From the NCBI GenBank assembly GCA_002356435.2, contig AP018040.2:1054001-1118000 (forward strand): 64,000 nucleotides of DNA, read 5' to 3'. The stretch's first letter is position 1. Each line of letters starts with the position of its first letter. Below the pieces are notes generated by a model. The model was not told the origin of the DNA. It ran no database searches and was given only the letters and a program-made list of their open reading frames with translations. This DNA comes from Petrimonas sp. IBARAKI (GTDB lineage: Bacteria > Bacteroidota > Bacteroidia > Bacteroidales > Dysgonomonadaceae). Below are positions 1-64,000 of the stretch, in pieces. The translations under genes were made by a program, and so were the position numbers.

Positions 1-159
1 CCCCACAGTGATATTCCCCACACAAATAACGGGAATATCAAACTTGTGCTGCTTCAGGATTTTCGCATCAAACAACCTGTTCCGAAAATTCACGCCAAGC
101 CCGTACAACCACGATAGTGGCAGCAACGAACGTCGTATATCGGGAACGGGTGAATCCAT
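1..159 (-). CDS. lpxK: Tetraacyldisaccharide 4'-kinase, N-terminal part (cut by window edge)
   Basis: The first 53 codons of a minus-strand gene run off the left edge of the window. The reading ends in VICVGNITVG, the start of the LpxK nucleotide-binding region (family pattern VGN-(I/L)-(T/S)-VGG-GKTP), preceded by the usual PLSWLYGLGVNFRN segment. LpxK phosphorylates the 4' position of the lipid A disaccharide at the inner membrane. ATG at 159 lies 41 bp after the sppA stop, so the two genes are probably co-transcribed; sppA-lpxK neighbours are common in Bacteroidota from general knowledge. The P-loop itself is outside the window, so only the N-terminus supports the call. Confidence 0.85.
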   Translation of the reverse strand, partial: MDSPVPDIRRSLLPLSWLYGLGVNFRNRLFDAKILKQHKFDIPVICVGNITVG

Positions 160-200
160 CTTTTGTTTACAACTTTAGATTACGCGTTTTAAAGCCTGTA

Positions 201-1976
201 TTATTTTATATTCAACTCATACGGAATACGTGCTTGGATATAATCCTGATCTTTGAGGTTTTTCAAGAACATAAACTTATCGTAGCTTTCTCCCAGATAA
301 CTTTTTAACGTCTTGGCGGCCAATTCTTCCTTGTCTTTGCTGAAAATCTCCTCAAACGGTGACCTTATCCTTGGATACTCGAAAACAGCATAGCTTTTGC
401 CTAAATTAGCCATTTCAGCCGCGATACGGATAGCTTCATCGACCCCGCCCAGTTCATCTACCAATCCAATTTCCCTGGCCTGATTTCCTGTCCAAACCCT
501 GCCTTCGGCATATTTGGCCAGGCTATCTTTCAGCATTCCACGGCCTTCGGCACATCTGGTCAGGAACAGATCGTAACCGCTGTCCACATAAGCTTGCATC
601 ATCGCTGCTTCCTGAGCGTTAAAAGCTCGGGAAACGTCACCAAAATCAGAAAATTCGTTGGTTTTAACTACGTCCGTATCGATACCCAGTTTATCAAGTG
701 TGCCGCTAAAATTGGGAAACATACCGAAAATGCCGATAGAACCTGTGATGGTGGTGGGCTGAGCAACTATTTTATCAGCATTACACGCAATATAGTAGCC
801 GCCCGATGCAGCCATGTCACCCATAGAAACAACTACCGGTTTTTCCGACTTCAGATCGGAAATTGCTTTCCAGATTTGCTCCGAGGCATATGCGCTTCCG
901 CCTCCCGAATTGATGCGAAAAACAACCGCTTTAATGTCATCGTCTTTCCGAAGTTTTTCAATCTCGTTTACGAAATATTTATCCTGAATGCCATTAGGCC
1001 TATTGCCGGATGCAATTCCTCCTGTGGCGTATAGCAAGGCGATGGAGTTTGTTGATTTCCGTATAGCCGGTGTTTTTACTGATTTCATTTCCGCAACCGT
1101 TGCCGACGGAATTTTAGTGTCAGTATCTATCCCGAGCAGTTCCCGGACATAATTTTTCATTTCACTTTCGTAGAGAACGGTGTCGACTAAATTTCGGGAC
1201 AACAGGAAATCGGTTTTTCTGAGCATTGGAAACTGATTGGCGATCGAATCTATTTGCATAGTTTCCATATTTCTGGATGCAGCCATATCGGTTTTTATAG
1301 TATTCCAAATATCTGTAATGAATGAGTTCACCTGTTCTCTGTTGGCTTCACTCATTTCGGTTTGGGTAAAAGGCTCGGCAAAAGATTTATAAGTGCCCAC
1401 TTTAAACAGTTGCATTTCTACGCCGAGTTTCTGCAACGCGTCTTTATAAAACAGCGGAACCGAAGCAATTCCGTGAACATCGAGCATCCCCTGAGGATTG
1501 ATGGCCACCTTATCAGCAACAGAAGCCAGATAATAGCCGTTTTGAGTGTATGTATCGGCATATGCAACGATAAACTTGCCACTTTTTTTAAAATCCTCCA
1601 ACTCTTGCCGTATTTCTGCCAATGTAGCAGTGGAAGCTGCAAAAAGACGTGTATCCAGATAAATACCTTTTATCTTGTCGTTATTTTTTGCTTTACGGAT
1701 GGCTCCAATGATATCGTTCATACCTATGGCAGATGGGACTCCACCTACCAGGTCGGTAAACGGGTCACTTTCCGCAATACGTTCCTGTATGGCGCCTTCG
1801 AGTCTTAGATTTAAAACGGAGTTATTTTGCAATACAAATGATTCCTGTTTGCCAAAAGAACCCATGATCGAGCCCATCATAGCAAACATGATCAGCATTG
1901 AAATAAGCGAAAAAATAAAACTCGCGATGATGAAGCCCAATGCTGATGCAAACATCATTTTAAAGAAATCTTTCAT
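201..1976 (-). CDS. sppA: Signal peptide peptidase SppA, 67K type
   Basis: Membrane-anchored serine protease that degrades cleaved signal peptides. The 591-residue protein has an N-terminal membrane segment (about residues 10-35) and two tandem SppA/ClpP-like repeats, as in the long 67K form. The likely nucleophile is Ser391 in MAASGGYYIA, and the general-base lysine is probably Lys197 in GTYKSFAEPF (family knowledge). An open frame continues upstream to 2246, but a good promoter (TTG, 20 bp, TATTTTTG at 2006-2036) lies inside that extension. Translation therefore starts at the ATG at 1976, which also gives a normal N-terminus. The ECF sigma gene is divergent. lpxK follows downstream. Confidence 0.93.
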   Translation of the reverse strand: MKDFFKMMFASALGFIIASFIFSLISMLIMFAMMGSIMGSFGKQESFVLQNNSVLNLRLEGAIQERIAESDPFTDLVGGVPSAIGMNDIIGAIRKAKNNDKIKGIYLDTRLFAASTATLAEIRQELEDFKKSGKFIVAYADTYTQNGYYLASVADKVAINPQGMLDVHGIASVPLFYKDALQKLGVEMQLFKVGTYKSFAEPFTQTEMSEANREQVNSFITDIWNTIKTDMAASRNMETMQIDSIANQFPMLRKTDFLLSRNLVDTVLYESEMKNYVRELLGIDTDTKIPSATVAEMKSVKTPAIRKSTNSIALLYATGGIASGNRPNGIQDKYFVNEIEKLRKDDDIKAVVFRINSGGGSAYASEQIWKAISDLKSEKPVVVSMGDMAASGGYYIACNADKIVAQPTTITGSIGIFGMFPNFSGTLDKLGIDTDVVKTNEFSDFGDVSRAFNAQEAAMMQAYVDSGYDLFLTRCAEGRGMLKDSLAKYAEGRVWTGNQAREIGLVDELGGVDEAIRIAAEMANLGKSYAVFEYPRIRSPFEEIFSKDKEELAAKTLKSYLGESYDKFMFLKNLKDQDYIQARIPYELNIK

Positions 1977-2005
1977 AAATTTGTGTTCTAAATTGATTAT
2001 AAGCA

Positions 2006-2036
2006 CAAAAATAGAGAAAAAAGAATTATATTGCAA
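2006..2036 (-). promoter_or_regulatory. Housekeeping promoter of sppA
   Basis: On the minus strand there is TTG, a 20-bp spacer, then TATTTTTG (2006-2013), matching the Bacteroidota TAnnTTTG -7 element and its spacing. It sits 30 bp before the sppA ATG and excludes the longer open frame as the coding start. Confidence 0.7.
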
Positions 2037-2196
2037 TTGAAAACAATTACAATTTAGTTTCTTTATACTTGTAAGATAATTTATTATTGTAGTGATCGGG
2101 GTTTTATACCTCATAAATTGTTTTGAGAACAAAAGACCACGAAAGAACCTATAATAGTTAAAAAAATATAAAGAATAGGGGTGAATGGATAAACCG

Positions 2197-2223
2197 TGCA
2201 ACGTTTTTTCATTTTTTCCATCT
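2197..2223 (+). promoter_or_regulatory. ECF-type promoter in front of the sigma gene (autoregulatory candidate)
   Basis: TGCAAC at 2197-2202, a 16-bp T-rich spacer, then CATCT at 2219-2223, 21 bp before the sigma factor ATG. The same element, with 25 of 27 bases identical and the same 16-bp spacing, occurs at 24393-24419 before a lipoprotein gene. Such TGCAAC/CRTCT pairs resemble ECF sigma promoters of Bacteroidota. Use by the adjacent sigma factor is inferred. Confidence 0.65.
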
Positions 2224-2244
2224 TTACTAATGTAAGCGATAAGC

Positions 2245-2802
2245 ATGGATGATTCGCAGTTGATAACAGCATGTAAGAAGCAGAACCGGAATGCCCAAAA
2301 GGCATTGTATGAGTTGTATGCTCCGAAAATGATGGCTGTCTGCCTGCGTTATTGTCAAGATAATGAGACCGCTCGTGATGTGTTACACGACGGTTTTCTG
2401 CAGGTTTTTACGCAAATTGGCTCTTATTCGGGCAAGGGTTCTTTTGAAGGTTGGTTACGCAAGATTTTCGTTAATCTGGCTCTCGAAAATTATCGTCAGG
2501 AGAAAAAAAGGTTCAACTTTTTAAACGATTACGGAAAAGACAATTCAGACTTTTGGGATACTCCTGAGGATGACTCTCTCGAAGTAGGAGATATTCCGCG
2601 TCAAGAACTTCTGAATATTATTCGTGAGATGCCTGAAGGCTACAGAACGGTTTTCAACTTAGTGATTTTTGAGGATATACCTCATAAGGAAATTGGTGCA
2701 ATGCTGGGGATAACAGAAAACGCTTCCCGGTCGCAATATTTCAGAGCCAAGACTTTTTTACAAAAGAAAGTCCAATCCATGTTGAAGAAGAAATACATAT
2801 GA
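2245..2802 (+). CDS. ECF (RpoE-type) RNA polymerase sigma factor
   Basis: A 185-residue extracytoplasmic-function sigma factor. Region 2 spans about residues 10-80 (ALYELYAPKMMAVCLRYCQD, then FLQVFTQIGSYSGKGSFEGWL, typical of 2.1-2.4). Region 4 spans about 120-175 and carries a helix-turn-helix (HKEIGAMLGITENASRSQYF). There is no region 1 or 3. It would direct RNA polymerase to a small regulon under control of the next gene, which starts 6 bp after its stop and has an anti-sigma-like N-terminus. The promoter upstream is ECF-like rather than housekeeping, which suggests positive autoregulation. The specific signal cannot be told from the sequence. Confidence 0.92.
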   Translation: MDDSQLITACKKQNRNAQKALYELYAPKMMAVCLRYCQDNETARDVLHDGFLQVFTQIGSYSGKGSFEGWLRKIFVNLALENYRQEKKRFNFLNDYGKDNSDFWDTPEDDSLEVGDIPRQELLNIIREMPEGYRTVFNLVIFEDIPHKEIGAMLGITENASRSQYFRAKTFLQKKVQSMLKKKYI

Positions 2803-2808
2803 TCTTCT

Positions 2809-4173
2809 ATGAACGAAAAAGATATATTTAAAGAACAATTGAAGTCGGTTTTCAGCGATTTTGAAGCTCCTGTTCCCCCTGATGGCTGGGAGAAGGTAGA
2901 GCAGTCGCTTAATGCCATTAGGCGGGCGAGAATTATCCGCCGAAATTGGTATGTCGGCTCCGCAGCAGCTACTGCGGCATTAATACTGGGAAGTTTGTTC
3001 TTTTTGAATTCGCCTCATCCGGTCAAACCCGATCTCCCTGTTTTCACCGGGAAGATGGCACCTGAAAAAACAGGAAGCCTAGATACACAGGATACTCAAA
3101 TAGCAAAAACTGAAACGACAAAGAAGGAAAGTAACAAGGACAGTCAGGTTGGGTATTCTCTTCAAAAACAAGAGGTTTTGGTGGCCAGGTACACCAAAAG
3201 AAAAGAAAAGGTGTTGTCTGTAAACATAGACTTAGAACAAACTCCGGAAAAGATAGTGATTGCTGAACAAACTGTTGAAGTTAAGGCCGAGGCAATGGGA
3301 GAAAGAATAATTCGTCCTGAGGAAAGGCAGGTGGTTCAACCCAGTCAGGAAGAGGTTGACCGGCTCATTCAGGAGTTTGAGAATGCCGGGAAAGCTACAA
3401 TCTTTGAAGGTTTGGCGTTTGAAGATAAGAAGAGTAAACCTATTATGTTGGCACTGAACGCAAAAGGTGGACTTACTTCTTCGCGGAAAACCGTAAATAG
3501 TCCCATGACTTTGCGCAGTGCCAGTGCGGTCAAGCCATCTGAAAACGGAGATGGTCTTTATTCCGGATTAACGGGATCGAATAAGATGTATGCTGATTAC
3601 AGCAGTATCCCATTCAACAACCGAAGTATTGCTGATAACGTAGCCGAAATGGAACACGATCAGCCGGTTTCGTTCGGCATCACCGTTTCTAAAACCATTG
3701 TTGACAGGTTATCCATTGAAACCGGATTGGTTTATACCTATCTGTTCTCGCGGGCTAAAAACACCAGTGTTGATTTTCAAAATCAGGAGACGCAACATTT
3801 TCATTATTTAGGTATTCCAGTCAATCTAAATTATAACTTCGTGAATATAGGAAAACTGGGTTTGTTTGCATCCTTCGGAGGGATGGTTGAAAAAGATATT
3901 TACGGGGAATTCAGGAGTACGGGACAAAGTGTTTCAACTGAACTAAACAGTGCGTCTCAGGGGGTGATTACTACGAAAATCAGTCAGAAGAATCCACAGA
4001 TCTCAGTAAATGCAGGGGTAGGGGTGTTTTACCCTATTTACGGAGGATTTAATTTGTACGGCAAGGTTGGTGGGGTTTATTACTTTGATGCAAAAAACTA
4101 TGAATATAAAACGATATATACCGACAAGAAAATCGGTTTCGATTTGAATGCGGGGATCCGATTTGATTTCTAA
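2809..4173 (+). CDS. Anti-sigma-like protein fused to an outer-membrane beta-barrel-like domain
   Basis: This 454-residue protein directly follows the ECF sigma gene. The N-terminal 46 residues look cytoplasmic and contain PPDGWEKVEQSL, a pattern seen at the start of many Bacteroidota anti-sigma/porin-family proteins. One membrane segment follows at about 48-67, then a charged Lys/Glu/Gln-rich linker to about 225. The C-terminal 200 residues are rich in alternating aromatic and polar residues (VSFGITVSKTIVDRLSIETG, then HYLGIPVNLNYNF) and end in Phe, as outer-membrane barrels do. No zinc-binding anti-sigma motif was found. Likely roles are to hold the sigma factor at the membrane and sense envelope state, but the combined topology is odd (see findings). 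Confidence 0.7.
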   Translation: MNEKDIFKEQLKSVFSDFEAPVPPDGWEKVEQSLNAIRRARIIRRNWYVGSAAATAALILGSLFFLNSPHPVKPDLPVFTGKMAPEKTGSLDTQDTQIAKTETTKKESNKDSQVGYSLQKQEVLVARYTKRKEKVLSVNIDLEQTPEKIVIAEQTVEVKAEAMGERIIRPEERQVVQPSQEEVDRLIQEFENAGKATIFEGLAFEDKKSKPIMLALNAKGGLTSSRKTVNSPMTLRSASAVKPSENGDGLYSGLTGSNKMYADYSSIPFNNRSIADNVAEMEHDQPVSFGITVSKTIVDRLSIETGLVYTYLFSRAKNTSVDFQNQETQHFHYLGIPVNLNYNFVNIGKLGLFASFGGMVEKDIYGEFRSTGQSVSTELNSASQGVITTKISQKNPQISVNAGVGVFYPIYGGFNLYGKVGGVYYFDAKNYEYKTIYTDKKIGFDLNAGIRFDF

Positions 4174-4197
4174 TGATTTTTAATTTAACAAATAATT

Positions 4198-4908
4198 ATG
4201 TATATGAGAAAATTGATTTTATTTTTTAGTGTTGTGATTGCTGGACTCTTTTTGACTTCATGCTTAGAGGCCGGAGATAGTAACTTTTCAGGTCAGCGGC
4301 AATTGTTTTATATTACTCAATTAGAGGGAACACAAGTTGCCCATAACGGAGATTTTGTGATGACTTCCAATGAGATTAAATCGAAAGATCCGGACAGGTG
4401 GTACCTTATTACCTGGTCGTGGAGTACCGAAAACGGTATGGTCAGTACAAATGTACATAACGCTATAACACCGGAAATAGAGCAAATACCTCTTGGCGTA
4501 TATTCTCAACAAGAGGCTCCTCAAGAAACCATGACTCCTGTCCTTAACTTTAACATGGTTGGGGGGTTGCCCATAGCTGGTTCATTTGGTGACTTCCTGA
4601 TTGTTCAATATGTATGGAATAAGAAAGAAGGCGAAAAAGTACAGGCGAAACTCTATAATGAAACCACTCAACCAGATGCAACGGATACATATATACTGGA
4701 ATTGCGTTTAGAAAAATCCGGCACTTCCACGGAAACTTCTGGAAAGAATGTTGATGGTTTTGCAGCATTTGACGTGAGTTCATTGCGTAGTCTGGTTAAC
4801 TTTAACGGACAAGATTTTAAAGATATCCAGTTAAAATTCAATTATTACAAAGAAAATGCAGGACAGCCAACCAGCGTTACACAGCCTGTCAGGATATATA
4901 AAAACTGA
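4198..4908 (+). CDS. Lipoprotein of unknown function, third gene of the ECF unit
   Basis: A 236-residue predicted lipoprotein. The signal peptide ends in LFLTSC with Cys22 as the lipidated residue (numbered from the first ATG; a second ATG two codons on would serve as well). The mature part looks beta-rich, with conserved-looking WYLITWSWSTENG and a closing FNYYKENAGQ segment. I do not recognise the family; a NigD-like or other small envelope lipoprotein is possible. It begins 24 bp after the anti-sigma/barrel gene in the same direction and is followed by a strong terminator, so it is probably part of the sigma operon and may act at the outer membrane in the same stress response. Confidence 0.75.
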   Translation: MYMRKLILFFSVVIAGLFLTSCLEAGDSNFSGQRQLFYITQLEGTQVAHNGDFVMTSNEIKSKDPDRWYLITWSWSTENGMVSTNVHNAITPEIEQIPLGVYSQQEAPQETMTPVLNFNMVGGLPIAGSFGDFLIVQYVWNKKEGEKVQAKLYNETTQPDATDTYILELRLEKSGTSTETSGKNVDGFAAFDVSSLRSLVNFNGQDFKDIQLKFNYYKENAGQPTSVTQPVRIYKN

Positions 4909-4986
4909 TTTGAGCCGCGGTCAAAACACAATCTTGACTAGTCCTAAATAAGCGTTACAGGTTTATAGAACAATATTAATTGAATC

Positions 4987-5030
4987 ATCAGAGAAAAACA
5001 AGGCTAACCTTGTTTTTCTCTGATTTTTTA
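4987..5030 (+). terminator. Strong intrinsic terminator after the ECF unit
   Basis: A perfect 17-bp inverted repeat (4987-5003 and 5008-5024) with a 4-base CTAA loop, followed by TTTTTT. It closes the sigma, anti-sigma/barrel and lipoprotein unit. Confidence 0.85.
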
Positions 5031-5034
5031 TATA

Positions 5035-5420
5035 TAAAAGTTTACACTTTCTTGTTTATGCATCTGTTCAGGTGTTTTCACATGACAAAACCAATGAGGC
5101 CTTTTGATTGTTGATGCGCACGGCATCTTTAACCAACCATCTCATTGTTTTTATATCAACTTGATACTCCTCGATTAAAAACTCCTATTTTAATATACCG
5201 TTCACCCTTTCTGCAATTGCATTCGCATACGGATCATAGCTTTCGGTCATACCCGGTGTTATCTTTTTGCTATTTAGTGCATTCTGATGATCGTTTTTTT
5301 GCCACCAATATAAGTTATATCGGAAACCCATACCTGTTCTGGATGGTTTAACTGCGTACCCTCCACTAGATTCTTATACTTTTTGAATCTATGATGAGAG
5401 TCGGTGGTTATCCTGTAATC
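5035..5420 (-). pseudogene. Decayed IS3-family transposase (OrfB) fragment
   Basis: Minus-strand translation gives recognisable pieces of an IS3-type DDE integrase: HHRFKKYKNLVEG and PEQVWVSDITYIGG (around the second catalytic Asp), then after a gap ITPGMTESYDPYANAIAERV (around the catalytic Glu), EFLIEEYQVD, and in another frame PHWFCHVKTPEQMHK. It carries in-frame stops (after VNGILK), at least two frameshifts, and a deletion of roughly 80 residues between ITYIGG and the next block. The N-terminal half and OrfA are missing, so the element is dead. The sequence TGACTAGTCCTAAATAAGCG at 4935-4954 could be a surviving terminal repeat, but no partner end was found. The rest of the 4909-5525 interval holds only the two terminators. 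Confidence 0.85.
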
Positions 5421-5450
5421 TTTTTTTACGTAACACTATTTCAGAACAAG

Positions 5451-5512
5451 ACATGTTTCAACAATAAAAAAAGCTACCCAAACGGGCAGCTTTTTTTATT
5501 GTTGAAACATGT
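5451..5512. terminator. Bidirectional terminator beside rpsA
   Basis: A perfect 25-bp inverted repeat (5451-5475 and 5488-5512) with a 12-base centre that can extend the stem (ACCC/GGGC). A and T runs sit inside the stem, so it can work on both strands. It ends 13 bp from the rpsA stop and would terminate rpsA on the minus strand. Confidence 0.85.
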
Positions 5513-5525
5513 GAAGAAGAGAATT

Positions 5526-7466
5526 TTATTCTTCGCTCTTTGTTTCTTCAGTTTTATTTTCAACTGTTTCTTCTGCTTCAGTTGCAATTTTAGGTTCATC
5601 CTTCACTTCTGCCTCAGCAACTTTTGCTTCCTCTTCTTTATTAGCTTTTGCCTTAGCTTCTTTCTTGAAAGCTGCCACCTTTTGGTTGTCGAGTTTTTCT
5701 TTCAGAGCAGCGAGTTCTTCGATATCACCCAACGTGGTTTTTTCCATTACTGGAATTGCCATTGTTGATGATTGGTTTTCTTTCTTACCCGAACGTTTGC
5801 CTTTTCTGCTTTCGTCAGAACCGCCTCCTTGAGCATCCTCGTGAATACGGCTGTGAGAAACAATAATGCGTTTAGCATCTTTATTGAACTCGATAACTTT
5901 AAATTCCAGTTTTTCGTCCACTTGAGCTTGTGAACCGTCTTCTTTCACCAGGTGTTTTGGAGTAGCAAAACCTTCTACACCGTAAGGCAATGCGATTACT
6001 GCACCTTTGTCGACAAATTCGAGAATTGTCCCTTCGTGAACCGAACCAGCTGTGAAAATGGTTTCAAATACATCCCACGGATTTTCTTCCAATTGTTTAT
6101 GCCCAAGGCTTAAACGACGATTCTCTTTATCAATTTCCAGAACCTGAACTTTAATTGGAGCTCCGATTTCGGTAACTTCGCTTGGATGTTTAATTTTTTT
6201 CGTCCAGGATAAATCGGAAATATGGATCAATCCTTCAACACCTTCTTCAATTTCAACGAAGGCACCAAAGTTGGTGAAGTTCCGAACGGTTGCTGTGTGG
6301 GTGCTTCCAACAGGATATTTCTCTTCGATGTTATCCCATGGATCGGGCTTGAGTTGTTTTACGCCGAGCGACATTTTTCTCTCCTCGCGATCGAGTGTCA
6401 GGATAACGGCTTCTACCTCGTCGCCCACTTTCATAAAGTCTTGTGCGCTGTGCAGATGCTGTGTCCAGCTCATTTCCGATACGTGGATCAATCCTTCTAC
6501 GCCCGCTGCAACTTCAACAAATGCTCCGTAATCCGCTATAACTACCACTTTTCCCTTAACGATATCGCCTACTTTCAGGCTGTCGTCCATGGCATCCCAC
6601 GGATGTGGGGTTAACTGTTTCAATCCAAGGGCGATGCGCTTTTTGTCATCATCAAAGTCGAGAATTACCACGTTGATCTTATCGTCCAGTTTAACCACTT
6701 CGTCCGGATGTTGGATACGTCCCCAGGAAAGGTCGGTAATGTGGATCAAGCCGTCAACGCCGCCGAGGTCAACAAATACACCGTAGGAGGTAACATTTTT
6801 AACCACTCCTTCGAGTACCTGTCCTTTTTCGAGTTTCGAAATAATTTCCTTTTTCTGTTGTTCCAGCTCTTCTTCAATAAGGGCTTTGTGGGAAACAACT
6901 ACATTCTTGAATTCAGGATTGATTTTTACCACCTTGAATTCCATTGTTTTGTCAACAAAGATATCGTAGTCGCGGATAGGTTTCACATCGATTTGAGAAC
7001 CTGGCAGGAACGCTTCGATACCGAATACATCCACAATCATACCGCCTTTTGTACGGCATTTGATGTATCCTTTGATTACTTCGTTGTTTTCTAATGCTGC
7101 GTTTACGCGATCCCATGAACGCGAAGCACGTGCTTTTTTGTGAGAAAGGATCAACTGTCCTTTTTTGTCTTCCTGGCTCTCGATGTAAACCTCTACCTCG
7201 TCGCCAACTTTCAATTCAGGGTTGTAGCGGAATTCGTTCATCGATACCACGCCGTCTGATTTGTAGCCGATGTTTACAACCACTTCGCGTTTGTTCATGG
7301 AGGTTACCGTACCGGTTACCACTTCTTTATCGTTGATTTTGCTCAACGTGTTGTCGTAGCTTTCGGTAAGTTTTTCTTTGTTTTCTTTGGAGTAGACGTC
7401 ACCTTTTGCGTAAGCATCCCAATCGAATTCCTCTATGGGAGCTACAGTTTTTAAATTGTCAGTCAT
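5526..7466 (-). CDS. rpsA: 30S ribosomal protein S1
   Basis: A 646-residue S1 protein that binds mRNA and helps deliver it to the 30S subunit. Six S1/OB repeats are visible at roughly 45-115, 130-200, 215-290, 300-375, 385-460 and 470-545. Repeats 3-5 carry the clear G-(V/A)-FV-(D/E)-x-GV-(D/E)-GLIH-(V/I)-(T/S) signature. The last 90 residues are a Lys/Glu/Ala-rich, probably disordered tail, longer than in proteobacterial S1. It has its own strong promoter and a bidirectional terminator, and appears monocistronic. Confidence 0.97.
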   Translation of the reverse strand: MTDNLKTVAPIEEFDWDAYAKGDVYSKENKEKLTESYDNTLSKINDKEVVTGTVTSMNKREVVVNIGYKSDGVVSMNEFRYNPELKVGDEVEVYIESQEDKKGQLILSHKKARASRSWDRVNAALENNEVIKGYIKCRTKGGMIVDVFGIEAFLPGSQIDVKPIRDYDIFVDKTMEFKVVKINPEFKNVVVSHKALIEEELEQQKKEIISKLEKGQVLEGVVKNVTSYGVFVDLGGVDGLIHITDLSWGRIQHPDEVVKLDDKINVVILDFDDDKKRIALGLKQLTPHPWDAMDDSLKVGDIVKGKVVVIADYGAFVEVAAGVEGLIHVSEMSWTQHLHSAQDFMKVGDEVEAVILTLDREERKMSLGVKQLKPDPWDNIEEKYPVGSTHTATVRNFTNFGAFVEIEEGVEGLIHISDLSWTKKIKHPSEVTEIGAPIKVQVLEIDKENRRLSLGHKQLEENPWDVFETIFTAGSVHEGTILEFVDKGAVIALPYGVEGFATPKHLVKEDGSQAQVDEKLEFKVIEFNKDAKRIIVSHSRIHEDAQGGGSDESRKGKRSGKKENQSSTMAIPVMEKTTLGDIEELAALKEKLDNQKVAAFKKEAKAKANKEEEAKVAEAEVKDEPKIATEAEETVENKTEETKSEE

Positions 7467-7524
7467 TTGTTGTTTGAAAAATTAATAATTAAATAAGTTA
7501 GACATTATATTGTCGAAAAAAAAC

Positions 7525-7570
7525 GGTGCAAAGATAGTCGGTTTTTTGTTAATAACCAATTCTTTGCACC
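7525..7570 (-). promoter_or_regulatory. rpsA promoter flanked by a 10-bp inverted repeat
   Basis: On the minus strand TTG, 20 bp and TATCTTTG (7529-7559) form a consensus housekeeping promoter about 65 bp before the rpsA start. GGTGCAAAGA (7525-7534) and TCTTTGCACC (7561-7570) form a perfect inverted repeat around the promoter core, one arm overlapping the -7 box. The promoter is well supported; an operator role for the repeat is speculative. Confidence 0.65.
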
Positions 7571-7624
7571 CGGAATTTTGGGAAAATATCAACTTTCCGC
7601 AAGTGAGGACAGGCCAGCAGAAGA

Positions 7625-8170
7625 TCAGATAAGTAATCCTTCCTGGACTTCTTTTCTTGTCCCCGCTCCGGCAATGGTTTCTACCAACTCCAAAGCAAAC
7701 TCGAAAACTAATCCCGGCCCTTTTCCGGTAATGATATTTTTGTCAACGCTCACCTTGTTGCCGCTGACTTTAGCTCCGATCAATTGATGTTCAAAACCGG
7801 GGTAACAGGTTGCTTTTTTCCCTTCCAGAAGTCCTAATCCCCCTAATACCATTGGTGCAGCGCAAATAGCAGCTACAACCTTGCCTTTTTCGGCATATTC
7901 CTTCACCTTTCTCTTAAGTTCTTCGTGTTCGTTAAGGTTTTTTGCTCCGGGCATGCCGCCGGGAAGTATCAGTACATCCACATCGTGGAAATTCACCTCC
8001 CGGAAGATTACATCTGCCAGAACGGTAATGTGGTGCGCTCCGGTGACGTTTTTCTCGTTAGTTATCGAAACAGTCTGAACAGGAATCCCTGCCCTCCGTA
8101 AAATGTCTACAGTTCCCAAAGCTTCAATTTCTTCGAAGCCATTGGCTAAGAATAGCGCTACTTTTTTCAT
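7625..8170 (-). CDS. DJ-1/PfpI family protein
   Basis: A 181-residue protein of the DJ-1/ThiJ/PfpI superfamily. The nucleophilic-elbow cysteine is Cys103 in VVAAICAAPMVLG and the partner acidic residue lies in NGFEEIEA (13-14). The HHITVLADV and ILPGGMPGAKNL segments are typical of the YajL/DJ-1 branch, whose members are linked to protein and methylglyoxal repair or chaperone functions. It is the last gene downstream of the TolQ-ExbD-TonB cluster on the minus strand. A short GC-rich hairpin (CGGCGA-AA-TCGCCG, 8215-8228) lies in the 73-bp gap. The exact reaction cannot be fixed from the sequence. Confidence 0.88.
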   Translation of the reverse strand: MKKVALFLANGFEEIEALGTVDILRRAGIPVQTVSITNEKNVTGAHHITVLADVIFREVNFHDVDVLILPGGMPGAKNLNEHEELKRKVKEYAEKGKVVAAICAAPMVLGGLGLLEGKKATCYPGFEHQLIGAKVSGNKVSVDKNIITGKGPGLVFEFALELVETIAGAGTRKEVQEGLLI

Positions 8171-8243
8171 CTGTTCATGTTTTGTTTACGTTGTACTCGT
8201 ATGATAATTGAAAGCGGCGAAATCGCCGAATTTAAAGATGCAA

Positions 8244-9029
8244 TCAGTTGAGGTTAAACCTGTACGTAATGGTCCCTTGCTGATTGTTGGCAGAGTTGAT
8301 AGCATTGAATTTAGTTCTGCGTGCCGCCCGCAGTGCTTCGTTACGCAGTGAAGTGTTCGGGGTATTTGTGCCGCGGCCAATTTCGGCATTTATAACGTTT
8401 CCGCGGGGATCTACCGTAATGTTGACAACGACCGTTCCGTAATCGTTTACCGAATAGTTGGGTTGAGCTAACCCGCCTGAACCCAAGCTTCGGCCTCCCA
8501 AATCGAAGGTCCCGATTCCACCTGTACCCGATGTGGCTCCCTGGGAAGCATTTCCCGTAGAAACTCCTTGGGTTCCGCTGCCTTCGGTTTCACCCCGGCT
8601 GCCGGAGTTTTCACCAAACAGTCCGCTCATTTGCTGATTTATTTCTCTGCGCCTGGCATCTTCTTCACGTTGTCTGCGTGCAGCCTCTTCCTGTAACCTA
8701 CGTTGTTCTGCTAATTGCGCCTTACGTCGCTCTGCTTCACGTTGTGCAGTAACGTCTATTGTTGGTTCTGTTTGTTGAGTGATCAGCGGCTCTTCGGGCG
8801 AGTATTCAGGGACGGATGGGCGTTGCGCGGGTGCAGGAGATATTTCATTCATGGGAGATTCCGTTGTGCCGGAAGCCTCTTCCACATTTCCAAACATAAC
8901 GGGGATACCCTCCAGCTCATCCGGGGGTATTACCAGTGTGAAGTAAGAGAACAAAAGTACAAGCAGAAGCAATACGGCAAAGAGGATTGTCCCTGCTATT
9001 CCTGCTGTTTTTTCTCTTGTGATTTGCAT
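8244..9029 (-). CDS. TonB/TolA-like energy transducer
   Basis: A 261-residue periplasm-spanning protein with a single N-terminal membrane helix (about 12-33), a proline-rich stretch (PAPAQRPSVPEYSPEEP), an Arg/Glu/Gln-rich helical segment (REAERRKAQLAEQRR onward) like that of TolA, a Gly/Ser linker, and a C-terminal TonB-type domain (VVVNITVDPRGNVINAEIGR, then ALRAARRTKFNAI) ending FNLN. It would carry proton-motive energy from the TolQ/ExbD motor to the outer membrane. The order tolQ, exbD, tonB with 12- and 25-bp gaps shows one operon. Whether it serves Tol-Pal envelope upkeep or TonB-dependent import cannot be decided; the charged helix leans towards a Tol-like role. Confidence 0.85.
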   Translation of the reverse strand: MQITREKTAGIAGTILFAVLLLLVLLFSYFTLVIPPDELEGIPVMFGNVEEASGTTESPMNEISPAPAQRPSVPEYSPEEPLITQQTEPTIDVTAQREAERRKAQLAEQRRLQEEAARRQREEDARRREINQQMSGLFGENSGSRGETEGSGTQGVSTGNASQGATSGTGGIGTFDLGGRSLGSGGLAQPNYSVNDYGTVVVNITVDPRGNVINAEIGRGTNTPNTSLRNEALRAARRTKFNAINSANNQQGTITYRFNLN

Positions 9030-9054
9030 CCTGTAAAAGTAATTGACCGGTTTT

Positions 9055-9462
9055 CTAGTTCGGTCTTGTCATCAGCACCATTTTAAATTGGTTCTGATTC
9101 GCAATATCCAGTATTTTTACTATTTCGCGGTAGGGCACTTCCTCATCGGCATAGAGTGCTACGAAGATATCCGGTTCAGCCGAGTAGACCGATTGCAAAA
9201 ACGGTGTAATTTGTTCAAAAGTTACCATCCGTTCGGTCTCGTTTGCATTGGCAACGTAATAGTTCAGGCTCTTGTCTATGGTAACCCGAGTAATGGGCTT
9301 TGCCTGTGCCTGTTGTTGTGATTTGGGAAGCAGCACCTTTATTGCATTTGGCACTACGATGGTGGATGTGATCATGAAGAAAATCAACAGAAGAAAGATC
9401 ACATCAGTCATGGAGGCCATGCTGAAATTTGCTTCTACATTAAATCGTTGTTTTAATGCCAT
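9055..9462 (-). CDS. exbD: ExbD/TolR family motor subunit
   Basis: A 135-residue ExbD/TolR protein: short cytoplasmic start (KQRFNVEANFSMASMTDVIF), one membrane helix (about 19-38) with the essential Asp in MTDVIFLLLIFFM, and a small periplasmic domain ending in MRPN. Together with TolQ it forms the ion-driven motor that energises the neighbouring TonB/TolA-like protein. It starts 12 bp after tolQ. Confidence 0.92.
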   Translation of the reverse strand: MALKQRFNVEANFSMASMTDVIFLLLIFFMITSTIVVPNAIKVLLPKSQQQAQAKPITRVTIDKSLNYYVANANETERMVTFEQITPFLQSVYSAEPDIFVALYADEEVPYREIVKILDIANQNQFKMVLMTRPN

Positions 9463-9474
9463 TTTCCTTTTGTT

Positions 9475-10179
9475 TTATGCCACCGGTTCATTCAAAATAT
9501 CCATAAATTCCATGATTCGCATCTCCAGTTTGTTTACGATACCTTTTATTCTCGTTGTAAGGTAGTTGTAGGCAAATAATGCGATAATCCCCACGATAAG
9601 GCCGGCAACGGTTGTAACCAACGCTTCATAGATTCCTGTTGATAAAATATTGACATCCACATTCGCTCCTGCACTAGCCATGCTCATAAAGGCCTTCACC
9701 ATCCCTGTAACCGTTCCAAGAAATCCGATCATAGGAGCTCCCGATGCGGTGGTCGCAAGAAGCGGCAATCCTTTTTCCAGTTTGGAGATTTCTATGTTTC
9801 CCTGATTCTCAATTGCTGACATAACATCTGCCGTAGGTCTGCCCAACCGCGAGATTCCTTTCTCAACCATTCTTGCTGAGGGTGTGTTGGTATTACGACA
9901 AAGAGTCATCGCTGTTTCTATTTTTCCATCCAGGATATAATCCTTTATGCGGTTCATGAAAGAATTGTCTTCCTGCCCGGCTTTATTTATTACTAATGTT
10001 CTCTCAATCAGTACGTATACGGAAAGTAGTAAAAGTACCAACAATACGATCATCAACCAACCGCCTTTAAATGCCAGGTCTAAGGCGTTCATAGTTGTTT
10101 GAGGTTCAACGGCAGTTGTAATCTGCTGTATTTGTTGCAATGTATCTTGAACAGGAGCAATTTGTAACAAGTTCATCAA
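9475..10179 (-). CDS. tolQ: MotA/TolQ/ExbB proton channel family protein
   Basis: A 234-residue TolQ/ExbB-type protein with three membrane helices (about 38-60, 140-165 and 180-205) and the conserved channel block PMIGFLGTVTGMVKAFMSMA, in which the Thr residues line the ion path in the family. It has an unusually long N-terminal lead of about 35 residues (QDTLQQIQQITTAVEPQTTM) before helix 1. It is the first gene of the tolQ-exbD-tonB set and lies 41 bp after pdxJ. A weak -7-like TATCTTTA lies in that gap, so both read-through from pdxJ and a local start are possible. Confidence 0.9.
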   Translation of the reverse strand: MMNLLQIAPVQDTLQQIQQITTAVEPQTTMNALDLAFKGGWLMIVLLVLLLLSVYVLIERTLVINKAGQEDNSFMNRIKDYILDGKIETAMTLCRNTNTPSARMVEKGISRLGRPTADVMSAIENQGNIEISKLEKGLPLLATTASGAPMIGFLGTVTGMVKAFMSMASAGANVDVNILSTGIYEALVTTVAGLIVGIIALFAYNYLTTRIKGIVNKLEMRIMEFMDILNEPVA

Positions 10180-10220
10180 ATCGGATATTTTAAAAGGTGT
10201 TTGTAAAGATAAATAATATT

Positions 10221-10958
10221 CTAGGCATTAGTACTGTTGACAGGAGTATTTAAACAATTTTTATAAGCTTTAATTGTTTTTTCCAAACCCATATAAAGTG
10301 CGTCGCTAATGAGCGAATGCCCAATGGATACTTCTTTTAGCCAGGGAATGTTTACGTAAAGGTAATTCAGATTGTCCAAATTCAAATCATGTCCCGCATT
10401 TACTCCCAAACCCAGGTTTTTAGCCATTGTTGCCGCTTCTACGTAAGGGGCCACTGCTTTTTCCTTATTGGTTTTGAATTCTTCGGCATAGGGTCCGGTA
10501 TAAAGCTCAATTCTGTCAGTACCAATTTTCGATGCCATTTTTATCATTTCCAGATTTGTGTCTACAAAAATGGAAGTACGCACACCCATCGATTGGAATT
10601 CATTTACTACCTCGGTTAGAAAATCCCTGTGTTCCAACGTATTCCATCCGCAATCCGATGTAAGGACATCGTGTGCGTCAGGAACGAGTGTTACTTGCGT
10701 AGGACGTATTTTTTTTATCAGCGAAATAAACTCAGGGGAAGGATTCCCTTCAATGTTAAATTCGGTAGTTATCCTGGGTTGCAGGTCAATTACATCCGTA
10801 TAGCGGATATGGCGCTCATCGGGTCTGGGGTGGACGGTAATTCCTTCTGCTCCAAACAGTTGACAGTCAACGGCTACTTGAATTACGTCTGGAATATTCC
10901 CTCCTCTTGAATTTCGGATGGTAGCCACTTTATTGATATTTACACTTAATTTTGTCAT
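10221..10958 (-). CDS. pdxJ: Pyridoxine 5'-phosphate synthase
   Basis: PdxJ condenses 1-deoxyxylulose 5-phosphate with 3-amino-2-oxopropyl phosphate to pyridoxine 5'-phosphate. The 245-residue TIM barrel has the usual start ([17 protein letters not shown], with the substrate-binding Asn), [10 protein letters not shown], the ELYTGPYAE strand, the AGHDLN motif and the end [17 protein letters not shown]. Length and motifs match the family. It heads the minus-strand tolQ-exbD-tonB cluster and is divergent from the regulatory-domain gene and nadK. Confidence 0.96.
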
Positions 10959-11115
10959 TTAAATCAACTTACCCTCTTTGATTGTTGTGTTTGAAATTCA
11001 TTTCTCTGATGAGAATTGATAAAAAACAACCTAACGCGATTTTTTACCTAAAAAATTCCCATCTTTGTAAAACATTACAAAATTAATACGAAATAACGGT
11101 TTTGCCTAGTAACAG

Positions 11116-11487
11116 ATGAAAGATTTTATCAGACATCAGATAGAAAAACAGTCCGTATCGTTTACTGTTGAGAATTTTCTCGGTCTTTCCGATACGGAAA
11201 ACTCACTGGTTATAATAGAGATTTCGTTGGTAGACTATACACTCACCGAGATTGCCCGTATTGTTGAAAGCAACAATGCCCGCATCATGAATGTTTTTAT
11301 TCTCCCGGTAGCTGACGGCAATACGTTAATTATTTCCATCAAGTTGAACCTGTTGGATATTTCTCCGGTTTTGATGAGTTTGGAAAGATTCAATTACAAA
11401 GTTTTGCACTATGAGATGAAAGAGGGCGTTGTTACCGAAACTCATAAAGAGAGGTTGGATGAGTTGTTGTATTATCTAAACATGTGA
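11116..11487 (+). CDS. Small regulatory (ACT-like) domain protein, apparently lacking CBS domains
   Basis: A 123-residue protein upstream of nadK. Residues about 28-110 have an ACT-like pattern: a hydrophobic strand VIIEISLVDYTLTEIARIVE, then NNARIMNVFIL, then NTLIISIKLN. From general knowledge, the same slot before nadK in Bacteroidales usually encodes a protein of about 220 residues with a tandem CBS pair followed by this kind of domain. Here the N-terminus MKDFIRHQIEK resembles the start of such a protein and runs straight into the C-terminal domain, so the CBS pair seems to have been lost. It is intact and in frame. No ligand can be assigned. Confidence 0.65.
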   Translation: MKDFIRHQIEKQSVSFTVENFLGLSDTENSLVIIEISLVDYTLTEIARIVESNNARIMNVFILPVADGNTLIISIKLNLLDISPVLMSLERFNYKVLHYEMKEGVVTETHKERLDELLYYLNM

Positions 11488-11569
11488 GTGGCTTCGTCTC
11501 TTCCTCCTTTTGGTCCAAGGCCTAACTCTCTGATGTCTGTAAACCCATAAGTTTGACAATCTGAAAAAA

Positions 11570-12439
11570 ATGAAAATTGCACTGTTTGGGAGCACTTTTC
11601 CCGAGTATACCCCCCAAGCCGAATCTCAAATGATTAAAGTTTGTGAGGCGGTGAAGCAATATCCGGTTGAGCTCTATTTGTCTGATACCTTATTCTACTC
11701 GGTATCGCGATTTACACAAGATACCCTCCGTCCGTTGTGTTTACTTTTCGATGAACTACCCCCTGTAGATCTCGCGTTAAGCGTAGGTGGAGACGGTACT
11801 TTCCTGCGAACGGCAGCTGTTGTAGGTAACTCAGACATTCCTGTTTTAGGTATAAACACCGGAAGGTTAGGTTTTCTTGCTGATGTTAACTTTAGTGATT
11901 TAAAAGAAACGCTTCATGAGATTTTTACCGGTGAATATGAGATTGAAGAACGATCTCTGCTTGAAATAGCTGTGGCTGAACCGAATCGTGCCTTGAACGA
12001 AGTGGCAATACTAAAACAAGACACAGCGTCGATGCTCACTATTCATACATATATAAACAACGATTTTCTCACGTCTTATCAGGCTGATGGCCTAGTTGTT
12101 GCTACACCAACAGGTTCAACAGCCTATTCACTCAGCGTTGGTGGGCCAATACTTGTTCCAAGCTCTCCAAGTTTTGTCTTGTCGCCTATTGCTCCCCACA
12201 ATTTGACATCAAGGCCGTTAATCGTACAGGACGATGCAAAGATCAAACTAAGAATAGAAAGCCGAAGCAACAGTTTTCTGGTTTCCCTGGACGGTCAGTC
12301 ACAAGTTTGTCATGTGAGAACCGAAATTGAAGTGAAAAAAGCAGACTATATGCTCAAGGTGGTAAAGCGCAAAGGGCATACTTTTTACGAAACGCTACGC
12401 GATAAACTGATGTGGGGCGTGGACGTAAGGAGAAAATAA
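11570..12439 (+). CDS. nadK: NAD kinase
   Basis: A 289-residue ATP-dependent NAD kinase making NADP+. Diagnostic motifs are present in order: SVGGDGTFLRTAAVV (GGDGT), GINTGRLGFLADV, LNEVAILK (NE motif contacting NAD) and TPTGSTAYSLSVGGPIL. Size is typical. It follows the ACT-like gene by 82 bp on the same strand and converges on the oadG-like peptide gene. Confidence 0.97.
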   Translation: MKIALFGSTFPEYTPQAESQMIKVCEAVKQYPVELYLSDTLFYSVSRFTQDTLRPLCLLFDELPPVDLALSVGGDGTFLRTAAVVGNSDIPVLGINTGRLGFLADVNFSDLKETLHEIFTGEYEIEERSLLEIAVAEPNRALNEVAILKQDTASMLTIHTYINNDFLTSYQADGLVVATPTGSTAYSLSVGGPILVPSSPSFVLSPIAPHNLTSRPLIVQDDAKIKLRIESRSNSFLVSLDGQSQVCHVRTEIEVKKADYMLKVVKRKGHTFYETLRDKLMWGVDVRRK

Positions 12440-12460
12440 CGATGAAGCGATGCGATTGGC

Positions 12461-12601
12461 TTACTCCTCCGGTTTTACCTCTTCAAAGGGCAAGAGTTTA
12501 TCCAGCCCAATGATCAGCAGATAAAAGATAGCCATAAAAACAAAAATCCCCGTTATGCCTATTCCGGCAATCAATAAAGTAGTTTCTATTGTAGATGTCA
12601 T
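12461..12601 (-). CDS. Minimal OadG-like gamma subunit (46 residues)
   Basis: A short gene below the usual size cut-off: ATG at 12601, stop at 12461. The 46-residue product has one membrane helix (about residues 8-32, LLIAGIGITGIFVFMAIFYL) followed by a short acidic tail ending EEVKPEE. This is the shape of the small gamma subunit (OadG/MmdD type) that stabilises sodium-pumping decarboxylases. It lies 67 bp after the second beta subunit gene on the same strand, which supports the role. The main operon has a different, much larger OadG-type protein, so this would be a second gamma. No metal-binding C-terminal tail is present. Confidence 0.72.
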   Translation of the reverse strand: MTSTIETTLLIAGIGITGIFVFMAIFYLLIIGLDKLLPFEEVKPEE

Positions 12602-12668
12602 AATGTTTTATGTTTAGTTTTTGATATTGGGTGCTGAGTGCTACAGGAGAATCATTTTACACCCTGAT

Positions 12669-13826
12669 TCACGCAAACAGCGGGACCAGCGTTAAAATAA
12701 TACCTCCGGCAACAACCGATCCGATTTGTCCGCCCACATTGGCGCTGATAGCCGGCATGAGCAGGTAATTATACGGATCTTCTTTCTGTCCCATTTGGTG
12801 GATAACGCGTGCCGACATTGGGAACGCAGAAATACCACAGGCGCCTATCATGGGATTGATTTTGTTACCCTCCTTACGGAAAAGATTGAGGAATTTTGCA
12901 AAAATTACTCCGCCGAACGTGTCGAAGACAAAGGCAAATAATCCCAGTGCAATGATTAGTAATGTGTCAACGCGGACGAAGCGGTCGGAAGTCATGGTGC
13001 TGGCAATAGTGATTCCCAACAATATGGTGACTAAACTGGCCAATTCGTTTTGAGCAGAGAGCGACAATTTATTTAATACTCCGCACTCCCGGATCAGGTT
13101 GCCAAACATCAGAAAACCGATCAACGCCAATGATGATGGAGCTATAATACCGGCAACAATCGTAACAACTATAGGAAAAGCAATCAGCGCTTTTTTCGAG
13201 ATCCTCTTATTGGCGTGTCCGGTCCCCGACATTCTTATCAAGCGTTCTTTTTTTGATGTCAGCAATCGGATGACCGGCGGTTGAATAATAGGAACCAGCG
13301 CCATGTAAGAATAGGCAGCAACAGAAATAGGTCCCAATAAGTTGGGAGCAAACCTGGAGGCAACTACGATGGAGGTTGGACCGTCAGCCGCACCGATAAT
13401 ACCGATAGAGGCGGCTTCTCTCAAGTCATAACCGAGAAAAGAAGCCAGGACCATGGTCATGAAAATACCAAACTGTGCTGCCGCTCCGAACAAAAGTAAC
13501 GAGGGGCTCCTGAACAGCGGTGAGAAATCGATCATGGCTCCGATAGCGATGAAAATCAGCAAGGGAAATATCTCCGTTGCTATCCCTGCCTGAAAGAAAA
13601 CGTTAAGAACACCCTCTACCGCTTCTCCCGTTGCGGGATCAATCTGTGTGATGGCCGACGATAGTGGAATATTCACCAAAATTGCCCCGAACCCCATAGG
13701 TAGGAGTAGTGTGGGTTCATAATTCTTGGCAATAGCCAAATAGATGAGAATCAGCCCGATGGTTATCATAACCAGGTCTTGCCATGTCATTCCTGCAACA
13801 GCAGGCATCAGTTGTTCAAATCCCAT
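12669..13826 (-). CDS. Second sodium-pumping decarboxylase beta subunit (OadB family)
   Basis: A 385-residue, multi-helix membrane protein of the OadB/MmdB/GcdB family, which couples decarboxylation of carboxybiotin to sodium export. The key region IGAADGPTSIVVASRFAPNL retains the catalytic Asp, and the C-terminal ISANVGGQIGSVVAGG retains the Asn and Ser used in sodium/proton binding in characterised homologues. It equals the first beta subunit in length but is clearly diverged from it (for instance LLTSKKERLIRM versus LLTTKKERVIRM, with different termini). It has its own TACTTTTG promoter, follows a hairpin, and is paired with the 46-residue gamma-like gene. Its alpha partner is unknown. Confidence 0.88.
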   Translation of the reverse strand: MGFEQLMPAVAGMTWQDLVMITIGLILIYLAIAKNYEPTLLLPMGFGAILVNIPLSSAITQIDPATGEAVEGVLNVFFQAGIATEIFPLLIFIAIGAMIDFSPLFRSPSLLLFGAAAQFGIFMTMVLASFLGYDLREAASIGIIGAADGPTSIVVASRFAPNLLGPISVAAYSYMALVPIIQPPVIRLLTSKKERLIRMSGTGHANKRISKKALIAFPIVVTIVAGIIAPSSLALIGFLMFGNLIRECGVLNKLSLSAQNELASLVTILLGITIASTMTSDRFVRVDTLLIIALGLFAFVFDTFGGVIFAKFLNLFRKEGNKINPMIGACGISAFPMSARVIHQMGQKEDPYNYLLMPAISANVGGQIGSVVAGGIILTLVPLFA

Positions 13827-13875
13827 AGTTTTCCGTTTTTTAGCGTATATTCATGTTGGTTGAAATATACCGGTG

Positions 13876-13883
13876 CAAAAGTA
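13876..13883 (-). promoter_or_regulatory. Promoter -7 element of the second beta/gamma pair
   Basis: TACTTTTG followed by CACC on the minus strand, 50 bp before the second beta subunit start. It fits TAnnTTTG and makes the second beta/gamma pair an independent unit. Confidence 0.55.
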
Positions 13884-13917
13884 AGGTATATTTTTCAGTA
13901 TTTATAAATTTTGAAAC

Positions 13918-13945
13918 AAGGGCATTGCCTTACGGCAACACCCTT
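13918..13945 (-). terminator. Hairpin after the first beta subunit gene
   Basis: AAGGG and TTGCC pair with GGCAA and CCCTT around a short loop, with a small internal bulge, 31-58 bp after the first beta subunit stop. The following T run on the minus strand is weak (TTGTTTC), so termination may be partial. Confidence 0.45.
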
Positions 13946-13975
13946 TATCAGACTGTCAGGGTTTAATGCCTGATA

Positions 13976-15133
13976 TTAATACAAGAAGCCAAGCATAATA
14001 CCGGCAGCAACAGCTGAACCGATAACTCCGGCAACGTTGGGACCCATGGCATGCATGAGCAGGTAATTCGTGTTGTCGTATTCCAGACCCACAATCTGTG
14101 AGATACGTGCCGAGTCCGGAACGGCAGATACTCCTGAGTTACCGATAAGCGGATTGATCTTGTTGTCTTTTTTCAGGAATAAATTGAAAAATTTAACAAA
14201 AAGAATCCCCGCACAGGTGGCTACCACAAAAGAGAAAGCACCAATAACAAAAATCTTTACAGATTCGGGACGTAGGAAAGTAGTGGCTTGCGTGGATGCC
14301 CCCACCGTTAATCCCAACAAGATGGTGATAGTGTCGATCAGCGGACCCCGGGCCGTTTCAGCCAAACGACGTGTTACTCCCGATTCTTTCAGCAGGTTGC
14401 CGAAAAAGAGCATACCCAATAAGGGAAGTCCGGAAGGCACCAGGAAAGTGGTCAGCAACAGGCCGACTATGGGGAACAATATTTTTTCGGTTTGCGACAC
14501 CACACGGGGTGTTTTCATCCTGATAACCCTTTCTTTTTTGGTGGTAAGCAATTTCATAAAAGGGGGTTGAATCACCGGAACCAACGCCATATAGGAATAT
14601 GCCGATATGGCTACTGCGCCCAGGAGTTGTGGAGCCAGTTTCGATGTAAGGAAGATAGCCGTTGGACCGTCTGCCCCGCCGATAATACCGATGGAGCCTG
14701 CTTCGTTGGGTGCAAATCCCCACATTAGCGCTGCAATGTAAGCCCCGAAAATCCCGAACTGACAGGCTGCACCTATGAGGAAAAGTTTTGGATTTGCGAT
14801 CAGTGACGAGAAGTCGGTCATAGCCCCAATCCCCATAAAGATAAGCGGAGGATACCAGCCTTGTACAACGCCTTGATACAGAATATTAAGTACAGAACCC
14901 TCTTCGTAGATCCCTACTTGCAAGCCGGCTGCCTCATTGAACGGGATGTTCCCGATAAGAATACCAAAACCGATAGGTATTAACAGCAACGGTTCGTATT
15001 CTTTTGCAATAGCCAGGTAAATAAAGATTAAGCCAACCAGAATCATGATGATGTGCCCGGAACTGGCATTGGCCATTCCGGTATAGTCCCAAAATGTTTT
15101 CAGGTTGTCACCCAAAGTCAAAAGTGTATTCAT
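13976..15133 (-). CDS. Sodium-pumping methylmalonyl-CoA decarboxylase beta subunit (OadB/MmdB family)
   Basis: A 385-residue integral membrane carboxybiotin decarboxylase with about ten membrane segments. It carries GIIGGADGPTAIFLTSKLAP (catalytic Asp), the central YSYMALVPVIQPP loop and the C-terminal GPNVAGVIGSAVAAG. It removes CO2 from biotin on the carrier protein and exports sodium. It follows the biotin carrier gene by 10 bp and is the last gene of the epimerase-carboxyltransferase-OadG-carrier-beta series, so this copy is the cognate beta subunit. Confidence 0.93.
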   Translation of the reverse strand: MNTLLTLGDNLKTFWDYTGMANASSGHIIMILVGLIFIYLAIAKEYEPLLLIPIGFGILIGNIPFNEAAGLQVGIYEEGSVLNILYQGVVQGWYPPLIFMGIGAMTDFSSLIANPKLFLIGAACQFGIFGAYIAALMWGFAPNEAGSIGIIGGADGPTAIFLTSKLAPQLLGAVAISAYSYMALVPVIQPPFMKLLTTKKERVIRMKTPRVVSQTEKILFPIVGLLLTTFLVPSGLPLLGMLFFGNLLKESGVTRRLAETARGPLIDTITILLGLTVGASTQATTFLRPESVKIFVIGAFSFVVATCAGILFVKFFNLFLKKDNKINPLIGNSGVSAVPDSARISQIVGLEYDNTNYLLMHAMGPNVAGVIGSAVAAGIMLGFLY

Positions 15134-15143
15134 TTTCTCTTTT

Positions 15144-15581
15144 TTATTCTATGGTTACTAATTCGGCTCCTTCAAGTACAGAGTCTCCTTTGTTAACCAA
15201 GATCCCTGTTATCTTTCCGTTGGCGTTTGACAAGATGTTGTTTTCCATTTTCATGGCTTCCAGAATCATGATGGTTTGTCCTTTCTTTACCGTATCCCCT
15301 ACCTGGCAGCGAATATCGAGAATAATTCCCGGAAGCGGAGACTGTATGGTGTTTTTTCCAGTTGCTTCTTTAGGCCTTGTAACAAGCGGAGTAGAGGTCG
15401 TTTGTGGAGTAGGCGTAGTAATGGCTTGTTTTTTAATTTTTGAGAGCGGTTTACTTTCCTTTTTTTCCAATTCTACTTTATACGGAGTTCCGTTCACTTC
15501 AAGTTCAACGACAGAACTATCGGTACTGTTAATAATCACACGGTAGGGAGCGCCGTTAATTTTATAATTAAATTCTTTCAT
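15144..15581 (-). CDS. Biotin carboxyl carrier protein of the decarboxylase
   Basis: A 145-residue biotin carrier. The C-terminal biotinyl domain (about 78-145) contains LEAMKMENNI, with Lys111 the biotin attachment site. The N-terminal 40 residues form a small beta-rich segment (FNYKINGAPYRVIINSTD), joined by a Thr/Pro-rich linker. The open frame continues to 15722, but that part overlaps the previous gene and lacks similarity; the ATG at 15581 gives the standard MKEFNYKING start. Carboxyl groups pass from methylmalonyl-CoA via the carboxyltransferase to this biotin and then to the beta subunit. Confidence 0.93.
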   Translation of the reverse strand: MKEFNYKINGAPYRVIINSTDSSVVELEVNGTPYKVELEKKESKPLSKIKKQAITTPTPQTTSTPLVTRPKEATGKNTIQSPLPGIILDIRCQVGDTVKKGQTIMILEAMKMENNILSNANGKITGILVNKGDSVLEGAELVTIE

Positions 15582-15624
15582 AAGGAATATTTCTTTCTGT
15601 GTAATGTGTAAATGGATTAATGAA

Positions 15625-16533
15625 TTATCTGCGGGGATCCTGACGCAAGGTGTATAATTTGGAACTCCAGGGAGAGTATTTGCGTCGGACTTCGCTGATG
15701 GTAAGGATGGTACTTTCAACATCGTGAACGTCCTGATTCAGCTCATGAATTGCAGCGGATATTGCGGCCAGTACTTCTCCAGTAAGCAAACTCTCGCCCC
15801 GCACTGCCGATAGTGTCCCCGCACTAGCAACACGTTTATGCGAAATGTTTTTCGCTGTGTTTCCAATTGCCTTGAAGATAAGATACAGCAAGATCAGTCC
15901 CAGGAAAACCACCAACATCGAGGTAATGGTTATGGTTACCCCAATAGGATCGTTCTCCTGTAGTGAAACCACTTTTGGATTTTCTTCCAGAACAGCATTG
16001 TTGCTGCTTGGGGTTATTCGTTCAAGCTGAGTGGCCAGAGGTGTATTGCTGTTTTTATCGAACTTGATGCCGTCGTCAGGATAACCATAAGTCTTGTCAG
16101 CGGGCAATCCAGCAGGAATTATTATTTCATCCAGTAATGTTTTTCCGTCATTTTCATACAATGCGATATAATTGTCTTTACTCGGATCAAGCTTGAAATT
16201 CACGTGGAAGGTTCCGTTAAATGGCTCGTTGTCTGCCCAGAACAGTGCATGCTGTCGGGGTGGAATTTTTGTGAGAACATCACCCCGCGGAATTGGATAT
16301 TTTTTCGGATTGTTGGGATCATCGGTAAGATATCTTCCACCCAGATCCTGCGTTTTATACGTGTTGTTGAATATCTCGATCCATCCGTTTCGTTGACCGA
16401 AGTCGTCCATGTACCCTGTTTGGTTATCCACCATAACTTCATTGATCACCCAACGCGGATTTTCATCTTTTATGGTACAACTCACAAGAAGTATCAATGC
16501 AGACAAAAACAACAGTTGTTTTAAATTATTCAT
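15625..16533 (-). CDS. Lamin-tail-domain lipoprotein fused to an OadG-type gamma subunit
   Basis: A 302-residue protein within the decarboxylase operon. A lipoprotein signal ends at Cys19 (LILLVSC). Residues about 25-170 form a lamin-tail-like (LTD) domain, with the typical NEVMVDN and GWIEIFNNT strands. One membrane helix at about 199-221 (ITITSMLVVFLGLILLYLIF) is followed by a 75-residue cytoplasmic tail, resembling OadG. The helix would act as the gamma subunit tethering carboxyltransferase to the beta subunit, while the LTD would be periplasmic. Position between mmdA (11 bp) and the biotin carrier supports this. The role of the LTD part is unknown. The lipidated Cys and the second helix imply two anchors in the inner membrane. 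Confidence 0.75.
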   Translation of the reverse strand: MNNLKQLLFLSALILLVSCTIKDENPRWVINEVMVDNQTGYMDDFGQRNGWIEIFNNTYKTQDLGGRYLTDDPNNPKKYPIPRGDVLTKIPPRQHALFWADNEPFNGTFHVNFKLDPSKDNYIALYENDGKTLLDEIIIPAGLPADKTYGYPDDGIKFDKNSNTPLATQLERITPSSNNAVLEENPKVVSLQENDPIGVTITITSMLVVFLGLILLYLIFKAIGNTAKNISHKRVASAGTLSAVRGESLLTGEVLAAISAAIHELNQDVHDVESTILTISEVRRKYSPWSSKLYTLRQDPRR

Positions 16534-16544
16534 ACTTATGTAAA

Positions 16545-18107
16545 TTATAGCGGTAAATTATCGTGTTTTTTGGGAGGATTGGTCAGCTTTTTGGTTTGCA
16601 ATTGCTGTAGTGCCCTGATAACACGGAAACGGGTATTTCTCGGTTCTATCACATCATCGATATAGCCGTAACGGGCTGCTTCATACGGGTTGGTAAACAA
16701 GTCGTTGTATTCTTTTTTCTTTTCTTCCAACACGACAGCCAGTTTTTCGGGGTCCTTTTCGGCAGCAATTTCCTTGCTGTAAAGAACCTCTACAGCTCCT
16801 TCAGCACCCATCACAGCGATTTCTGCACTTGGCCAAGCATAGTTAATATCACCGCGAAGTTGCTTGCAGCTCATGACTATATGTGCTCCTCCGTACGACT
16901 TACGCAGTGTGACGGTCACTTTCGGAACAGTGGCTTCACCGTATGCGTATAGCAGCTTTGCACCGTGAGTGATTACGCCGCCATATTCCTGACCGGTACC
17001 AGGAAGGAAACCGGGAACGTCAACCAGCGAAACAATGGGAATGTTGAAAGCATCACAGAAACGGACAAACCTGGCTGCCTTGCGTGAAGCGTTAATGTCG
17101 AGAACCCCTGCCAAAAACTTGGGTTGGTTTGCTACAATACCTACCGATTGACCGTTGAAACGAGCGAAACCCACGATGATGTTTTTTGCATAGTCAGCAT
17201 GCACTTCCAGAAATTCTCCACTGTCGACAATGGCTCCAATAATTTCGTACATGTCGTAGGGTTTGTTGGCACTGTCTGGGATAATTTCGTTCAGGCCGTC
17301 CTCCAACCTGTCGATCGGGTCGGAGCTTTTAAATACCGGCGGTTCCTCCAGGTTATTCTGAGGAATGTACGACAACAGTTTCTGAATCATCTGTATAGCA
17401 TCCTCTTCGGTCTGAGCGGAGAAATGGGCCACGCCCGATTTGGAAGTATGCACCGAAGCGCCACCCAGTTGTTCCTGTGTAACATCTTCTCCGGTAACGG
17501 TTTTTACCACTTTGGGACCGGTAAGGAACATGTAGGAAGTTCCCTGGGTCATGATGTTGAAGTCAGTAAGAGCAGGGGAATATACGGCACCTCCTGCACA
17601 GGGACCGAAGATACCTGAAATCTGCGGAATCACTCCCGACGCTAAAATGTTACGTTGGAAAATCTCGGCATAACCTGCCAGTGCATTAATTCCCTCCTGA
17701 ATGCGTGCACCTCCGGAGTCGTTGATACCGATAAGAGGGGCACCCATTTTCATAGCCTGATCCATTACTTTGCAAATTTTTTGCGATTGCATTTCGGATA
17801 GCGAACCGCCAGAAACGGTAAAGTCCTGGGCAAAAACATAAACCAGGCGTCCTTGGATAGTGCCGTATCCGGTAACAACTCCGTCGCCAAGGAATTTGGT
17901 TTTTTCCATGCCGAAGTTGTGACAACGGTGTTCCACAAACATGTCGAATTCTTCAAAACTTCCTTCGTCAAGAAGCATGGCCAGACGTTCGCGAGCTGTG
18001 TATTTACCTTTTAGGTGCTGAGACTCGATTCTTTTCTCACCACCACCTAAGCGAGCTTTTTCTCGTAATTGAATAAGCTCTTTAACTTTTTCGAGTTGGA
18101 TGCTCAT
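16545..18107 (-). CDS. mmdA: Methylmalonyl-CoA (propionyl-CoA type) carboxyltransferase alpha subunit
   Basis: A 520-residue carboxyltransferase of the MmdA/PCCB family, with two crotonase-like halves. Acyl-CoA/oxyanion motifs are seen as [12 protein letters not shown] and [17 protein letters not shown] in the first half and [15 protein letters not shown] with [14 protein letters not shown] in the second. It moves the carboxyl group of (S)-methylmalonyl-CoA to the biotin carrier, giving propionyl-CoA. Epimerase is just upstream and the sodium pump parts just downstream, so the decarboxylase direction, with sodium export and propionate formation, is the likeliest physiology. The ATG at 18107 is standard. 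Confidence 0.94.
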
Positions 18108-18189
18108 AAGATTATAATTTGTTATGAATTAAATTTTTGTTTTATTGTTACCTCGATAGCCTCCTCAAATCACTATCGAGGTTGGTCAT

Positions 18190-18594
18190 CTACGGATGCT
18201 CGCACAATTCGGTCAATACGCTACCGGTTGATTTGGGATGTAAAAAAGCAATGTTCAGTCCTTCGGCGCCGGCACGGGGTTGCGTATCGATAAGGCGTAC
18301 GCCTTTTGCTTCAATTTCTCGGAGAGACTCACCCAGGTTTTTAGTGGCAAAAGCGATGTGATGAATACCTTCACCTCTTTTTTCAATGAATTTGGCAATG
18401 GTACTTTCTTCGCTGGTAGGTTCCAATAGTTCTATTTTTGTTTGGCCGATCATAAAAAAGGCCGTTTTTACTTTTTGGTCTTCAACCGTTTCGATGTTGT
18501 AGCATTTTAGACCAAGAACTCCTTCATAATAAGGAAGTTGTTCTTCAATGTTTTTTACAGCAATGCCGATGTGTTCAATGTGTGTTAATTCCAT
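18190..18594 (-). CDS. mce: Methylmalonyl-CoA epimerase
   Basis: A 134-residue glyoxalase-fold enzyme interconverting (R)- and (S)-methylmalonyl-CoA. It shows ELTHIEHIGIAVKNIEEQLP (metal-binding His and Glu region), KIELLEPTSEES, GEGIHHIAFAT (second His) and a C-terminal TGSVLTELCEHP. These are the hallmarks of Mce. It is the first gene of the decarboxylase operon, starting about 35 bp after a TACCTTTG promoter, with mmdA 82 bp downstream. It links methylmalonyl-CoA mutase (not in this window) to the pump. Confidence 0.95.
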   Translation of the reverse strand: MELTHIEHIGIAVKNIEEQLPYYEGVLGLKCYNIETVEDQKVKTAFFMIGQTKIELLEPTSEESTIAKFIEKRGEGIHHIAFATKNLGESLREIEAKGVRLIDTQPRAGAEGLNIAFLHPKSTGSVLTELCEHP

Positions 18595-18628
18595 ATTACT
18601 TAATTAAGTGATTATTTTTTTAAAAATG

Positions 18629-18636
18629 CAAAGGTA
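18629..18636 (-). promoter_or_regulatory. Promoter -7 element of the mce-mmdA operon
   Basis: TACCTTTG on the minus strand, extended by CA, about 35 bp before the mce start. It matches TAnnTTTG. Confidence 0.6.
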
Positions 18637-18675
18637 AGACTTTTAAGTTGTATGATAAAATTTATTTTTTTCGTT

Positions 18676-19659
18676 TTAAATGGAAGAAATTTCAAGTACT
18701 TCGAGTAGTTCAGGACTGATTTCCCGATCTTTTTTTATGGCACGTTTAAACGGTACATAGTCGATTTCGTTTTCACGAATACCGATCATTACATTGCGTT
18801 GATTTTCCAGCAACGCCTGGATGGCTGCTATGCCCATCCTGCTTGCCAGGATACGGTCCTGTGCCGTGGGTGAACCTCCACGTTGCAAATGTCCTAAAAT
18901 GGAGACGCGCACATCGTACTGAGGATACTGTTTTTTTACCCTCTCAGCCAGGTTCATCGCGCCACCTGTAATTTCACTTTCAGTAACAAGAACCATGCTG
19001 CTGCTTTTCGATTTTCGGAAACCCTGATCGATAAGTTCCGCCAACTGGTCTTTCTCCATGCTTATTTCAGGGATTATGGCGGCTTCCGCCCCCGAGGCTA
19101 TAGCGCTGTTGAGTGCCAGATAGCCACAATTACGTCCCATCACTTCCACAAAGAAGAGTCGTTCGTGGGATGTGGCTGTATCGCGAATTTTATCCATCGA
19201 TTGCATAATGGTATTTAGGGCAGTATCGTAACCAATGGTGGTGTCGGTTCCGTTCAGGTCGTTATCAATGGTTCCTGGCAACCCAACAATCGGAATATTG
19301 TATTCATTGGCAAATACTCCGGCACCAGTCAGTGATCCGTCGCCGCCGATGACCACAAGCGCATCTATTCCGTGTCGTTGCATGTTTTCGTAAGCTGTCT
19401 TTCTTCCGGCTTCAGTCATAAACTCCTCACATCGGGCAGTCTTAAGTATTGTTCCGCCCTGTTGGATTATATTGCTTACGCTGTTGGTCTTAAACTCTTC
19501 TATTTCGTTGCTAATAAGTCCCTTATAGCCTCTGTAGATGCCAAAAACGCGCATACCGTTGAAAATTGCAGCGCGCGTTACAGCGCGGATGGCAGCATTC
19601 ATGCCCGGTGCATCTCCTCCGGAAGTAAGTACGCCGATGCTTTTTACATTTGAATCCAT
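18676..19659 (-). CDS. pfkA: ATP-dependent 6-phosphofructokinase
   Basis: A 327-residue PfkA. ATP-binding [15 protein letters not shown] and [10 protein letters not shown], catalytic [13 protein letters not shown] (the TIDND Asp is the base) and [14 protein letters not shown] are present. The Gly after GGDGS indicates an ATP rather than a pyrophosphate enzyme (family knowledge). It has its own promoter after the ispH terminator, so it is not simply read from cmk-ispH. It catalyses the committed step of glycolysis in the cytoplasm. Confidence 0.97.
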
Positions 19660-19712
19660 TTCGAAAATTAGTTCTTTTTTTAAAATTGGTTGAACCTGAA
19701 TACAATCGGCTG

Positions 19713-19720
19713 CAAAGGTA
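19713..19720 (-). promoter_or_regulatory. Promoter -7 element of pfkA
   Basis: TACCTTTG followed by CAG on the minus strand, 54 bp before the pfkA ATG and just past the ispH terminator. Confidence 0.6.
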
Positions 19721-19741
19721 ATTTTTTTTTAGGAGGCGCAC

Positions 19742-19772
19742 AAAAAAAAGCTGCTTTAAAAAGCAGCTTTTT
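19742..19772 (-). terminator. Terminator overlapping the ispH stop codon
   Basis: A 12-bp perfect stem (19745-19756 and 19761-19772) with a 4-base loop, followed on the minus strand by an unbroken T run. One arm encodes the last IspH residues (KAAF), and the stop codon TAA lies at the loop. Confidence 0.85.
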
Positions 19773-20649
19773 CAACTTTCATTTCCGGTATAAGCTCCGA
19801 TATTTTTTTTGCGACAACCTCCATCTGCCACATGGGTGTTGAGGTAGCTCCACAAATGCCGATGCTGATGTCATCCCGTATCCATTCCGTATCCAGTTGG
19901 TCAGGATGATGGATCAAGTGTGAGTTCCGGTTGTACTTTTCACATTCGGCAAAAAGGACTTTTCCGTTGGAACTTTTTTCTCCTGCGATAAAAATAACGA
20001 GGTCGTGATTCTTAGCAAATTCTTGCATGTTGGGTACGCGATTGGAAACCTGACGACAAATGGTATCATAAAATTCAAATGTGGCACCATTTTTCATCCG
20101 TTCTTTTATCAATTCCCCTATTTCCTGAAATCCGTCCAGCGGTTTCGTCGTTTGTGAAAAGAGGCTTATGTCGCGTGAGAAGTCGAGTTTGTCTATGTCT
20201 TCTTTCTTTTCGATTACTATGGCTGATTCATCGGTCTGTCCCATCAATCCATTTACCTCGGCATGGCCTTTTTTTCCGAATATCACTATTTGTCCATCTT
20301 CATTTTGTTTGGTGATAAATTTCTTTTTGATTCGTTTTTGCAACCCAAGAACGACCGGACAGGATGCGTCAATCAATTCTATATTGTTTTCTTTTGCTAT
20401 TTGGTAAGTGCTTGGGGGCTCCCCGTGGGCGCGAAGCAGAACGCGGACATCCCTGAGTTTTTTAAATTCATCGTGGTTGATGGTAATCAATCCCATTTTG
20501 GCGAGACGCTCCACTTCAATGTTATTGTGAACGATATCGCCTAAACAGTAAAGAGTTCCGCCTTTTTTCAGTTCTTCCTCGGCTTTGCTGATAGCTTTGG
20601 CTACCCCAAAACAGCAGCCGGACTGCTTGTCTATCTCAATTTTACTCAT
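19756..20649 (-). CDS. ispH: 4-hydroxy-3-methylbut-2-enyl diphosphate reductase
   Basis: A 297-residue [4Fe-4S] enzyme catalysing the last step of the MEP isoprenoid pathway, giving IPP and DMAPP. The three cluster cysteines are visible in SGCCFGVAKAI (residues 11-13), IDASCPVV and GICGATSTPMWQM. The catalytic-site AHGEPPSTY and GHAEVNGLMGQT segments are present. No S1-domain fusion is seen, unlike some clostridial forms. It starts 1 bp after the cmk stop, so the two are translationally close, and transcription ends at a terminator that overlaps the stop codon. Confidence 0.96.
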   Translation of the reverse strand: MSKIEIDKQSGCCFGVAKAISKAEEELKKGGTLYCLGDIVHNNIEVERLAKMGLITINHDEFKKLRDVRVLLRAHGEPPSTYQIAKENNIELIDASCPVVLGLQKRIKKKFITKQNEDGQIVIFGKKGHAEVNGLMGQTDESAIVIEKKEDIDKLDFSRDISLFSQTTKPLDGFQEIGELIKERMKNGATFEFYDTICRQVSNRVPNMQEFAKNHDLVIFIAGEKSSNGKVLFAECEKYNRNSHLIHHPDQLDTEWIRDDISIGICGATSTPMWQMEVVAKKISELIPEMKVEKAAF

Positions 20650-20650
20650 T

Positions 20651-21334
20651 TTACTTTGTGATTTTGTTAAACATATCCATTGCCCATTGCAATTGTTCTG
20701 TAATAGTTATATGTGAATTATCCAGTTCGATAGCATCGGTCGCTTTTCGTAACGGACTCTCTATGCGGGTGGTGTCTCTTTCATCTCTTTCGAGGACGTT
20801 GGCGAGGGTGTCTTCATAGGTAACAGGATTGCCTTTGGCCTGAAGTTCTTCGTAACGGCGTTGTGCGCGAACTTCGGGTGATGCCGTGAGAAAAATTTTG
20901 AATTCCGCGTCAGGGAAAACTACTGTGCCGATATCCCTGCCGTCCATCACTACCCCTTTCTTTTTCCCCATTGCCTGTTGCTGGCGTACCAACTCTCTGC
21001 GTACAAATCCCAAAGCACTCACGCGGCTTGCACCGTTCCCTATTTCAAGCGAACGGATTTCTTTTTCTACATTTTCACCGTTTAGATAAGTTTCCTGTTG
21101 GCCTTCTGAATTTGTTTTAAAGGAAATATCTATTTCTGAGATATGCATTTGTAATGCAGCATCATCAATTTCCGTATCGGTTATCCATCCCTTACGGTAT
21201 GCAAACAGAGCTACTGCCCTGTACATGGCTCCGCTGTCGATATAAGTATAACCTAATTCCCTTGCCAATCCCTTGGCTATAGTACTTTTGCCGCATGATG
21301 AGAAGCCATCTACGGCGATATTTATTTTTCCCAT
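20651..21334 (-). CDS. cmk: Cytidylate kinase
   Basis: A 227-residue CMP/dCMP kinase. The P-loop GFSSCGKSTIAKGLA lies at residues 8-22, followed by YIDSGAMYRAVALFAYRKG, MDGRDIGTVVFPDAEFKIFLTA and LEVRAQRRYEEL-type LID residues. It first appears after a TATCTTTG promoter and is followed immediately by ispH. A cmk-ispH pair is common in Bacteroidota and Firmicutes. Confidence 0.96.
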   Translation of the reverse strand: MGKINIAVDGFSSCGKSTIAKGLARELGYTYIDSGAMYRAVALFAYRKGWITDTEIDDAALQMHISEIDISFKTNSEGQQETYLNGENVEKEIRSLEIGNGASRVSALGFVRRELVRQQQAMGKKKGVVMDGRDIGTVVFPDAEFKIFLTASPEVRAQRRYEELQAKGNPVTYEDTLANVLERDERDTTRIESPLRKATDAIELDNSHITITEQLQWAMDMFNKITK

Positions 21335-21371
21335 TCTTATTGAAAGCAGATACTGTTTTTATAAACAACTA

Positions 21372-21379
21372 CAAAGATA
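21372..21379 (-). promoter_or_regulatory. Promoter -7 element of cmk-ispH
   Basis: TATCTTTG on the minus strand, 38 bp before the cmk ATG, matching TAnnTTTG. Confidence 0.6.
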
Positions 21380-21414
21380 GAATGTTTTCGTTATAATTGG
21401 TTTTAACACAAAAT

Positions 21415-22440
21415 CTAGCCAAACAATTCGATTGCTTTTTTCTCGTATTTGGGAATCTTGAATAACTGCTGTCCGGTTGCAAAGAAAAGCGATTTTAACC
21501 TCCCCGATTTAATCATCAGATTAATTAACTGCTGGTGTCGTTTGTGCTTATGAATAACAGCCGGCATTTTATCGGAGATATACGATGGGTTGAGAATAGT
21601 TTTTGCAGTTTCTTCTCCCGATATAAGTGCTTGGTAAATCCCTTCGCCGGTGAACGGAGAAACCAGTCCGGCGGCATCACCGATCAGAAATATGTTGTCA
21701 AAACGGATTCCGTTATAATCGGCATCCATGGGGAAAGCTTCGTATTTTCCTTTGGAAATATCGATCTGTCTGTCGTTGAGCCATTGATGAAAATTCTCCT
21801 TTAATTTTTTCGGCGATACATGTTTCGGATCGGCGCCGCAACCGACGGAGATATAGCTGCGATGCGGAAAAATCCACGCGTACCATGCCGAAAAGTATTC
21901 AGGCTGAAAGAATATTTCGAAATCTTGGTACTTGTTGGTGGAAATTATGTATTGAATACCAATAATTTTCCTTCTTGACTTTAAACCAAGAAAGGTTTTC
22001 ACGATAGAATTGGATCCATCTGCTCCAACGAGATATTTAAAGCCTATTTTTTCCCCACCGACAACAATGAAGTCTTTGTTGACCACCGTAGCCTTGCTGC
22101 TGATTCTTATTTCGATATTGGGGAATGCCTTTATTTTTTGTAATTGCCACTGTCCGAATTTTTTCCTATCGATAGTAAAAGCAAAATCGGTATCGGATTT
22201 TAAGGTTGAAGCGATATTGTTAACATGTAGCTTTACCTGGTTGTAACTATATTCAATGAGTTGCGGCGGAAGGCCAAGATATTCAATTCCTTTTCCGGTA
22301 AGTCCTCCAGCGCATACTTTAGGCCCAATCTCGTCGTTCTTCTCAAGCAATAAAACTTTCAAAGAAGAATTACCCAATTTTTCTGCGCATTTTAGACCGG
22401 CAGGCCCTGCGCCGATGATGACGACATCGAAGAATTGCAC
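21415..22440 (-). CDS. Geranylgeranyl-reductase-family FAD flavoprotein
   Basis: A flavoprotein of about 341 residues. An N-terminal Rossmann motif VVIIGAGPAGLKCAEKLG, a middle FKYLVGADGSNSIVK and a C-terminal FLIGDAAGLVSPFTGEGIY place it in the geranylgeranyl/digeranylgeranyl reductase (ChlP) superfamily of FAD oxidoreductases. The substrate is unknown; a polyprenyl or quinone-related lipid is plausible. An ATG-started open frame continues to 22497, but a TATCTTTG promoter (22460-22467) lies inside that part, so GTG at 22440, two codons before the Rossmann strand, is the better start. It is a single gene between cmk and pruA. Confidence 0.8.
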   Translation of the reverse strand: MQFFDVVIIGAGPAGLKCAEKLGNSSLKVLLLEKNDEIGPKVCAGGLTGKGIEYLGLPPQLIEYSYNQVKLHVNNIASTLKSDTDFAFTIDRKKFGQWQLQKIKAFPNIEIRISSKATVVNKDFIVVGGEKIGFKYLVGADGSNSIVKTFLGLKSRRKIIGIQYIISTNKYQDFEIFFQPEYFSAWYAWIFPHRSYISVGCGADPKHVSPKKLKENFHQWLNDRQIDISKGKYEAFPMDADYNGIRFDNIFLIGDAAGLVSPFTGEGIYQALISGEETAKTILNPSYISDKMPAVIHKHKRHQQLINLMIKSGRLKSLFFATGQQLFKIPKYEKKAIELFG

Positions 22441-22459
22441 GTTTTGAATATTTTTTTTA

Positions 22460-22467
22460 CAAAGATA
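22460..22467 (-). promoter_or_regulatory. Promoter -7 element of the flavoprotein gene
   Basis: TATCTTTG on the minus strand with a TTTG about 23 bp upstream (slightly long spacing). It places the transcript start downstream of the first ATG and supports the GTG start at 22440. Confidence 0.5.
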
Positions 22468-22598
22468 AAATTTCCTTTTTTCTAATGAAACAAACAATAA
22501 CGGAAATTAGTAAAACTGTGTTTGTTTTTATTGTTGTTTGAGCGAGTTTATCTTCATAAAAGTTAGAATGCGCATCCTAGCGCATCTGAGGTTATTCA

Positions 22599-22630
22599 AT
22601 TAGGACGTTACATTAGTGTAACGCCCTAAT
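22599..22630 (-). terminator. Hairpin after pruA
   Basis: ATTAGG and CGTTACA pair with TGTAACG and CCTAAT (13 pairs, one mismatch, 4-base loop), 8 bp beyond the pruA stop. There is no good T run, so it may act as a 3'-end stabiliser or a weak terminator. Confidence 0.5.
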
Positions 22631-22637
22631 AATTAGG

Positions 22638-24269
22638 TTATTCATTCAAAAAATTCGGATACATATAATCCGTTGCCGGGACGAAAGTCTCCTTAATGGT
22701 TTGCGGAGAGACCCAACGAAGCAGGTTAAAAACAGAGCCGGCTTTATCGTTTGTTCCTGATGCGCGGCCACCACCAAACGGCTGCTGGTCAACTACAGCG
22801 CCGGTAGGTTTGTCGTTGATGTAAAAATTACCAGCAGTATGAGTAAGCCGGGAAGTCATTTTCTCTATATTGGCTCTGTTGGAGGAGAAAATAGCCCCCG
22901 TGAGTGCATAATCGGTGGTTGTATCAAGAATATCCAATGTCTCATCCAATTTATCCGGATCGTAAACATAAACGGTTAGTATAGGACCGAAAAGTTCCTC
23001 TTTCATCGTGTTATAGTCGGGTTTCTTGGCAAGAATAACTGTCGGTTCAATGAAGTACCCTTTCGACTTGTCGCAGTTTCCGCCCATAATTACTTCGGCA
23101 TCCAGCGATTGTTGCGCATCCGCAATCTCTTTTGCCAGTTTATCGAAAGACTCTTCATCGATAACCGCATTGATGAAATGGGTGAAATCTTCAGGGGTAC
23201 CCGTTTTTATCGATTTTAAATCCTCTTCCATATGATTTTTAACCTCTTCCCACAGGGTCGTAGGAATATATGCCCGGGAAGCGGCAGAACATTTTTGTCC
23301 CTGATATTCGAATGCTCCGCGTGTGAGGGCAGTGGCTACTTGTTTAGCATTGGCCGTTGCATCGGCAAAAACGTAATCTTTTCCACCGGTTTCACCCACG
23401 ATACGCGGGTAGGATTTATATTTCTCCATATTTCCGGCTATGGTTTTCCACATTCCGTTAAAGACACCCGTAGAGCCCGTAAAATGCAATCCGGCAAATT
23501 CCCGATGATTAAAAATTACCTCGGCTGCTTCCCTTCCTCCTACATAAACCAGGTTGATAACACCGTCGGGCAGTCCGGCCTCTTTTAACACTTCCATAAT
23601 AAGATGAGCTGAATAGACCGCTGTTTTCGAAGGTTTCCATACTACGGTGTTGCCCATTAACGCCGGTGCTCCCCCCAAGTTAGCAGCTATGGAAGTGAAA
23701 TTGAACGGAGTGAGCGCGAAAACAAATCCTTCCAGCGGACGCCAAACCGTGCGGTTCCAGATTCCGGGAGCCGAATTAGGCTGCATCCCGTAAAGGTCAT
23801 ACATGTTGCGTACGTTGAAACGGTAAAAATCGATTAATTCGCAAACAGCATCAATCTCAGATTGAAAAGCATTTTTCGATTGTCCGATCATGGTGACGGC
23901 ATTGAAGTCGTACCGGTATGGTCCGGCAATCAGTTCGGCTGCTTTCAGGAATATGGCAGCACGACTTTCCCAGTGCATCGCTTCCCAGGCGGGTTTTGCT
24001 TTTAGAGCAGCATCGATAGCCATCTGTACGTGTGTTTTGTCTCCTTGATGATAGTGTCCCAGTAAGCGTTGATGGTCGTGTGGCGGGCAAATATCGTATA
24101 AGTTTCCCGTACGGACTTCTTTTCCGTCAATGATCATTGGAATATCCAATCCACCTTTATTTAATTCGACAAGTTTTTGTTTTAAAGCTTGTCTTTCCGG
24201 TGACCCCGGTGCGTAACTCTTTACAGGTTCGTTCTTAATTTCGGGTAGTTTATAAATTCCTTTTGACAT
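22638..24269 (-). CDS. pruA: 1-pyrroline-5-carboxylate dehydrogenase
   Basis: A 543-residue NAD-dependent aldehyde dehydrogenase that oxidises P5C/glutamate semialdehyde to glutamate. Catalytic Cys327 lies in YQGQKCSAASRAYI and the general-base Glu293 in IVGETGGKDYV; NAD-binding VVWKPSKTAVYSA and LHFTGSTGVF follow family rules. The length matches the eukaryote/Bacteroidota-type monofunctional P5CDH rather than PutA fusions. Proline dehydrogenase lies divergently 2.9 kb away, so the pathway is split. Promoter TAAATTTG lies 45 bp upstream. Confidence 0.96.
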   Translation of the reverse strand: MSKGIYKLPEIKNEPVKSYAPGSPERQALKQKLVELNKGGLDIPMIIDGKEVRTGNLYDICPPHDHQRLLGHYHQGDKTHVQMAIDAALKAKPAWEAMHWESRAAIFLKAAELIAGPYRYDFNAVTMIGQSKNAFQSEIDAVCELIDFYRFNVRNMYDLYGMQPNSAPGIWNRTVWRPLEGFVFALTPFNFTSIAANLGGAPALMGNTVVWKPSKTAVYSAHLIMEVLKEAGLPDGVINLVYVGGREAAEVIFNHREFAGLHFTGSTGVFNGMWKTIAGNMEKYKSYPRIVGETGGKDYVFADATANAKQVATALTRGAFEYQGQKCSAASRAYIPTTLWEEVKNHMEEDLKSIKTGTPEDFTHFINAVIDEESFDKLAKEIADAQQSLDAEVIMGGNCDKSKGYFIEPTVILAKKPDYNTMKEELFGPILTVYVYDPDKLDETLDILDTTTDYALTGAIFSSNRANIEKMTSRLTHTAGNFYINDKPTGAVVDQQPFGGGRASGTNDKAGSVFNLLRWVSPQTIKETFVPATDYMYPNFLNE

Positions 24270-24313
24270 AAGGCGTATTGTTTTTTGTGTGGTTAGTATT
24301 ATTTTTAGTGTTA

Positions 24314-24321
24314 CAAATTTA
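24314..24321 (-). promoter_or_regulatory. Promoter -7 element of pruA
   Basis: TAAATTTG on the minus strand, 45 bp before the pruA ATG. Confidence 0.55.
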
Positions 24322-24392
24322 TAAAAAAATACGGAGAAGAAGAGCAGTTTGCTATTGAATTAATTGTAAAATTCATTTTTAACACTTTCTCA

Positions 24393-24419
24393 TGCAACGT
24401 TTTTTCGTTTTTTTCATCT
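24393..24419 (+). promoter_or_regulatory. ECF-type promoter, second copy of the sigma-gene promoter motif
   Basis: TGCAAC at 24393-24398, a 16-bp T-rich spacer, CATCT at 24415-24419, 26 bp before the lipoprotein ATG. 25 of 27 bases match the element at 2197-2223. It suggests this gene is a target of the ECF sigma factor encoded at 2245-2802. Confidence 0.65.
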
Positions 24420-24445
24420 ATTATACGTAACATTGTAATTCGTTT

Positions 24446-24925
24446 ATGAATCAGATGAGGAAATATAGAATCTTCACAGTGTTTTTTTTAATCATCGTCA
24501 CAACGGCAATACTCTTCTCTTGTTCCAGGGAAGATGCGTTAGGTTTGGAAAGTGATGTACTTGAATTACAATCGCCTTACGGCCGATGGAAGCTCGAAGG
24601 ATATGCCAGTTCGGAAAGTAAGCAGGTTACGATAGTTCTAGGTTCTCCGTCGGCGTATTACCTGACGTTGAACCAAGACGGTACCTTTACCGGAACCTCA
24701 TCTACTAATGCAATCGGTGGGAAATTTACCATAGACACGCACAGAGGCGTTATAAATTTTTCGACGACAGATTTTTACTCTTCAGGCAAGCTGACTGAAA
24801 CAAACGACGGCAACTTATACCTGAACCGGCTGTTAAAAGTGAAAAATTACAGGGTTTTCACCAATAAACTGCATTTCTACTATTCAGACAAAGAATACCT
24901 GCTTTTTATTAAGCCTGTTAAATAA
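24446..24925 (+). CDS. Small lipoprotein, lipocalin/META-like, probable ECF target
   Basis: A 159-residue predicted lipoprotein with a signal peptide ending LFSC (Cys26). The mature part begins with a short linker, then PYGRWKLEGYASSES and LTLNQDGTFTGTSSTN, an order of beta strands seen in lipocalin-like and META/HslJ-type bacterial domains. I infer a small beta-barrel ligand- or stress-related envelope protein. It is monocistronic. The promoter is the ECF-type element shared with the sigma gene 22 kb away. No homologue can be named with certainty. Confidence 0.75.
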   Translation: MNQMRKYRIFTVFFLIIVTTAILFSCSREDALGLESDVLELQSPYGRWKLEGYASSESKQVTIVLGSPSAYYLTLNQDGTFTGTSSTNAIGGKFTIDTHRGVINFSTTDFYSSGKLTETNDGNLYLNRLLKVKNYRVFTNKLHFYYSDKEYLLFIKPVK

Positions 24926-25135
24926 TTGTTTCTGCCCTCTTTTCCTCTTTTTCCTCTTTCCAATGCTTGTTGGTATCGTTTTTTTGTTTTTCTTTGCGCT
25001 TTTTATAGCTATAAAACAGTTTTGGAATAATATTGTAACGTTCGCTATTTAGTGTAATGCCCTGATTTATAGGCTTAAATGCTTTTTCCCCGGGCTGGCA
25101 GTATACCTTCCTGACTTTAATTTACATTCATAACT

Positions 25136-25282
25136 ATGATAACAGCAAAAACAAAAACAACCTTATCTGCAACCGAAGAACAGTACATTTCCCCGGACAT
25201 CGAAGTAACCGACATTGAAATCAGTCACACCATTTTGGCCGGTAGCGGCGATTTACCCGGTATGCCTGGCGAAGACTGGTAA
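25136..25282 (+). CDS. 48-residue peptide ahead of a surface lipoprotein gene
   Basis: A short open frame (ATG 25136, TAA 25282) not long enough for standard calling. The product starts with a Lys/Thr-rich segment, then EEQYISPDIEVTDIEISHTI and a Gly/Pro-rich end, SGDLPGMPGEDW. It has no signal peptide, membrane helix or Cys. Similar 45-50 residue frames with an acidic middle and a GxxxPGxxxxxW end occur ahead of fimbrillin-like and other surface-protein genes in Bacteroidales (from memory, not checked). It lies 78 bp before the fimbrillin/FISUMP gene on the same strand. Whether it is a translated protein, a leader or a secreted peptide is unknown. Confidence 0.55.
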   Translation: MITAKTKTTLSATEEQYISPDIEVTDIEISHTILAGSGDLPGMPGEDW

Positions 25283-25360
25283 AATGAATGAACAAGTGTC
25301 AATTATCAATTACAAAATGCCGATTTGCTTCCTCGAACTTCCGACTTAAAATTATGCGTT

Positions 25361-26998
25361 ATGAGACATAAATTATTCCTTTTTGTAGCCCTCGTTTTCA
25401 TAGCGGCGAGCTGCACAAAAACAGAACTGCCAGTCGAACAAAGCGATACCGGCATATTGACCCTCACTGCTGTCATGCCGAGCACGGAGTCGCAAACCCG
25501 CGTTGCCCTGGAGAAAGATCCGGACAACAAAAATATTGTCGTGAGATGGAAAGCGGGCGACAAGGTGCTTCTTTTCTTTCAGAAGCCGGATGGGTCGGTT
25601 GTGGCAGGAGATGAGCCAACCATAACCATCGTCCCCGATACGGACAGCAAAAAAGCTACCTTTGACGTTATACTGCCGGCGGGTGTTACTGCACCCTGCA
25701 CCGTTTATCTGGTTCACGGTGCAACGGCAGCCACTGATGGCAGCAAGATCGAAGTGGATGTTTCTCCCGTGGGTTTCAAAAAGCTGGACGAATTGGTCAC
25801 ACCTCTTACTGGAAAAGTGGAGGTTGTTTCCGGTAGTTCGGTGGGTGCCATTCCGCTGCATCATTTGGGTGCCTTGCAGTGCCTCACACTGGTAAACTAC
25901 TGGGAAAATGCGTTTACGGCAACGCTGGAATTATCCTATACAGCAGGCGATGAATGGTTTTACAAGGCCGGCAGCAAATACGACCTGATAAGCGAATCGG
26001 TTACCAACATCGGTAGCGGTACAACCCCTTGGCAGGAGGTTTCCGTTCCGGCCACACAGGCAGTATTGTTTGCTCAATGGGTGATGCCCAACGGGAACAT
26101 TCCACCGGTAATAGGGTTAAAGGCTGGTAGCCTCGTTTCCTCCAACCAAAAGCCTGCGCGCAGCGCCGGACTGGATAGAGGCCGTGCCTACCATCTCTAT
26201 GGCTCGGCGAATTACTACCATACTGACCTCAAGTTTGCCGAACCCCTTGTTTGGGCGGGCAGCAATATCTATTGGAACGGTACGCAGCTCACGTTCGACG
26301 AAACGGTTGTCGATGCCGGTGCTGGCTCCGACCTTAAACAGGGTGTGTTCTTTAAATGGGGATCGCTGGTGGGCGTTTCCCCCTCCCTATCTTATGTAAC
26401 CTATACTCCCATTTATGTGATGGGAGGTGCAAGCTCTTGGATCTCAGGTGCTACCCCGTATAATAGTATCCTGGATTTTTATGGTGCAAATATTTCTGGC
26501 GGCGGACAGACCAACACTTATCTTAACGATACCCAGCAGAATACCGACTTCATGTATCTGACGTCCAGGGGCGATATCTGCAAGTACCTGAGTAAGACCG
26601 GTGCTGTAGAAGGCAACTGGCGCATGCCAACCGGTGCCGATTTTAATGCTGCAGGTATAGCGGAGCACGCTATGGTTGGCTGGTCAACCAATTCTCTTCC
26701 CTGGTCGAGGTTTGGTACTTTCGCTACAGTTTCCGGTACTGAGGCAGACGGTACAACTCTGGTCGGGAGTGGCGGTACCTATACTGTCGGCCATACTGTT
26801 TCACGTTTTCCTGCCTCCGGTTACCGGGATCATAATGGCATGCTCTTAAGTATCGGTACCTATGGGGACAATTGGAGCAGCAGCATCTTCACTGGAACGG
26901 ACGTGGCTTTTCACATGGTTTTTGTCTTTAGTGGTTTTTATCCAGTCTATTATTTCGATCGGAGGTACGGTTTCCCGGTGCGGTGCGTCCGGGAATAA
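25361..26998 (+). CDS. Surface lipoprotein: fimbrillin-like N-terminus with FISUMP C-terminal domain
   Basis: A 545-residue predicted lipoprotein (start at the ATG at 25361; signal ends IAASC, Cys18). Residues about 20-290 resemble the fimbrillin N-terminal beta domain (SQTRVALEKD, VRWKAGDKVLLF, TFDVILPAG). The last 150 residues match the Fibrobacter succinogenes major paralogous (FISUMP) type: NWRMPTGADFNAAG, FPASGYRDHNGMLLSIG, DNWSSSIF and a closing RYGFPVRCVRE. Such proteins are exposed on the cell surface and may act in adhesion or fimbria-like assembly. Base composition looks G+C-richer than its neighbours. It stands between the two proline-catabolism genes, preceded by the small peptide. 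Confidence 0.8.
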   Translation: MRHKLFLFVALVFIAASCTKTELPVEQSDTGILTLTAVMPSTESQTRVALEKDPDNKNIVVRWKAGDKVLLFFQKPDGSVVAGDEPTITIVPDTDSKKATFDVILPAGVTAPCTVYLVHGATAATDGSKIEVDVSPVGFKKLDELVTPLTGKVEVVSGSSVGAIPLHHLGALQCLTLVNYWENAFTATLELSYTAGDEWFYKAGSKYDLISESVTNIGSGTTPWQEVSVPATQAVLFAQWVMPNGNIPPVIGLKAGSLVSSNQKPARSAGLDRGRAYHLYGSANYYHTDLKFAEPLVWAGSNIYWNGTQLTFDETVVDAGAGSDLKQGVFFKWGSLVGVSPSLSYVTYTPIYVMGGASSWISGATPYNSILDFYGANISGGGQTNTYLNDTQQNTDFMYLTSRGDICKYLSKTGAVEGNWRMPTGADFNAAGIAEHAMVGWSTNSLPWSRFGTFATVSGTEADGTTLVGSGGTYTVGHTVSRFPASGYRDHNGMLLSIGTYGDNWSSSIFTGTDVAFHMVFVFSGFYPVYYFDRRYGFPVRCVRE

Positions 26999-27118
26999 AG
27001 CGGCATAGCCGCGTTTCAAACCAACGGATTTTTAAAAGGTGACCTGATTTTCCGGCTGGCCAGGTTTAGAGTAAATAAAAAAATACACGGGATATAGGCA
27101 TATAAATAAAAAAATTCT

Positions 27119-27126
27119 TATTTTTG
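27119..27126 (+). promoter_or_regulatory. Promoter -7 element of proline dehydrogenase gene
   Basis: TATTTTTG, 32 bp before the ATG at 27159. The stretch before it (26999-27118) holds a small GCGGC-ATA-GCCGC hairpin at 27000-27012, possibly the end of the surface-protein transcript. Confidence 0.55.
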
Positions 27127-27158
27127 TATTTATAATCTAAATACTTTATAGAAAAAAT

Positions 27159-28343
27159 ATGTCATTGACACACAGTGTTATCAATTTCAATAATTCAGAA
27201 ATTGCTTTCCGGAATAAATCAAATGCCGAATTGAGACAAGCTCATTTACTATTTAAAGTAATGAACAATGCCGGTCTGGTAAAGCTAGGCAAACACTTGG
27301 TGAACATTGCCTTTGCTGTCCACTTTCCCGTTAAGGGAATCCTTCGTAACACCATCTATCAGCATTTTGTGGGGGGAACATCTATTGCAGATTGTTCCAA
27401 AACCATTCAAAAACTCGCAGCACGAAACGTGGGGACTATTCTCGATTTTGCGGTTGAGGGTGAGGAACGTGACGAACTTTTTGATGCCACGTGTGCAGAA
27501 GTCATTCGTACAATAGAGTTTGCCCGTAACAACAGGCATGTACCGTTTAGTGCATTTAAAATAACCGGTGTCGGACGGTTCGACCTGCTTGCCAAAGTGA
27601 GTGAAAAAGCACAGCTTTCTGAGGAGGAGTCGAAAGAATATAGAAGGGTTTACGACCGTGTGGAGTCAATTTTCAAACGGGGTTATGATCTGGGTGTCCC
27701 TATACTTATCGATGCGGAGCACACCTGGATTCAACCTGTTTTGGACGACCTGGTGCTGGAAATGATGGAAAGATACAACAAAGATGTGGCCATTGTACAA
27801 AACACCTATCAGATGTACCGTCATGATGCCATTCACCGGTTAAAGGATCACCACCGGATTGCCTTGGATATGGGAGTGAAGTTTGGGCTTAAGATTGTAC
27901 GGGGGGCGTATATGGAGATTGAGCGTGCACGTGCTGCCGAAATGGGTTACCCATCACCTATTCAGCCCGATAAGCCCGCTACGGACCACGATTTCAACGA
28001 AGTTATCCGTTATTTCATGGACCACCTCGATACCATCCATTTCATGGTGGCCACGCATAACGAAGTGAGCTCACAGCTGCTGGCGCAGTTAATTGATGAA
28101 CGCGGCCTGCCTCATGATCATCCACATATTTATTTTTCACAACTCTACGGCATGAGTGACCACATTACCTTTAACCTGGCGGAGAAGGGTTACAATGTCG
28201 TAAAATACGTGCCTTACGGTGAAGTGAAAACAATGATGCCTTACCTTTTTCGCAGGGCCGAGGAAAACACATCGGTAAAAGGACAATCGAGTCGTGAACT
28301 GAAGCTTATCGAGAAAGAAGTCAGAAGAAGAAAAGGTAAATAG
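27159..28343 (+). CDS. Proline dehydrogenase (monofunctional)
   Basis: A 394-residue FAD-dependent proline dehydrogenase, converting proline to P5C and passing electrons to the quinone pool. The barrel strands LDFAVEGEERD, VPILIDAEHTWIQPV and LKIVRGAYMEIERARA, then FMVATHNEVS and a closing YVPYGEVKTMMPYLFRRAEEN, are diagnostic; the RRAxEN motif binds the substrate carboxylate. It resembles the eukaryote-like PRODH of Bacteroidota rather than PutA. The partner pruA lies divergently upstream. Confidence 0.94.
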   Translation: MSLTHSVINFNNSEIAFRNKSNAELRQAHLLFKVMNNAGLVKLGKHLVNIAFAVHFPVKGILRNTIYQHFVGGTSIADCSKTIQKLAARNVGTILDFAVEGEERDELFDATCAEVIRTIEFARNNRHVPFSAFKITGVGRFDLLAKVSEKAQLSEEESKEYRRVYDRVESIFKRGYDLGVPILIDAEHTWIQPVLDDLVLEMMERYNKDVAIVQNTYQMYRHDAIHRLKDHHRIALDMGVKFGLKIVRGAYMEIERARAAEMGYPSPIQPDKPATDHDFNEVIRYFMDHLDTIHFMVATHNEVSSQLLAQLIDERGLPHDHPHIYFSQLYGMSDHITFNLAEKGYNVVKYVPYGEVKTMMPYLFRRAEENTSVKGQSSRELKLIEKEVRRRKGK

Positions 28344-28379
28344 TCTGGAAATAGGTTTGTTGTCGGGTAAGGGTGATTT

Positions 28380-29267
28380 TTAATTTTTAAGTAAGATGAT
28401 CAGTGTTGACCCCATGATCATAATAATGGATCCGGCGATTTTCTTTCCAATCTCTTTTTCCCGGAAAAATTTATATCCGAACAAAATACTTATTATGACA
28501 GAAAGCTGAAACAGCGATAATGCATAACCGACAGGCATGTGGTCAAAAGTGTAGTTTGTCGTAAGTTGCATTGTCCCTACGCATCCTGCTAACAGCAAGA
28601 ACTTACTTGCATAATTAAATTTCATTGTCTTGCTGAGTTCTGCTTTGAGGTTCAGTTTGCAGAAAAACAGTACGATAAACGAAAACAAAGCACCAAACAG
28701 GCACCAACTCATGAATGCCACAGTGGTTGATGATGCCAGTATTACTTTTTTAATAAAAACGGCTTCGATAGCGGTAAGAATCATTGCCCAAATTCTGAAT
28801 TGGATCTCGGGACGTTTCAGCAATCTCCACGAGAATTTCTCATCGGTCGTGTCTAAAACAAAGTAGCTCCCGTAAATTATCAATGCTATGCCCAGGATTC
28901 CCCAAATGTTAGGGATTTCTGAGAGCAGGAATATTCCGGCAATAATCCCAACAATGGATTTATAGGAATTAATGGGTCCCAGTACCGATAAATCGCCCAG
29001 GTGAAGCGCCTTTACCAGAAATCCGTTTCCCAATGCTCCTGCTATCCCTCCGAGTATCGAATAGATCCAGAAATCGTGGTTGAGATGGGATATTCGTAAA
29101 AAAAACAGCGAAATGCCACAAACCACCGATAGCAGAAAATAAGTGAGAAAGTTAACAACCAGCGGATGGCTCCCTTTCGATGTTAACTGTTTCTGATATA
29201 CATTTGCCAGCGGGTTGGAAAATATCCTTAATATTACCGCTATCGTAATTGAAAGGGTTTCGGCCAT
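28380..29267 (-). CDS. EamA/DMT-superfamily membrane transporter
   Basis: A 295-residue protein with about ten membrane helices in two EamA-like halves (for instance LGGIAGALGNGFLVKALHLG and SVLGPINSYKSIVGIIAGIF). It belongs to the drug/metabolite transporter superfamily; the substrate is unknown. The frame is open upstream to 29339, but that part lies across the sucB end and encodes a Lys/Glu/Cys-rich tract; the ATG at 29267 (MAETLSITIAVILRIF), 31 bp past the sucB stop, is preferred. It may be co-transcribed with sucAB but has no obvious metabolic link. It ends tail-to-tail with proline dehydrogenase with only 36 bp between. Confidence 0.8.
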   Translation of the reverse strand: MAETLSITIAVILRIFSNPLANVYQKQLTSKGSHPLVVNFLTYFLLSVVCGISLFFLRISHLNHDFWIYSILGGIAGALGNGFLVKALHLGDLSVLGPINSYKSIVGIIAGIFLLSEIPNIWGILGIALIIYGSYFVLDTTDEKFSWRLLKRPEIQFRIWAMILTAIEAVFIKKVILASSTTVAFMSWCLFGALFSFIVLFFCKLNLKAELSKTMKFNYASKFLLLAGCVGTMQLTTNYTFDHMPVGYALSLFQLSVIISILFGYKFFREKEIGKKIAGSIIMIMGSTLIILLKN

Positions 29268-29298
29268 TCGGGTGGAGTCCTTTTTGTCTTGTTGAGAC

Positions 29299-30570
29299 TC
29301 ACAGTTCCAGCAACTCTTTCTCTCCGCTGCTTTTCCCAAAGAGCATATCGGTTGGGTTTTCGAGCAGCTGCTTTACCCGTACCAGGAAACCCACAGACTC
29401 GCGTCCGTCAATCACGCGATGGTCGTAAGACAGTGCTACGTACATCATCGGCCGTACGACAATCTGCCCTTCTACCACCACCGGGCGGTCCAAGATATTG
29501 TGCATCCCCAAGATGGCAGATTGAGGGGGATTAATGATAGGGGTAGACATCATTGACCCGAAAACACCGCCGTTAGTTATCGTGAACGTTCCGCCTGTCA
29601 TTTCGGGGATAGACAACTTCCCCTTGCGGGCTTTATCGGCAACCTCTGCAATGGCTTTTTCTATTTCGGACAGCCCCATGCTTTCCACGTTCCGGATCAC
29701 GGGAACCATTAGTCCTTTGGGTGTGCTTACCGCTACCGAAATATCGGCATAGTCGTAAGTGGTCATGTTTTCACCTTCCATCATCGAGTTTACACTCGGA
29801 AATTCCTGCAGCGCTATGGAACAGGCTTTCAGGAAAAACGACATCATACCCAATTTGATTCCGTGTTTCTCAACGAATCTGTCCTGATAATTTTTTCGCA
29901 AATCCATAATCGGCTTCATATTTACTTCGTTGAACGTAGTAAGCATGGCTGTTTCGTTTTTTACGGAAACCAGGCGTTCGCTCAACTTTCGGCGTAACGA
30001 ACTCATCCTGTCGATTCTGGATTCGCGGCTTGCCGGTTTTTTTAATCCGCTTACGGAGCTTACGCCGCTTGCTGCCAGTACTGCTTCCACATCGGAGCGT
30101 TTCAACCGGCGAAGGCCACTTATGACGTCTTCCAACGACAGGTCGTTTTCTTCCATTACCCGTTTGGCTAATGGGGTCACTTTTACATTTCCGTAATCAT
30201 CCGTTGTGGCTTTTGCTTCCGGCTTCCGACTTTCTGTTTTGGCAGGTTCGGGTTTGATTTCTTTCTTTTCCGTGTCAGCGGGAGCTGTTGTCTGTTTCTT
30301 CTCTTCGGTTTCCACATCTGCTTCGGGTTGAACGGACGTATCAATGGTGCATGCTACGGAACCGACTTCCAGGCTATCACCCTCCGAAGCTTTCAACGAT
30401 ATTTTTCCCGATTCGTCGGCTACCAATGTCAGTGTTGCCTTTTCCGATTCCAACTCGGCTATTTCCGTGTCTTTCTTAACTACTGCTCCGTCTGCAACGA
30501 GCCATTTATAAAGCTCGACGTGCGTTATCGATTCTCCAGGGCTGGGTACCCTTATTTCTATTATTGCCAT
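29299..30570 (-). CDS. sucB: Dihydrolipoyl succinyltransferase (2-oxoglutarate dehydrogenase E2)
   Basis: A 423-residue E2 with a lipoyl domain (about 1-75, lipoyl-Lys in [11 protein letters not shown]), a charged Pro/Glu/Lys linker, a peripheral subunit-binding domain ([19 protein letters not shown]) and a catalytic domain with [16 protein letters not shown], where His and Asp are catalytic. The ATG at 30570 is chosen because GAGG lies just upstream and the protein then begins [15 protein letters not shown], the usual start. It lies 56 bp downstream of sucA; E3 (lipoamide dehydrogenase) is not in the window. Confidence 0.94.
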
Positions 30571-30626
30571 AATACCTCGGTTGTTATTCAATAGTTTTTC
30601 AGAATAAAAGCGAATCCAGATTGCAT

Positions 30627-33347
30627 TTATTGTATTGCTTCCTTAATAATTTCTGCCTGATGTATCTTGTGTAAAGCCGTTAAGCCTTCTGCTGTTACGC
30701 CACTTGAAGGACGGCTGATGATCTGCAGGCTGCGGTCACCGATCCAGTGTTTAACAAACAGGGCAGCACCCATGTTCAGTGGCTCTTCCTGCACCCAGAC
30801 AAGCTTTATATCTTTGCTGTAATTTTTCAGAATCTTTTGGAGTTGCTTTGCGGGGAAGGGATAGAGTTGCTCAATACGGATAATGGAAAGGTGGTCTGCA
30901 TTAGCTTCTTTGCGTGCAGCATCCAGTTCGTAATAGATTTTACCCGAACACAACAGCAGTTTGGTTGCTTTCGACAGGGATTTTAGGCTGTTGTCGGCAA
31001 TTATTTCCTGGAAATGCCCCTCGGTAAAATCAGCGATGGTCGATGTACAGTCGGGATGGCGCAACAAGCTTTTCGGTGTAAATGCGATCAAAGGAACCCG
31101 GATATCGCGATGCAATTGGCGGCGGATGGCATGAAAATGATTAGCCGGCGTTGTAGGGTTAACCACTTGCATGTTAAAGTTGGCACACAGGTTCAAAAAA
31201 CGTTCAATTCTTCCGCTCGAATGCTCGGCTCCCTGTCCTTCGTATCCGTGTGGCAGAAACATCACCAAACCCGATTTCACGCCCCACTTTTCCTGTGCGG
31301 CAGAAATATATTGATCCACGATTACCTGCCCTACGTTAAAAAAGTCTCCAAACTGAGCTTCCCAGATAGTTAACCCGAAAGGATTGGCGAGTGAATATCC
31401 GTATTCAAAACCCAGCACTCCGTATTCGTTGAGTGGTGAATTGTACACACGCACCATGGCGTGCTCACCGCCTAAGTTCTTCAGTGGAAAGTATTTTTCT
31501 TCACCGTCTTCGGTTATGATTTCAGCATGACGGTGCGAGAAAGTTCCCCGCTCGGAATCCTGTCCGCTCAACCGAACGGGATAATTTTCCTTTGCCAGCG
31601 ATGCATAAGCCATCAATTCGCCCATCGCCCAATCGTATGAATCGTCTTTAATCATGCCGGCTCTTTGTGAAAACAGCCGGACGGTTTTGTTGTAGAAGTG
31701 CTTGTCCTTCGGCAATGACGTTATCTTTTCGGCTAATTCCAGAAACATCTCTTTCGATATTTTGGTATTGGCAATGGTCTCGAAATCCTCTGCTTTGGGA
31801 AACCTTATACCCTTGTATTTTTCTTCAAGAAAAAGTTGGATATTCAATTGCGTGCTTTCGTTGGCAGTTTCATATGCCTGATCCAGCACCTTGTGGAAGT
31901 CTGCCACCCGGGTTTCGTATTCCAGTTGGGTGAGTACTCCCTGGCTGATTAGTTTCCCGGCATAAATTTCACGCGGATTCTTATGTTTAGCAATGATGTC
32001 GTATAACTTGGGTTGCGTAAAACGGGGTTCGTCACCTTCGTTGTGCCCGTATTTTCGGTACGAAAGTAGATCGATAAACACGTCGATATTGAATTTCTGA
32101 CGGAACTCCAGTGCCAACTTTGCGACAAAGACCATGGCTTCCACGTCGTCTCCGTTTACATGGAAAACAGGCGACTGGGTTACTTTGGCAACGTCGGTAC
32201 AGTAGGTGCTGGAGCGTCCTTGCAGGTAGTTGGTGGTGAACCCCACTTGGTTGTTTATTACGATATGGATGGTTCCTCCTGTTTTGTATCCGTCCAGTTT
32301 TGAGAACTGGATGGTCTCGTAAACAACTCCTTGTCCGGCAATGGCGGCATCACCGTGTATCAAAATGGGTAACACCTGATTGTATTGAAAATCATGTTCC
32401 TGTTCCAACTTGGCTTTGGCAATTCCTTCCACCACAGGACCTACTGCTTCCAGGTGGGAAGGGTTGGGTGCCAGGCTGACGGAAATTTTTCGTCCCTCGT
32501 AATCGATAGTATTGTTATACCCCAAGTGATATTTTACGTCGCCGTACTTTATCTCTTCTTCGTAGTTTTCAGCGGTAAACCCGCGAAAAACCTGGGAGTA
32601 CGGCTTTTTCATGATATTTGTCAGTACGTTGAGCCTTCCCCGGTGGGCCATTCCTATTACAATATCGTTTACGTCGTACGATCCTCCGTGAGAAACGATG
32701 GCGTCCAGGGCTGGAATAATAGCTTCCGAGCCTTCCAGCGAAAACCGTTTTTGCCCCACGTACTTTCTGTGCATATAATCTTCAAACCCCGATGCTTCGA
32801 TCAGGCTGTTGAGGATGTGCAGTTTTTTTTCGTTGGGAAGGGTTTCCTGGTTTCTGCTGCTTTCCATTTTTTGTTGTAACCATTGCACGATTTCCGGTTT
32901 CGTCATGTAACGGTATTCCACGCCGATGGATTTACAATAGGTCTCACTTAAATGTTCGACAATTTCTCTCAAGGTTGCTCTGCCGATTCCGATCTCTTTC
33001 CCGGCTTCAAATTCCTTGTCCAGATCGCTTTCAGAAAGATTGAAATTATCCAGATCGAGTGTAGGTGAATATTGACGACGCGAACGGACCGGATTGGTTT
33101 TGGTAAACAGGTGTCCCCGGCGCCTGTATCCGGTAATGAGGTTCATTACGGCTATTTCCTTGGTGGAAACTCCGACAGCCCCCTTTATTTCCTGTGGCTT
33201 GGCAGGGAAATGCCTGGTGGCTAAATCAAAACCCTGAAAGAAAAAACGAAAGCTTTCATCGACACTTTCCGGATTTTCCATATACTGTTTATACAATTCT
33301 TCTATGGCTCCAATATCCATAAAATTTAACTCTTTGCGGGTATCCAT
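30627..33347 (-). CDS. sucA: 2-oxoglutarate dehydrogenase E1
   Basis: A 906-residue thiamine-diphosphate E1 that decarboxylates 2-oxoglutarate and succinylates the E2 lipoate. The N-terminus has the short OGDH signature ([19 protein letters not shown]), the core [36 protein letters not shown] and [15 protein letters not shown], and a late [19 protein letters not shown]. The length is normal. The gene is followed by sucB and preceded by the korBA unit on the same strand, giving two alternative routes from 2-oxoglutarate to succinyl-CoA. Confidence 0.96.
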
Positions 33348-33519
33348 CGATCAGTTGTTGTAGTTAATTTATTCAAACTGTAAAGATGATGATTTTGTTC
33401 ACGCTTTGCAACAATTTTGTTTAGAAAAGCAGTTTAAGTCAAACCGGATTGTGCAAAACGCTACCCTTACATGAGGTTGATACGCTGTGATAAATTTTCT
33501 ATCGGAGTGAAAAAACCTG

Positions 33520-33559
33520 AAAAAAAAATGAGGCAATCTCTTTTTGAAATTGCCCCATT
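33520..33559 (-). terminator. Intrinsic terminator of the korAB operon
   Basis: AATGAGGCAAT and ATTGCCCCATT pair (11-bp arms with one mismatch) and are followed on the minus strand by a run of T. It lies 26 bp past the korB stop. The remaining 170 bp up to sucA hold no clear gene. Confidence 0.8.
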
Positions 33560-33584
33560 TATTCTACAACGCCCTTTTGTTTCG

Positions 33585-34625
33585 TTATTTCATTTCCCAG
33601 ATATGGGAAGAGCTCATCAGAAAATCGGTAAATGACTTTTTGGCTGCTTTCTTCTGTACTTCGGCAATCTGATTCTCGTATTCGGCTTCGTATGATGGCG
33701 AATCCACTGAGCGGATAACGCCCAACGCCACCGGGAGATCATTGTCGTAACCCATCAGGCTGAGCTTAATGTGTAATGCATTGTCAGTAGAGGAGGCATC
33801 GTGAACCAGAATATCATCCATTGTATATCCTTCTTCGCCGATAGTAACAGCTTTTAAGTTCCATCCATCCAGGACAATCCCCCGATTGTTCTCAAGTCCG
33901 AAAATCATTTTCTCGCCGTGTTTCAGCATAATTGTTTTCTCGGCTTTCCACGCGCGATCAGCAATCTTATTGTGAATACCATCGTTGAAAATGATGCAGT
34001 TCTGCAATACTTCCACCACGGATGTTCCTTTGTGTCTGGCTGCGGCTACCATTATCTCGGTGGTGTTCTTCATGTCCACGTCAATGGCTCTGGCGAAGAA
34101 TGTCCCCCGTGCTCCGAAACAAAGTTCTGACGGACGGAAAGGATCTTCCACCGTTCCGAAAGGCGAGGATTTGGATACAAATCCACGATCGGAAGTGGGG
34201 GAGTACTGTCCTTTGGTAAGCCCGTAAATCTTATTGTTAAACAAGATGATGTTGATGTCTACATTTCTCCGGACGGTGTGGATAAAATGGTTTCCACCGA
34301 TTGCCAGTGAATCGCCGTCGCCGGTTGCCACCCAAACATTCAGGTTGGGGTTGGATACTTTCACTCCGGTGGCGATGGCTGCGGCACGGCCGTGAATCCC
34401 GTGAAATCCGTAGGTGTTCATGTAGTAGGGCAAACGCGATGAACAGCCAATCCCCGAGACCACCACCGTCTCGTGTGGATGGATGTTCAGTTCTGCCATG
34501 GCTTTATGCACACAGCTTAAAATGGCAAAGTCTCCGCAACCCGGACACCAACGTACATTTACTTCACTTTTATAATCTTTTTGGGTATATTTTGCTTGTA
34601 TTTTTTCTGCTGTTGCTGTTTCCAT
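33585..34625 (-). CDS. korB: 2-oxoacid (2-oxoglutarate) ferredoxin oxidoreductase beta subunit
   Basis: A 346-residue beta subunit binding thiamine diphosphate and an iron-sulfur cluster. WCPGCGDFAILSCVH gives the N-terminal cysteines, and VATGDGDSLAIGGNHFIHTV with ILFNNKIYGLTKGQ is the TPP/Mg motif. With the alpha/gamma fusion encoded 12 bp upstream it oxidises a 2-oxoacid, most likely 2-oxoglutarate, with CoA, reducing ferredoxin. The last gene before a clear terminator. Confidence 0.93.
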   Translation of the reverse strand: METATAEKIQAKYTQKDYKSEVNVRWCPGCGDFAILSCVHKAMAELNIHPHETVVVSGIGCSSRLPYYMNTYGFHGIHGRAAAIATGVKVSNPNLNVWVATGDGDSLAIGGNHFIHTVRRNVDINIILFNNKIYGLTKGQYSPTSDRGFVSKSSPFGTVEDPFRPSELCFGARGTFFARAIDVDMKNTTEIMVAAARHKGTSVVEVLQNCIIFNDGIHNKIADRAWKAEKTIMLKHGEKMIFGLENNRGIVLDGWNLKAVTIGEEGYTMDDILVHDASSTDNALHIKLSLMGYDNDLPVALGVIRSVDSPSYEAEYENQIAEVQKKAAKKSFTDFLMSSSHIWEMK

Positions 34626-34636
34626 ACATTTAATTT

Positions 34637-36499
34637 TTAGTTGTCTCCCATAATTTTAATAAACTCATCCACCAGCTCACTTACGCTGAAAGGTTGTCCT
34701 TCCACCCGATTGAACCGGTGTACCTTAATATCATCGAACTGGCTCAGTAAATAGGAAGCAAAATGGCCGGTATTTTGCTCGGCAACGATAATGGTTTTGT
34801 ATTTCTTCAAAATATCGTACGTGTTGCGTGGCAACGGATTGATAAACCTGAAGTGCGCGAGGGCTACTTTTCTGTCTTTATCCTGAATGCGCATCATTAC
34901 TTCCAGCAAATGGCCGTAAGTTCCTCCCCATCCAACGATAAGCGTGTCGGCATCTTTATTGCCGATGACCGCTTGTTCGGGGATGAAGTCGGCTATCTTT
35001 TTTATTTTTGCCTTACGGGTATCTACCATCAGTTGGTGGTTTTCGGGATTGGACGATATCACACCCGTGAAATAATCTTTTTCCAGTCCTCCGATGCGGT
35101 GCATGTATCCTTCGGTGCCCGGGACACCCCAGTACCTTACCAGCGTTTCTTCGTCGCGGAGATAGGGTTTCCAGTTTTCGGCACTTTCGTTGAAGTTCTT
35201 CTGAACGTAAGGAGGGGTGATAGTGGGGTATTTTTCGAGGTTTGGAATCTTCCACGTTGATGCACCGTTGGCAATATACCCGTCTGTAAGTAAAACCACC
35301 GGAGTCATATGTTCCAAGGCAATTTTCGATGCCCAGTAGGCACTGTCGAAACAATCGGTGGGGGTGGTGGCCGCTATCACCGCTAGGGGGCTTTCGCCGT
35401 TTCTCCCGTACAGAGCCTGAAACAAATCGGCTTGTTCGCTCTTGGTGGGCATTCCCGTTGATGGACCGCCACGCTGTACATCAACCACAACCAACGGCAG
35501 CTCGGTCATCACCGCTAGTCCAAGTGCTTCGCTTTTGAGCGACAACCCCGGACCTGAAGTGGAGGTTGCACCCAGGCTTCCGGCAAAGCTGGCGCCGATG
35601 GCGGTACAGATTCCGGCAATTTCATCTTCCATCTGCAATGCTTTTACGCCCAGGTCTTTCCTTGCGGAGAGTTCCTGTAAGATATCGGTGGCCGGCGTGA
35701 TGGGGTAGGAACCTAGAAAAAGTTTTACTCCGGCTTTTTCGGCGGCTGCGATTAGTCCGTATGCTGTGGCAGTATTTCCGTTTATATCGGTATAAAAACC
35801 CTTTCCGGTTTCTACGGTGTCGATACGGTAGGTGGTAGCTGTCAGGTGTATGTTGTTTCCGTAGTTATATCCGTCTGTTAATGCTTTTATATTGGTTTCG
35901 ACCAGTTTTGGCCTTTTCTTGAATTTGTCTTTCAGCAGTTGTTCGGCAATCTCAATCGGCCGGTTAAAGAGCCAGCAAACGATGCCCAGCGAAAACATGT
36001 TCTTGCTTCGTAAAATATCCTTGTTTTCCATTCCGCTGTCTGCCAGTGAGTCTTTGGTCATCGATGTGATGGCCACCGGAATAGGTTGAACGTCCTTGAG
36101 GTTAAGTTCTGCAAAAGGATCTTCTGTTTTGAAGAGCGCTTTCTCCAGATCTTTTCGAGTGAAGGAATCGGTATCAAAAATGACGATCGATCCTTTTTTC
36201 AAGTGCTGGCGGTTGACTTTCAGTGCAGCGGGGTTCATCGCGACCAATACGTCGGCTTTATCTCCCGCGTTGTAAATATCTTTCGATCCTACACGGACCT
36301 GAAAACCAGAAACTCCGTTTAACGTGCCTTGCGGTGCGCGAATTTCTGCCGGATAATCGGGAAAAGTGGCGATTTCATTTCCAAAAATGGCAGACAAAGT
36401 GGAAAATAACGTCCCGGTTAACTGCATCCCGTCACCCGAGTCACCGGAAAACCGTATCGTTACCTGCTTCAAATCTGTAATTACAGTTTCATTAATCAT
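34637..36499 (-). CDS. korA: 2-oxoacid (2-oxoglutarate) ferredoxin oxidoreductase, fused gamma/alpha subunit
   Basis: A 620-residue fusion. The first 190 residues are the gamma domain (RFSGDSGDGMQLTGTLFSTL, FPDYPAEIRAPQGTLNGV); the rest is the alpha domain (FLGSYPITPATDILQELS, ALQMEDEIAGICTAIGASFA, TSTSGPGLSLKSEALGLA, QRGGPSTGMPTKSEQADL). The YPITPA(T/S) and RGGPSTG motifs are family markers. A TTG-started frame reaches 36625, but the ATG encoding MINETVITDLK fits homologues and lies after the promoter. It feeds reduced ferredoxin to Rnf, which is encoded 13 kb away. Confidence 0.92.
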   Translation of the reverse strand: MINETVITDLKQVTIRFSGDSGDGMQLTGTLFSTLSAIFGNEIATFPDYPAEIRAPQGTLNGVSGFQVRVGSKDIYNAGDKADVLVAMNPAALKVNRQHLKKGSIVIFDTDSFTRKDLEKALFKTEDPFAELNLKDVQPIPVAITSMTKDSLADSGMENKDILRSKNMFSLGIVCWLFNRPIEIAEQLLKDKFKKRPKLVETNIKALTDGYNYGNNIHLTATTYRIDTVETGKGFYTDINGNTATAYGLIAAAEKAGVKLFLGSYPITPATDILQELSARKDLGVKALQMEDEIAGICTAIGASFAGSLGATSTSGPGLSLKSEALGLAVMTELPLVVVDVQRGGPSTGMPTKSEQADLFQALYGRNGESPLAVIAATTPTDCFDSAYWASKIALEHMTPVVLLTDGYIANGASTWKIPNLEKYPTITPPYVQKNFNESAENWKPYLRDEETLVRYWGVPGTEGYMHRIGGLEKDYFTGVISSNPENHQLMVDTRKAKIKKIADFIPEQAVIGNKDADTLIVGWGGTYGHLLEVMMRIQDKDRKVALAHFRFINPLPRNTYDILKKYKTIIVAEQNTGHFASYLLSQFDDIKVHRFNRVEGQPFSVSELVDEFIKIMGDN

Positions 36500-36614
36500 A
36501 ATAAATGTCTTGATTTGTAAATCTTTAACTTCTTTGTGTGTTTTTTCAATCGAGTTTTTGAAAAACAAGTTTCTAAACTTTTGACAGGTTAATTCCGTTG
36601 ATAATAATACGGTG

Positions 36615-36622
36615 CAAAGTAA
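36615..36622 (-). promoter_or_regulatory. Promoter of korAB
   Basis: TTTG, 20 bp, TTACTTTG then CACC on the minus strand. One base differs from TAnnTTTG. It leaves a leader of about 110 bases before korA. Confidence 0.5.
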
Positions 36623-36713
36623 CAAAAGAGTTGGGGAAAAAGCAAATTTTGCGTTCTATAAATTAATTAGCCGGATGCCTTACCTTGTGTTAACAGACTT
36701 CAAGCTTCCTGTT

Positions 36714-38018
36714 TCATGTCCTCTCAATATTTGCTCCCAGCTTATTCAACCGTAAGTCAATATCCTGATAGCCCCGGTCTATCTGGTCGATATTATGAAT
36801 GATGCTTTTGCCCTTGGCGCTCATCGCCGCAATAAGGAGCGAGATCCCGGCGCGGATATCGGGCGAGATCATGGTCATCCCACGAAGGCGGAATCGATCA
36901 CCTAACCCGATAACTGTTGCCCGGTGCGGGTCACATAAAATAATCTGAGCCCCCATATCGATAAGCTTGTCTACGAAAAACAGGCGGCTCTCAAACATTT
37001 TCTGGTGGATCAGCACGCACCCTTCGGCTTTGGTGGCAACAACAAGCATGACGCTCAGTAAGTCAGGGGTAAGGCCGGGCCACGGTGCATCGGCAATAGT
37101 CAGGATGGAACCGTCTATAAACGATTCGATGGTGTAATGTTCCTGGGGCGGAATGTATAAATCATCGCCCTGTTGCTGAACAGCGATACCCAACCTGCGG
37201 AAACTTTCGGGAATAATTCCCAGATTTTCTATCGACGCGTTCTTTATGGTTACTTCAGAAGCAGTCATCGCTGCCATTCCAATAAAGCTGCCGACCTCGA
37301 TCATATCGGGCAGCAGTTTGTGGCGGCAACCCCCCAGTCTTGTAACTCCTTTTACGGTGAGCCGGTTAGAACCTATCCCTTCGATTTTTGCCCCCATCCT
37401 TACCAGCATCTTGCTCAATTGCTCCACATAAGGTTCACAGGCGGCATTATAGATAATGGTTTCTCCTTCTGCAAACACGGCAGCCATCAGCAAGTTAGCG
37501 GTTCCGGTAACCGATGCCTCTTCCAGCAGGATGTATTGCCCGCGCAGGTGGTTGGCGGAAAGGGAAAAAAGTTGTTTTTTTTCATCGAAAACCAGTTCGG
37601 CCCCCAGCTTCATGATTCCGTTGAAATGTGTATCCAAACGCCGCCGCCCGATTTTGTCGCCTCCAGGTTTGGGGACGATCGCTTTCCCGAATCGTGCCAA
37701 AAGTGGGCCAATTATCATAATTGAACCACGCAGGGCGGCGATTTTTTTCATGTAATCTTCGGTCTTCGTGAACTCCAAATCAATAGCTGAAGCTCTGAAC
37801 GAATAGGTGTCCGGGCTTAATTTTTGCACTTCCACACCCATATCTTTAAGCAATGCTATAAGGTTGTTCACATCCAGGATATCGGGGATGTTTTCAATAA
37901 CAACCTCTTCATCGGTAAGCAGTGTGGCGCAGATTACCTGTAATGCTTCGTTTTTTGCTCCCTGAGGAAATATTTCGCCTTTTAGCCGGTGTCCGCCTTC
38001 GATAATAAATGATGACAT
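36714..38018 (-). CDS. murA: UDP-N-acetylglucosamine 1-carboxyvinyltransferase, Asp-type
   Basis: A 434-residue MurA that adds enolpyruvate from PEP to UDP-GlcNAc, the first step of peptidoglycan synthesis. It starts with GGHRLKGEIFPQGAKNEALQ and ends with the PDIRAGISLLIAAM and DRGYQDIDLRLNKLGA blocks. The flexible-loop residue that is Cys115 in E. coli is Asp121 here (KPGGDKIGRRRLDTHF). By established knowledge that change makes the enzyme insensitive to fosfomycin. It is followed by murB; promoter TAAATTTG lies about 20 bp upstream of the start. Confidence 0.95.
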   Translation of the reverse strand: MSSFIIEGGHRLKGEIFPQGAKNEALQVICATLLTDEEVVIENIPDILDVNNLIALLKDMGVEVQKLSPDTYSFRASAIDLEFTKTEDYMKKIAALRGSIMIIGPLLARFGKAIVPKPGGDKIGRRRLDTHFNGIMKLGAELVFDEKKQLFSLSANHLRGQYILLEEASVTGTANLLMAAVFAEGETIIYNAACEPYVEQLSKMLVRMGAKIEGIGSNRLTVKGVTRLGGCRHKLLPDMIEVGSFIGMAAMTASEVTIKNASIENLGIIPESFRRLGIAVQQQGDDLYIPPQEHYTIESFIDGSILTIADAPWPGLTPDLLSVMLVVATKAEGCVLIHQKMFESRLFFVDKLIDMGAQIILCDPHRATVIGLGDRFRLRGMTMISPDIRAGISLLIAAMSAKGKSIIHNIDQIDRGYQDIDLRLNKLGANIERT

Positions 38019-38038
38019 ACGTTGATTTTCGATTTGTG

Positions 38039-38046
38039 CAAATTTA
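38039..38046 (-). promoter_or_regulatory. Promoter -7 element of murA
   Basis: TAAATTTG followed by CAC on the minus strand, 21 bp before the murA ATG, which implies a very short leader. Confidence 0.5.
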
Positions 38047-38106
38047 GGGTTTTCTTTTGAAATAATCGTTGTTTAGGAAAATACGGCCGGCATTTTCTGC
38101 CCTTTG

Positions 38107-39105
38107 TTAAAAAATCCAGACCTCCGGCTCCAGCATAATGTGGAATTTACATTGTACCTCGTTTTGAATGTCCTGAACGAAACTCAGTATTTCCTCCCCG
38201 TTTTCGGTTCCGTAATTCACGACAATCAGCGCGTGACCTTCGTAAATGCCCACGTTGCCTTTCCGTTTTCCTTTGCATCCCGTTTTCTCGATAAGGTATG
38301 CCGCCGAGGTCTTAAAACCGTTGTCTCCGATATTGTATATTGGCGCATCGGGTAGGAGTGTGAGCAGTTTTTCCTTTTGCGGTTTTGATAAAATGGGATT
38401 TTTGAAGAAACTCCCCGCGTTAGGCAATTCAAGGTGGTTGGGTAATTTGCGGGTGCGGATCCGGATAATGGCTTCCCTTACCTGGGATAAAGAGGGGTGG
38501 AAATTGTTTTTCAGTTCCAGGTTCAGGTCTGCATATTTTTCTACATACGTAAATGCTTTTTGCAACCTGAAAACCGACGAGGTTACCACAAATTTACGGG
38601 TCTGCTTGAAGATGCTGTTTCGATAGGAAAAATTGCATGCTGTGTTGGAGAAACTTTCAATTTTGCCACTTGAGGCTTCCACTGTTTTCACGTACGTGAT
38701 TACGTCTTTTACTTCGGCTCCGTAAGCACCGATGTTTTGTATGGGGGCCGCTCCTACAGTTCCGGGGATAAGCGATAGGTTTTCCACTCCCGAATAACCG
38801 CGAGAAACACAGAACTCCACAAAGTTGTCCCAATCTTCCGCTGCCCCTGCTTCAATTTCTACCCAATCGGCATTTTCCTCTAAAACACGGATGCCGTGGA
38901 TTTCGGGTTTGATAATCAGCCCGTCGAAATCTCGGGTGAAAAACAGGTTGCATCCGCTTCCGATAACCAACTTCTTTTCGGTTTTGTAGCTGGAGAGAAT
39001 TTCCTGCAATTCGGTAATGGTTGACGGTTGCGCGAAAAGTTTAGCCAGCGCTTTTGTTTTAAAAGAATTGTAGGGTTGAAGTTGGATGTCGTGTTGAATG
39101 TTCAT
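38107..39105 (-). CDS. murB: UDP-N-acetylenolpyruvoylglucosamine reductase
   Basis: A 332-residue FAD enzyme that reduces the MurA product to UDP-MurNAc. FAD-binding VIGSGCNLFFT, SLIPGTVGAAPIQNIGAYG, the catalytic-Ser NAGSFFKNPI and the final LEPEVWIF (catalytic Glu) are present, as in type I MurB. The ATG at 39105 gives the typical start (MNIQHDIQLQPYNSFKTKA); the 18 extra upstream codons belong to intergenic sequence after the RsmI-like gene. It lies 88 bp upstream of the murA start on the same strand, outside the murA promoter. Confidence 0.95.
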   Translation of the reverse strand: MNIQHDIQLQPYNSFKTKALAKLFAQPSTITELQEILSSYKTEKKLVIGSGCNLFFTRDFDGLIIKPEIHGIRVLEENADWVEIEAGAAEDWDNFVEFCVSRGYSGVENLSLIPGTVGAAPIQNIGAYGAEVKDVITYVKTVEASSGKIESFSNTACNFSYRNSIFKQTRKFVVTSSVFRLQKAFTYVEKYADLNLELKNNFHPSLSQVREAIIRIRTRKLPNHLELPNAGSFFKNPILSKPQKEKLLTLLPDAPIYNIGDNGFKTSAAYLIEKTGCKGKRKGNVGIYEGHALIVVNYGTENGEEILSFVQDIQNEVQCKFHIMLEPEVWIF

Positions 39106-39134
39106 TCGGGTTATGGGTTTATTGCTTATAGCGC

Positions 39135-39842
39135 CTATCTGTATATAAGAAATACGCACGGTTTCTTGTGCATATCGGGCAAATTGCCTTTCCAGGCCTT
39201 CACCGGTCTTGTTGCAATGTATTCATCCTCGCAGGAGATATTCATCGCGATACATAACAGTGTCTGAGGTTTGCAGTGCTGTAAAATATCCTCTGCCAGC
39301 TTTTTGTTGCGGTAGGGTGTTTCGATAAAAAGCTGCGTTTGATTTTCGGAATATACCCTGTTCTCCAGTTTCTTAAGTGTTTTTATCCGCTCGCCGGATT
39401 CAATGGGCAGGTAGCCGTGAAAAGCAAAGCTTTGCCCGTTGAATCCCGATGCCATCATCGCCATGAGTAAGGATGACGGGCCAACCAGCGGTACAACTTT
39501 TATTCTTTCGCTTTGTGCAATAGCCACTACATCAGCTCCCGGATCGGCTATGGCCGGACAGCCTGCTTCGGAGATAATTCCCACACTTTCTCCCTGCCGG
39601 ATGGGTTTCAGGTACGCTGAAATACGATGCCGGTCGGTATGTTCGTTCAACTCGTAGAAAGCAAGGGAATCGATATCGATTTCAGGATTGCATTGCTTCA
39701 GAAATCTACGTGCTGTTCGTACGTTTTCTACGATGAAATGGCGTAAATCGGAAGTGATCCGGAGGTTGTACGATGGTAAAACCTGGTTGACCGGCGTGTC
39801 TCCCAGCGTTGTGGGAATCAGGTATAAGGCGGCATCTTTCAT
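39135..39842 (-). CDS. SAM-dependent tetrapyrrole-methylase-fold methyltransferase, RsmI-like
   Basis: A 235-residue protein of the SAM-dependent methylase superfamily that includes RsmI, the 16S rRNA C1402 2'-O-methyltransferase. It shows LYLIPTTLGDTP, SVGIISEAGCPAIADPGADVV and VVPLVGPSSLLMAMMASGFN. It is shorter and more diverged than true RsmI, so a different rRNA or small-molecule target is possible. Its start overlaps the NUDIX gene stop by 4 bp (ATGA), showing translational coupling; the next gene, murB, is 29 bp away. Confidence 0.8.
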   Translation of the reverse strand: MKDAALYLIPTTLGDTPVNQVLPSYNLRITSDLRHFIVENVRTARRFLKQCNPEIDIDSLAFYELNEHTDRHRISAYLKPIRQGESVGIISEAGCPAIADPGADVVAIAQSERIKVVPLVGPSSLLMAMMASGFNGQSFAFHGYLPIESGERIKTLKKLENRVYSENQTQLFIETPYRNKKLAEDILQHCKPQTLLCIAMNISCEDEYIATRPVKAWKGNLPDMHKKPCVFLIYR

Positions 39843-40408
39843 AGTAACTTGTTTACAGCCATGTATTTCCATAAAGGAGCAGCCATGGTAGCCTGAATAA
39901 TTTCTCCGTTCATCAGCAACTCTTTTACTTCATCAAGAGAAAAAAGATGCACCGTAAGGTCTTCGGAGTCTTCTAGTGCCTGGTCATTTATCCTTTCCAC
40001 ATCCTCAGCGATAAAACAGTAGGAGAGGTTTGTGTTTGCGCTTGCATTGGGAGAAACACAGATAAATTCGCTCCATTTCCCTTTTCCGTAGCCGGTTTCT
40101 TCCATCAACTCCCGTTTTGCCGATTCGAGTGGCGACCGGTCGCTGTTTTCGCATACCCCGGCACACAGTTCGTAGCAAACCTGTCTGATTCCATGCCTGT
40201 ACTGCTTCACCAGTACAAATTTTTTCTCGCGGGTTATAGCAATCGTATTTACCCAATTGGCGTACTCCAAGACGTAATATTCGGGAGCGATATTTCCGTT
40301 GGGCAATTGCAGTTGCTCTTTTCTGACCGTTAACCAGGGTTCCTGATGCAGGTATTCGCTTCCCAATACTCTCCAATGCAGGGATTTGTTGTCGCTTTTC
40401 AAATTCAT
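39839..40408 (-). CDS. NUDIX hydrolase (ADP-ribose pyrophosphatase-like)
   Basis: A 189-residue NUDIX protein. The box is seen as a Gly-led ELCAGVCENSDRSP followed by AKRELMEETGYG, with the metal-binding REx2EE residues intact. The N-terminal part (WRVLGSEYLHQEPWLTVRKE, VLEYANWVNTIAITRE) resembles the ADP-ribose pyrophosphatase/NudF branch that cleaves ADP-sugars. The ATG at 40408 is preferred over an upstream one. It overlaps the RsmI-like gene by 4 bp. Confidence 0.85.
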   Translation of the reverse strand: MNLKSDNKSLHWRVLGSEYLHQEPWLTVRKEQLQLPNGNIAPEYYVLEYANWVNTIAITREKKFVLVKQYRHGIRQVCYELCAGVCENSDRSPLESAKRELMEETGYGKGKWSEFICVSPNASANTNLSYCFIAEDVERINDQALEDSEDLTVHLFSLDEVKELLMNGEIIQATMAAPLWKYMAVNKLL

Positions 40409-40468
40409 GGATGAACATTTTCCTGCAAAATTAGCCAAAAATGTTTATACATGTTGTGATTTTACGAA

Positions 40469-41125
40469 TCAATAACCTATCCGGATAAGATCGTATATTG
40501 AATCGATTTTTACTTTGTCTGCAAACTCGCTTACCAGGTTGATGTTGGCAAATGCGATAAAAACCGTTACCATAAAAGCTATTCCGTACAAACCGCCGGT
40601 TATGTGTGCCGAGTGATTGATCCCTTTGGATTGCTTTTTGTCAAGTGAAACAGAAATAAGCAAAAAAATCGTTCCGAAAAGGAAAGCGGGTAGCCATACC
40701 GGGATAAATAGGACTCCCATGAAATTCATCGGGTTTATGAGAATATATGCGAAAATTATTGCTGAAACCGCCCCGGACGCACCCACTCCCCGGTAACTGT
40801 TGTTGTTTTTCTGTTTAAGGTAAGTGGGGAGAATGGATACGGGCAGGGCGGTTACGTAGAGCAGCAGGTAATAGAAAACTCCTGTCTGTCCTCCAAATGT
40901 TGCTTTAAAAGCACGCTCTATATCGCCGCCAAAAAAATAGAGCGTGAACATATTGAATATAAGGTGCGTATAGTCGGCGTGTAATACACCATACGTGAAG
41001 AAACGATACCATTGTCCGCGACCTGCTTCTGTGGGCCTGAAAATGAATTTATCCATCATCGTATAGTTGCCGAAAGCAGCTATGGAAATTACCGATGTTA
41101 TTCCGATTATCAGGAACGTGATCAT
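40469..41125 (-). CDS. Rhomboid-family intramembrane serine protease
   Basis: A 218-residue membrane protein with six predicted helices. The catalytic Ser117 lies in GVGASGAVSAIIF and the paired His174 in NHSAHITGGLYG; HADYTHLIFNMFTLYFFG gives the conserved H-x-x-x-N oxyanion region. It would cut membrane proteins within the bilayer; the substrate is unknown. It starts 2 bp after the stop of the exported TIM-barrel gene, so both share one transcript. Confidence 0.92.
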   Translation of the reverse strand: MITFLIIGITSVISIAAFGNYTMMDKFIFRPTEAGRGQWYRFFTYGVLHADYTHLIFNMFTLYFFGGDIERAFKATFGGQTGVFYYLLLYVTALPVSILPTYLKQKNNNSYRGVGASGAVSAIIFAYILINPMNFMGVLFIPVWLPAFLFGTIFLLISVSLDKKQSKGINHSAHITGGLYGIAFMVTVFIAFANINLVSEFADKVKIDSIYDLIRIGY

Positions 41126-41127
41126 AT

Positions 41128-41955
41128 TTATTTTGTGGCAGCTATTACCCCACGGAAATATCCGATGGATTCGGCAATGCCCAGAAACGGATCATTCATG
41201 TTACGCTCGTGTTCCAAGCTACAAACGCCTTCGTATCCTACTTTTCTGAGCATTTTTACAAACGCCGGAATATCCAGTATTCCCCGGCCTACTTCAACGG
41301 AATAGCCTTGTTTCGTGGCTCCGGTCACATCCTTGATATGCACATCAAAAACTCGGGACCGGTATTTTTTCAGGTCTTTCACAGGATCTTTTCCATTACG
41401 GCGGTCATGGCCAATATCCAGACACATCCCGATGCGTGGATCAAGATCTTTTACGTTCTTCCAGACATCATCGGCGTCGGGATAAAGGGGCATGTCTGGT
41501 CCGTGAAGATGAATGGCATACTTGAAATCGTACTCTTTCACTTTTTTATCGACGTAAGGCAGTAAATCATAGTTGGGAACCCCGACGATCATTTTCACTC
41601 CCACACGTTTCGCATACTCAAACGCTTTGTCAATTTCTTCCTGCGACCGCATATAAACGGGGCCAACAGCATAGCCGGTCACGTTTTTGGCTTTCAGCTT
41701 GGCGTGAAAAGCCGCAATCTGTTCATCGGTACTGTTCATCGGCAAATGAAAATCTTTGATGCAAAGGTAGCGAACATCGCATTTCTGCATGATTTCCAAT
41801 GTCTTGTCCAAGTCAAATTTTACAAATGTATACCCGGCCATTCCCACTTTAAATTTTTCGAATGTGTCCGGCGCCGGTTGCGGGTCGGGTCGTTGTTGTG
41901 CATGGATCAACAGGGAAACCAAAATTCCCGTCAGCAAAAAAACTAATTTCTTCAT
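41128..41955 (-). CDS. Exported sugar-phosphate isomerase/epimerase-like TIM-barrel protein
   Basis: A 275-residue protein with a signal peptide (about 1-19, ending LLIHAQ) and an AP-endonuclease-2-like TIM barrel (sugar phosphate isomerase/epimerase family). Metal-site strands include GMCLDIGHDRRNG, VFDVHIKDV and VCSLEHERNMNDP, with His, Asp and Glu in the usual places. Periplasmic members are common in Bacteroidota and often linked to sugar-derivative use, but no substrate can be named. It shares a transcript with the rhomboid gene. Confidence 0.85.
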   Translation of the reverse strand: MKKLVFLLTGILVSLLIHAQQRPDPQPAPDTFEKFKVGMAGYTFVKFDLDKTLEIMQKCDVRYLCIKDFHLPMNSTDEQIAAFHAKLKAKNVTGYAVGPVYMRSQEEIDKAFEYAKRVGVKMIVGVPNYDLLPYVDKKVKEYDFKYAIHLHGPDMPLYPDADDVWKNVKDLDPRIGMCLDIGHDRRNGKDPVKDLKKYRSRVFDVHIKDVTGATKQGYSVEVGRGILDIPAFVKMLRKVGYEGVCSLEHERNMNDPFLGIAESIGYFRGVIAATK

Positions 41956-41993
41956 CTTGAGTTAAATTAAAAAAGTATTTCTGTGTTCGTGCA

Positions 41994-42001
41994 CAAAAAT
42001 A
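41994..42001 (-). promoter_or_regulatory. Promoter -7 element of the TIM-barrel/rhomboid operon
   Basis: TATTTTTG on the minus strand, 39 bp before the ATG at 41955. Confidence 0.5.
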
Positions 42002-42114
42002 CAAATTTTATGGAGAAGCACGAATAAAAAGTGAAGTTTGTTATAAAATAATTGCTTATTCAATAAATCGAACCTTTTTTCGTTACTTTGTAAACAACTA
42101 AAGCAAATGAACGG

Positions 42115-43257
42115 ATGAACTTTTTATTCGAATCCCGGCAACCTGTGAGATATGCTTTTATAGCTGTTGCAACTGTGATTGCCCTTGTTTCGCTTGTCTT
42201 CTCGAACACGCTTGTAAAAGGATTGGCCAAAGAGGAAAGGAATAAAGTTGAGATCTGGGCTGCGGCAACAGAGTTGTTATCCAAAAGCGATGAAAGCAGC
42301 GACATGAATCTGGTATTGCAGATTCTGCAAAGTAACAAGACCATTCCTGTAATCTTGTACGATAAAACCAGTAATACCCTTTCTGCGAATAACATAAAAC
42401 TACCTGAAAAAGACACTCAAGGGTTTTTGCTGAAAAAAACAGGGGAGTTTGCTGTAAAACACGATCCCATTGAACTTGAGGAACTCAATCAGTCTGTTTA
42501 TTTTGATGATTCTTTTATTCTTAAACGATTGCAGATATATCCGTATGTACAGTTGTTGGTGATTTCTATTTTTATAGCGTTAGCTTTTTTTGCTCTCATG
42601 AGCTCACAAAAAGCACAGCAGAACAAGGTATGGGCTGGATTGTCGAAAGAGACGGCTCATCAGTTGGGAACGCCTATCTCGTCGTTGATAGCGTGGACGG
42701 AGTATTTAAAGCTGAAAGGGCTCGATCCTGCTTTGATAAACGAAATGGGTAAGGATGTGTATCGGTTGGAGGTCATTGCCGAACGATTTTCGAAAATCGG
42801 ATCCGTTTCCGACATAAAGCCTGTGACTTTGCAAGATGCAGTAAAACAATCGGTTGCCTATCTCGAGAATCGGATATCCGATAAAGTGCGGTTGATTTTC
42901 GATTTTCCCGAATCTTCAACAATGGTACAACTGAATGAATCGTTGTTCAGTTGGGTAATCGAGAACCTGACTAAAAACGCTGTTGATGCAATGGGAGGAG
43001 AAGGCATTATTACTTATTCAATGGGCGAAAAAGGGAGGCATTGCTTTCTTGATATCTCCGACACGGGAAAAGGCGTTTCAAAATCGAAATTCAACCGTAT
43101 TTTCCAGCCCGGATTCACCACCAAGGAGCGGGGATGGGGATTAGGGTTATCCCTAGCCAAACGTATAGTGGAGAACTATCACGAGGGAAAAATTTTTGTT
43201 AAGCAGTCAGAAATCGGAAAAGGGACCACCTTTAGGATTTTGTTGAGGAAAGGATAA
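42115..43257 (+). CDS. Orphan membrane sensor histidine kinase
   Basis: A 380-residue kinase with two membrane helices (about 12-33 and 140-163) enclosing a periplasmic loop of roughly 110 residues. The dimerisation/phospho-acceptor site is His182 in SKETAHQLGTPISSLIAW, and the ATPase domain has N-box ENLTKNAVDAMGG, DISDTGKGVS, PGFTTKERGWGLGLSLAKRI. No receiver or response regulator gene lies nearby. The H-box with GTP after the His, without the usual E-L-R, belongs to a HisKA-like variant common in Bacteroidota. It overlaps the convergent B3/B4 gene by 26 bp. Confidence 0.9.
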   Translation: MNFLFESRQPVRYAFIAVATVIALVSLVFSNTLVKGLAKEERNKVEIWAAATELLSKSDESSDMNLVLQILQSNKTIPVILYDKTSNTLSANNIKLPEKDTQGFLLKKTGEFAVKHDPIELEELNQSVYFDDSFILKRLQIYPYVQLLVISIFIALAFFALMSSQKAQQNKVWAGLSKETAHQLGTPISSLIAWTEYLKLKGLDPALINEMGKDVYRLEVIAERFSKIGSVSDIKPVTLQDAVKQSVAYLENRISDKVRLIFDFPESSTMVQLNESLFSWVIENLTKNAVDAMGGEGIITYSMGEKGRHCFLDISDTGKGVSKSKFNRIFQPGFTTKERGWGLGLSLAKRIVENYHEGKIFVKQSEIGKGTTFRILLRKG

Positions 43258-43903
43258 TTTCTTCCGCCCCCGCATATTTTTTCAACAACTCCACTGAAAA
43301 GTCTGTTGCTTCCTCCAGGCCTTCTCTTCCGGAATATCCGTTTATAATCATCAACAGGTGGGTTGTTTCCCCGGTTATTTTTGTGCGTTCTTCGTCGCTG
43401 GTAGGTGTGCCTATTCCCCCAACTTCATCCCGGTAGACAGGCAATCCTTCGATGTTTAACAAACCACGGCCAATAGCTTCAAATTTTTCTCCGGCTGTTC
43501 CAATGCCCAAAACCAGATTACCCTGAATTTTATCATAATCAAACCCTCCGATGGAATATCCGGTTTTCAGCGAAACAAAATTTATCAGATCTACCAACGT
43601 ATCGATCGGATATAAATCTATACCCTTAATTATCCGTCTGCACAATGCTTCTGCCGATGGCCGGTACCGGTTAGGATCTTTTCCCAGATTTTTATACACC
43701 TGTCGCGTGGCAAAAATTGCTTTTCTTTTGTTTATATCTTCCATTTTATACCTTGCCCGGAAATCTGTCGAAAATACCTCCACCTCTTTCCATAATTTTT
43801 CGTTGTGAGGGGAATTTTTTACCCTGCAGATTATGGCAGAGAAGCAAAACTCGGGACAAGCCCGGAAAATTTCGTCGCTGACGGTTATCTTGATCTCGCT
43901 CAT
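43232..43903 (-). CDS. B3/B4 tRNA-editing-type domain protein
   Basis: A 223-residue stand-alone B3/B4 domain, related to the editing module of phenylalanyl-tRNA synthetase beta. Typical segments are KAIFATRQVYKNLGKDPNRYRPSAEALCRR, LVDLINFVSLKTGYSIGGFD, RDEVGGIGTPTSDEERTKI and HLLMIINGYSG. Such stand-alone proteins may clear mischarged tRNAs or bind an unusual ligand; function is unproved. It ends tail-to-tail within the histidine kinase gene. The long leader (43904-44084) is discussed in findings. Confidence 0.8.
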   Translation of the reverse strand: MSEIKITVSDEIFRACPEFCFSAIICRVKNSPHNEKLWKEVEVFSTDFRARYKMEDINKRKAIFATRQVYKNLGKDPNRYRPSAEALCRRIIKGIDLYPIDTLVDLINFVSLKTGYSIGGFDYDKIQGNLVLGIGTAGEKFEAIGRGLLNIEGLPVYRDEVGGIGTPTSDEERTKITGETTHLLMIINGYSGREGLEEATDFSVELLKKYAGAEEIILSSTKS

Positions 43904-44084
43904 TCTTATTTATTGTTTAATTTTCGTATGCATTAGCTGCTGCCCCTCATACAACTAAATATGAGATATCTGGATGTTTTATGGGTTGCCCGTTAGATGA
44001 GACAGGCATAATGCCGGCCCCTGGTTACCGCAGTGCCAGGCAATAAATATAAACCTTTTTGAAGGTCAATGAATCACAAATTTA
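43904..44084 (-). promoter_or_regulatory. Long structured leader candidate upstream of the B3/B4 gene
   Basis: A TAAATTTG element (44077-44084) on the minus strand would give a leader of about 165 bases. It contains a CCTGG/CCAGG hairpin and a GGCAT/ATGCC hairpin between about 43995 and 44045. It does not match the SAM-I, TPP or cobalamin consensus that I know. The promoter has no clear -33 element. This interval has no gene of its own. Confidence 0.3.
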
Positions 44085-44154
44085 CAAAATCTCCACCAAA
44101 CTTTTCAGTATTTAGCGCAAGGGAATGAATTTATGAAAAATAACTTACAAAAAG

Positions 44155-44185
44155 TTGTAAAAAATGAGAGCAATGACTATATTTG
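44155..44185 (+). promoter_or_regulatory. Promoter of the coiled-coil/zapA unit
   Basis: TTG at 44155-44157, a 20-bp spacer and TATATTTG at 44178-44185, a full match to the Bacteroidota promoter. It lies 20 bp before the ATG at 44205 and rules out the earlier ATG at 44133. Confidence 0.75.
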
Positions 44186-44204
44186 CGTGAGTTTTTGTTT
44201 TTCT

Positions 44205-44498
44205 ATGACTGAAGAGAAAAGAAAGTTGTTGACTGATCTGGAGTTTCGTGTGAGACAGGTGATGTTCATGTGCGACACTCTTAAAGAAGAGAATATTCGA
44301 CTAAAATCTGATTTACAGGTTATTCAACAACAGTTAGTTGAAAAAACAGAGCAACTTAATCAGTTGAAAACAAAATACGATAGTTTAAAAACGGCAAGAA
44401 CCATTACTGCGGCATCGGTGGATGTGAGAGTTGCCAAAAACAAGCTGTCCAAATTAGTGCGAGAAGTTGATAAATGCATAAATTTATTGAACAGTTAA
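44205..44498 (+). CDS. Small coiled-coil protein, ZapA partner candidate
   Basis: A 97-residue protein starting MTEEKRKLLTDLEFRVRQ. Residues about 15-65 form a strong coiled coil with regular hydrophobic spacing (LKEENIRLKSDLQVIQQQ). It is 18 bp before zapA in one operon with one promoter. I infer a ZapB-like helper of divisome assembly, but coiled coils are poor evidence of kinship. The same gene pair is seen in other Bacteroidota, from general memory. Confidence 0.7.
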   Translation: MTEEKRKLLTDLEFRVRQVMFMCDTLKEENIRLKSDLQVIQQQLVEKTEQLNQLKTKYDSLKTARTITAASVDVRVAKNKLSKLVREVDKCINLLNS

Positions 44499-44516
44499 AA
44501 ACGGGAAATTTATGCT

Positions 44517-44816
44517 ATGGGCGACGAAAAGTTTTTATTAACGTTGGAAATTGACGGCCGGAAGTATCCACTGAAGATCAAACAATCGGAAGAGGAAGCT
44601 TTCAGAAAAGCTGCCAAGACAATACACAATAAGATCAATCAGTACAGGGTTAAGTTTGGTGGAAATCCCGATTTAATCGTACAAGACTTTATGGCTATGA
44701 CTGCTATACAGGCATTGGTGGAGAATTTTTCTATTGAAAGTAAGAATAATACGAAACCCTATGAGGATACAATCAGTACGCTGATAAAAGAACTGGATCT
44801 TTTTCTAAAGAAATAG
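44517..44816 (+). CDS. zapA: Cell division protein ZapA
   Basis: A 99-residue ZapA that binds and bundles FtsZ at midcell. The N-terminal LLTLEIDGRKYPLKIKQSEE strand pair and the central DLIVQDFMAMTAIQALVENF helix are typical, and the C-terminus is a coiled-coil helix. It follows the coiled-coil gene by 18 bp and is closed by an elaborate terminator. Confidence 0.88.
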   Translation: MGDEKFLLTLEIDGRKYPLKIKQSEEEAFRKAAKTIHNKINQYRVKFGGNPDLIVQDFMAMTAIQALVENFSIESKNNTKPYEDTISTLIKELDLFLKK

Positions 44817-44847
44817 AACAGAATCCTGATTGTCAGGGCCAACTCAC

Positions 44848-44902
44848 ATCGCACTTTTTCACGGGTGATTTTAATCAATCCGTGGACAGTGCGATTTTTT
44901 TT
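44848..44902 (+). terminator. Long, bulged terminator hairpin after zapA
   Basis: Three stacked stems: ATCGCACT/AGTGCGAT outside, CACGG/CCGTG inside, and TGATT/AATCA at the tip, with small internal loops, then eight T. Much longer than a usual terminator. No other RNA gene could be recognised in the 182 bp between zapA and rny. Confidence 0.75.
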
Positions 44903-44998
44903 AACAAGATTCAACATAAAAATAAAGTAGAACCATCTCTCGTTTTTGATTGGATAAATTGAAAGCGGGGATTTTATAAATCATTAATAATCAGAAAT

Positions 44999-46528
44999 AT
45001 GGAAATAGTTGTAGGAGTTATCGGAATAGTTATCGGAGCAGTTATTGCCTGGTACTTAACCGGTAAGGCAGCAAATTCGCGTGCTCAGAATATTTTGAGT
45101 GATGCCGAGAAAGATGCTGAGGTAATCAGAAAAAATAAATTACTGGAAGCTAAAGAGGAAATTATTTCGATGAAGGCTGAAGCTGAAAAGCAGGCCAATG
45201 CACGTACATCGAAAATACAAATTACCGAAAACCGGTTGAAACAACGAGAGATGTCGTTGAATCAACGGCAGGAAGAGCTGGGTAAAAAAGGAAACGAGAT
45301 TGACACTCTTCGTGTTAATCTGGAGAATCAGCAAGAACTGTTGGACAAGAAAAGTGCTGAGCTGGAGAAAGTTTATCGCCAGTCTGTTGAACAGTTGGAA
45401 ACAATTTCGGGACTTTCGGCCGATGAAGCCAGGGAGCGTTTGGTTGAATCTGTCAAGGAAGAGGCCAAGACCAACGCTCAATCGTACATCAACGAGATTA
45501 TGGAAGAGGCTAAAATGACGGCAAACAAAGAAGCTAAACGTATTGTAGTTCAAAGTATCCAGCGTGTGGCGACAGAAACCGCAATTGAGAATGCTGTTAC
45601 GGTCTTTCATATCGATTCCGATGAAGTAAAAGGGCGTATTATCGGGCGTGAGGGACGAAATATCCGGGCGTTGGAAGCCGCAACGGGGGTGGAAATTGTT
45701 GTGGACGATACTCCCGAGGCGATTGTTTTATCGGGTTTTGACCCTGTTCGTCGTGAAATTGCCCGCCTGTCGCTCCATCAACTTGTTGCAGATGGACGTA
45801 TTCATCCTGCAAGGATCGAGGAGGTGGTATCTAAAGTGAAGAAACAGATTGAGGAAGAGATCGTTGAAACCGGTAAGCGTACGGTTATTGATTTGGGAAT
45901 CCATGGGATGCATCCCGAGTTGATCCGTTTGATCGGGAAAATGAAATACCGTTCCTCCTACGGACAAAATCTGCTTCAACACTCTCGTGAGACGGCTAAC
46001 CTTTGCGCCATTATGGCTGCTGAACTTGGATTGAATCCCAAAAAAGCCAGACGTGCCGGATTACTGCACGATATTGGCAAGGTGCCGGATGATGAGCCGG
46101 AACTGCCACACGCTATGATTGGAATGAAACTGGCGGAGAAATACAAGGAAAAACCCGATATATGCAACGCTATCGGCTCGCACCACGATGAGGTGGAGAT
46201 GACTACTCTCCTGGCACCGATCGTTCAGGTTTGTGACGCTATTTCGGGGGCGCGTCCCGGTGCAAGGCACGAAATAGTGGAAGCGTACATGAAACGACTG
46301 AACGACCTGGAAAACCTCGCGCTTTCGTATCCAGGTGTGGTGAAAACTTATGCTATTCAGGCCGGCCGGGAATTACGGGTTATTGTTGGAGCAGACAAGC
46401 TCGATGATCAGGATACGGAAAAATTATCCGCAGAAATTGCCAAGAAAATACAAACCGATATGACTTATCCCGGCCAGGTGAAAATTACCGTGATCCGTGA
46501 AACAAGAGCGGTGAGTTATGCGAAATAG
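44999..46528 (+). CDS. rny: Ribonuclease Y
   Basis: A 509-residue membrane-tethered endoribonuclease starting RNA decay. N-terminal helix (about 3-20, [17 protein letters not shown]), a coiled-coil of about 140 residues, a KH domain ([20 protein letters not shown], about 215-235) and an HD domain with [13 protein letters not shown] and the [10 protein letters not shown] metal residues. Length and order match the family. It is single-gene between two terminators. Confidence 0.96.
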
Positions 46529-46532
46529 AACG

Positions 46533-46584
46533 GTTTAGCGTTACCGCTAAACACTACGAAAGCCGCTAATTTTAGCGGCTTTCG
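46533..46584. terminator. Double hairpin, shared terminator of rny and the convergent lipoprotein gene
   Basis: A first hairpin GTTTAGCG-TTAC-CGCTAAAC (46533-46552) is followed by a 12-bp perfect stem (46557-46568 and 46573-46584) with an ATTT loop. The second is close enough to both stop codons (rny 46528, lipoprotein 46606) to serve both strands. Both hairpins share AGCG/CGCT cores. Confidence 0.75.
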
Positions 46585-46605
46585 TTATTTATATGTTGAG
46601 ACCTG

Positions 46606-47910
46606 CTATCTGCGTCCTGAAGAAGACCTGGTAGAGCTGTTTTCATTGTCTCTCGTTGATGCTACAGACCCGCTGTTCCTTGAGCTGGATGAGCTTTGCG
46701 ATCTCACTGCGGCGTTACTTCTTGAGTTCGAGCCGGAAGAGCGCTGTGACCTTACTGTTGCTTCATTGCTTCTGGAAGAAGAGGACGAACTGCTGCTTCT
46801 GCTTACGTTGGCATTCCGGCTTTTGGATGTTTGCTGAGGTGCTACAGTTCTCGAAGAACCACCGTTTGATGAGCGTGAATTGTTTATTTCGCGGGTTGAG
46901 TTGCTGCTTCGGGCCGGAGTATTCCGGTTGTTGTCCGGGCGGTTGTTTATTGCTTCACGATTTGAAGTTCCTGCGGTCCTTGTGGTTGCGTTTCTGTTTA
47001 CTTCGCTGCTGCGTGCACCGGAGTTAACCGTTCCTCTTGTTGCCGGGCTTGTGTTCCCCGATCTCGAAACATTTCCGCCTCCGCCGCTCCTCGAGTTCCC
47101 CGGGGTGTATACGCTTACAGATCTGTCGTTAACCGCTGTCCTGCCTGAACGTCCATTCGTTTCCAATGTGCGTACATTCACGCTTCTTCCGGTAGTACTG
47201 CGGTATTCGTTGGCGGTGGGGCCGCTATAGTAGCGGTTGTTGTTGTAAACATAGGTGTTGTTTATGATGGTGGTTTTGTTGTAAATGTTGTGGTGGAAAT
47301 TTCTTCCGGGATAGTATCTGTGCATGTTTCTATGATACATATACCTGTTCGGTAAGAAAACCCAGTAGTTTATAGGCAGATTGATGTGTATGTTGATTCC
47401 CATCCTGGGACCCATGGGAGCCCATCCGTAGTATCCGCCGCCAGTTCTCCAAGTTACCCAGGCAGGTGCCCACTCATATCCGGGAATCCAAGCCCATCCG
47501 TAGTAGTCATCGTAGAACCACCGTCCGTAGTGGAAAGGTGCCCAGCCCCAGGAAAAATCGGATACCCAGGTGTTTCCGTAGTTGGTCATCACCCAATATC
47601 CATTGGTCGCATAGGGGTGGAAATTGCGTCCCACTCGTGGTATCCAGATCTCACCGTAACTGCTGTGTCTCATCCATCTGCCGTGAGGTCGCAGGGTATT
47701 ATAAAAAACCTGAATGCTTACTCCGTCCCGGTTATCGTAGTTGTTATCACCGTAATAATAGTCATCATCACCGTAATAGTCATCATCGTCGTAATAACCG
47801 TAATCCCTGTCGTAACCGTTTTGAGCATAAGCCCCGCCTTGAAGAGCCATGCAGGATGTAAGTAATGTTGCTACAAGGGCGATCAAGATGGTGTTTATTA
47901 ACTTTTTCAT
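46606..47910 (-). CDS. Trp/Tyr-rich DUF6600-type lipoprotein
   Basis: A 434-residue predicted envelope protein. A signal peptide ending LLTSC gives a lipoprotein (start at ATG 47910; a longer frame begins at 47991). An acidic Asp/Tyr tract (DYGYYDDDDYYGDDD) follows. The middle carries tandem Trp-rich motifs (GRWMRHSSYGEIWIPR, GYWVMTNYGNTWVSDF, YGWAWIPGYEWAPAWV), like DUF6600 repeats. The last 190 residues are low-complexity Ser/Arg/Asn. Trp-rich repeats resemble those of surface-binding and biofilm-related proteins; the function is unknown. It converges on rny. Confidence 0.8.
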   Translation of the reverse strand: MKKLINTILIALVATLLTSCMALQGGAYAQNGYDRDYGYYDDDDYYGDDDYYYGDNNYDNRDGVSIQVFYNTLRPHGRWMRHSSYGEIWIPRVGRNFHPYATNGYWVMTNYGNTWVSDFSWGWAPFHYGRWFYDDYYGWAWIPGYEWAPAWVTWRTGGGYYGWAPMGPRMGINIHINLPINYWVFLPNRYMYHRNMHRYYPGRNFHHNIYNKTTIINNTYVYNNNRYYSGPTANEYRSTTGRSVNVRTLETNGRSGRTAVNDRSVSVYTPGNSRSGGGGNVSRSGNTSPATRGTVNSGARSSEVNRNATTRTAGTSNREAINNRPDNNRNTPARSSNSTREINNSRSSNGGSSRTVAPQQTSKSRNANVSRSSSSSSSSRSNEATVRSQRSSGSNSRSNAAVRSQSSSSSRNSGSVASTRDNENSSTRSSSGRR

Positions 47911-48066
47911 ATCTGTAAGTATTAATGGGTGAAACATCGTTTTGTTTACCTTTAAGACAAACAATACGACGGATGGTTTAACGATTGGCATTTATTTTCC
48001 GCAAAGGCAATGGAGCATCCTATTATAGCAATGGTTTTTTTGTGCGTTATGTTAATCGGCCTGATG

Positions 48067-49206
48067 CTATTTCGGTATTTGCTTTCTATATTCCGATGGC
48101 GTCATGCCTTCCATTTTCTTGAAAACCCTATTGAAGGCCGATTTGGAGTTGAATCCACTATCGTAGGCAATTCCAAGTATGGATAAATTTTGAAATTCAG
48201 GATTGCCTATTTTAGCTTTTACTTCTTCTATCCGGTACCTATTGATAAAGTTGAAAAAATTTACACCGAATTGGTCGTTTATTACCCGTGAGAGGTGGTG
48301 TGAAGGCACATCAAGTGTTTCTGCCAATTGAGGAAGTGACAGGTCGGGATTGAGGTACGCTTTTTCCGTTTCCACAAAATGACTGATCTTTTCTGCACAA
48401 TCGTTCAATTCCTCTTCGGTCATAGGGATGCCTGCATATTTTCCCTTGTTTTTATCGGCGGTTACGTAGGTGTTTTTCTCTTCGATAACTTCCTGCGGAA
48501 AGATTTCCTTTTGCTTTAATCCGAAATATCCGATAAGAATAACAAAAAGGGACAAAGAAAGAGAAATGCCATCGGTACAGAATGCCAGTGAAAACAGGTG
48601 AAAGATGTGATGAATGGTTGTTGTAACCATCAGCATCGTCCAGACAATTCCGAAAGAGTAAACAAGTTTCCGGAGCCAATTGAGGTTGACGTTTGTGTCG
48701 GAAGAGAAGTTGTTGAAGATATTAATATCCAGTTTTTTGAACAATTGAATGGATGAAAGAAAATAAACAGGCCCGGATAAAACCGTCAGTGTTAAGAAAA
48801 GGTTGAAAAGAAAAGGCGGTTTGGAAGCATGTTCCACATGATCTAACCGGATTCCTTCGGAGATGCCCGGAAAAAAAGAGGCGATAAGCAGGTACAGGTT
48901 AAACAGCAGAAAGGGGAGAAAATGCAGTAGCCTTCCGGTGTTTAACCTGAAGCTATGCTGAATAAGCGAGGAGATATACAGGTATAAAAAAGGACCGTTC
49001 AGCATCAGCAGCGAAACAAAAGAGGCCGAAAGCAGGTGGTAAGCGGTAAACAACTTATGCGAGAAAAGCCCGTAAAAACCTGTATAGAAACCCAGGTAAA
49101 TCAGCCAACAAAAAAGAATTTTGTCGTGCCTGGCCATCTTTTTCTGAAAAAGCAGCAATGCAAAAAAAATAGCGTTGAATCCCGCGATTAAAAACAGGTA
49201 GTGCAT
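48067..49206 (-). CDS. Membrane-embedded AraC-family regulator
   Basis: A 379-residue protein with about seven N-terminal membrane helices (to about residue 240, for instance FFALLLFQKKM, HFLPFLLFNLYLLIASF) and a C-terminal AraC-type DNA-binding domain of two helix-turn-helices (LAETLDVPSHHLSRVINDQF and ILGIAYDSGFNSKSAFNRVF, closing with MTPSEYRKQI). Such proteins sense a membrane signal and bind DNA at the inner face. The target genes are unknown. It lies next to the end of the rnf operon on the same strand, separated by 74 bp, with no terminator recognised between them. Confidence 0.88.
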   Translation of the reverse strand: MHYLFLIAGFNAIFFALLLFQKKMARHDKILFCWLIYLGFYTGFYGLFSHKLFTAYHLLSASFVSLLMLNGPFLYLYISSLIQHSFRLNTGRLLHFLPFLLFNLYLLIASFFPGISEGIRLDHVEHASKPPFLFNLFLTLTVLSGPVYFLSSIQLFKKLDINIFNNFSSDTNVNLNWLRKLVYSFGIVWTMLMVTTTIHHIFHLFSLAFCTDGISLSLSLFVILIGYFGLKQKEIFPQEVIEEKNTYVTADKNKGKYAGIPMTEEELNDCAEKISHFVETEKAYLNPDLSLPQLAETLDVPSHHLSRVINDQFGVNFFNFINRYRIEEVKAKIGNPEFQNLSILGIAYDSGFNSKSAFNRVFKKMEGMTPSEYRKQIPK

Positions 49207-49280
49207 CTTTTAAGCTGGATAAAGAATGTAAGAAAACCCCACAACTTGTTTTCGAGGACTAATAATCAGAAGAGCAACTC

Positions 49281-49865
49281 TTACTTAAATACCTGGTCAA
49301 TCCCCGAGAACCCCATAAAGGCCATTGCGATAATTCCGGCAGTAATCAGGGCAATAGGAATACCCTGCATGGCTTTTGGAACTTTGGTCAGGGAGAGTTG
49401 TTCCCGGACACCCGAGAAAATAATCAGGGCCAGTGCAAAACCGAGCGAAGTAGCAATGGCAAATACTACCGATTGCAGCAGGTTGAAATCTTTTTGAATA
49501 ACCAAAATTGCAACACCCAGAATAGCACAGTTGGTGGTGATTAACGGCAGAAAAACCCCTAACGCCTGGTACAATGATGGCGAAACCTTTTTCAATATAA
49601 TTTCTACCATTTGTACCAAAGCAGCAATAACCAAAATAAAAGAGATGGTTTGCAGGTATCCCAGGCCGAAAGGATCGAGAATCCCTTTTTGCAGCAAGAA
49701 AGTGACAATGGTGGAAATGGTCAGTACAAAAGTAACGGCAAGGCCCATGCCGATGGCGGTATCTATTTTTTTAGACACACCCAGGAAAGGGCAGATTCCC
49801 AAAAATTGCGAGTAAACAATATTGTTTACAAAAATAGCAACTATTATAATTCCGATATATTCCAT
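49281..49865 (-). CDS. rnfA: Rnf complex subunit A
   Basis: A 194-residue integral membrane subunit with six helices, homologous to NqrE. Diagnostic segments are VNNIVYSQFLGICPFLGVSKK, TNCAILGVAILVIQKDFNLLQ and AMQGIPIALITAGIIAMAF. RnfA and RnfE form the iron-sulfur-binding membrane core that conducts electrons and ions. Last gene of the rnf operon. Confidence 0.95.
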   Translation of the reverse strand: MEYIGIIIVAIFVNNIVYSQFLGICPFLGVSKKIDTAIGMGLAVTFVLTISTIVTFLLQKGILDPFGLGYLQTISFILVIAALVQMVEIILKKVSPSLYQALGVFLPLITTNCAILGVAILVIQKDFNLLQSVVFAIATSLGFALALIIFSGVREQLSLTKVPKAMQGIPIALITAGIIAMAFMGFSGIDQVFK

Positions 49866-49925
49866 AATCTTCTTTTGTTTTGAGTTTCGCGTTCTCAGCG
49901 AAGTTTTTCAATAGGCAACCCAGTT

Positions 49926-50513
49926 CTACTTTTTCTGCAACTTATTAAACGCCGCGATCAGAAATCCCAGTACGATAAACGCACCCGGTGCAAGCACAAA
50001 GATGAGTGAACCAAAATTTTCCGGATAGATGGATAAGGAAAATACTTTCCCGGTTCCCAGTAATTCACGAATAGCGCCCAACAATGTGAGCGCCAGGGTA
50101 AATCCCAGACCAATACCGAAACCGTCGAGAGACGATGCCAAGACGTTGTTTTTGGACGCAAACGCTTCAGCACGTCCTAGCACTATACAGTTTACCACAA
50201 TAAGTGGAATGAAAATCCCCAGGCTCGCAGCTAAGGCTGGAACGTAGGCGTTCATCACCATCTCCACCATTGTTACGAAAGCGGCAATTACCACAATGAA
50301 TGCCGGAATGCGCACCATATCGGGAATAAGGTTTTTTAATGCAGAGATGGCTGCATTGGAACAAATCAACACAAACATGGTTGCCAATCCCATACTCATT
50401 CCGTTGATTGCTGAACTGGTTGTTGCCAGGGTAGGGCACATTCCCAACAAAAGCACAAACGTGGGGTTCTCTTTAATAAGCCCGTTTACAATGACTTTTA
50501 AGTTGTTATTCAT
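49926..50513 (-). CDS. rnfE: Rnf complex subunit E
   Basis: A 195-residue membrane subunit with six helices, homologous to NqrD: ENPTFVLLLGMCPTLATTSSA, VEMVMNAYVPALAASLGIFIPLIVVNC and LGRAEAFASKN are diagnostic. The ATG at 50513 overlaps the end of rnfG by 8 bp (ATGAATAA), so translation is coupled. An upstream extension to 50585 lies within rnfG and is not used. Confidence 0.95.
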   Translation of the reverse strand: MNNNLKVIVNGLIKENPTFVLLLGMCPTLATTSSAINGMSMGLATMFVLICSNAAISALKNLIPDMVRIPAFIVVIAAFVTMVEMVMNAYVPALAASLGIFIPLIVVNCIVLGRAEAFASKNNVLASSLDGFGIGLGFTLALTLLGAIRELLGTGKVFSLSIYPENFGSLIFVLAPGAFIVLGFLIAAFNKLQKK

Positions 50514-51162
50514 GACTCTCTCCTCCTTCCTCTTCCTGGTTGCTGTCAGGCTTGTTTTGTTTTGTGGCACTTGAATCAACATCACTTTTCTTATAAACCA
50601 TATATGCTCTGTTTATGGCTTCCAGGAAAGCACGCGAGGTGATGGTGGATGCGGTGATGGCATCGATTTGTCCGCCGTCTTTTGAAACACTTAAATTTCC
50701 TTCCGACAGGTTTCTGCCAACCACAACCTGATTGGGCCTGGCTGTATCGCGAAACCAGTCATTCATCTTTGATCCCAGTCCCGGAGTTTCGGCGTGCGAA
50801 AGAACAGCGTAATTGACTACCCTGTCTTTGGTGTCAAAACCCACCATTAACTGTATATTTCCGCTGAATCCGTTGTTAGAATAAGTGTTTATAGCAAAAC
50901 CGACAACCTCGTCACCTTTTTTGGCAGGATAAACCAATAACGAGTCGCCATTGGGTGTCGCCATTTTGTAGGCTTCTTCAACCGGATTATTGTCGAATTC
51001 GGGAACCACTTCTTTTATTGCGTTTTCTAATTTTAATGCCTTGGCTGCTGCTATGGGTTTGGCAGTCATTTTGTTCACTTGCGCCAGTAAAACCGCTACC
51101 ACTAAACTGATTATGGATAACGAAAGGAACATATTTTTGAATGTAGATTTTAATTTAGCCAT
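50506..51162 (-). CDS. rnfG: Rnf complex subunit G (covalent FMN subunit)
   Basis: A 218-residue subunit with one N-terminal helix and a periplasmic FMN domain. The flavin-attachment region reads DAITASTITSRAFL; the S/T-G-A-S/T-x-T pattern is altered to T-A-S-T, as in many anaerobe homologues, and the conserved Thr remains. It ends in an acidic tail (DSNQEEEGGESHE). It overlaps both rnfD (8 bp, ATGGCTAA) and rnfE (8 bp). Flavinylation would need an ApbE transferase, which is not in this window. Confidence 0.92.
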   Translation of the reverse strand: MAKLKSTFKNMFLSLSIISLVVAVLLAQVNKMTAKPIAAAKALKLENAIKEVVPEFDNNPVEEAYKMATPNGDSLLVYPAKKGDEVVGFAINTYSNNGFSGNIQLMVGFDTKDRVVNYAVLSHAETPGLGSKMNDWFRDTARPNQVVVGRNLSEGNLSVSKDGGQIDAITASTITSRAFLEAINRAYMVYKKSDVDSSATKQNKPDSNQEEEGGESHE

Positions 51163-52120
51163 TTTTCACTACCTCCCCGAATCTTTTTGGTGTTGTGTAA
51201 TTATTGATCAGCGGAGTAAAAGCGTTCATCAGCAAGATGGCAAATGAAACCCCTTCCGGGTAAGCACCCCACAATCGGATAGAAACAGTTATCAATCCGA
51301 TGCCTACGCCATAAATGAGCATCCCCGACTTTGTCATTGGCGACGTTACATAATCGGTTGCCATAAAGATGGCTCCCAGCATTAACCCTCCTGAGAACAA
51401 GTGGATAAGCGGGTTGAACATCGGAATAGGATTAAAGAGATACAAGATTCCCGTAAACAGGGCTACCGACAGGATAATCGATACCGGGATGTGCCAAGTG
51501 ATGATTTTTTTCCACAACAGATACGCCAATCCCAACAAAAGAGCCAAAGCGCTCATTTCCCCGATGGACCCACCTTCAAACCCCAGGAACATATCCTTTA
51601 TTGCAGGCAATGAATCGGGATTGAATCTCAGGTTTGATAAAACGGTTGCCGATGTTACTGCATCCGTTGTTGAGCCAACACTAGGTGTAGGCCACGTGGT
51701 CATTTGTGCCGGAAAGGAGATCAACAGGAAGATACGCCCTGCAATAGCAGGATTAAAGATATTATTTCCCAATCCGCCGAACGACATCTTTACCACACCG
51801 ATGGAAAAAAGTGCCCCAAGTGCCAAAATCCACACCGGTAGGTTGGACGGTACGTTGAATGCCAGTAATACACCGGTGATTATGGCAGAACCATCGAAAA
51901 CCGAAGGCTCCGTTTTCAGGATGAACCTGGCAATGAGGTATTCAAATCCCACACAGAATAATACCGACAGAGCCGTGATTATCAAAGCATCCAGTCGGAA
52001 CACATATATTGCGACCAGAAACGCCGGGATAAGTGCGATCAGTACGCCGTACATGTTTTTTTCGATACTGTCTCCACTGTGCACATGCGGTGATGGGGAG
52101 ACGATTAGTTTGTTGTTCAT
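51155..52120 (-). CDS. rnfD: Rnf complex subunit D (covalent FMN membrane subunit)
   Basis: A 321-residue, nine-to-ten helix membrane protein, homologous to NqrB. It opens VSPSPHVHSGDSIEKNMYGV, contains LLISFPAQMTTWPTPSVG and TDAVTSATVLSNLRF (flavin-binding Thr in the SAT motif), and has GAIFMATDYVTSPMTKSG. Together with RnfG it carries electrons across the membrane. It lies 94 bp downstream of rnfC. Confidence 0.94.
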   Translation of the reverse strand: MNNKLIVSPSPHVHSGDSIEKNMYGVLIALIPAFLVAIYVFRLDALIITALSVLFCVGFEYLIARFILKTEPSVFDGSAIITGVLLAFNVPSNLPVWILALGALFSIGVVKMSFGGLGNNIFNPAIAGRIFLLISFPAQMTTWPTPSVGSTTDAVTSATVLSNLRFNPDSLPAIKDMFLGFEGGSIGEMSALALLLGLAYLLWKKIITWHIPVSIILSVALFTGILYLFNPIPMFNPLIHLFSGGLMLGAIFMATDYVTSPMTKSGMLIYGVGIGLITVSIRLWGAYPEGVSFAILLMNAFTPLINNYTTPKRFGEVVKNG

Positions 52121-52214
52121 ATTACCCCTGAATCCCCGGAAAGGGAATTGAAATATTATTTATTTGTTAGTATTTAGTTCTAATTTTTGCCGTTCTCAAA
52201 TCACAAAACCGAAA

Positions 52215-53546
52215 TCAGTTTTTTCTTGCTCTGATGTTCCCCATCACCTTGCCTTTTCCCAGGCGGATATAGTCGAGCAGAGGACGGTCGGACGGACAGG
52301 TATAGCTGCAAGAGCCGCATTCGATACAATCGGTTATGCGCCCTTTTTCGGCCCTGTCCCATTCACTGTATTCTGTCAGAGTCATTAAAAGTGTCGGATT
52401 TAAACCCATCGGGCATACATGTATGCACTTGGTGCAACGGATACAGTCTTTCATCCTGTCTCGTTTCGACTCGAACGTGGGGATAATCAGTATTCCCGAG
52501 GTACCTTTGGTTACAGGAATTTCCACACTCGCAATGGCTTTTCCCATCATAGGGCCGCCACACACTATTTTTCCGGTTGTTTCGGGCAACCCTCCTGCTA
52601 TATCGATCAGGTTGTTTACGGGAATTCCCACCCGGGCAAGCACGTTGCACGGGTTTTTGACATCTTTTCCGGTAACGGTGACTATGCGCTCCACGAGCGG
52701 TTTGTTTTTCTGGACAGCTTCGTAAACGGCAAAAGCTGTTCCCACGTTTTGCACGACCACGCCTACCGAAATGGGAAGTGCGCCGCTAGGGACCTGACGA
52801 CGAACAACGGCATCGATCAGCTGTTTTTCACCGCCTTGTGGATATTGTACCTTTAACGGTTGTATGGTAATTCCCGGGTACGATTTGGCTGTAGTAGTGA
52901 ATTTGGAGATAGCGTCTTTTTTGTTGTTCTCGATACCGATGACCGCTTTGTCCACGTTGATGGCTTTCATCAGTATGGTTGTTCCTACCAGTATTTCTTC
53001 GGTTCTCTCCATCATCAGCTGATGATCGGATGTGAGATAAGGCTCACATTCAACGGCGTTAACGATAAGTGTTTCGGCTTTTGTTCCTGGTGGTGGAATC
53101 AGTTTTACGTGAGTGGGAAAAGTGGCACCTCCCATACCCACTACACCAGCCTCGGAAATCTTGTCGATAATTTCCTTAGAAGAAAGTGTACATTCTTTTA
53201 TCAGAGTTTCAGAACAATCAATCTTTTCCTCCCACTGATCACCTTCAACTTGAATAAACACGGCGTCGCGTTTATATCCGCTGACGTCAAGAGCTTTATC
53301 AATTTTAAGTACAGTCCCCGAAACAGACGAGTGAATGTTTGCAGATACAAACCCTACCGTTTTTCCGATAAGGGTCCCTACTTTCACTTTGTCGCCTTTT
53401 TTAACCACAGGCTGGCACGGAGCGCCAATGTGCTGGGTAAGCGGAATAATAACTTGTGCAGGTATGGCAATGGGTTGAATTGCTTTTCCGGCGGAAAATT
53501 TATTTTCTTTAGGGTGGATTCCCCCGATACGAAATGTTTTTAACAT
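52215..53546 (-). CDS. rnfC: Rnf complex subunit C (NADH-binding, two [4Fe-4S] clusters)
   Basis: A 443-residue peripheral subunit that exchanges electrons with NAD(H). The N-terminal half has the GGIHPKENKFSAGKAIQ start and a Rossmann-like VGMGGATFPTHVKL with FMN/NAD contacts; ferredoxin-type clusters are at CIRCTKCIHVCPMGLNP and CIECGSCSYTCPSDRPLL. It lies 55 bp downstream of rnfB. Confidence 0.95.
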   Translation of the reverse strand: MLKTFRIGGIHPKENKFSAGKAIQPIAIPAQVIIPLTQHIGAPCQPVVKKGDKVKVGTLIGKTVGFVSANIHSSVSGTVLKIDKALDVSGYKRDAVFIQVEGDQWEEKIDCSETLIKECTLSSKEIIDKISEAGVVGMGGATFPTHVKLIPPPGTKAETLIVNAVECEPYLTSDHQLMMERTEEILVGTTILMKAINVDKAVIGIENNKKDAISKFTTTAKSYPGITIQPLKVQYPQGGEKQLIDAVVRRQVPSGALPISVGVVVQNVGTAFAVYEAVQKNKPLVERIVTVTGKDVKNPCNVLARVGIPVNNLIDIAGGLPETTGKIVCGGPMMGKAIASVEIPVTKGTSGILIIPTFESKRDRMKDCIRCTKCIHVCPMGLNPTLLMTLTEYSEWDRAEKGRITDCIECGSCSYTCPSDRPLLDYIRLGKGKVMGNIRARKN

Positions 53547-53601
53547 AGAACTCCTGGATCTCCTTGATGAGAACTTTTTTGGGATGAGTTTTTTATTTGA
53601 A

Positions 53602-54468
53602 TTAAGCGTTTACCGTCGCTTCTTCCTTAACAGCAGGAGGTGTTTCTTTCCTCGGCGGGAAGTTGAGCTCCAATATCGAGTTTGTTGGACAAACCGGAAC
53701 GCACTTACGGCATAAACGACATTTGTCATCGATGATGAACGCCAGGTTATTTTCGATCGTAATGGCTTCAAACGGACAAGCCTGTTGGCATTTGGAGCAA
53801 CCGATACAAGCTACATTACAAGCTTTCCTGGCAACAGCGCCTTTGTCTTTGTTTACGCAACTGACATAAATACGGCGCGATTTAGGGCCCTGCTTCCGCA
53901 ACTCGATAATGTCTTTCGGGCAGGCTTTAACGCAAGCTCCGCAGGCAGTACATTTGTCCTCCACCACTTCGGGCAGCCGGGTTATAGGATTGATATGGAT
54001 GGCATCAAACGTGCACGATTCTTCGCAATCGCCTAATCCCAGGCATCCGAACGAGCAGCCGGTGTCTCCACCGTAAAGCGCTGCAGCAATGGCGCAGTTG
54101 GAAGACCCATCGTATAAATTCAACTGCGGACGTTCATCGCACGAACCGCTACACCTGACAACCGCAATCTTTTTTGCGGAGGTGGCAACCGTTTTTCCCA
54201 ATATTTCGGCAACCTTGTCCATTGTTTCTTGTCCGCCAACAGGGCAGTACAGATCGTCCATGGTTTCGGCCTTCACGCAAGCATTGGCAAACGAGGCACA
54301 TCCCGGGAAGCCGCATCCCCCGCAATTGGCTGCAGGAAGCGCTTCCTGCACCTCTTCGATACGGGGATCCTCTTCCACGTGAAATTTTCTTCCCACAAAA
54401 TAGAGAATGGCGGCGCTTCCGGCTCCGATTGCTCCTAATGTGGCTACAGCAGAAAGTAATACACTCAT
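53602..54468 (-). CDS. rnfB: Rnf complex subunit B (ferredoxin-binding, multi-cluster)
   Basis: A 288-residue subunit with an N-terminal membrane helix (about 4-24), a cluster domain ALPAANCGGCGFPGCASFANAC and three further ferredoxin repeats (CTACGACVKACP, CIGCSKCQQACP, CRLCRKCVPVCP). It accepts electrons from reduced ferredoxin, made here by KorAB, and passes them through the complex to NAD+. It lies 10 bp downstream of the RseC-like gene at the head of the operon. Confidence 0.95.
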   Translation of the reverse strand: MSVLLSAVATLGAIGAGSAAILYFVGRKFHVEEDPRIEEVQEALPAANCGGCGFPGCASFANACVKAETMDDLYCPVGGQETMDKVAEILGKTVATSAKKIAVVRCSGSCDERPQLNLYDGSSNCAIAAALYGGDTGCSFGCLGLGDCEESCTFDAIHINPITRLPEVVEDKCTACGACVKACPKDIIELRKQGPKSRRIYVSCVNKDKGAVARKACNVACIGCSKCQQACPFEAITIENNLAFIIDDKCRLCRKCVPVCPTNSILELNFPPRKETPPAVKEEATVNA

Positions 54469-54478
54469 ATTCTAAGTA

Positions 54479-54889
54479 TCAATGGTAGTTTTTGATAGTA
54501 AATTTAAAAGAATTGGCCATTTTATGACGTAAAAAATAAAGTACCAGGTAATAGGGCACCAATGCAAGGATGGAAGCGGTAGCGGCTTCCGTTTCTCCCC
54601 ACTTCCAAAAAGAGGTGGCAAGTATTATTGTCAGAACAAGAATAAAAACAGGAATAACAAAAGCCCACAAAACCGCTTTATAGCCCATTGATTCTTTTCC
54701 CTCAATAATTACAAGGTCATTTATCTTATATTTCCCCGTAACATCCGTCACTTCTACCACTTTCTCCTTCGAGTCTGCCGCCATACATGCTCCTTTCGCA
54801 TGACAGGTACTGCAAGCCGATTGTTGTATGATTTTAACGGATATTTTCTTGTCCGATATACTTGTTATGATTCCCTGGTGTTCAATCAT
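54479..54889 (-). CDS. RseC/SoxR-reducing-system-like membrane protein
   Basis: A 136-residue protein, first gene of the rnf operon. The N-terminal GIITSISDKKISVKIIQQSACSTCHAKGACMAADSK carries a CSTCHAKGAC four-cysteine set like that of RseC, followed by a small beta domain and two membrane helices (VLWAFVIPVFILVLTIILA and ASILALVPYYLVLYFL). RseC proteins are linked to Rnf/Rsx complexes that reduce SoxR in enterobacteria; the role in Bacteroidota is uncertain, perhaps redox regulation or cluster insertion. Confidence 0.88.
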   Translation of the reverse strand: MIEHQGIITSISDKKISVKIIQQSACSTCHAKGACMAADSKEKVVEVTDVTGKYKINDLVIIEGKESMGYKAVLWAFVIPVFILVLTIILATSFWKWGETEAATASILALVPYYLVLYFLRHKMANSFKFTIKNYH

Positions 54890-54930
54890 AAAAATGACTT
54901 TCTGTCATCTATTTCCAGAATGACGCTGCA

Positions 54931-54938
54931 AAATTAGG
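54931..54938 (-). promoter_or_regulatory. Promoter -7 element of the rnf operon
   Basis: TAATTTTG followed by CAG on the minus strand, 42 bp before the first gene. The -33 element is not clear. Confidence 0.5.
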
Positions 54939-55023
54939 TATAATTTTTGTGATTTTGTTGCTTGTTTCTGTTATTTAACGATTGAGATATTTTCTCCTTC
55001 AGAAAAATGTCGGATATAATTCT

Positions 55024-55031
55024 TATTTTTG
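55024..55031 (+). promoter_or_regulatory. Promoter -7 element of the peptidase gene
   Basis: TATTTTTG, 80 bp before the ATG at 55111. It is divergent from the rnf promoter, 86 bp away. Confidence 0.5.
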
Positions 55032-55110
55032 TGATCGATAAAGTCATCTATTGACGGATTTTATTCGCAGGCTAGAGCAATTAAACGGTAAAAGAACAAA
55101 ACATATAATA

Positions 55111-57270
55111 ATGAAAAAGACACTTTTATTCCTCTATTTCGTAAGCAGCATTTTGCTGTTAAATGCACAAAATTACACATTAAAAGACATCGTCGAAGGC
55201 CGATTTACGGCAAAAGATATCCGGCAGATGGAATCTTCGGCCGATGGGATGCATTACTACCAGATGGACCCGGGAAACACGGCGGTTATTAAGTTTTCCT
55301 ATACTACCGGAGATGCGGTGGATACGCTTTTCAACACGCGTCGGGCACGAGAATGTACTTTTGACACATTTCAAGGATTTCTGGTGAGTCCGGATGAAAA
55401 CAGGGTGTTGGTTTACAGAGAAAAGGAACAGATCTACCGCCACTCGTTCAAGGCAACTTATTACTATCACGACGTCCGTCGCAACCTGGTACGTAAACTT
55501 ACGCAGAATCCTTCCAAACAGATGATCCCTACGTTTTCTCCCGACGGGAAAATGCTGGCTTACGTGAGCGAAAACAATATCTGGCTTGCCAAATTCGATT
55601 TTGATACAGAATCTCAGGTTACCAAAGACGGTGAAACCAACAAAGTTATCAACGGAGCCACCGATTGGGTTTACGAAGAAGAATTTGCTACCACCCGGTT
55701 AATGGAATTTTCACCCGATAGCAAGTTATTGGCTTTTGTTCGTTCAGATGAGTCGCAAGTCCGTCAATATCAGTTTCAAACTTTTAACCAGGAACTTTAT
55801 CCCGGGTTTTATACCTACAAATACCCCAAGCCGGGCGAGAAAAACTCATCGGTAGAATTGCGTGTTTTTGATATCGATGCCCGTACGACCCGTAAAATGG
55901 ATGTCCCTTTGGATCTAGACGGTTATATACCGCGGATAACTTTCACCGGAAATGCCGAAGAACTGGTGGCTATGACCCTGAACCGCAATCAGAACCGGTT
56001 TGATATGTTTTTTGTAAATCCAAGAACAACAGTTGCTAAACTCATTCTTAGGGAAGAAAACAAATATTACGTTGATACTGAACTGCTCAACGGAATCCAT
56101 TTCTTACCCAACCGTTTTACATACGTGTCGGAAAAAGAGGGATACAGCCATATTTATATTTACGGTTACACGGGAACGTTGCAAAAAAAGCTGACTACGG
56201 GCCCTTTCGATGTGACAAATCTCCTGGCGGTGGACGCGCAGACCCAAACGGTTTTCTATGAGGCTGCCGATGAAAGTCCCCTTCGCCGGAATATCTACAG
56301 GGTAAATATTGATAAGGGTCAACCGCAAAAGCTATCCGTGCGGCAGGGTTACAATAATGCGTCGTTCAGCAGTAACGGCAAGTTTTTCATCAACCGGTTT
56401 TCGGATACCCATACACCCACCCTCATTACTGTACATGACGCCACCGGTAAGGAACTTCGCGTCCTCGAAGATAATAAGCAGGCGGCGGCCCTGTGGACAT
56501 CTGCACAATTCCCTAATAAAGAGTTTATCAGCATCCCTGCCGCCGATGGCATCACACAGTTGAACGGTTGGATTATTAAACCCCGTAATTTTGATGCCTC
56601 TAAAAAATATCCGGTGGTTATGATACAGTACAGCGGCCCTAATTCGCAGCAGGTGCTGGACCGGTTTGGTGCAGACTGGCACTACGCTCTGGCGAACGAA
56701 GGTTTTTTGGTTGTATCGGTTGACGGACGGGGAACCGGCGCGCGCGGCGAAGAGTTTCGAAAGCAAACCTACATGAATTTGGGTATAAAAGAGTCGGATG
56801 ATCAGGCATCCGCTGCACGCTATCTGGCTACACTTCCTTATATAGACGGTAGCCGTATTGGCATCTGGGGTTGGAGTTACGGAGGCTACAATGTTTTGAT
56901 GAGTATGAGCCGGGGGAATGGTGTTTTTAAAGCAGGAGTAGCCATTGCACCTGTGACTGATTGGCGGTTTTATGACACTGTTTATACCGAACGTTTTATG
57001 CGGACACCGCAACAGAATGCATCGGGATACACTGCTGGCTCGGCGGTTGCTCTTGCTTCGCAGTTACAGGGAAAGTTGTTGCTCATCCATGGAACGACCG
57101 ATGATAATGTCCATTTTCAGAACGCCATAGAGTATTCGCGGGCATTAATCGCTTCCGGTAAACATTTCGACATGTTTTACTTTCCCGATAAAGATCATTT
57201 TATCTCCGGCGAAAACTCTCGTTTGTACCTATACGAAAAAGTAATTGAGTTTTACAGGAAGAATCTGTAA
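55111..57270 (+). CDS. Dipeptidyl-peptidase IV-type S9 serine peptidase
   Basis: A 719-residue secreted peptidase. A signal peptide (about 1-18, ending LLNAQ) precedes a beta-propeller (residues about 60-470) and an alpha/beta-hydrolase domain. The catalytic triad is Ser589 (GWSYGGYN), Asp664 (GTTDDNVHF) and His696 (DKDHFI). The propeller has ATDWVYEEEFATT, the double-Glu motif that binds the peptide N-terminus in DPP IV, so X-Pro dipeptide release is likely. The upstream frame starts at a TTG at 55051; ATG 55111 gives the signal peptide and is preferred. It is monocistronic, closed by a terminator. It may help supply proline to the PRODH/P5CDH pathway. Confidence 0.92.
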   Translation: MKKTLLFLYFVSSILLLNAQNYTLKDIVEGRFTAKDIRQMESSADGMHYYQMDPGNTAVIKFSYTTGDAVDTLFNTRRARECTFDTFQGFLVSPDENRVLVYREKEQIYRHSFKATYYYHDVRRNLVRKLTQNPSKQMIPTFSPDGKMLAYVSENNIWLAKFDFDTESQVTKDGETNKVINGATDWVYEEEFATTRLMEFSPDSKLLAFVRSDESQVRQYQFQTFNQELYPGFYTYKYPKPGEKNSSVELRVFDIDARTTRKMDVPLDLDGYIPRITFTGNAEELVAMTLNRNQNRFDMFFVNPRTTVAKLILREENKYYVDTELLNGIHFLPNRFTYVSEKEGYSHIYIYGYTGTLQKKLTTGPFDVTNLLAVDAQTQTVFYEAADESPLRRNIYRVNIDKGQPQKLSVRQGYNNASFSSNGKFFINRFSDTHTPTLITVHDATGKELRVLEDNKQAAALWTSAQFPNKEFISIPAADGITQLNGWIIKPRNFDASKKYPVVMIQYSGPNSQQVLDRFGADWHYALANEGFLVVSVDGRGTGARGEEFRKQTYMNLGIKESDDQASAARYLATLPYIDGSRIGIWGWSYGGYNVLMSMSRGNGVFKAGVAIAPVTDWRFYDTVYTERFMRTPQQNASGYTAGSAVALASQLQGKLLLIHGTTDDNVHFQNAIEYSRALIASGKHFDMFYFPDKDHFISGENSRLYLYEKVIEFYRKNL

Positions 57271-57320
57271 AACATATGCAGAAACTTGTGTACCCGTACA
57301 ATTGTAGTGTGGTGCTTGTC

Positions 57321-57357
57321 CTGACGGAGTGATGGTTAGTCGTTCCGTCAGTTTTTT
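57321..57357 (+). terminator. Intrinsic terminator of the peptidase gene
   Basis: CTGACGGA pairs with TCCGTCAG (8 bp) around a 15-base loop, followed by TTTTTT. It ends 87 bp past the stop. The remaining sequence to 57533 has no visible gene. Confidence 0.8.
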
Positions 57358-57533
57358 ATGACCTGAGGGAAAGCCGTAATTTTTTGTATCCCTAAAACAA
57401 AAAACTCAGCTGGGTGTTATTATGACAGGTTTAAAAATTGATTTAAAGCAGTTTTGCATCAGGATACAATGAAGCAATTTCTTCAAAACAGTTTCTGAAT
57501 CACGATTTTTTTTAAGCTGATCGAATTTCGATT

Positions 57534-58634
57534 ATGGGAGAAGGCAGTATAATCATAAAACAATTTAGAAACCCAGCCTACGGACTTGTTCCGTTACTTG
57601 TGTTTACGATTCTTTTAGGATGGGTAAATGCAGGAACAGCTATGTGTATTGCGTTGGGATTATCATTGGCAGGTGTTTTCCTGGTTCGGAAACACAGCCG
57701 GATGTTGTATGATATCTCGGCCATCACGTTTTCCGTTGCACTTTTATTGCTTCTTTTTTATCATCCGCTTGATACGTTTGGAAAATTTGTGATTGTTGAA
57801 GTAATCTTTGTTGTAGCATTGATTATATCCCGTTTACTTCGTACCCGGGTAATATTGTTGCTGTCAAAAAACAAAAAACCCAACGTCAGGAACTACCTGT
57901 CGGAATCTTTTCGGGTTGCTTTTCAAGTACAGTATGCGTTCTTTTTCCATTTGTTACTGATATTGGTATATTTTACCGTTTCAACAATCAAGACTCCTTG
58001 GATAAGTAAACAGGAGATTATACTGATCGCGCAACTTATCCTGCTGACCATAATCTTTCTGAAGGTTATCCGGTTTTTGTTCTTAGATAAAAAACTGCGA
58101 AAAGAGGAATGGCTCCCCGTGGTAACAGAATCGGGAGAAGTTACCGGGAAAGTGGCGAAATCCGTTACGAAAGAGATGAGGAATAAGTTTATGCATCCGG
58201 TGGTGAGGGTGGCATTGATAAGTAACGGCAAAATTTACTTGAAGAAGCGCGATGCTTCCCGATTACTAAACCCGGGAGCCCTCGATTATCCATTTGAAAA
58301 ATACATGCAGTATAATCACGATATAAATGAAGCGGTCCATAACACGATTAGTAAAGAAATTGGAACCAAGGATATTCCATTACGTTTCTTGCTTAAATAT
58401 ATTTTCGAAAACAGCAACACCAAGCGTTTGATTTTTTTGTACGTTTCTATTATCGACGATGAGGAAAAGTTCAACAAATTGCAATTGCGGGACGGAAAAC
58501 TATGGACAGAAAAGCAGATTGAAGATAATAGAAACTCTCATATTTTCTCCGAATGTTTTGAGCTTGAGTTTGAATACCTGAAGAATACAGTCTTGCTGAA
58601 TTATAAACTAAAACCTGCTGAAACGTCGTGTTGA
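57534..58634 (+). CDS. Membrane protein with a C-terminal NUDIX-like domain
   Basis: A 366-residue protein with about six N-terminal membrane helices (roughly 17-185, for example PLLVFTILLGWVNAGTAMCI and VALIISRLLRTRVILLL) and a cytoplasmic NUDIX-fold domain (about 195-355: MHPVVRVALISNGKIYLKKR, then EAVHNTISKEIG). The latter resembles isopentenyl-diphosphate isomerase-like NUDIX proteins, but the box is not complete: the Glu pairs expected after the G are partly replaced (NEAVHNTISKEIG), so it may bind rather than hydrolyse. The N-terminal membrane part has no known relative to me. It is a single gene between the peptidase and tamB. Confidence 0.6.
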   Translation: MGEGSIIIKQFRNPAYGLVPLLVFTILLGWVNAGTAMCIALGLSLAGVFLVRKHSRMLYDISAITFSVALLLLLFYHPLDTFGKFVIVEVIFVVALIISRLLRTRVILLLSKNKKPNVRNYLSESFRVAFQVQYAFFFHLLLILVYFTVSTIKTPWISKQEIILIAQLILLTIIFLKVIRFLFLDKKLRKEEWLPVVTESGEVTGKVAKSVTKEMRNKFMHPVVRVALISNGKIYLKKRDASRLLNPGALDYPFEKYMQYNHDINEAVHNTISKEIGTKDIPLRFLLKYIFENSNTKRLIFLYVSIIDDEEKFNKLQLRDGKLWTEKQIEDNRNSHIFSECFELEFEYLKNTVLLNYKLKPAETSC

Positions 58635-58703
58635 AACATCCTCAACTCCGCCTTAATCTAAGTTAAAATGCCTTTTTCCCATCCTTAAAAATTAAATTTT
58701 TAG

Positions 58704-58711
58704 TAATATTG
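58704..58711 (+). promoter_or_regulatory. Weak promoter candidate of tamB
   Basis: TAATATTG followed by CACG, one base from TAnnTTTG, 32 bp before the tamB ATG. The -33 region has no clear match. Confidence 0.35.
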
Positions 58712-58742
58712 CACGTTTAACCGACACTATCGGTAAAATCAA

Positions 58743-61700
58743 ATGAAATTAGCAAAGAAAATTGTCCGGATTTTTGCCATTATTATCGTTTGTGTAATAG
58801 TATTGAATATTATACTTTTTCTGACATTCAATATCCCATCCGTTCAAAAATTTGCTGCTGATTTTGCTATTGGGAAACTTAAACCCAAAGTAAAAACCGA
58901 AATGTCCATTGACAAGATTCGGATCAAACTCTTTAATAGTGTTGAAATCGGAGGTTTATATGTAGAAGACCAGGAGAAAGATACGTTGTTGTTTGCCGAT
59001 AAATTATCCGCGCGCATAAATATCTGGAATTTATTGGACAATCATTTGTCTATCGAGTCGGTCCGTTTGGATAATTTTACCGCAAAAGTATATAGGGAAT
59101 CTAAAGACACAACTTTTAACTTCCAATTCATCATTGATGCATTTGCGCCTACCGACACGTTAAAAAAGAAATCCGAAAAAGCTCCCCTGAAGATTTCCAT
59201 AAACGACATTAAACTTTCCAACGGGACGCTGCGTTACGATATCCTTTCAAGGCTGGAAGCTCCGGGAAAGTTCAATCCCGATCACTTTTTCGTAAAAAAC
59301 TTCAATCTCAATGCGGACATTTCATCGCTCGACATCAAACATCTTGTCGCGGATATCCAAACCTTGAGTTTTGATGAACAAAAAGCGGGAGTAAAAGTGT
59401 ATGACCTACAGGGTATGGTTCGCTCAGACGGCACAAAACTGTGGAGCGACAGACTCTCGCTCACGCTGAATAATTCTCACTTGGATGTAAGCAAAGCCGT
59501 TTACGATATAGACAGCAAAGCATTTAACCTTACGGCTAAAAGTGATTGGATTGATCCGAAAGACGCGGCTGTTTTTTCAGATAAGCTCACGCACCTAAGC
59601 AAGCCTTTTGCTTTTGATGCCGATTTGGAAGGGAAAATTCCACAAGCTGAGATTAAAAACCTGACAGCCAGGTACGGCAATCAAACGGCTTTTACGGTGA
59701 ATGGACTGATATCCGATTTCTCAAAATACGGAGATGCCGATATTAGTGTGGATATCACTAATTTCAGAATGAGCGTACAGGATTTGCAGGATTTTATCCG
59801 TATTGGTGCACCTGCTTTTGTACTTGGCCCACAACTGGAATCGTTGGAAAATATAGAGTTGACGCTGAAAGCGAAAGGCCGTATGAGTAATTTCAATGTT
59901 GTTACTCAGGTAAACACATCTCCCGGAAGCTTTTCGTTTAATGGAAAGGGTAGTGCCGACAGCAAGTTCGAAAATATCAACGTTGATGGCCGGCTGGTAA
60001 CCGAAAACCTGCAAATCGGTAAAATAATAGGTGAAGAAATTGGCGTTGATGATCTTTCTCTCCATACTTTTGCCGAAGTAAATATCAAGAAAAATGAACT
60101 ACCAAAGATATCTATCGATGGCAATGTCGGATCGGTATTTTACAAAGGCTATCCATATCGGGATTTGACTGTAAGTGGCGTCTACAACGGGAATGACAAT
60201 AGTGTTGGCGGCCGGGTGTTTACGGATACCGAAGACAATAAACTCGATTTATACGCTAATATTGGTTTTGGAAATCAAATGAGGTTTGATGTACAGGGAA
60301 CCATCGATAAACTTTTTCTATCGCCGCTTATAACGGTTGAAAAGTGGGAGAATCCTTACCTCACTGCCCGTATTAATGGAAAACTTCAAGGGCAAAACAT
60401 TGATGATCTCGAGGGAAATGTGGTGATTGACAGTACTTCCCTCTACGATGCCAATTTTATTTACAACCCAGGTCCGATTTATCTTCAGGCGCTTTCGGCT
60501 GATGAGGCGGGTGAAAAGAAGATACAGGTACTTTCCTCCATCGTAGAAGGAGAAATATCCGGGAATTACAGTTTTGCAACTATCGGTACCGAGTTGATGA
60601 ATGCCCTGCATCCACACTTACCTACGTTGATAAAAGAACCTCCAAAAAAAGCAGCGGAGGTAGGGACGAATTTTTTCAGGTTTAATTTTTTACTGAAGAA
60701 TACCGAAGATATTTCGTATGCCTTGTCGCTTCCCTTTATAAACGTTGAACCAGCAACCGTTACCGGTACTGTGGATATGGTAAACTCAAAATCGGTACAG
60801 TTAAGCAGCCATATTCCGCGATTGATGTTTGGGCAAAACGAAATCCGCGAGAGCAAAATAGATGTAAATCTAGGTGTGTTATCGGGAGCACGTGTAAATG
60901 CTAATACCTATCTTGTACAGGAAAACGGTCATATTAATGCAAGGTTGGATACCCGGGCAATAAGTGATTCAGTTATAAACATATTGCATATCAATGTAAA
61001 TAACAAAGTGGCTAAAGCTGACGGAAGCCTGAATATATCTATGGGTTTCCGGCGTGATCTAGAAGATAATCCGGTATCGGATATTTCCATTAATTCCACT
61101 CAGGTTGTGTTTAATGGAAAGACAATCAGTATTGTCCCTTCATCTGTTGTTTACGAAAAGGAAAAAATTACCGTAAACAATTTTGAAATACGGGAAAACG
61201 AAATGTTATTGTTGGGAATAGATGGTGTGGCATCGAAAAAACGGGAAGATGCCATTCGGGCGTTTTTCAACAATACTGAAGTAGAAACCATTTTGGCCGC
61301 ATTTAATATTTCAACGTTTAAAGGCTCAATCAATGGGGGAGTGATTGTTAACCAGGCTTTAGCAGACCCACTTATTCAAACGGACAATTTCAGAATTGAA
61401 AATATACGAACCCAGACGGATACCATCGGAACACTAGCTATTGAAGGAAACTGGGACGTGATTAAAAAAGGACTTTCGTTAGATGCCAGTATAAAGAACA
61501 ACGGTGATAACTACCTTGCCGTTGCCGGATTTGTACCTATGGGTAGTGAAAATCCAATGGATGTGGATATAAAAATAAACGATTTGCCGTTAGCCTGGGT
61601 GCAGCCTTTTGCGGTGTCTACCTTTAGTCAGCTGTCGGGAACAATAAACTCCAATATAAACTTTTCCGGCAAAACAAATGCTCCTATAACTGAAGGTTGG

Positions 61701-63188
61701 CTAGGTATTGACGAAGGAATAATGACGGTTGCATTTACGAACGTGACATACAATGTATCAGATACCATCAATATTTCGCCAAAAAATATCGGTTTTAATA
61801 ATTTGGTTATTAAAGATAACAATAATCATGAGGCTCGCTTGAACCTCTCGTTAAGCCACAATAACTTTGATGGAATGACATACAATGTCAGTGTATATAT
61901 GGCCGATTTTCTCTTGTTGAATAACGAGCAAAGGACGGATGAAATAGCTTACGGTACGCTGAGATTAAGCGGAGACATCAACATAAACGGCTCCTCGTCG
62001 GGAATATACGGAAATGCAAATTTGAAGAATGAAAGCCGGTCGAATATCAGGATTGAATTACCACAAACCGCTCAGGCAGAAAAGTACAGCGGTATCATTT
62101 ACATAAATACTCCGCAGGATGTGGATACGCTTTCATTTCTTAGAAAAAGAGAGAACGATAACGTGAATGCACGCATCAATACACGCCTGAGTACGGGCAT
62201 TCCTATTAATATACAAGCAATTTTGAATTTAAATCCGCTGCTTGAAGCAGGAGTAGTGATCAATCCGACAACGGGAGATGCTTTGGAGATCAAGGGATCT
62301 GGACAGATTCGTGCTAATTTCGATTCTAGGGCCGTGCCGTCCGTTCGTCTGTATGGTGATTATGTTGCCGAGGAAGGAAAATTCAAATATAATTTTCAAA
62401 ACCTTAAGACCATCGATTTTAATATTCGTGAAGGAAGCACGGTTACTCTTGTCGGAGACCCGATGAGTACGCAATTTAATATTGCTGCATACAATCAGGT
62501 AAATGCTGATTTAGCCACGCTCAGCGAAGGCTTCACTACCCAGCTTTCCAATACCCGGACTGCAGTTAACGCCCTGTTGGAGATACAGGGGAATCTGGAG
62601 CAGATGAACCTGAAATACGGGATAGATCTTCCCGAGGTTTCTAACGATGTGCGGCAACGATTGAACAGCCTGATCAGTACCGACGAGCAGAAGAACCGCC
62701 AGTTTGCCAGCCTTATCCTGACGGGTGGATTTTTCCCTGCCGAGGGCTCCTTGGGTGTGGCTTTGGGTAACAATATGGCTGCTACGCTTGCCGCAGGTCA
62801 GCTTACCAAAGGATTGGATGCGCTTCTTGCCGGAGCCCTGAACGATAACTGGACCATAAGCACCAACCTCCAAAGCCGGGATGGAAGTTTTGAAAGTGCT
62901 CGAATGGGGTTGGATCTTTCCACACGTTTACTTGATGACCGGCTTCGAATTTCAACAAATCTCAGTTATGGAGACAAAGCAACCACCGCGAGCGATCAGG
63001 CATTTATGGGAGAGTTTGAGTTGGAGTATGATATTAATAACTGGCTGATGATACGTGTCTACAACAGGGCGAACCAACGATTCTCCAAACGGGCGCCCAC
63101 TACACAAGGAACTGGGATTGTGGTGACACGGGATGCCCGAACCTTCAGGGATTTGTTCCGGTTTAGTTTCAGAAAAAAAGAGGATTAG
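58743..63188 (+). CDS. tamB: TamB-family translocation and assembly module protein
   Basis: A 1481-residue AsmA/TamB-type protein. An N-terminal membrane helix (about 8-29, IVRIFAIIIVCVIVLNIILF) anchors it in the inner membrane, followed by an N-terminal AsmA-like part (IDKIRIKLFNSVEIGGLYVED), then more than 1200 residues of repeated beta-strand pattern expected to form a long lipid-conducting groove, and a C-terminal DUF490/TamB domain with YGDYVAEEGKFKYNF, GFFPAEGSLG and the closing YNRANQRFSKRAPTTQGTGI. It bridges the inner membrane to the outer membrane and moves phospholipids or helps outer-membrane protein insertion. The partner gene starts 30 bp downstream. Confidence 0.93.
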   Translation: MKLAKKIVRIFAIIIVCVIVLNIILFLTFNIPSVQKFAADFAIGKLKPKVKTEMSIDKIRIKLFNSVEIGGLYVEDQEKDTLLFADKLSARINIWNLLDNHLSIESVRLDNFTAKVYRESKDTTFNFQFIIDAFAPTDTLKKKSEKAPLKISINDIKLSNGTLRYDILSRLEAPGKFNPDHFFVKNFNLNADISSLDIKHLVADIQTLSFDEQKAGVKVYDLQGMVRSDGTKLWSDRLSLTLNNSHLDVSKAVYDIDSKAFNLTAKSDWIDPKDAAVFSDKLTHLSKPFAFDADLEGKIPQAEIKNLTARYGNQTAFTVNGLISDFSKYGDADISVDITNFRMSVQDLQDFIRIGAPAFVLGPQLESLENIELTLKAKGRMSNFNVVTQVNTSPGSFSFNGKGSADSKFENINVDGRLVTENLQIGKIIGEEIGVDDLSLHTFAEVNIKKNELPKISIDGNVGSVFYKGYPYRDLTVSGVYNGNDNSVGGRVFTDTEDNKLDLYANIGFGNQMRFDVQGTIDKLFLSPLITVEKWENPYLTARINGKLQGQNIDDLEGNVVIDSTSLYDANFIYNPGPIYLQALSADEAGEKKIQVLSSIVEGEISGNYSFATIGTELMNALHPHLPTLIKEPPKKAAEVGTNFFRFNFLLKNTEDISYALSLPFINVEPATVTGTVDMVNSKSVQLSSHIPRLMFGQNEIRESKIDVNLGVLSGARVNANTYLVQENGHINARLDTRAISDSVINILHINVNNKVAKADGSLNISMGFRRDLEDNPVSDISINSTQVVFNGKTISIVPSSVVYEKEKITVNNFEIRENEMLLLGIDGVASKKREDAIRAFFNNTEVETILAAFNISTFKGSINGGVIVNQALADPLIQTDNFRIENIRTQTDTIGTLAIEGNWDVIKKGLSLDASIKNNGDNYLAVAGFVPMGSENPMDVDIKINDLPLAWVQPFAVSTFSQLSGTINSNINFSGKTNAPITEGWLGIDEGIMTVAFTNVTYNVSDTINISPKNIGFNNLVIKDNNNHEARLNLSLSHNNFDGMTYNVSVYMADFLLLNNEQRTDEIAYGTLRLSGDININGSSSGIYGNANLKNESRSNIRIELPQTAQAEKYSGIIYINTPQDVDTLSFLRKRENDNVNARINTRLSTGIPINIQAILNLNPLLEAGVVINPTTGDALEIKGSGQIRANFDSRAVPSVRLYGDYVAEEGKFKYNFQNLKTIDFNIREGSTVTLVGDPMSTQFNIAAYNQVNADLATLSEGFTTQLSNTRTAVNALLEIQGNLEQMNLKYGIDLPEVSNDVRQRLNSLISTDEQKNRQFASLILTGGFFPAEGSLGVALGNNMAATLAAGQLTKGLDALLAGALNDNWTISTNLQSRDGSFESARMGLDLSTRLLDDRLRISTNLSYGDKATTASDQAFMGEFELEYDINNWLMIRVYNRANQRFSKRAPTTQGTGIVVTRDARTFRDLFRFSFRKKED

Positions 63189-63217
63189 AACAAAGAGCAA
63201 AGAACAAAAATAAACAG

Positions 63218-64000
63218 ATGAAATATTCTTTCTGCATATTCCTTGTTTTACTGTTGATTTCGTGCGATGCCACAAAAAAAGTGCCGAGCGGAAGCTACTT
63301 GCTGAACAAGGTCGAAATAGATACAGATACCAAAGGAGCCAGTGAGTCGGACCTGAAGCCTTACCTTCGGCAAAAGCCTAACTCGTCGATGTTTATTTTC
63401 GGGAAAATAAAATTGCATGCCTATAATATTCCTGAGAATGACTCCACATGGCTCAATCGCCAGTTCCTTAAGTTTGGCGAACCGCCTGTGTTGTACAGCG
63501 ACCGCCTCACCGGACTTTCGATGGAACAGATCAGGCTGCAGCTGGGTAATAAAGGATATTTAAATGCAGAGGTAGATACGGTAGTAGATAAGAAAGATCG
63601 GAAAGCCAGTGTGACTTATAAAGTTACAGGTAATGACCCTTACCTGGTCAGAACCTTCAGGGACTCTATCTATTCTGTCGATAGCACAATATACAAAATA
63701 CTGGATGAAAAGAAGCTCTTGAATGTGATAAAAGAAGGAGATGCTTTTGATCTGGAGGTACTGGAAAACGGACGAATAAAGATAACCAACGAACTGAGAA
63801 ACAACGGATATTATAATTTCTCCAAGGAAAACTTCTATTTCCTGGCCGATACCACTGTCGGCACCCATCAGGTGGATTTGACACTGGGATTGAATAATCC
63901 TACGGACAGTACTTTGCACAGCAGCTACAGGTTTGGAGAAGTGATTGTAAATAACGGAGTCAGTTCTACCATTCTACAGGACAGTTCCAAGCATTATCTG
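63218..64000 (+). CDS. TamA-like (TamL) outer-membrane lipoprotein, N-terminal part (cut by window edge)
   Basis: The first 261 codons of a gene that runs off the right edge. The signal ends LLLISC (Cys16), so it is a lipoprotein, unlike TamA of Proteobacteria but like TamL of Bacteroidota. The remainder looks like POTRA repeats of an Omp85/BamA-superfamily barrel (VEIDTDTKGASESDLKPYLR, then GYLNAEVDTVVDKKDRKASV, NNGYYNFSKENFYF). It is 30 bp downstream of tamB, giving the TamB/TamL pair. The barrel is outside the window. Confidence 0.88.
   Translation, partial: MKYSFCIFLVLLLISCDATKKVPSGSYLLNKVEIDTDTKGASESDLKPYLRQKPNSSMFIFGKIKLHAYNIPENDSTWLNRQFLKFGEPPVLYSDRLTGLSMEQIRLQLGNKGYLNAEVDTVVDKKDRKASVTYKVTGNDPYLVRTFRDSIYSVDSTIYKILDEKKLLNVIKEGDAFDLEVLENGRIKITNELRNNGYYNFSKENFYFLADTTVGTHQVDLTLGLNNPTDSTLHSSYRFGEVIVNNGVSSTILQDSSKHYL

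Follow-up and report, generated by a model that had tools for sequence, protein, structure and literature searches.

The intact ORF at positions 2809-4173 (plus strand; stop codon at 4171-4173) of the window, the 64,000-nt stretch of the Petrimonas sp. IBARAKI genome analyzed here, raises the question of how a 454-amino-acid protein that looks like an inner-membrane anti-sigma factor can also end in an outer-membrane barrel. The genome that carries the window is a single contig of 3.69 Mb. The original prediction held that such a protein could not insert a barrel in the outer membrane unless it bridged both membranes or the barrel part was soluble, and that a bridging sensor reporting outer-membrane assembly to a sigma factor would be novel. 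In our analysis, a bridge from the cytoplasm to the outer membrane is the best reading of the modeled barrel, whereas the novelty fails, the class having been published. The domain layout, the barrel fold, the operon, the conserved promoter, and the predicted targets described below were established by computation.

The gene is the second of a three-gene operon. A gap of 6 nt separates it from the upstream gene (2245-2802, plus strand), which encodes a Das/EcfO-like ECF sigma factor, the putative cognate sigma, with Pfam matches to region 2 (Sigma70_r2, 50 bits) and region 4 (Sigma70_r4_2, 48.4 bits) that both exceed the cut-off. The third gene (4198-4908, plus strand) encodes a lipoprotein with the lipobox LTSC, recognized by eye, and a weak resemblance to NigD_C. 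Its assignment as a NigD lipoprotein was ruled out by scores below both curated cut-offs (22.3 versus 22.6 bits for the Pfam model NigD_C and 18.8 versus 60 bits for the NCBIfam model NF051862), and NigD_C matches at E ≤ 0.01 were obtained for 2 of 25 downstream proteins. On the minus strand at 5000-5400, broken frames recognized by eye only resemble the end of an IS3-type transposase; a decayed insertion element likely separates the operon from the large ORF 5526-7466.

Two overlapping sets of relatives were compared. In the whole-genome search, all 31 loci, of which the own genome contributes two, have a sigma gene directly upstream. In the scan of named genomes, the best 80 of 169 matches were kept and gave 79 loci, referred to here as the named loci; these relatives belong to the Bacteroidota, and the nearer ones are mostly Dysgonomonadaceae where the genus is given. 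All 79 named loci carry a sigma ORF, which ends within 150 nt upstream in 75 of them, the remaining four (L079, L099, L100, and L108) having mechanically over-extended starts. A chance ORF or a fusion artefact is excluded by the full-length layout in 79/79 named loci and by the presence of a match in 27 of the 41 genomes searched, own genome included. As for the third gene, among these loci from the best 80 of 169 matches, an ORF of at least 180 amino acids starts near the end of the anti-sigma gene in 67 of the 76 that have at least 500 nt of downstream sequence, a simple pattern finds a lipobox-like Cys in 57 of those 67 ORFs, and 52 of the 79 contain a BLAST match (E ≤ 1e-3) to the third-gene lipoprotein.

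The two TGCAAC promoters of the original prediction proved to be real. The operon's predicted ECF promoter, TGCAAC-GTTTTTTCATTTTTTC-CATCT (2197-2223, plus strand), lies 21 nt ahead of the start codon of the sigma gene, and another predicted promoter of this type is located at 24393-24419 (plus strand); such a promoter also precedes the evident orthologue in G006 (L185). In 100 dinucleotide shuffles of the window, no match was obtained. When the 120 nt preceding the sigma gene were scanned in the 79 named relatives (best 80 of 169 matches), 43 showed the promoter in a strict form and 67 in a relaxed form, with the element standing 19-25 nt before the sigma start; the relaxed pattern was not found upstream of sigma in the other 12. 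Mononucleotide shuffles gave means of 0.01 (largest 1) for the strict form and 0.37 (largest 4) for the relaxed form. The neighboring sppA gene (201-2246, minus strand) has its listed ORF start at 2246, and in a translation begun at 1973 the SppA match already appears from residue 19; the longer start would make sppA overlap the sigma promoter.

A genome-wide search with the pattern TGCARCNTTTN{11,13}CATCT, using the reversed pattern as a control, returned 9 matches in the own genome versus 0 for the control. Nine genomes of the genus, including this genome and another of its species, together gave 77 matches versus 2 reversed; the control matches occurred in G002, which has the pair and one site, and in G003, which has three sites, with one each. 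The 9 own-genome sites correspond to this operon and eight further genes, all of which encode products with a signal sequence by eye and six a lipobox Cys. One of them, the predicted regulon member at 24446-24925 (plus strand), is a 159-amino-acid lipoprotein whose META/lipocalin-like matches are weak and fall below cut-off. The gene behind site 483837 (G000:C1; L163:2579-3313) encodes a NigD1/NigD2-family lipoprotein that satisfies the curated cut-offs of NF051862 (214 versus 60 bits), NigD_C (88.2 versus 22.6), and NigD_N (57.7 versus 24.3), and its evident orthologues follow such sites in G003 (L184) and G004 (L188); none of the other seven predicted targets outside the operon reached the NigD Pfam models. 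Inspection of 27 further genus loci from the 77 sites (L171, L179, and L186 overlap) revealed 5 sites that precede the sigma gene itself and 19 followed by a gene for an exported-looking protein, judged by eye, several of these products being evident orthologues of the own-genome targets. The other three lack such a product: L178 has no ORF start, the product at L194 is not evidently exported, and L195 has no 60-amino-acid ORF in the stretch. From the distribution of sites, the pair's regulon is predicted to comprise eight envelope-protein genes, mostly for lipoproteins, plus the own operon.

It could also be that the TGCARC/CATCT sites serve another ECF sigma factor or a group of them and that control by the pair hardly extends past its own operon, an unlikely explanation that nevertheless carries appreciable weight. 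The own genome contains 31 sigma region-4 matches, 27 of them over the cut-off, so other ECF sigmas could use similar sites, and the G004 draft has 7 sites although no such sigma/anti-sigma pair was found in it. However, the G004 draft also lacks sppA, the gene next to the pair in G003 and the window, and thus an assembly gap is likely. Two further observations argue against other sigmas as the users of these sites: the element precedes this particular sigma gene at a near-fixed distance in distant relatives, and a paralogous second pair in the own genome (L062) lacks the promoter pattern in its upstream region. Control of the predicted targets by the sigma factor of the window pair remains our preferred reading.

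The protein was modeled with AlphaFold2 from an alignment of 70 sequences (whole-chain mean pLDDT 68.6, pTM 0.52). The N-terminal segment (residues 1-46; 2809-2946, plus strand) is cytoplasmic and putatively sigma-binding; its conservation is confined to residues 17-35 and includes Trp27, invariant in 70/70 rows. Given the pTM value and the pLDDT of 62-71 for residues 1-40, the model does not fix how the domains are arranged relative to one another. The single membrane helix, originally placed at residues 48-67, was borne out at approximately 47-66 (2947-3006, plus strand). A call by hydropathy only was rejected: the top hydrophobic 19-mer begins at residue 48 with a mean of 1.79, a value reached by 119 of 1000 composition shuffles and thus weak evidence for the helix taken alone. 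The call therefore rests on conservation and on the AlphaFold2 model. In the alignment, segment 47-66 has an occupancy of 0.96 with basic residues followed by a hydrophobic consensus; the best 19-mer within the first 150 residues reaches at least 1.75 in 79/79 named homologues (best 80 of 169 matches), and the model places one long helix at 26-64 with low confidence (10-residue means 49-71).

Residues 67-211 (3007-3441, plus strand) form the predicted periplasm-crossing tether, which is mostly disordered in the AlphaFold2 model, with approximately 87 of its 145 residues in segments below pLDDT 50, which make up most of the stretch 67-207. The long charged linker of the original prediction is evident here, 49 of the 144 residues at 68-211 being charged (23 K+R, 26 D+E). 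The commonest-residue frequency is only 0.20 over residues 67-178, and the equivalents of residues 67-210 are 98-165 residues long across the 70 rows (median 136). A single helix, QEEVDRLIQEFENA, occupies residues 180-193 (window 3346-3387) and is conserved mainly among closer relatives. A tether so long, charged, and poorly conserved would tolerate cutting, and the loose relative placement of domains in the model agrees with the possibility that the chain is cut after assembly into an independent outer-membrane barrel and a short inner-membrane anti-sigma factor, with no steady-state bridge. Against such a cut chain, the fusion is kept in all 79 named relatives (best 80 of 169 matches), the tether length varies only within the above range, and the published relatives, in the accessible parts of their descriptions, are one chain from the cytoplasm to the outer membrane or the surface (PMC13088901, PMC9308784, PMC13114119). 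We regard cutting after assembly as quite unlikely and retain the continuous bridge.

Residues 212-454 (3442-4170, plus strand) form an 8-stranded outer-membrane barrel with Phe as the final residue. The structure prediction, proposed earlier as a check, returned this barrel with confidence: strands span 212-453, and the 10-residue pLDDT means are 80-98 from residue 281 onward. With short breaks joined, the strands were read as 212-221, 278-298, 301-319, 323-347, 350-376, 381-409, 414-425, and 442-453. Among solved structures compared with residues 208-454 by VIA-align, the OprF barrel was the best match (Z 16.7, 131 residues, 2.4 Å), followed closely by NspA (15.2), OmpA (14.7), and OmpW (14.1); a designed transmembrane barrel, a Thermus outer-membrane protein, and a Legionella porin were also close, and Foldseek likewise ranked OmpA-type barrels and Legionella porins at the top. 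The window protein matches the Pfam model OMP_b-brl_2 with an E-value of 8e-6 and 26.4 bits, slightly below the cut-off of 27, and at E ≤ 0.01 this model is matched by 70/70 and OMP_b-brl by 65/70 rows of the alignment (A3). The barrel features noted earlier at the C-terminus, including the terminal Phe, were upheld across the relatives: the last residue is Phe in 64/70 rows, and an aromatic residue falls within the last three in 70/70. Because the strand number is even, the barrel starts and ends on the periplasmic side, which allows the tether and the barrel to be one chain. A periplasmic or inner-membrane location, with the domain serving as a beta domain through which an ordinary single-span anti-sigma factor binds a ligand, would fit the unusual inner-membrane anchor and the Pfam score just under the cut-off but is extremely improbable in view of the confident match to OprF, OmpA, OmpW, and NspA and the conserved C-terminal aromatic residue.

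Directly after barrel strand 1 lies a conserved segment, VNSPMTLRSA (residues 229-238; 3493-3522, plus strand), with a commonest-residue frequency of 0.65 that is level with the barrel core, compared to only 0.17 for residues 239-274. AlphaFold2 places it poorly, with low pLDDT, and the strand count assigns it to the outer side. The segment is a possible site for a partner or a signal. That it acts as a surface-exposed or lumen-plugging sensor with the lipoprotein 4198-4908 as its dedicated partner is very doubtful; if true, the operon would form a switch of three parts, with a surface lipoprotein determining whether the sigma factor is held by the barrel and its tether.

The one-chain mechanism that we consider highly probable runs as follows. 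Residues 1-46 would hold the neighboring ECF sigma factor at the inner membrane, helix 47-66 would cross that membrane, and the disordered tether of approximately 145 residues would span the periplasm to the barrel in the outer membrane. A disturbance of the outer membrane or of the barrel would cause the hold on sigma to be lost, whereupon the freed sigma would activate its own operon from the 2197-2223 promoter (auto-activation) and also induce envelope proteins, mostly lipoproteins, including the one of the NigD1/NigD2 family. As a first guess at how the signal would travel along the tether, a periplasmic protease may cut it. By analogy with published relatives, sigma binding, outer-membrane stress as the signal, and sigma release are most likely; the more specific proposals made originally, that the N-terminus binds sigma and that the protein reports outer-membrane assembly in particular, are putative.

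RseA-type and FecR-type anti-sigma factors are, like the window protein, single-span inner-membrane anti-sigmas of envelope ECF sigmas. To our knowledge, they have no barrel of their own and the state of the outer membrane is sensed through other proteins. A closer parallel is the paralogous pair elsewhere in this genome (G000:C1:604220-606045; L062), where a sigma gene is likewise followed by a gene for a protein, of 419 amino acids, with a transmembrane helix, a tether, and a barrel match. This pair differs in that the 35% identity to the window protein is confined to the barrel, and a NigD1/NigD2-family gene (236 bits) stands upstream of its sigma gene (L062:1310-4046; G000:C1:603309-606045). 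A Bacteroides homologue (L149, from the genome of L135, Bacteroides sp. 519) aligns with the window protein end to end (24% identity, 470 columns, E 2e-28) and is encoded next to a sigma gene and to one that exceeds the cut-off set for the NigD1/NigD2 model; the sigma factors of these two pairs of the same layout are 42% identical. In the sigma tree, the window pair falls in a separate, mainly Dysgonomonadaceae clade (13 rows, support 97/90). One-to-one orthology with Bacteroides Dma1 was unsupported by this tree, in which the NigD1-type Bacteroides sigmas belong to another clade.

Searches of titles and abstracts for anti-sigma factors in Proteiniphilum, Petrimonas, or Dysgonomonas and for an ECF sigma with TGCAAC found none on this pair or promoter, and a Petrimonas paper contains "anti-sigma" three times (PMC7768429). 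Related devices are, however, described in papers that were accessible in part, and they remove the novelty claimed for a bridging anti-sigma factor. The Dma family of B. thetaiotaomicron combines an anti-sigma part, one transmembrane helix, a long disordered tether, and a C-terminal barrel; mutation of dma1 or dma2 increases vesiculation via the cognate sigma, for Dma1 through NigD1, and the NigD1/NigD2 family is tied to vesiculation in this species (PMC13088901). A P. vulgatus anti-sigma factor reported in 2022 was predicted to cross the periplasm and to carry an outer-membrane barrel at its C-terminus, and its loss led to longer O-antigen, with envelope stress named as the likely trigger (PMC9308784); a subsequent account has this protein traverse all five compartments and names outer-membrane stress as what it likely senses, and anti-sigma loss in the published relative led to NigD production (PMC13114119). 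In the portions available, PMC7366714 reports a B. fragilis EcfO promoter motif as identified and does not give the motif itself, PMC12596196 cites Das1/Dma1 without further detail, and PMC7406223 makes no mention of barrels or ECF21.

Dma1/Das1 and Dma2/Das2 share with the window pair the four-domain layout and the adjacent ECF sigma, and a three-gene operon, as at the window locus, is stated for Dma2 (PMC13088901, accessible part). They are distant in sequence, as gauged by the Bacteroides homologue at 24% identity, Dma1 itself being compared by description; unlike Dma/Das, the window pair has a sigma factor of the separate clade and a third-gene lipoprotein that is only weakly NigD-like. 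EcfO-Reo of Phocaeicola vulgatus and Bacteroides fragilis, likened here by description, also consists of a sigma factor followed by a periplasm-spanning anti-sigma factor with an outer-membrane barrel, and its regulon holds NigD lipoproteins, compared to the one of eight other predicted targets that reaches NigD models here (PMC9308784 and PMC13114119, accessible parts). The presence of a NigD1/NigD2 target here and of NigD genes in the published regulons suggests that NigD-type lipoproteins are a shared output of the class. The window protein is thus a further example of the published Dma/Reo-type two-membrane anti-sigma class, which extends the one-chain, surface-to-cytoplasm anti-sigma factors from Bacteroides/Phocaeicola to the Dysgonomonadaceae. 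What is new here is a promoter signature, read from sequence, and a short predicted target list for such a pair, which make its regulon directly testable.
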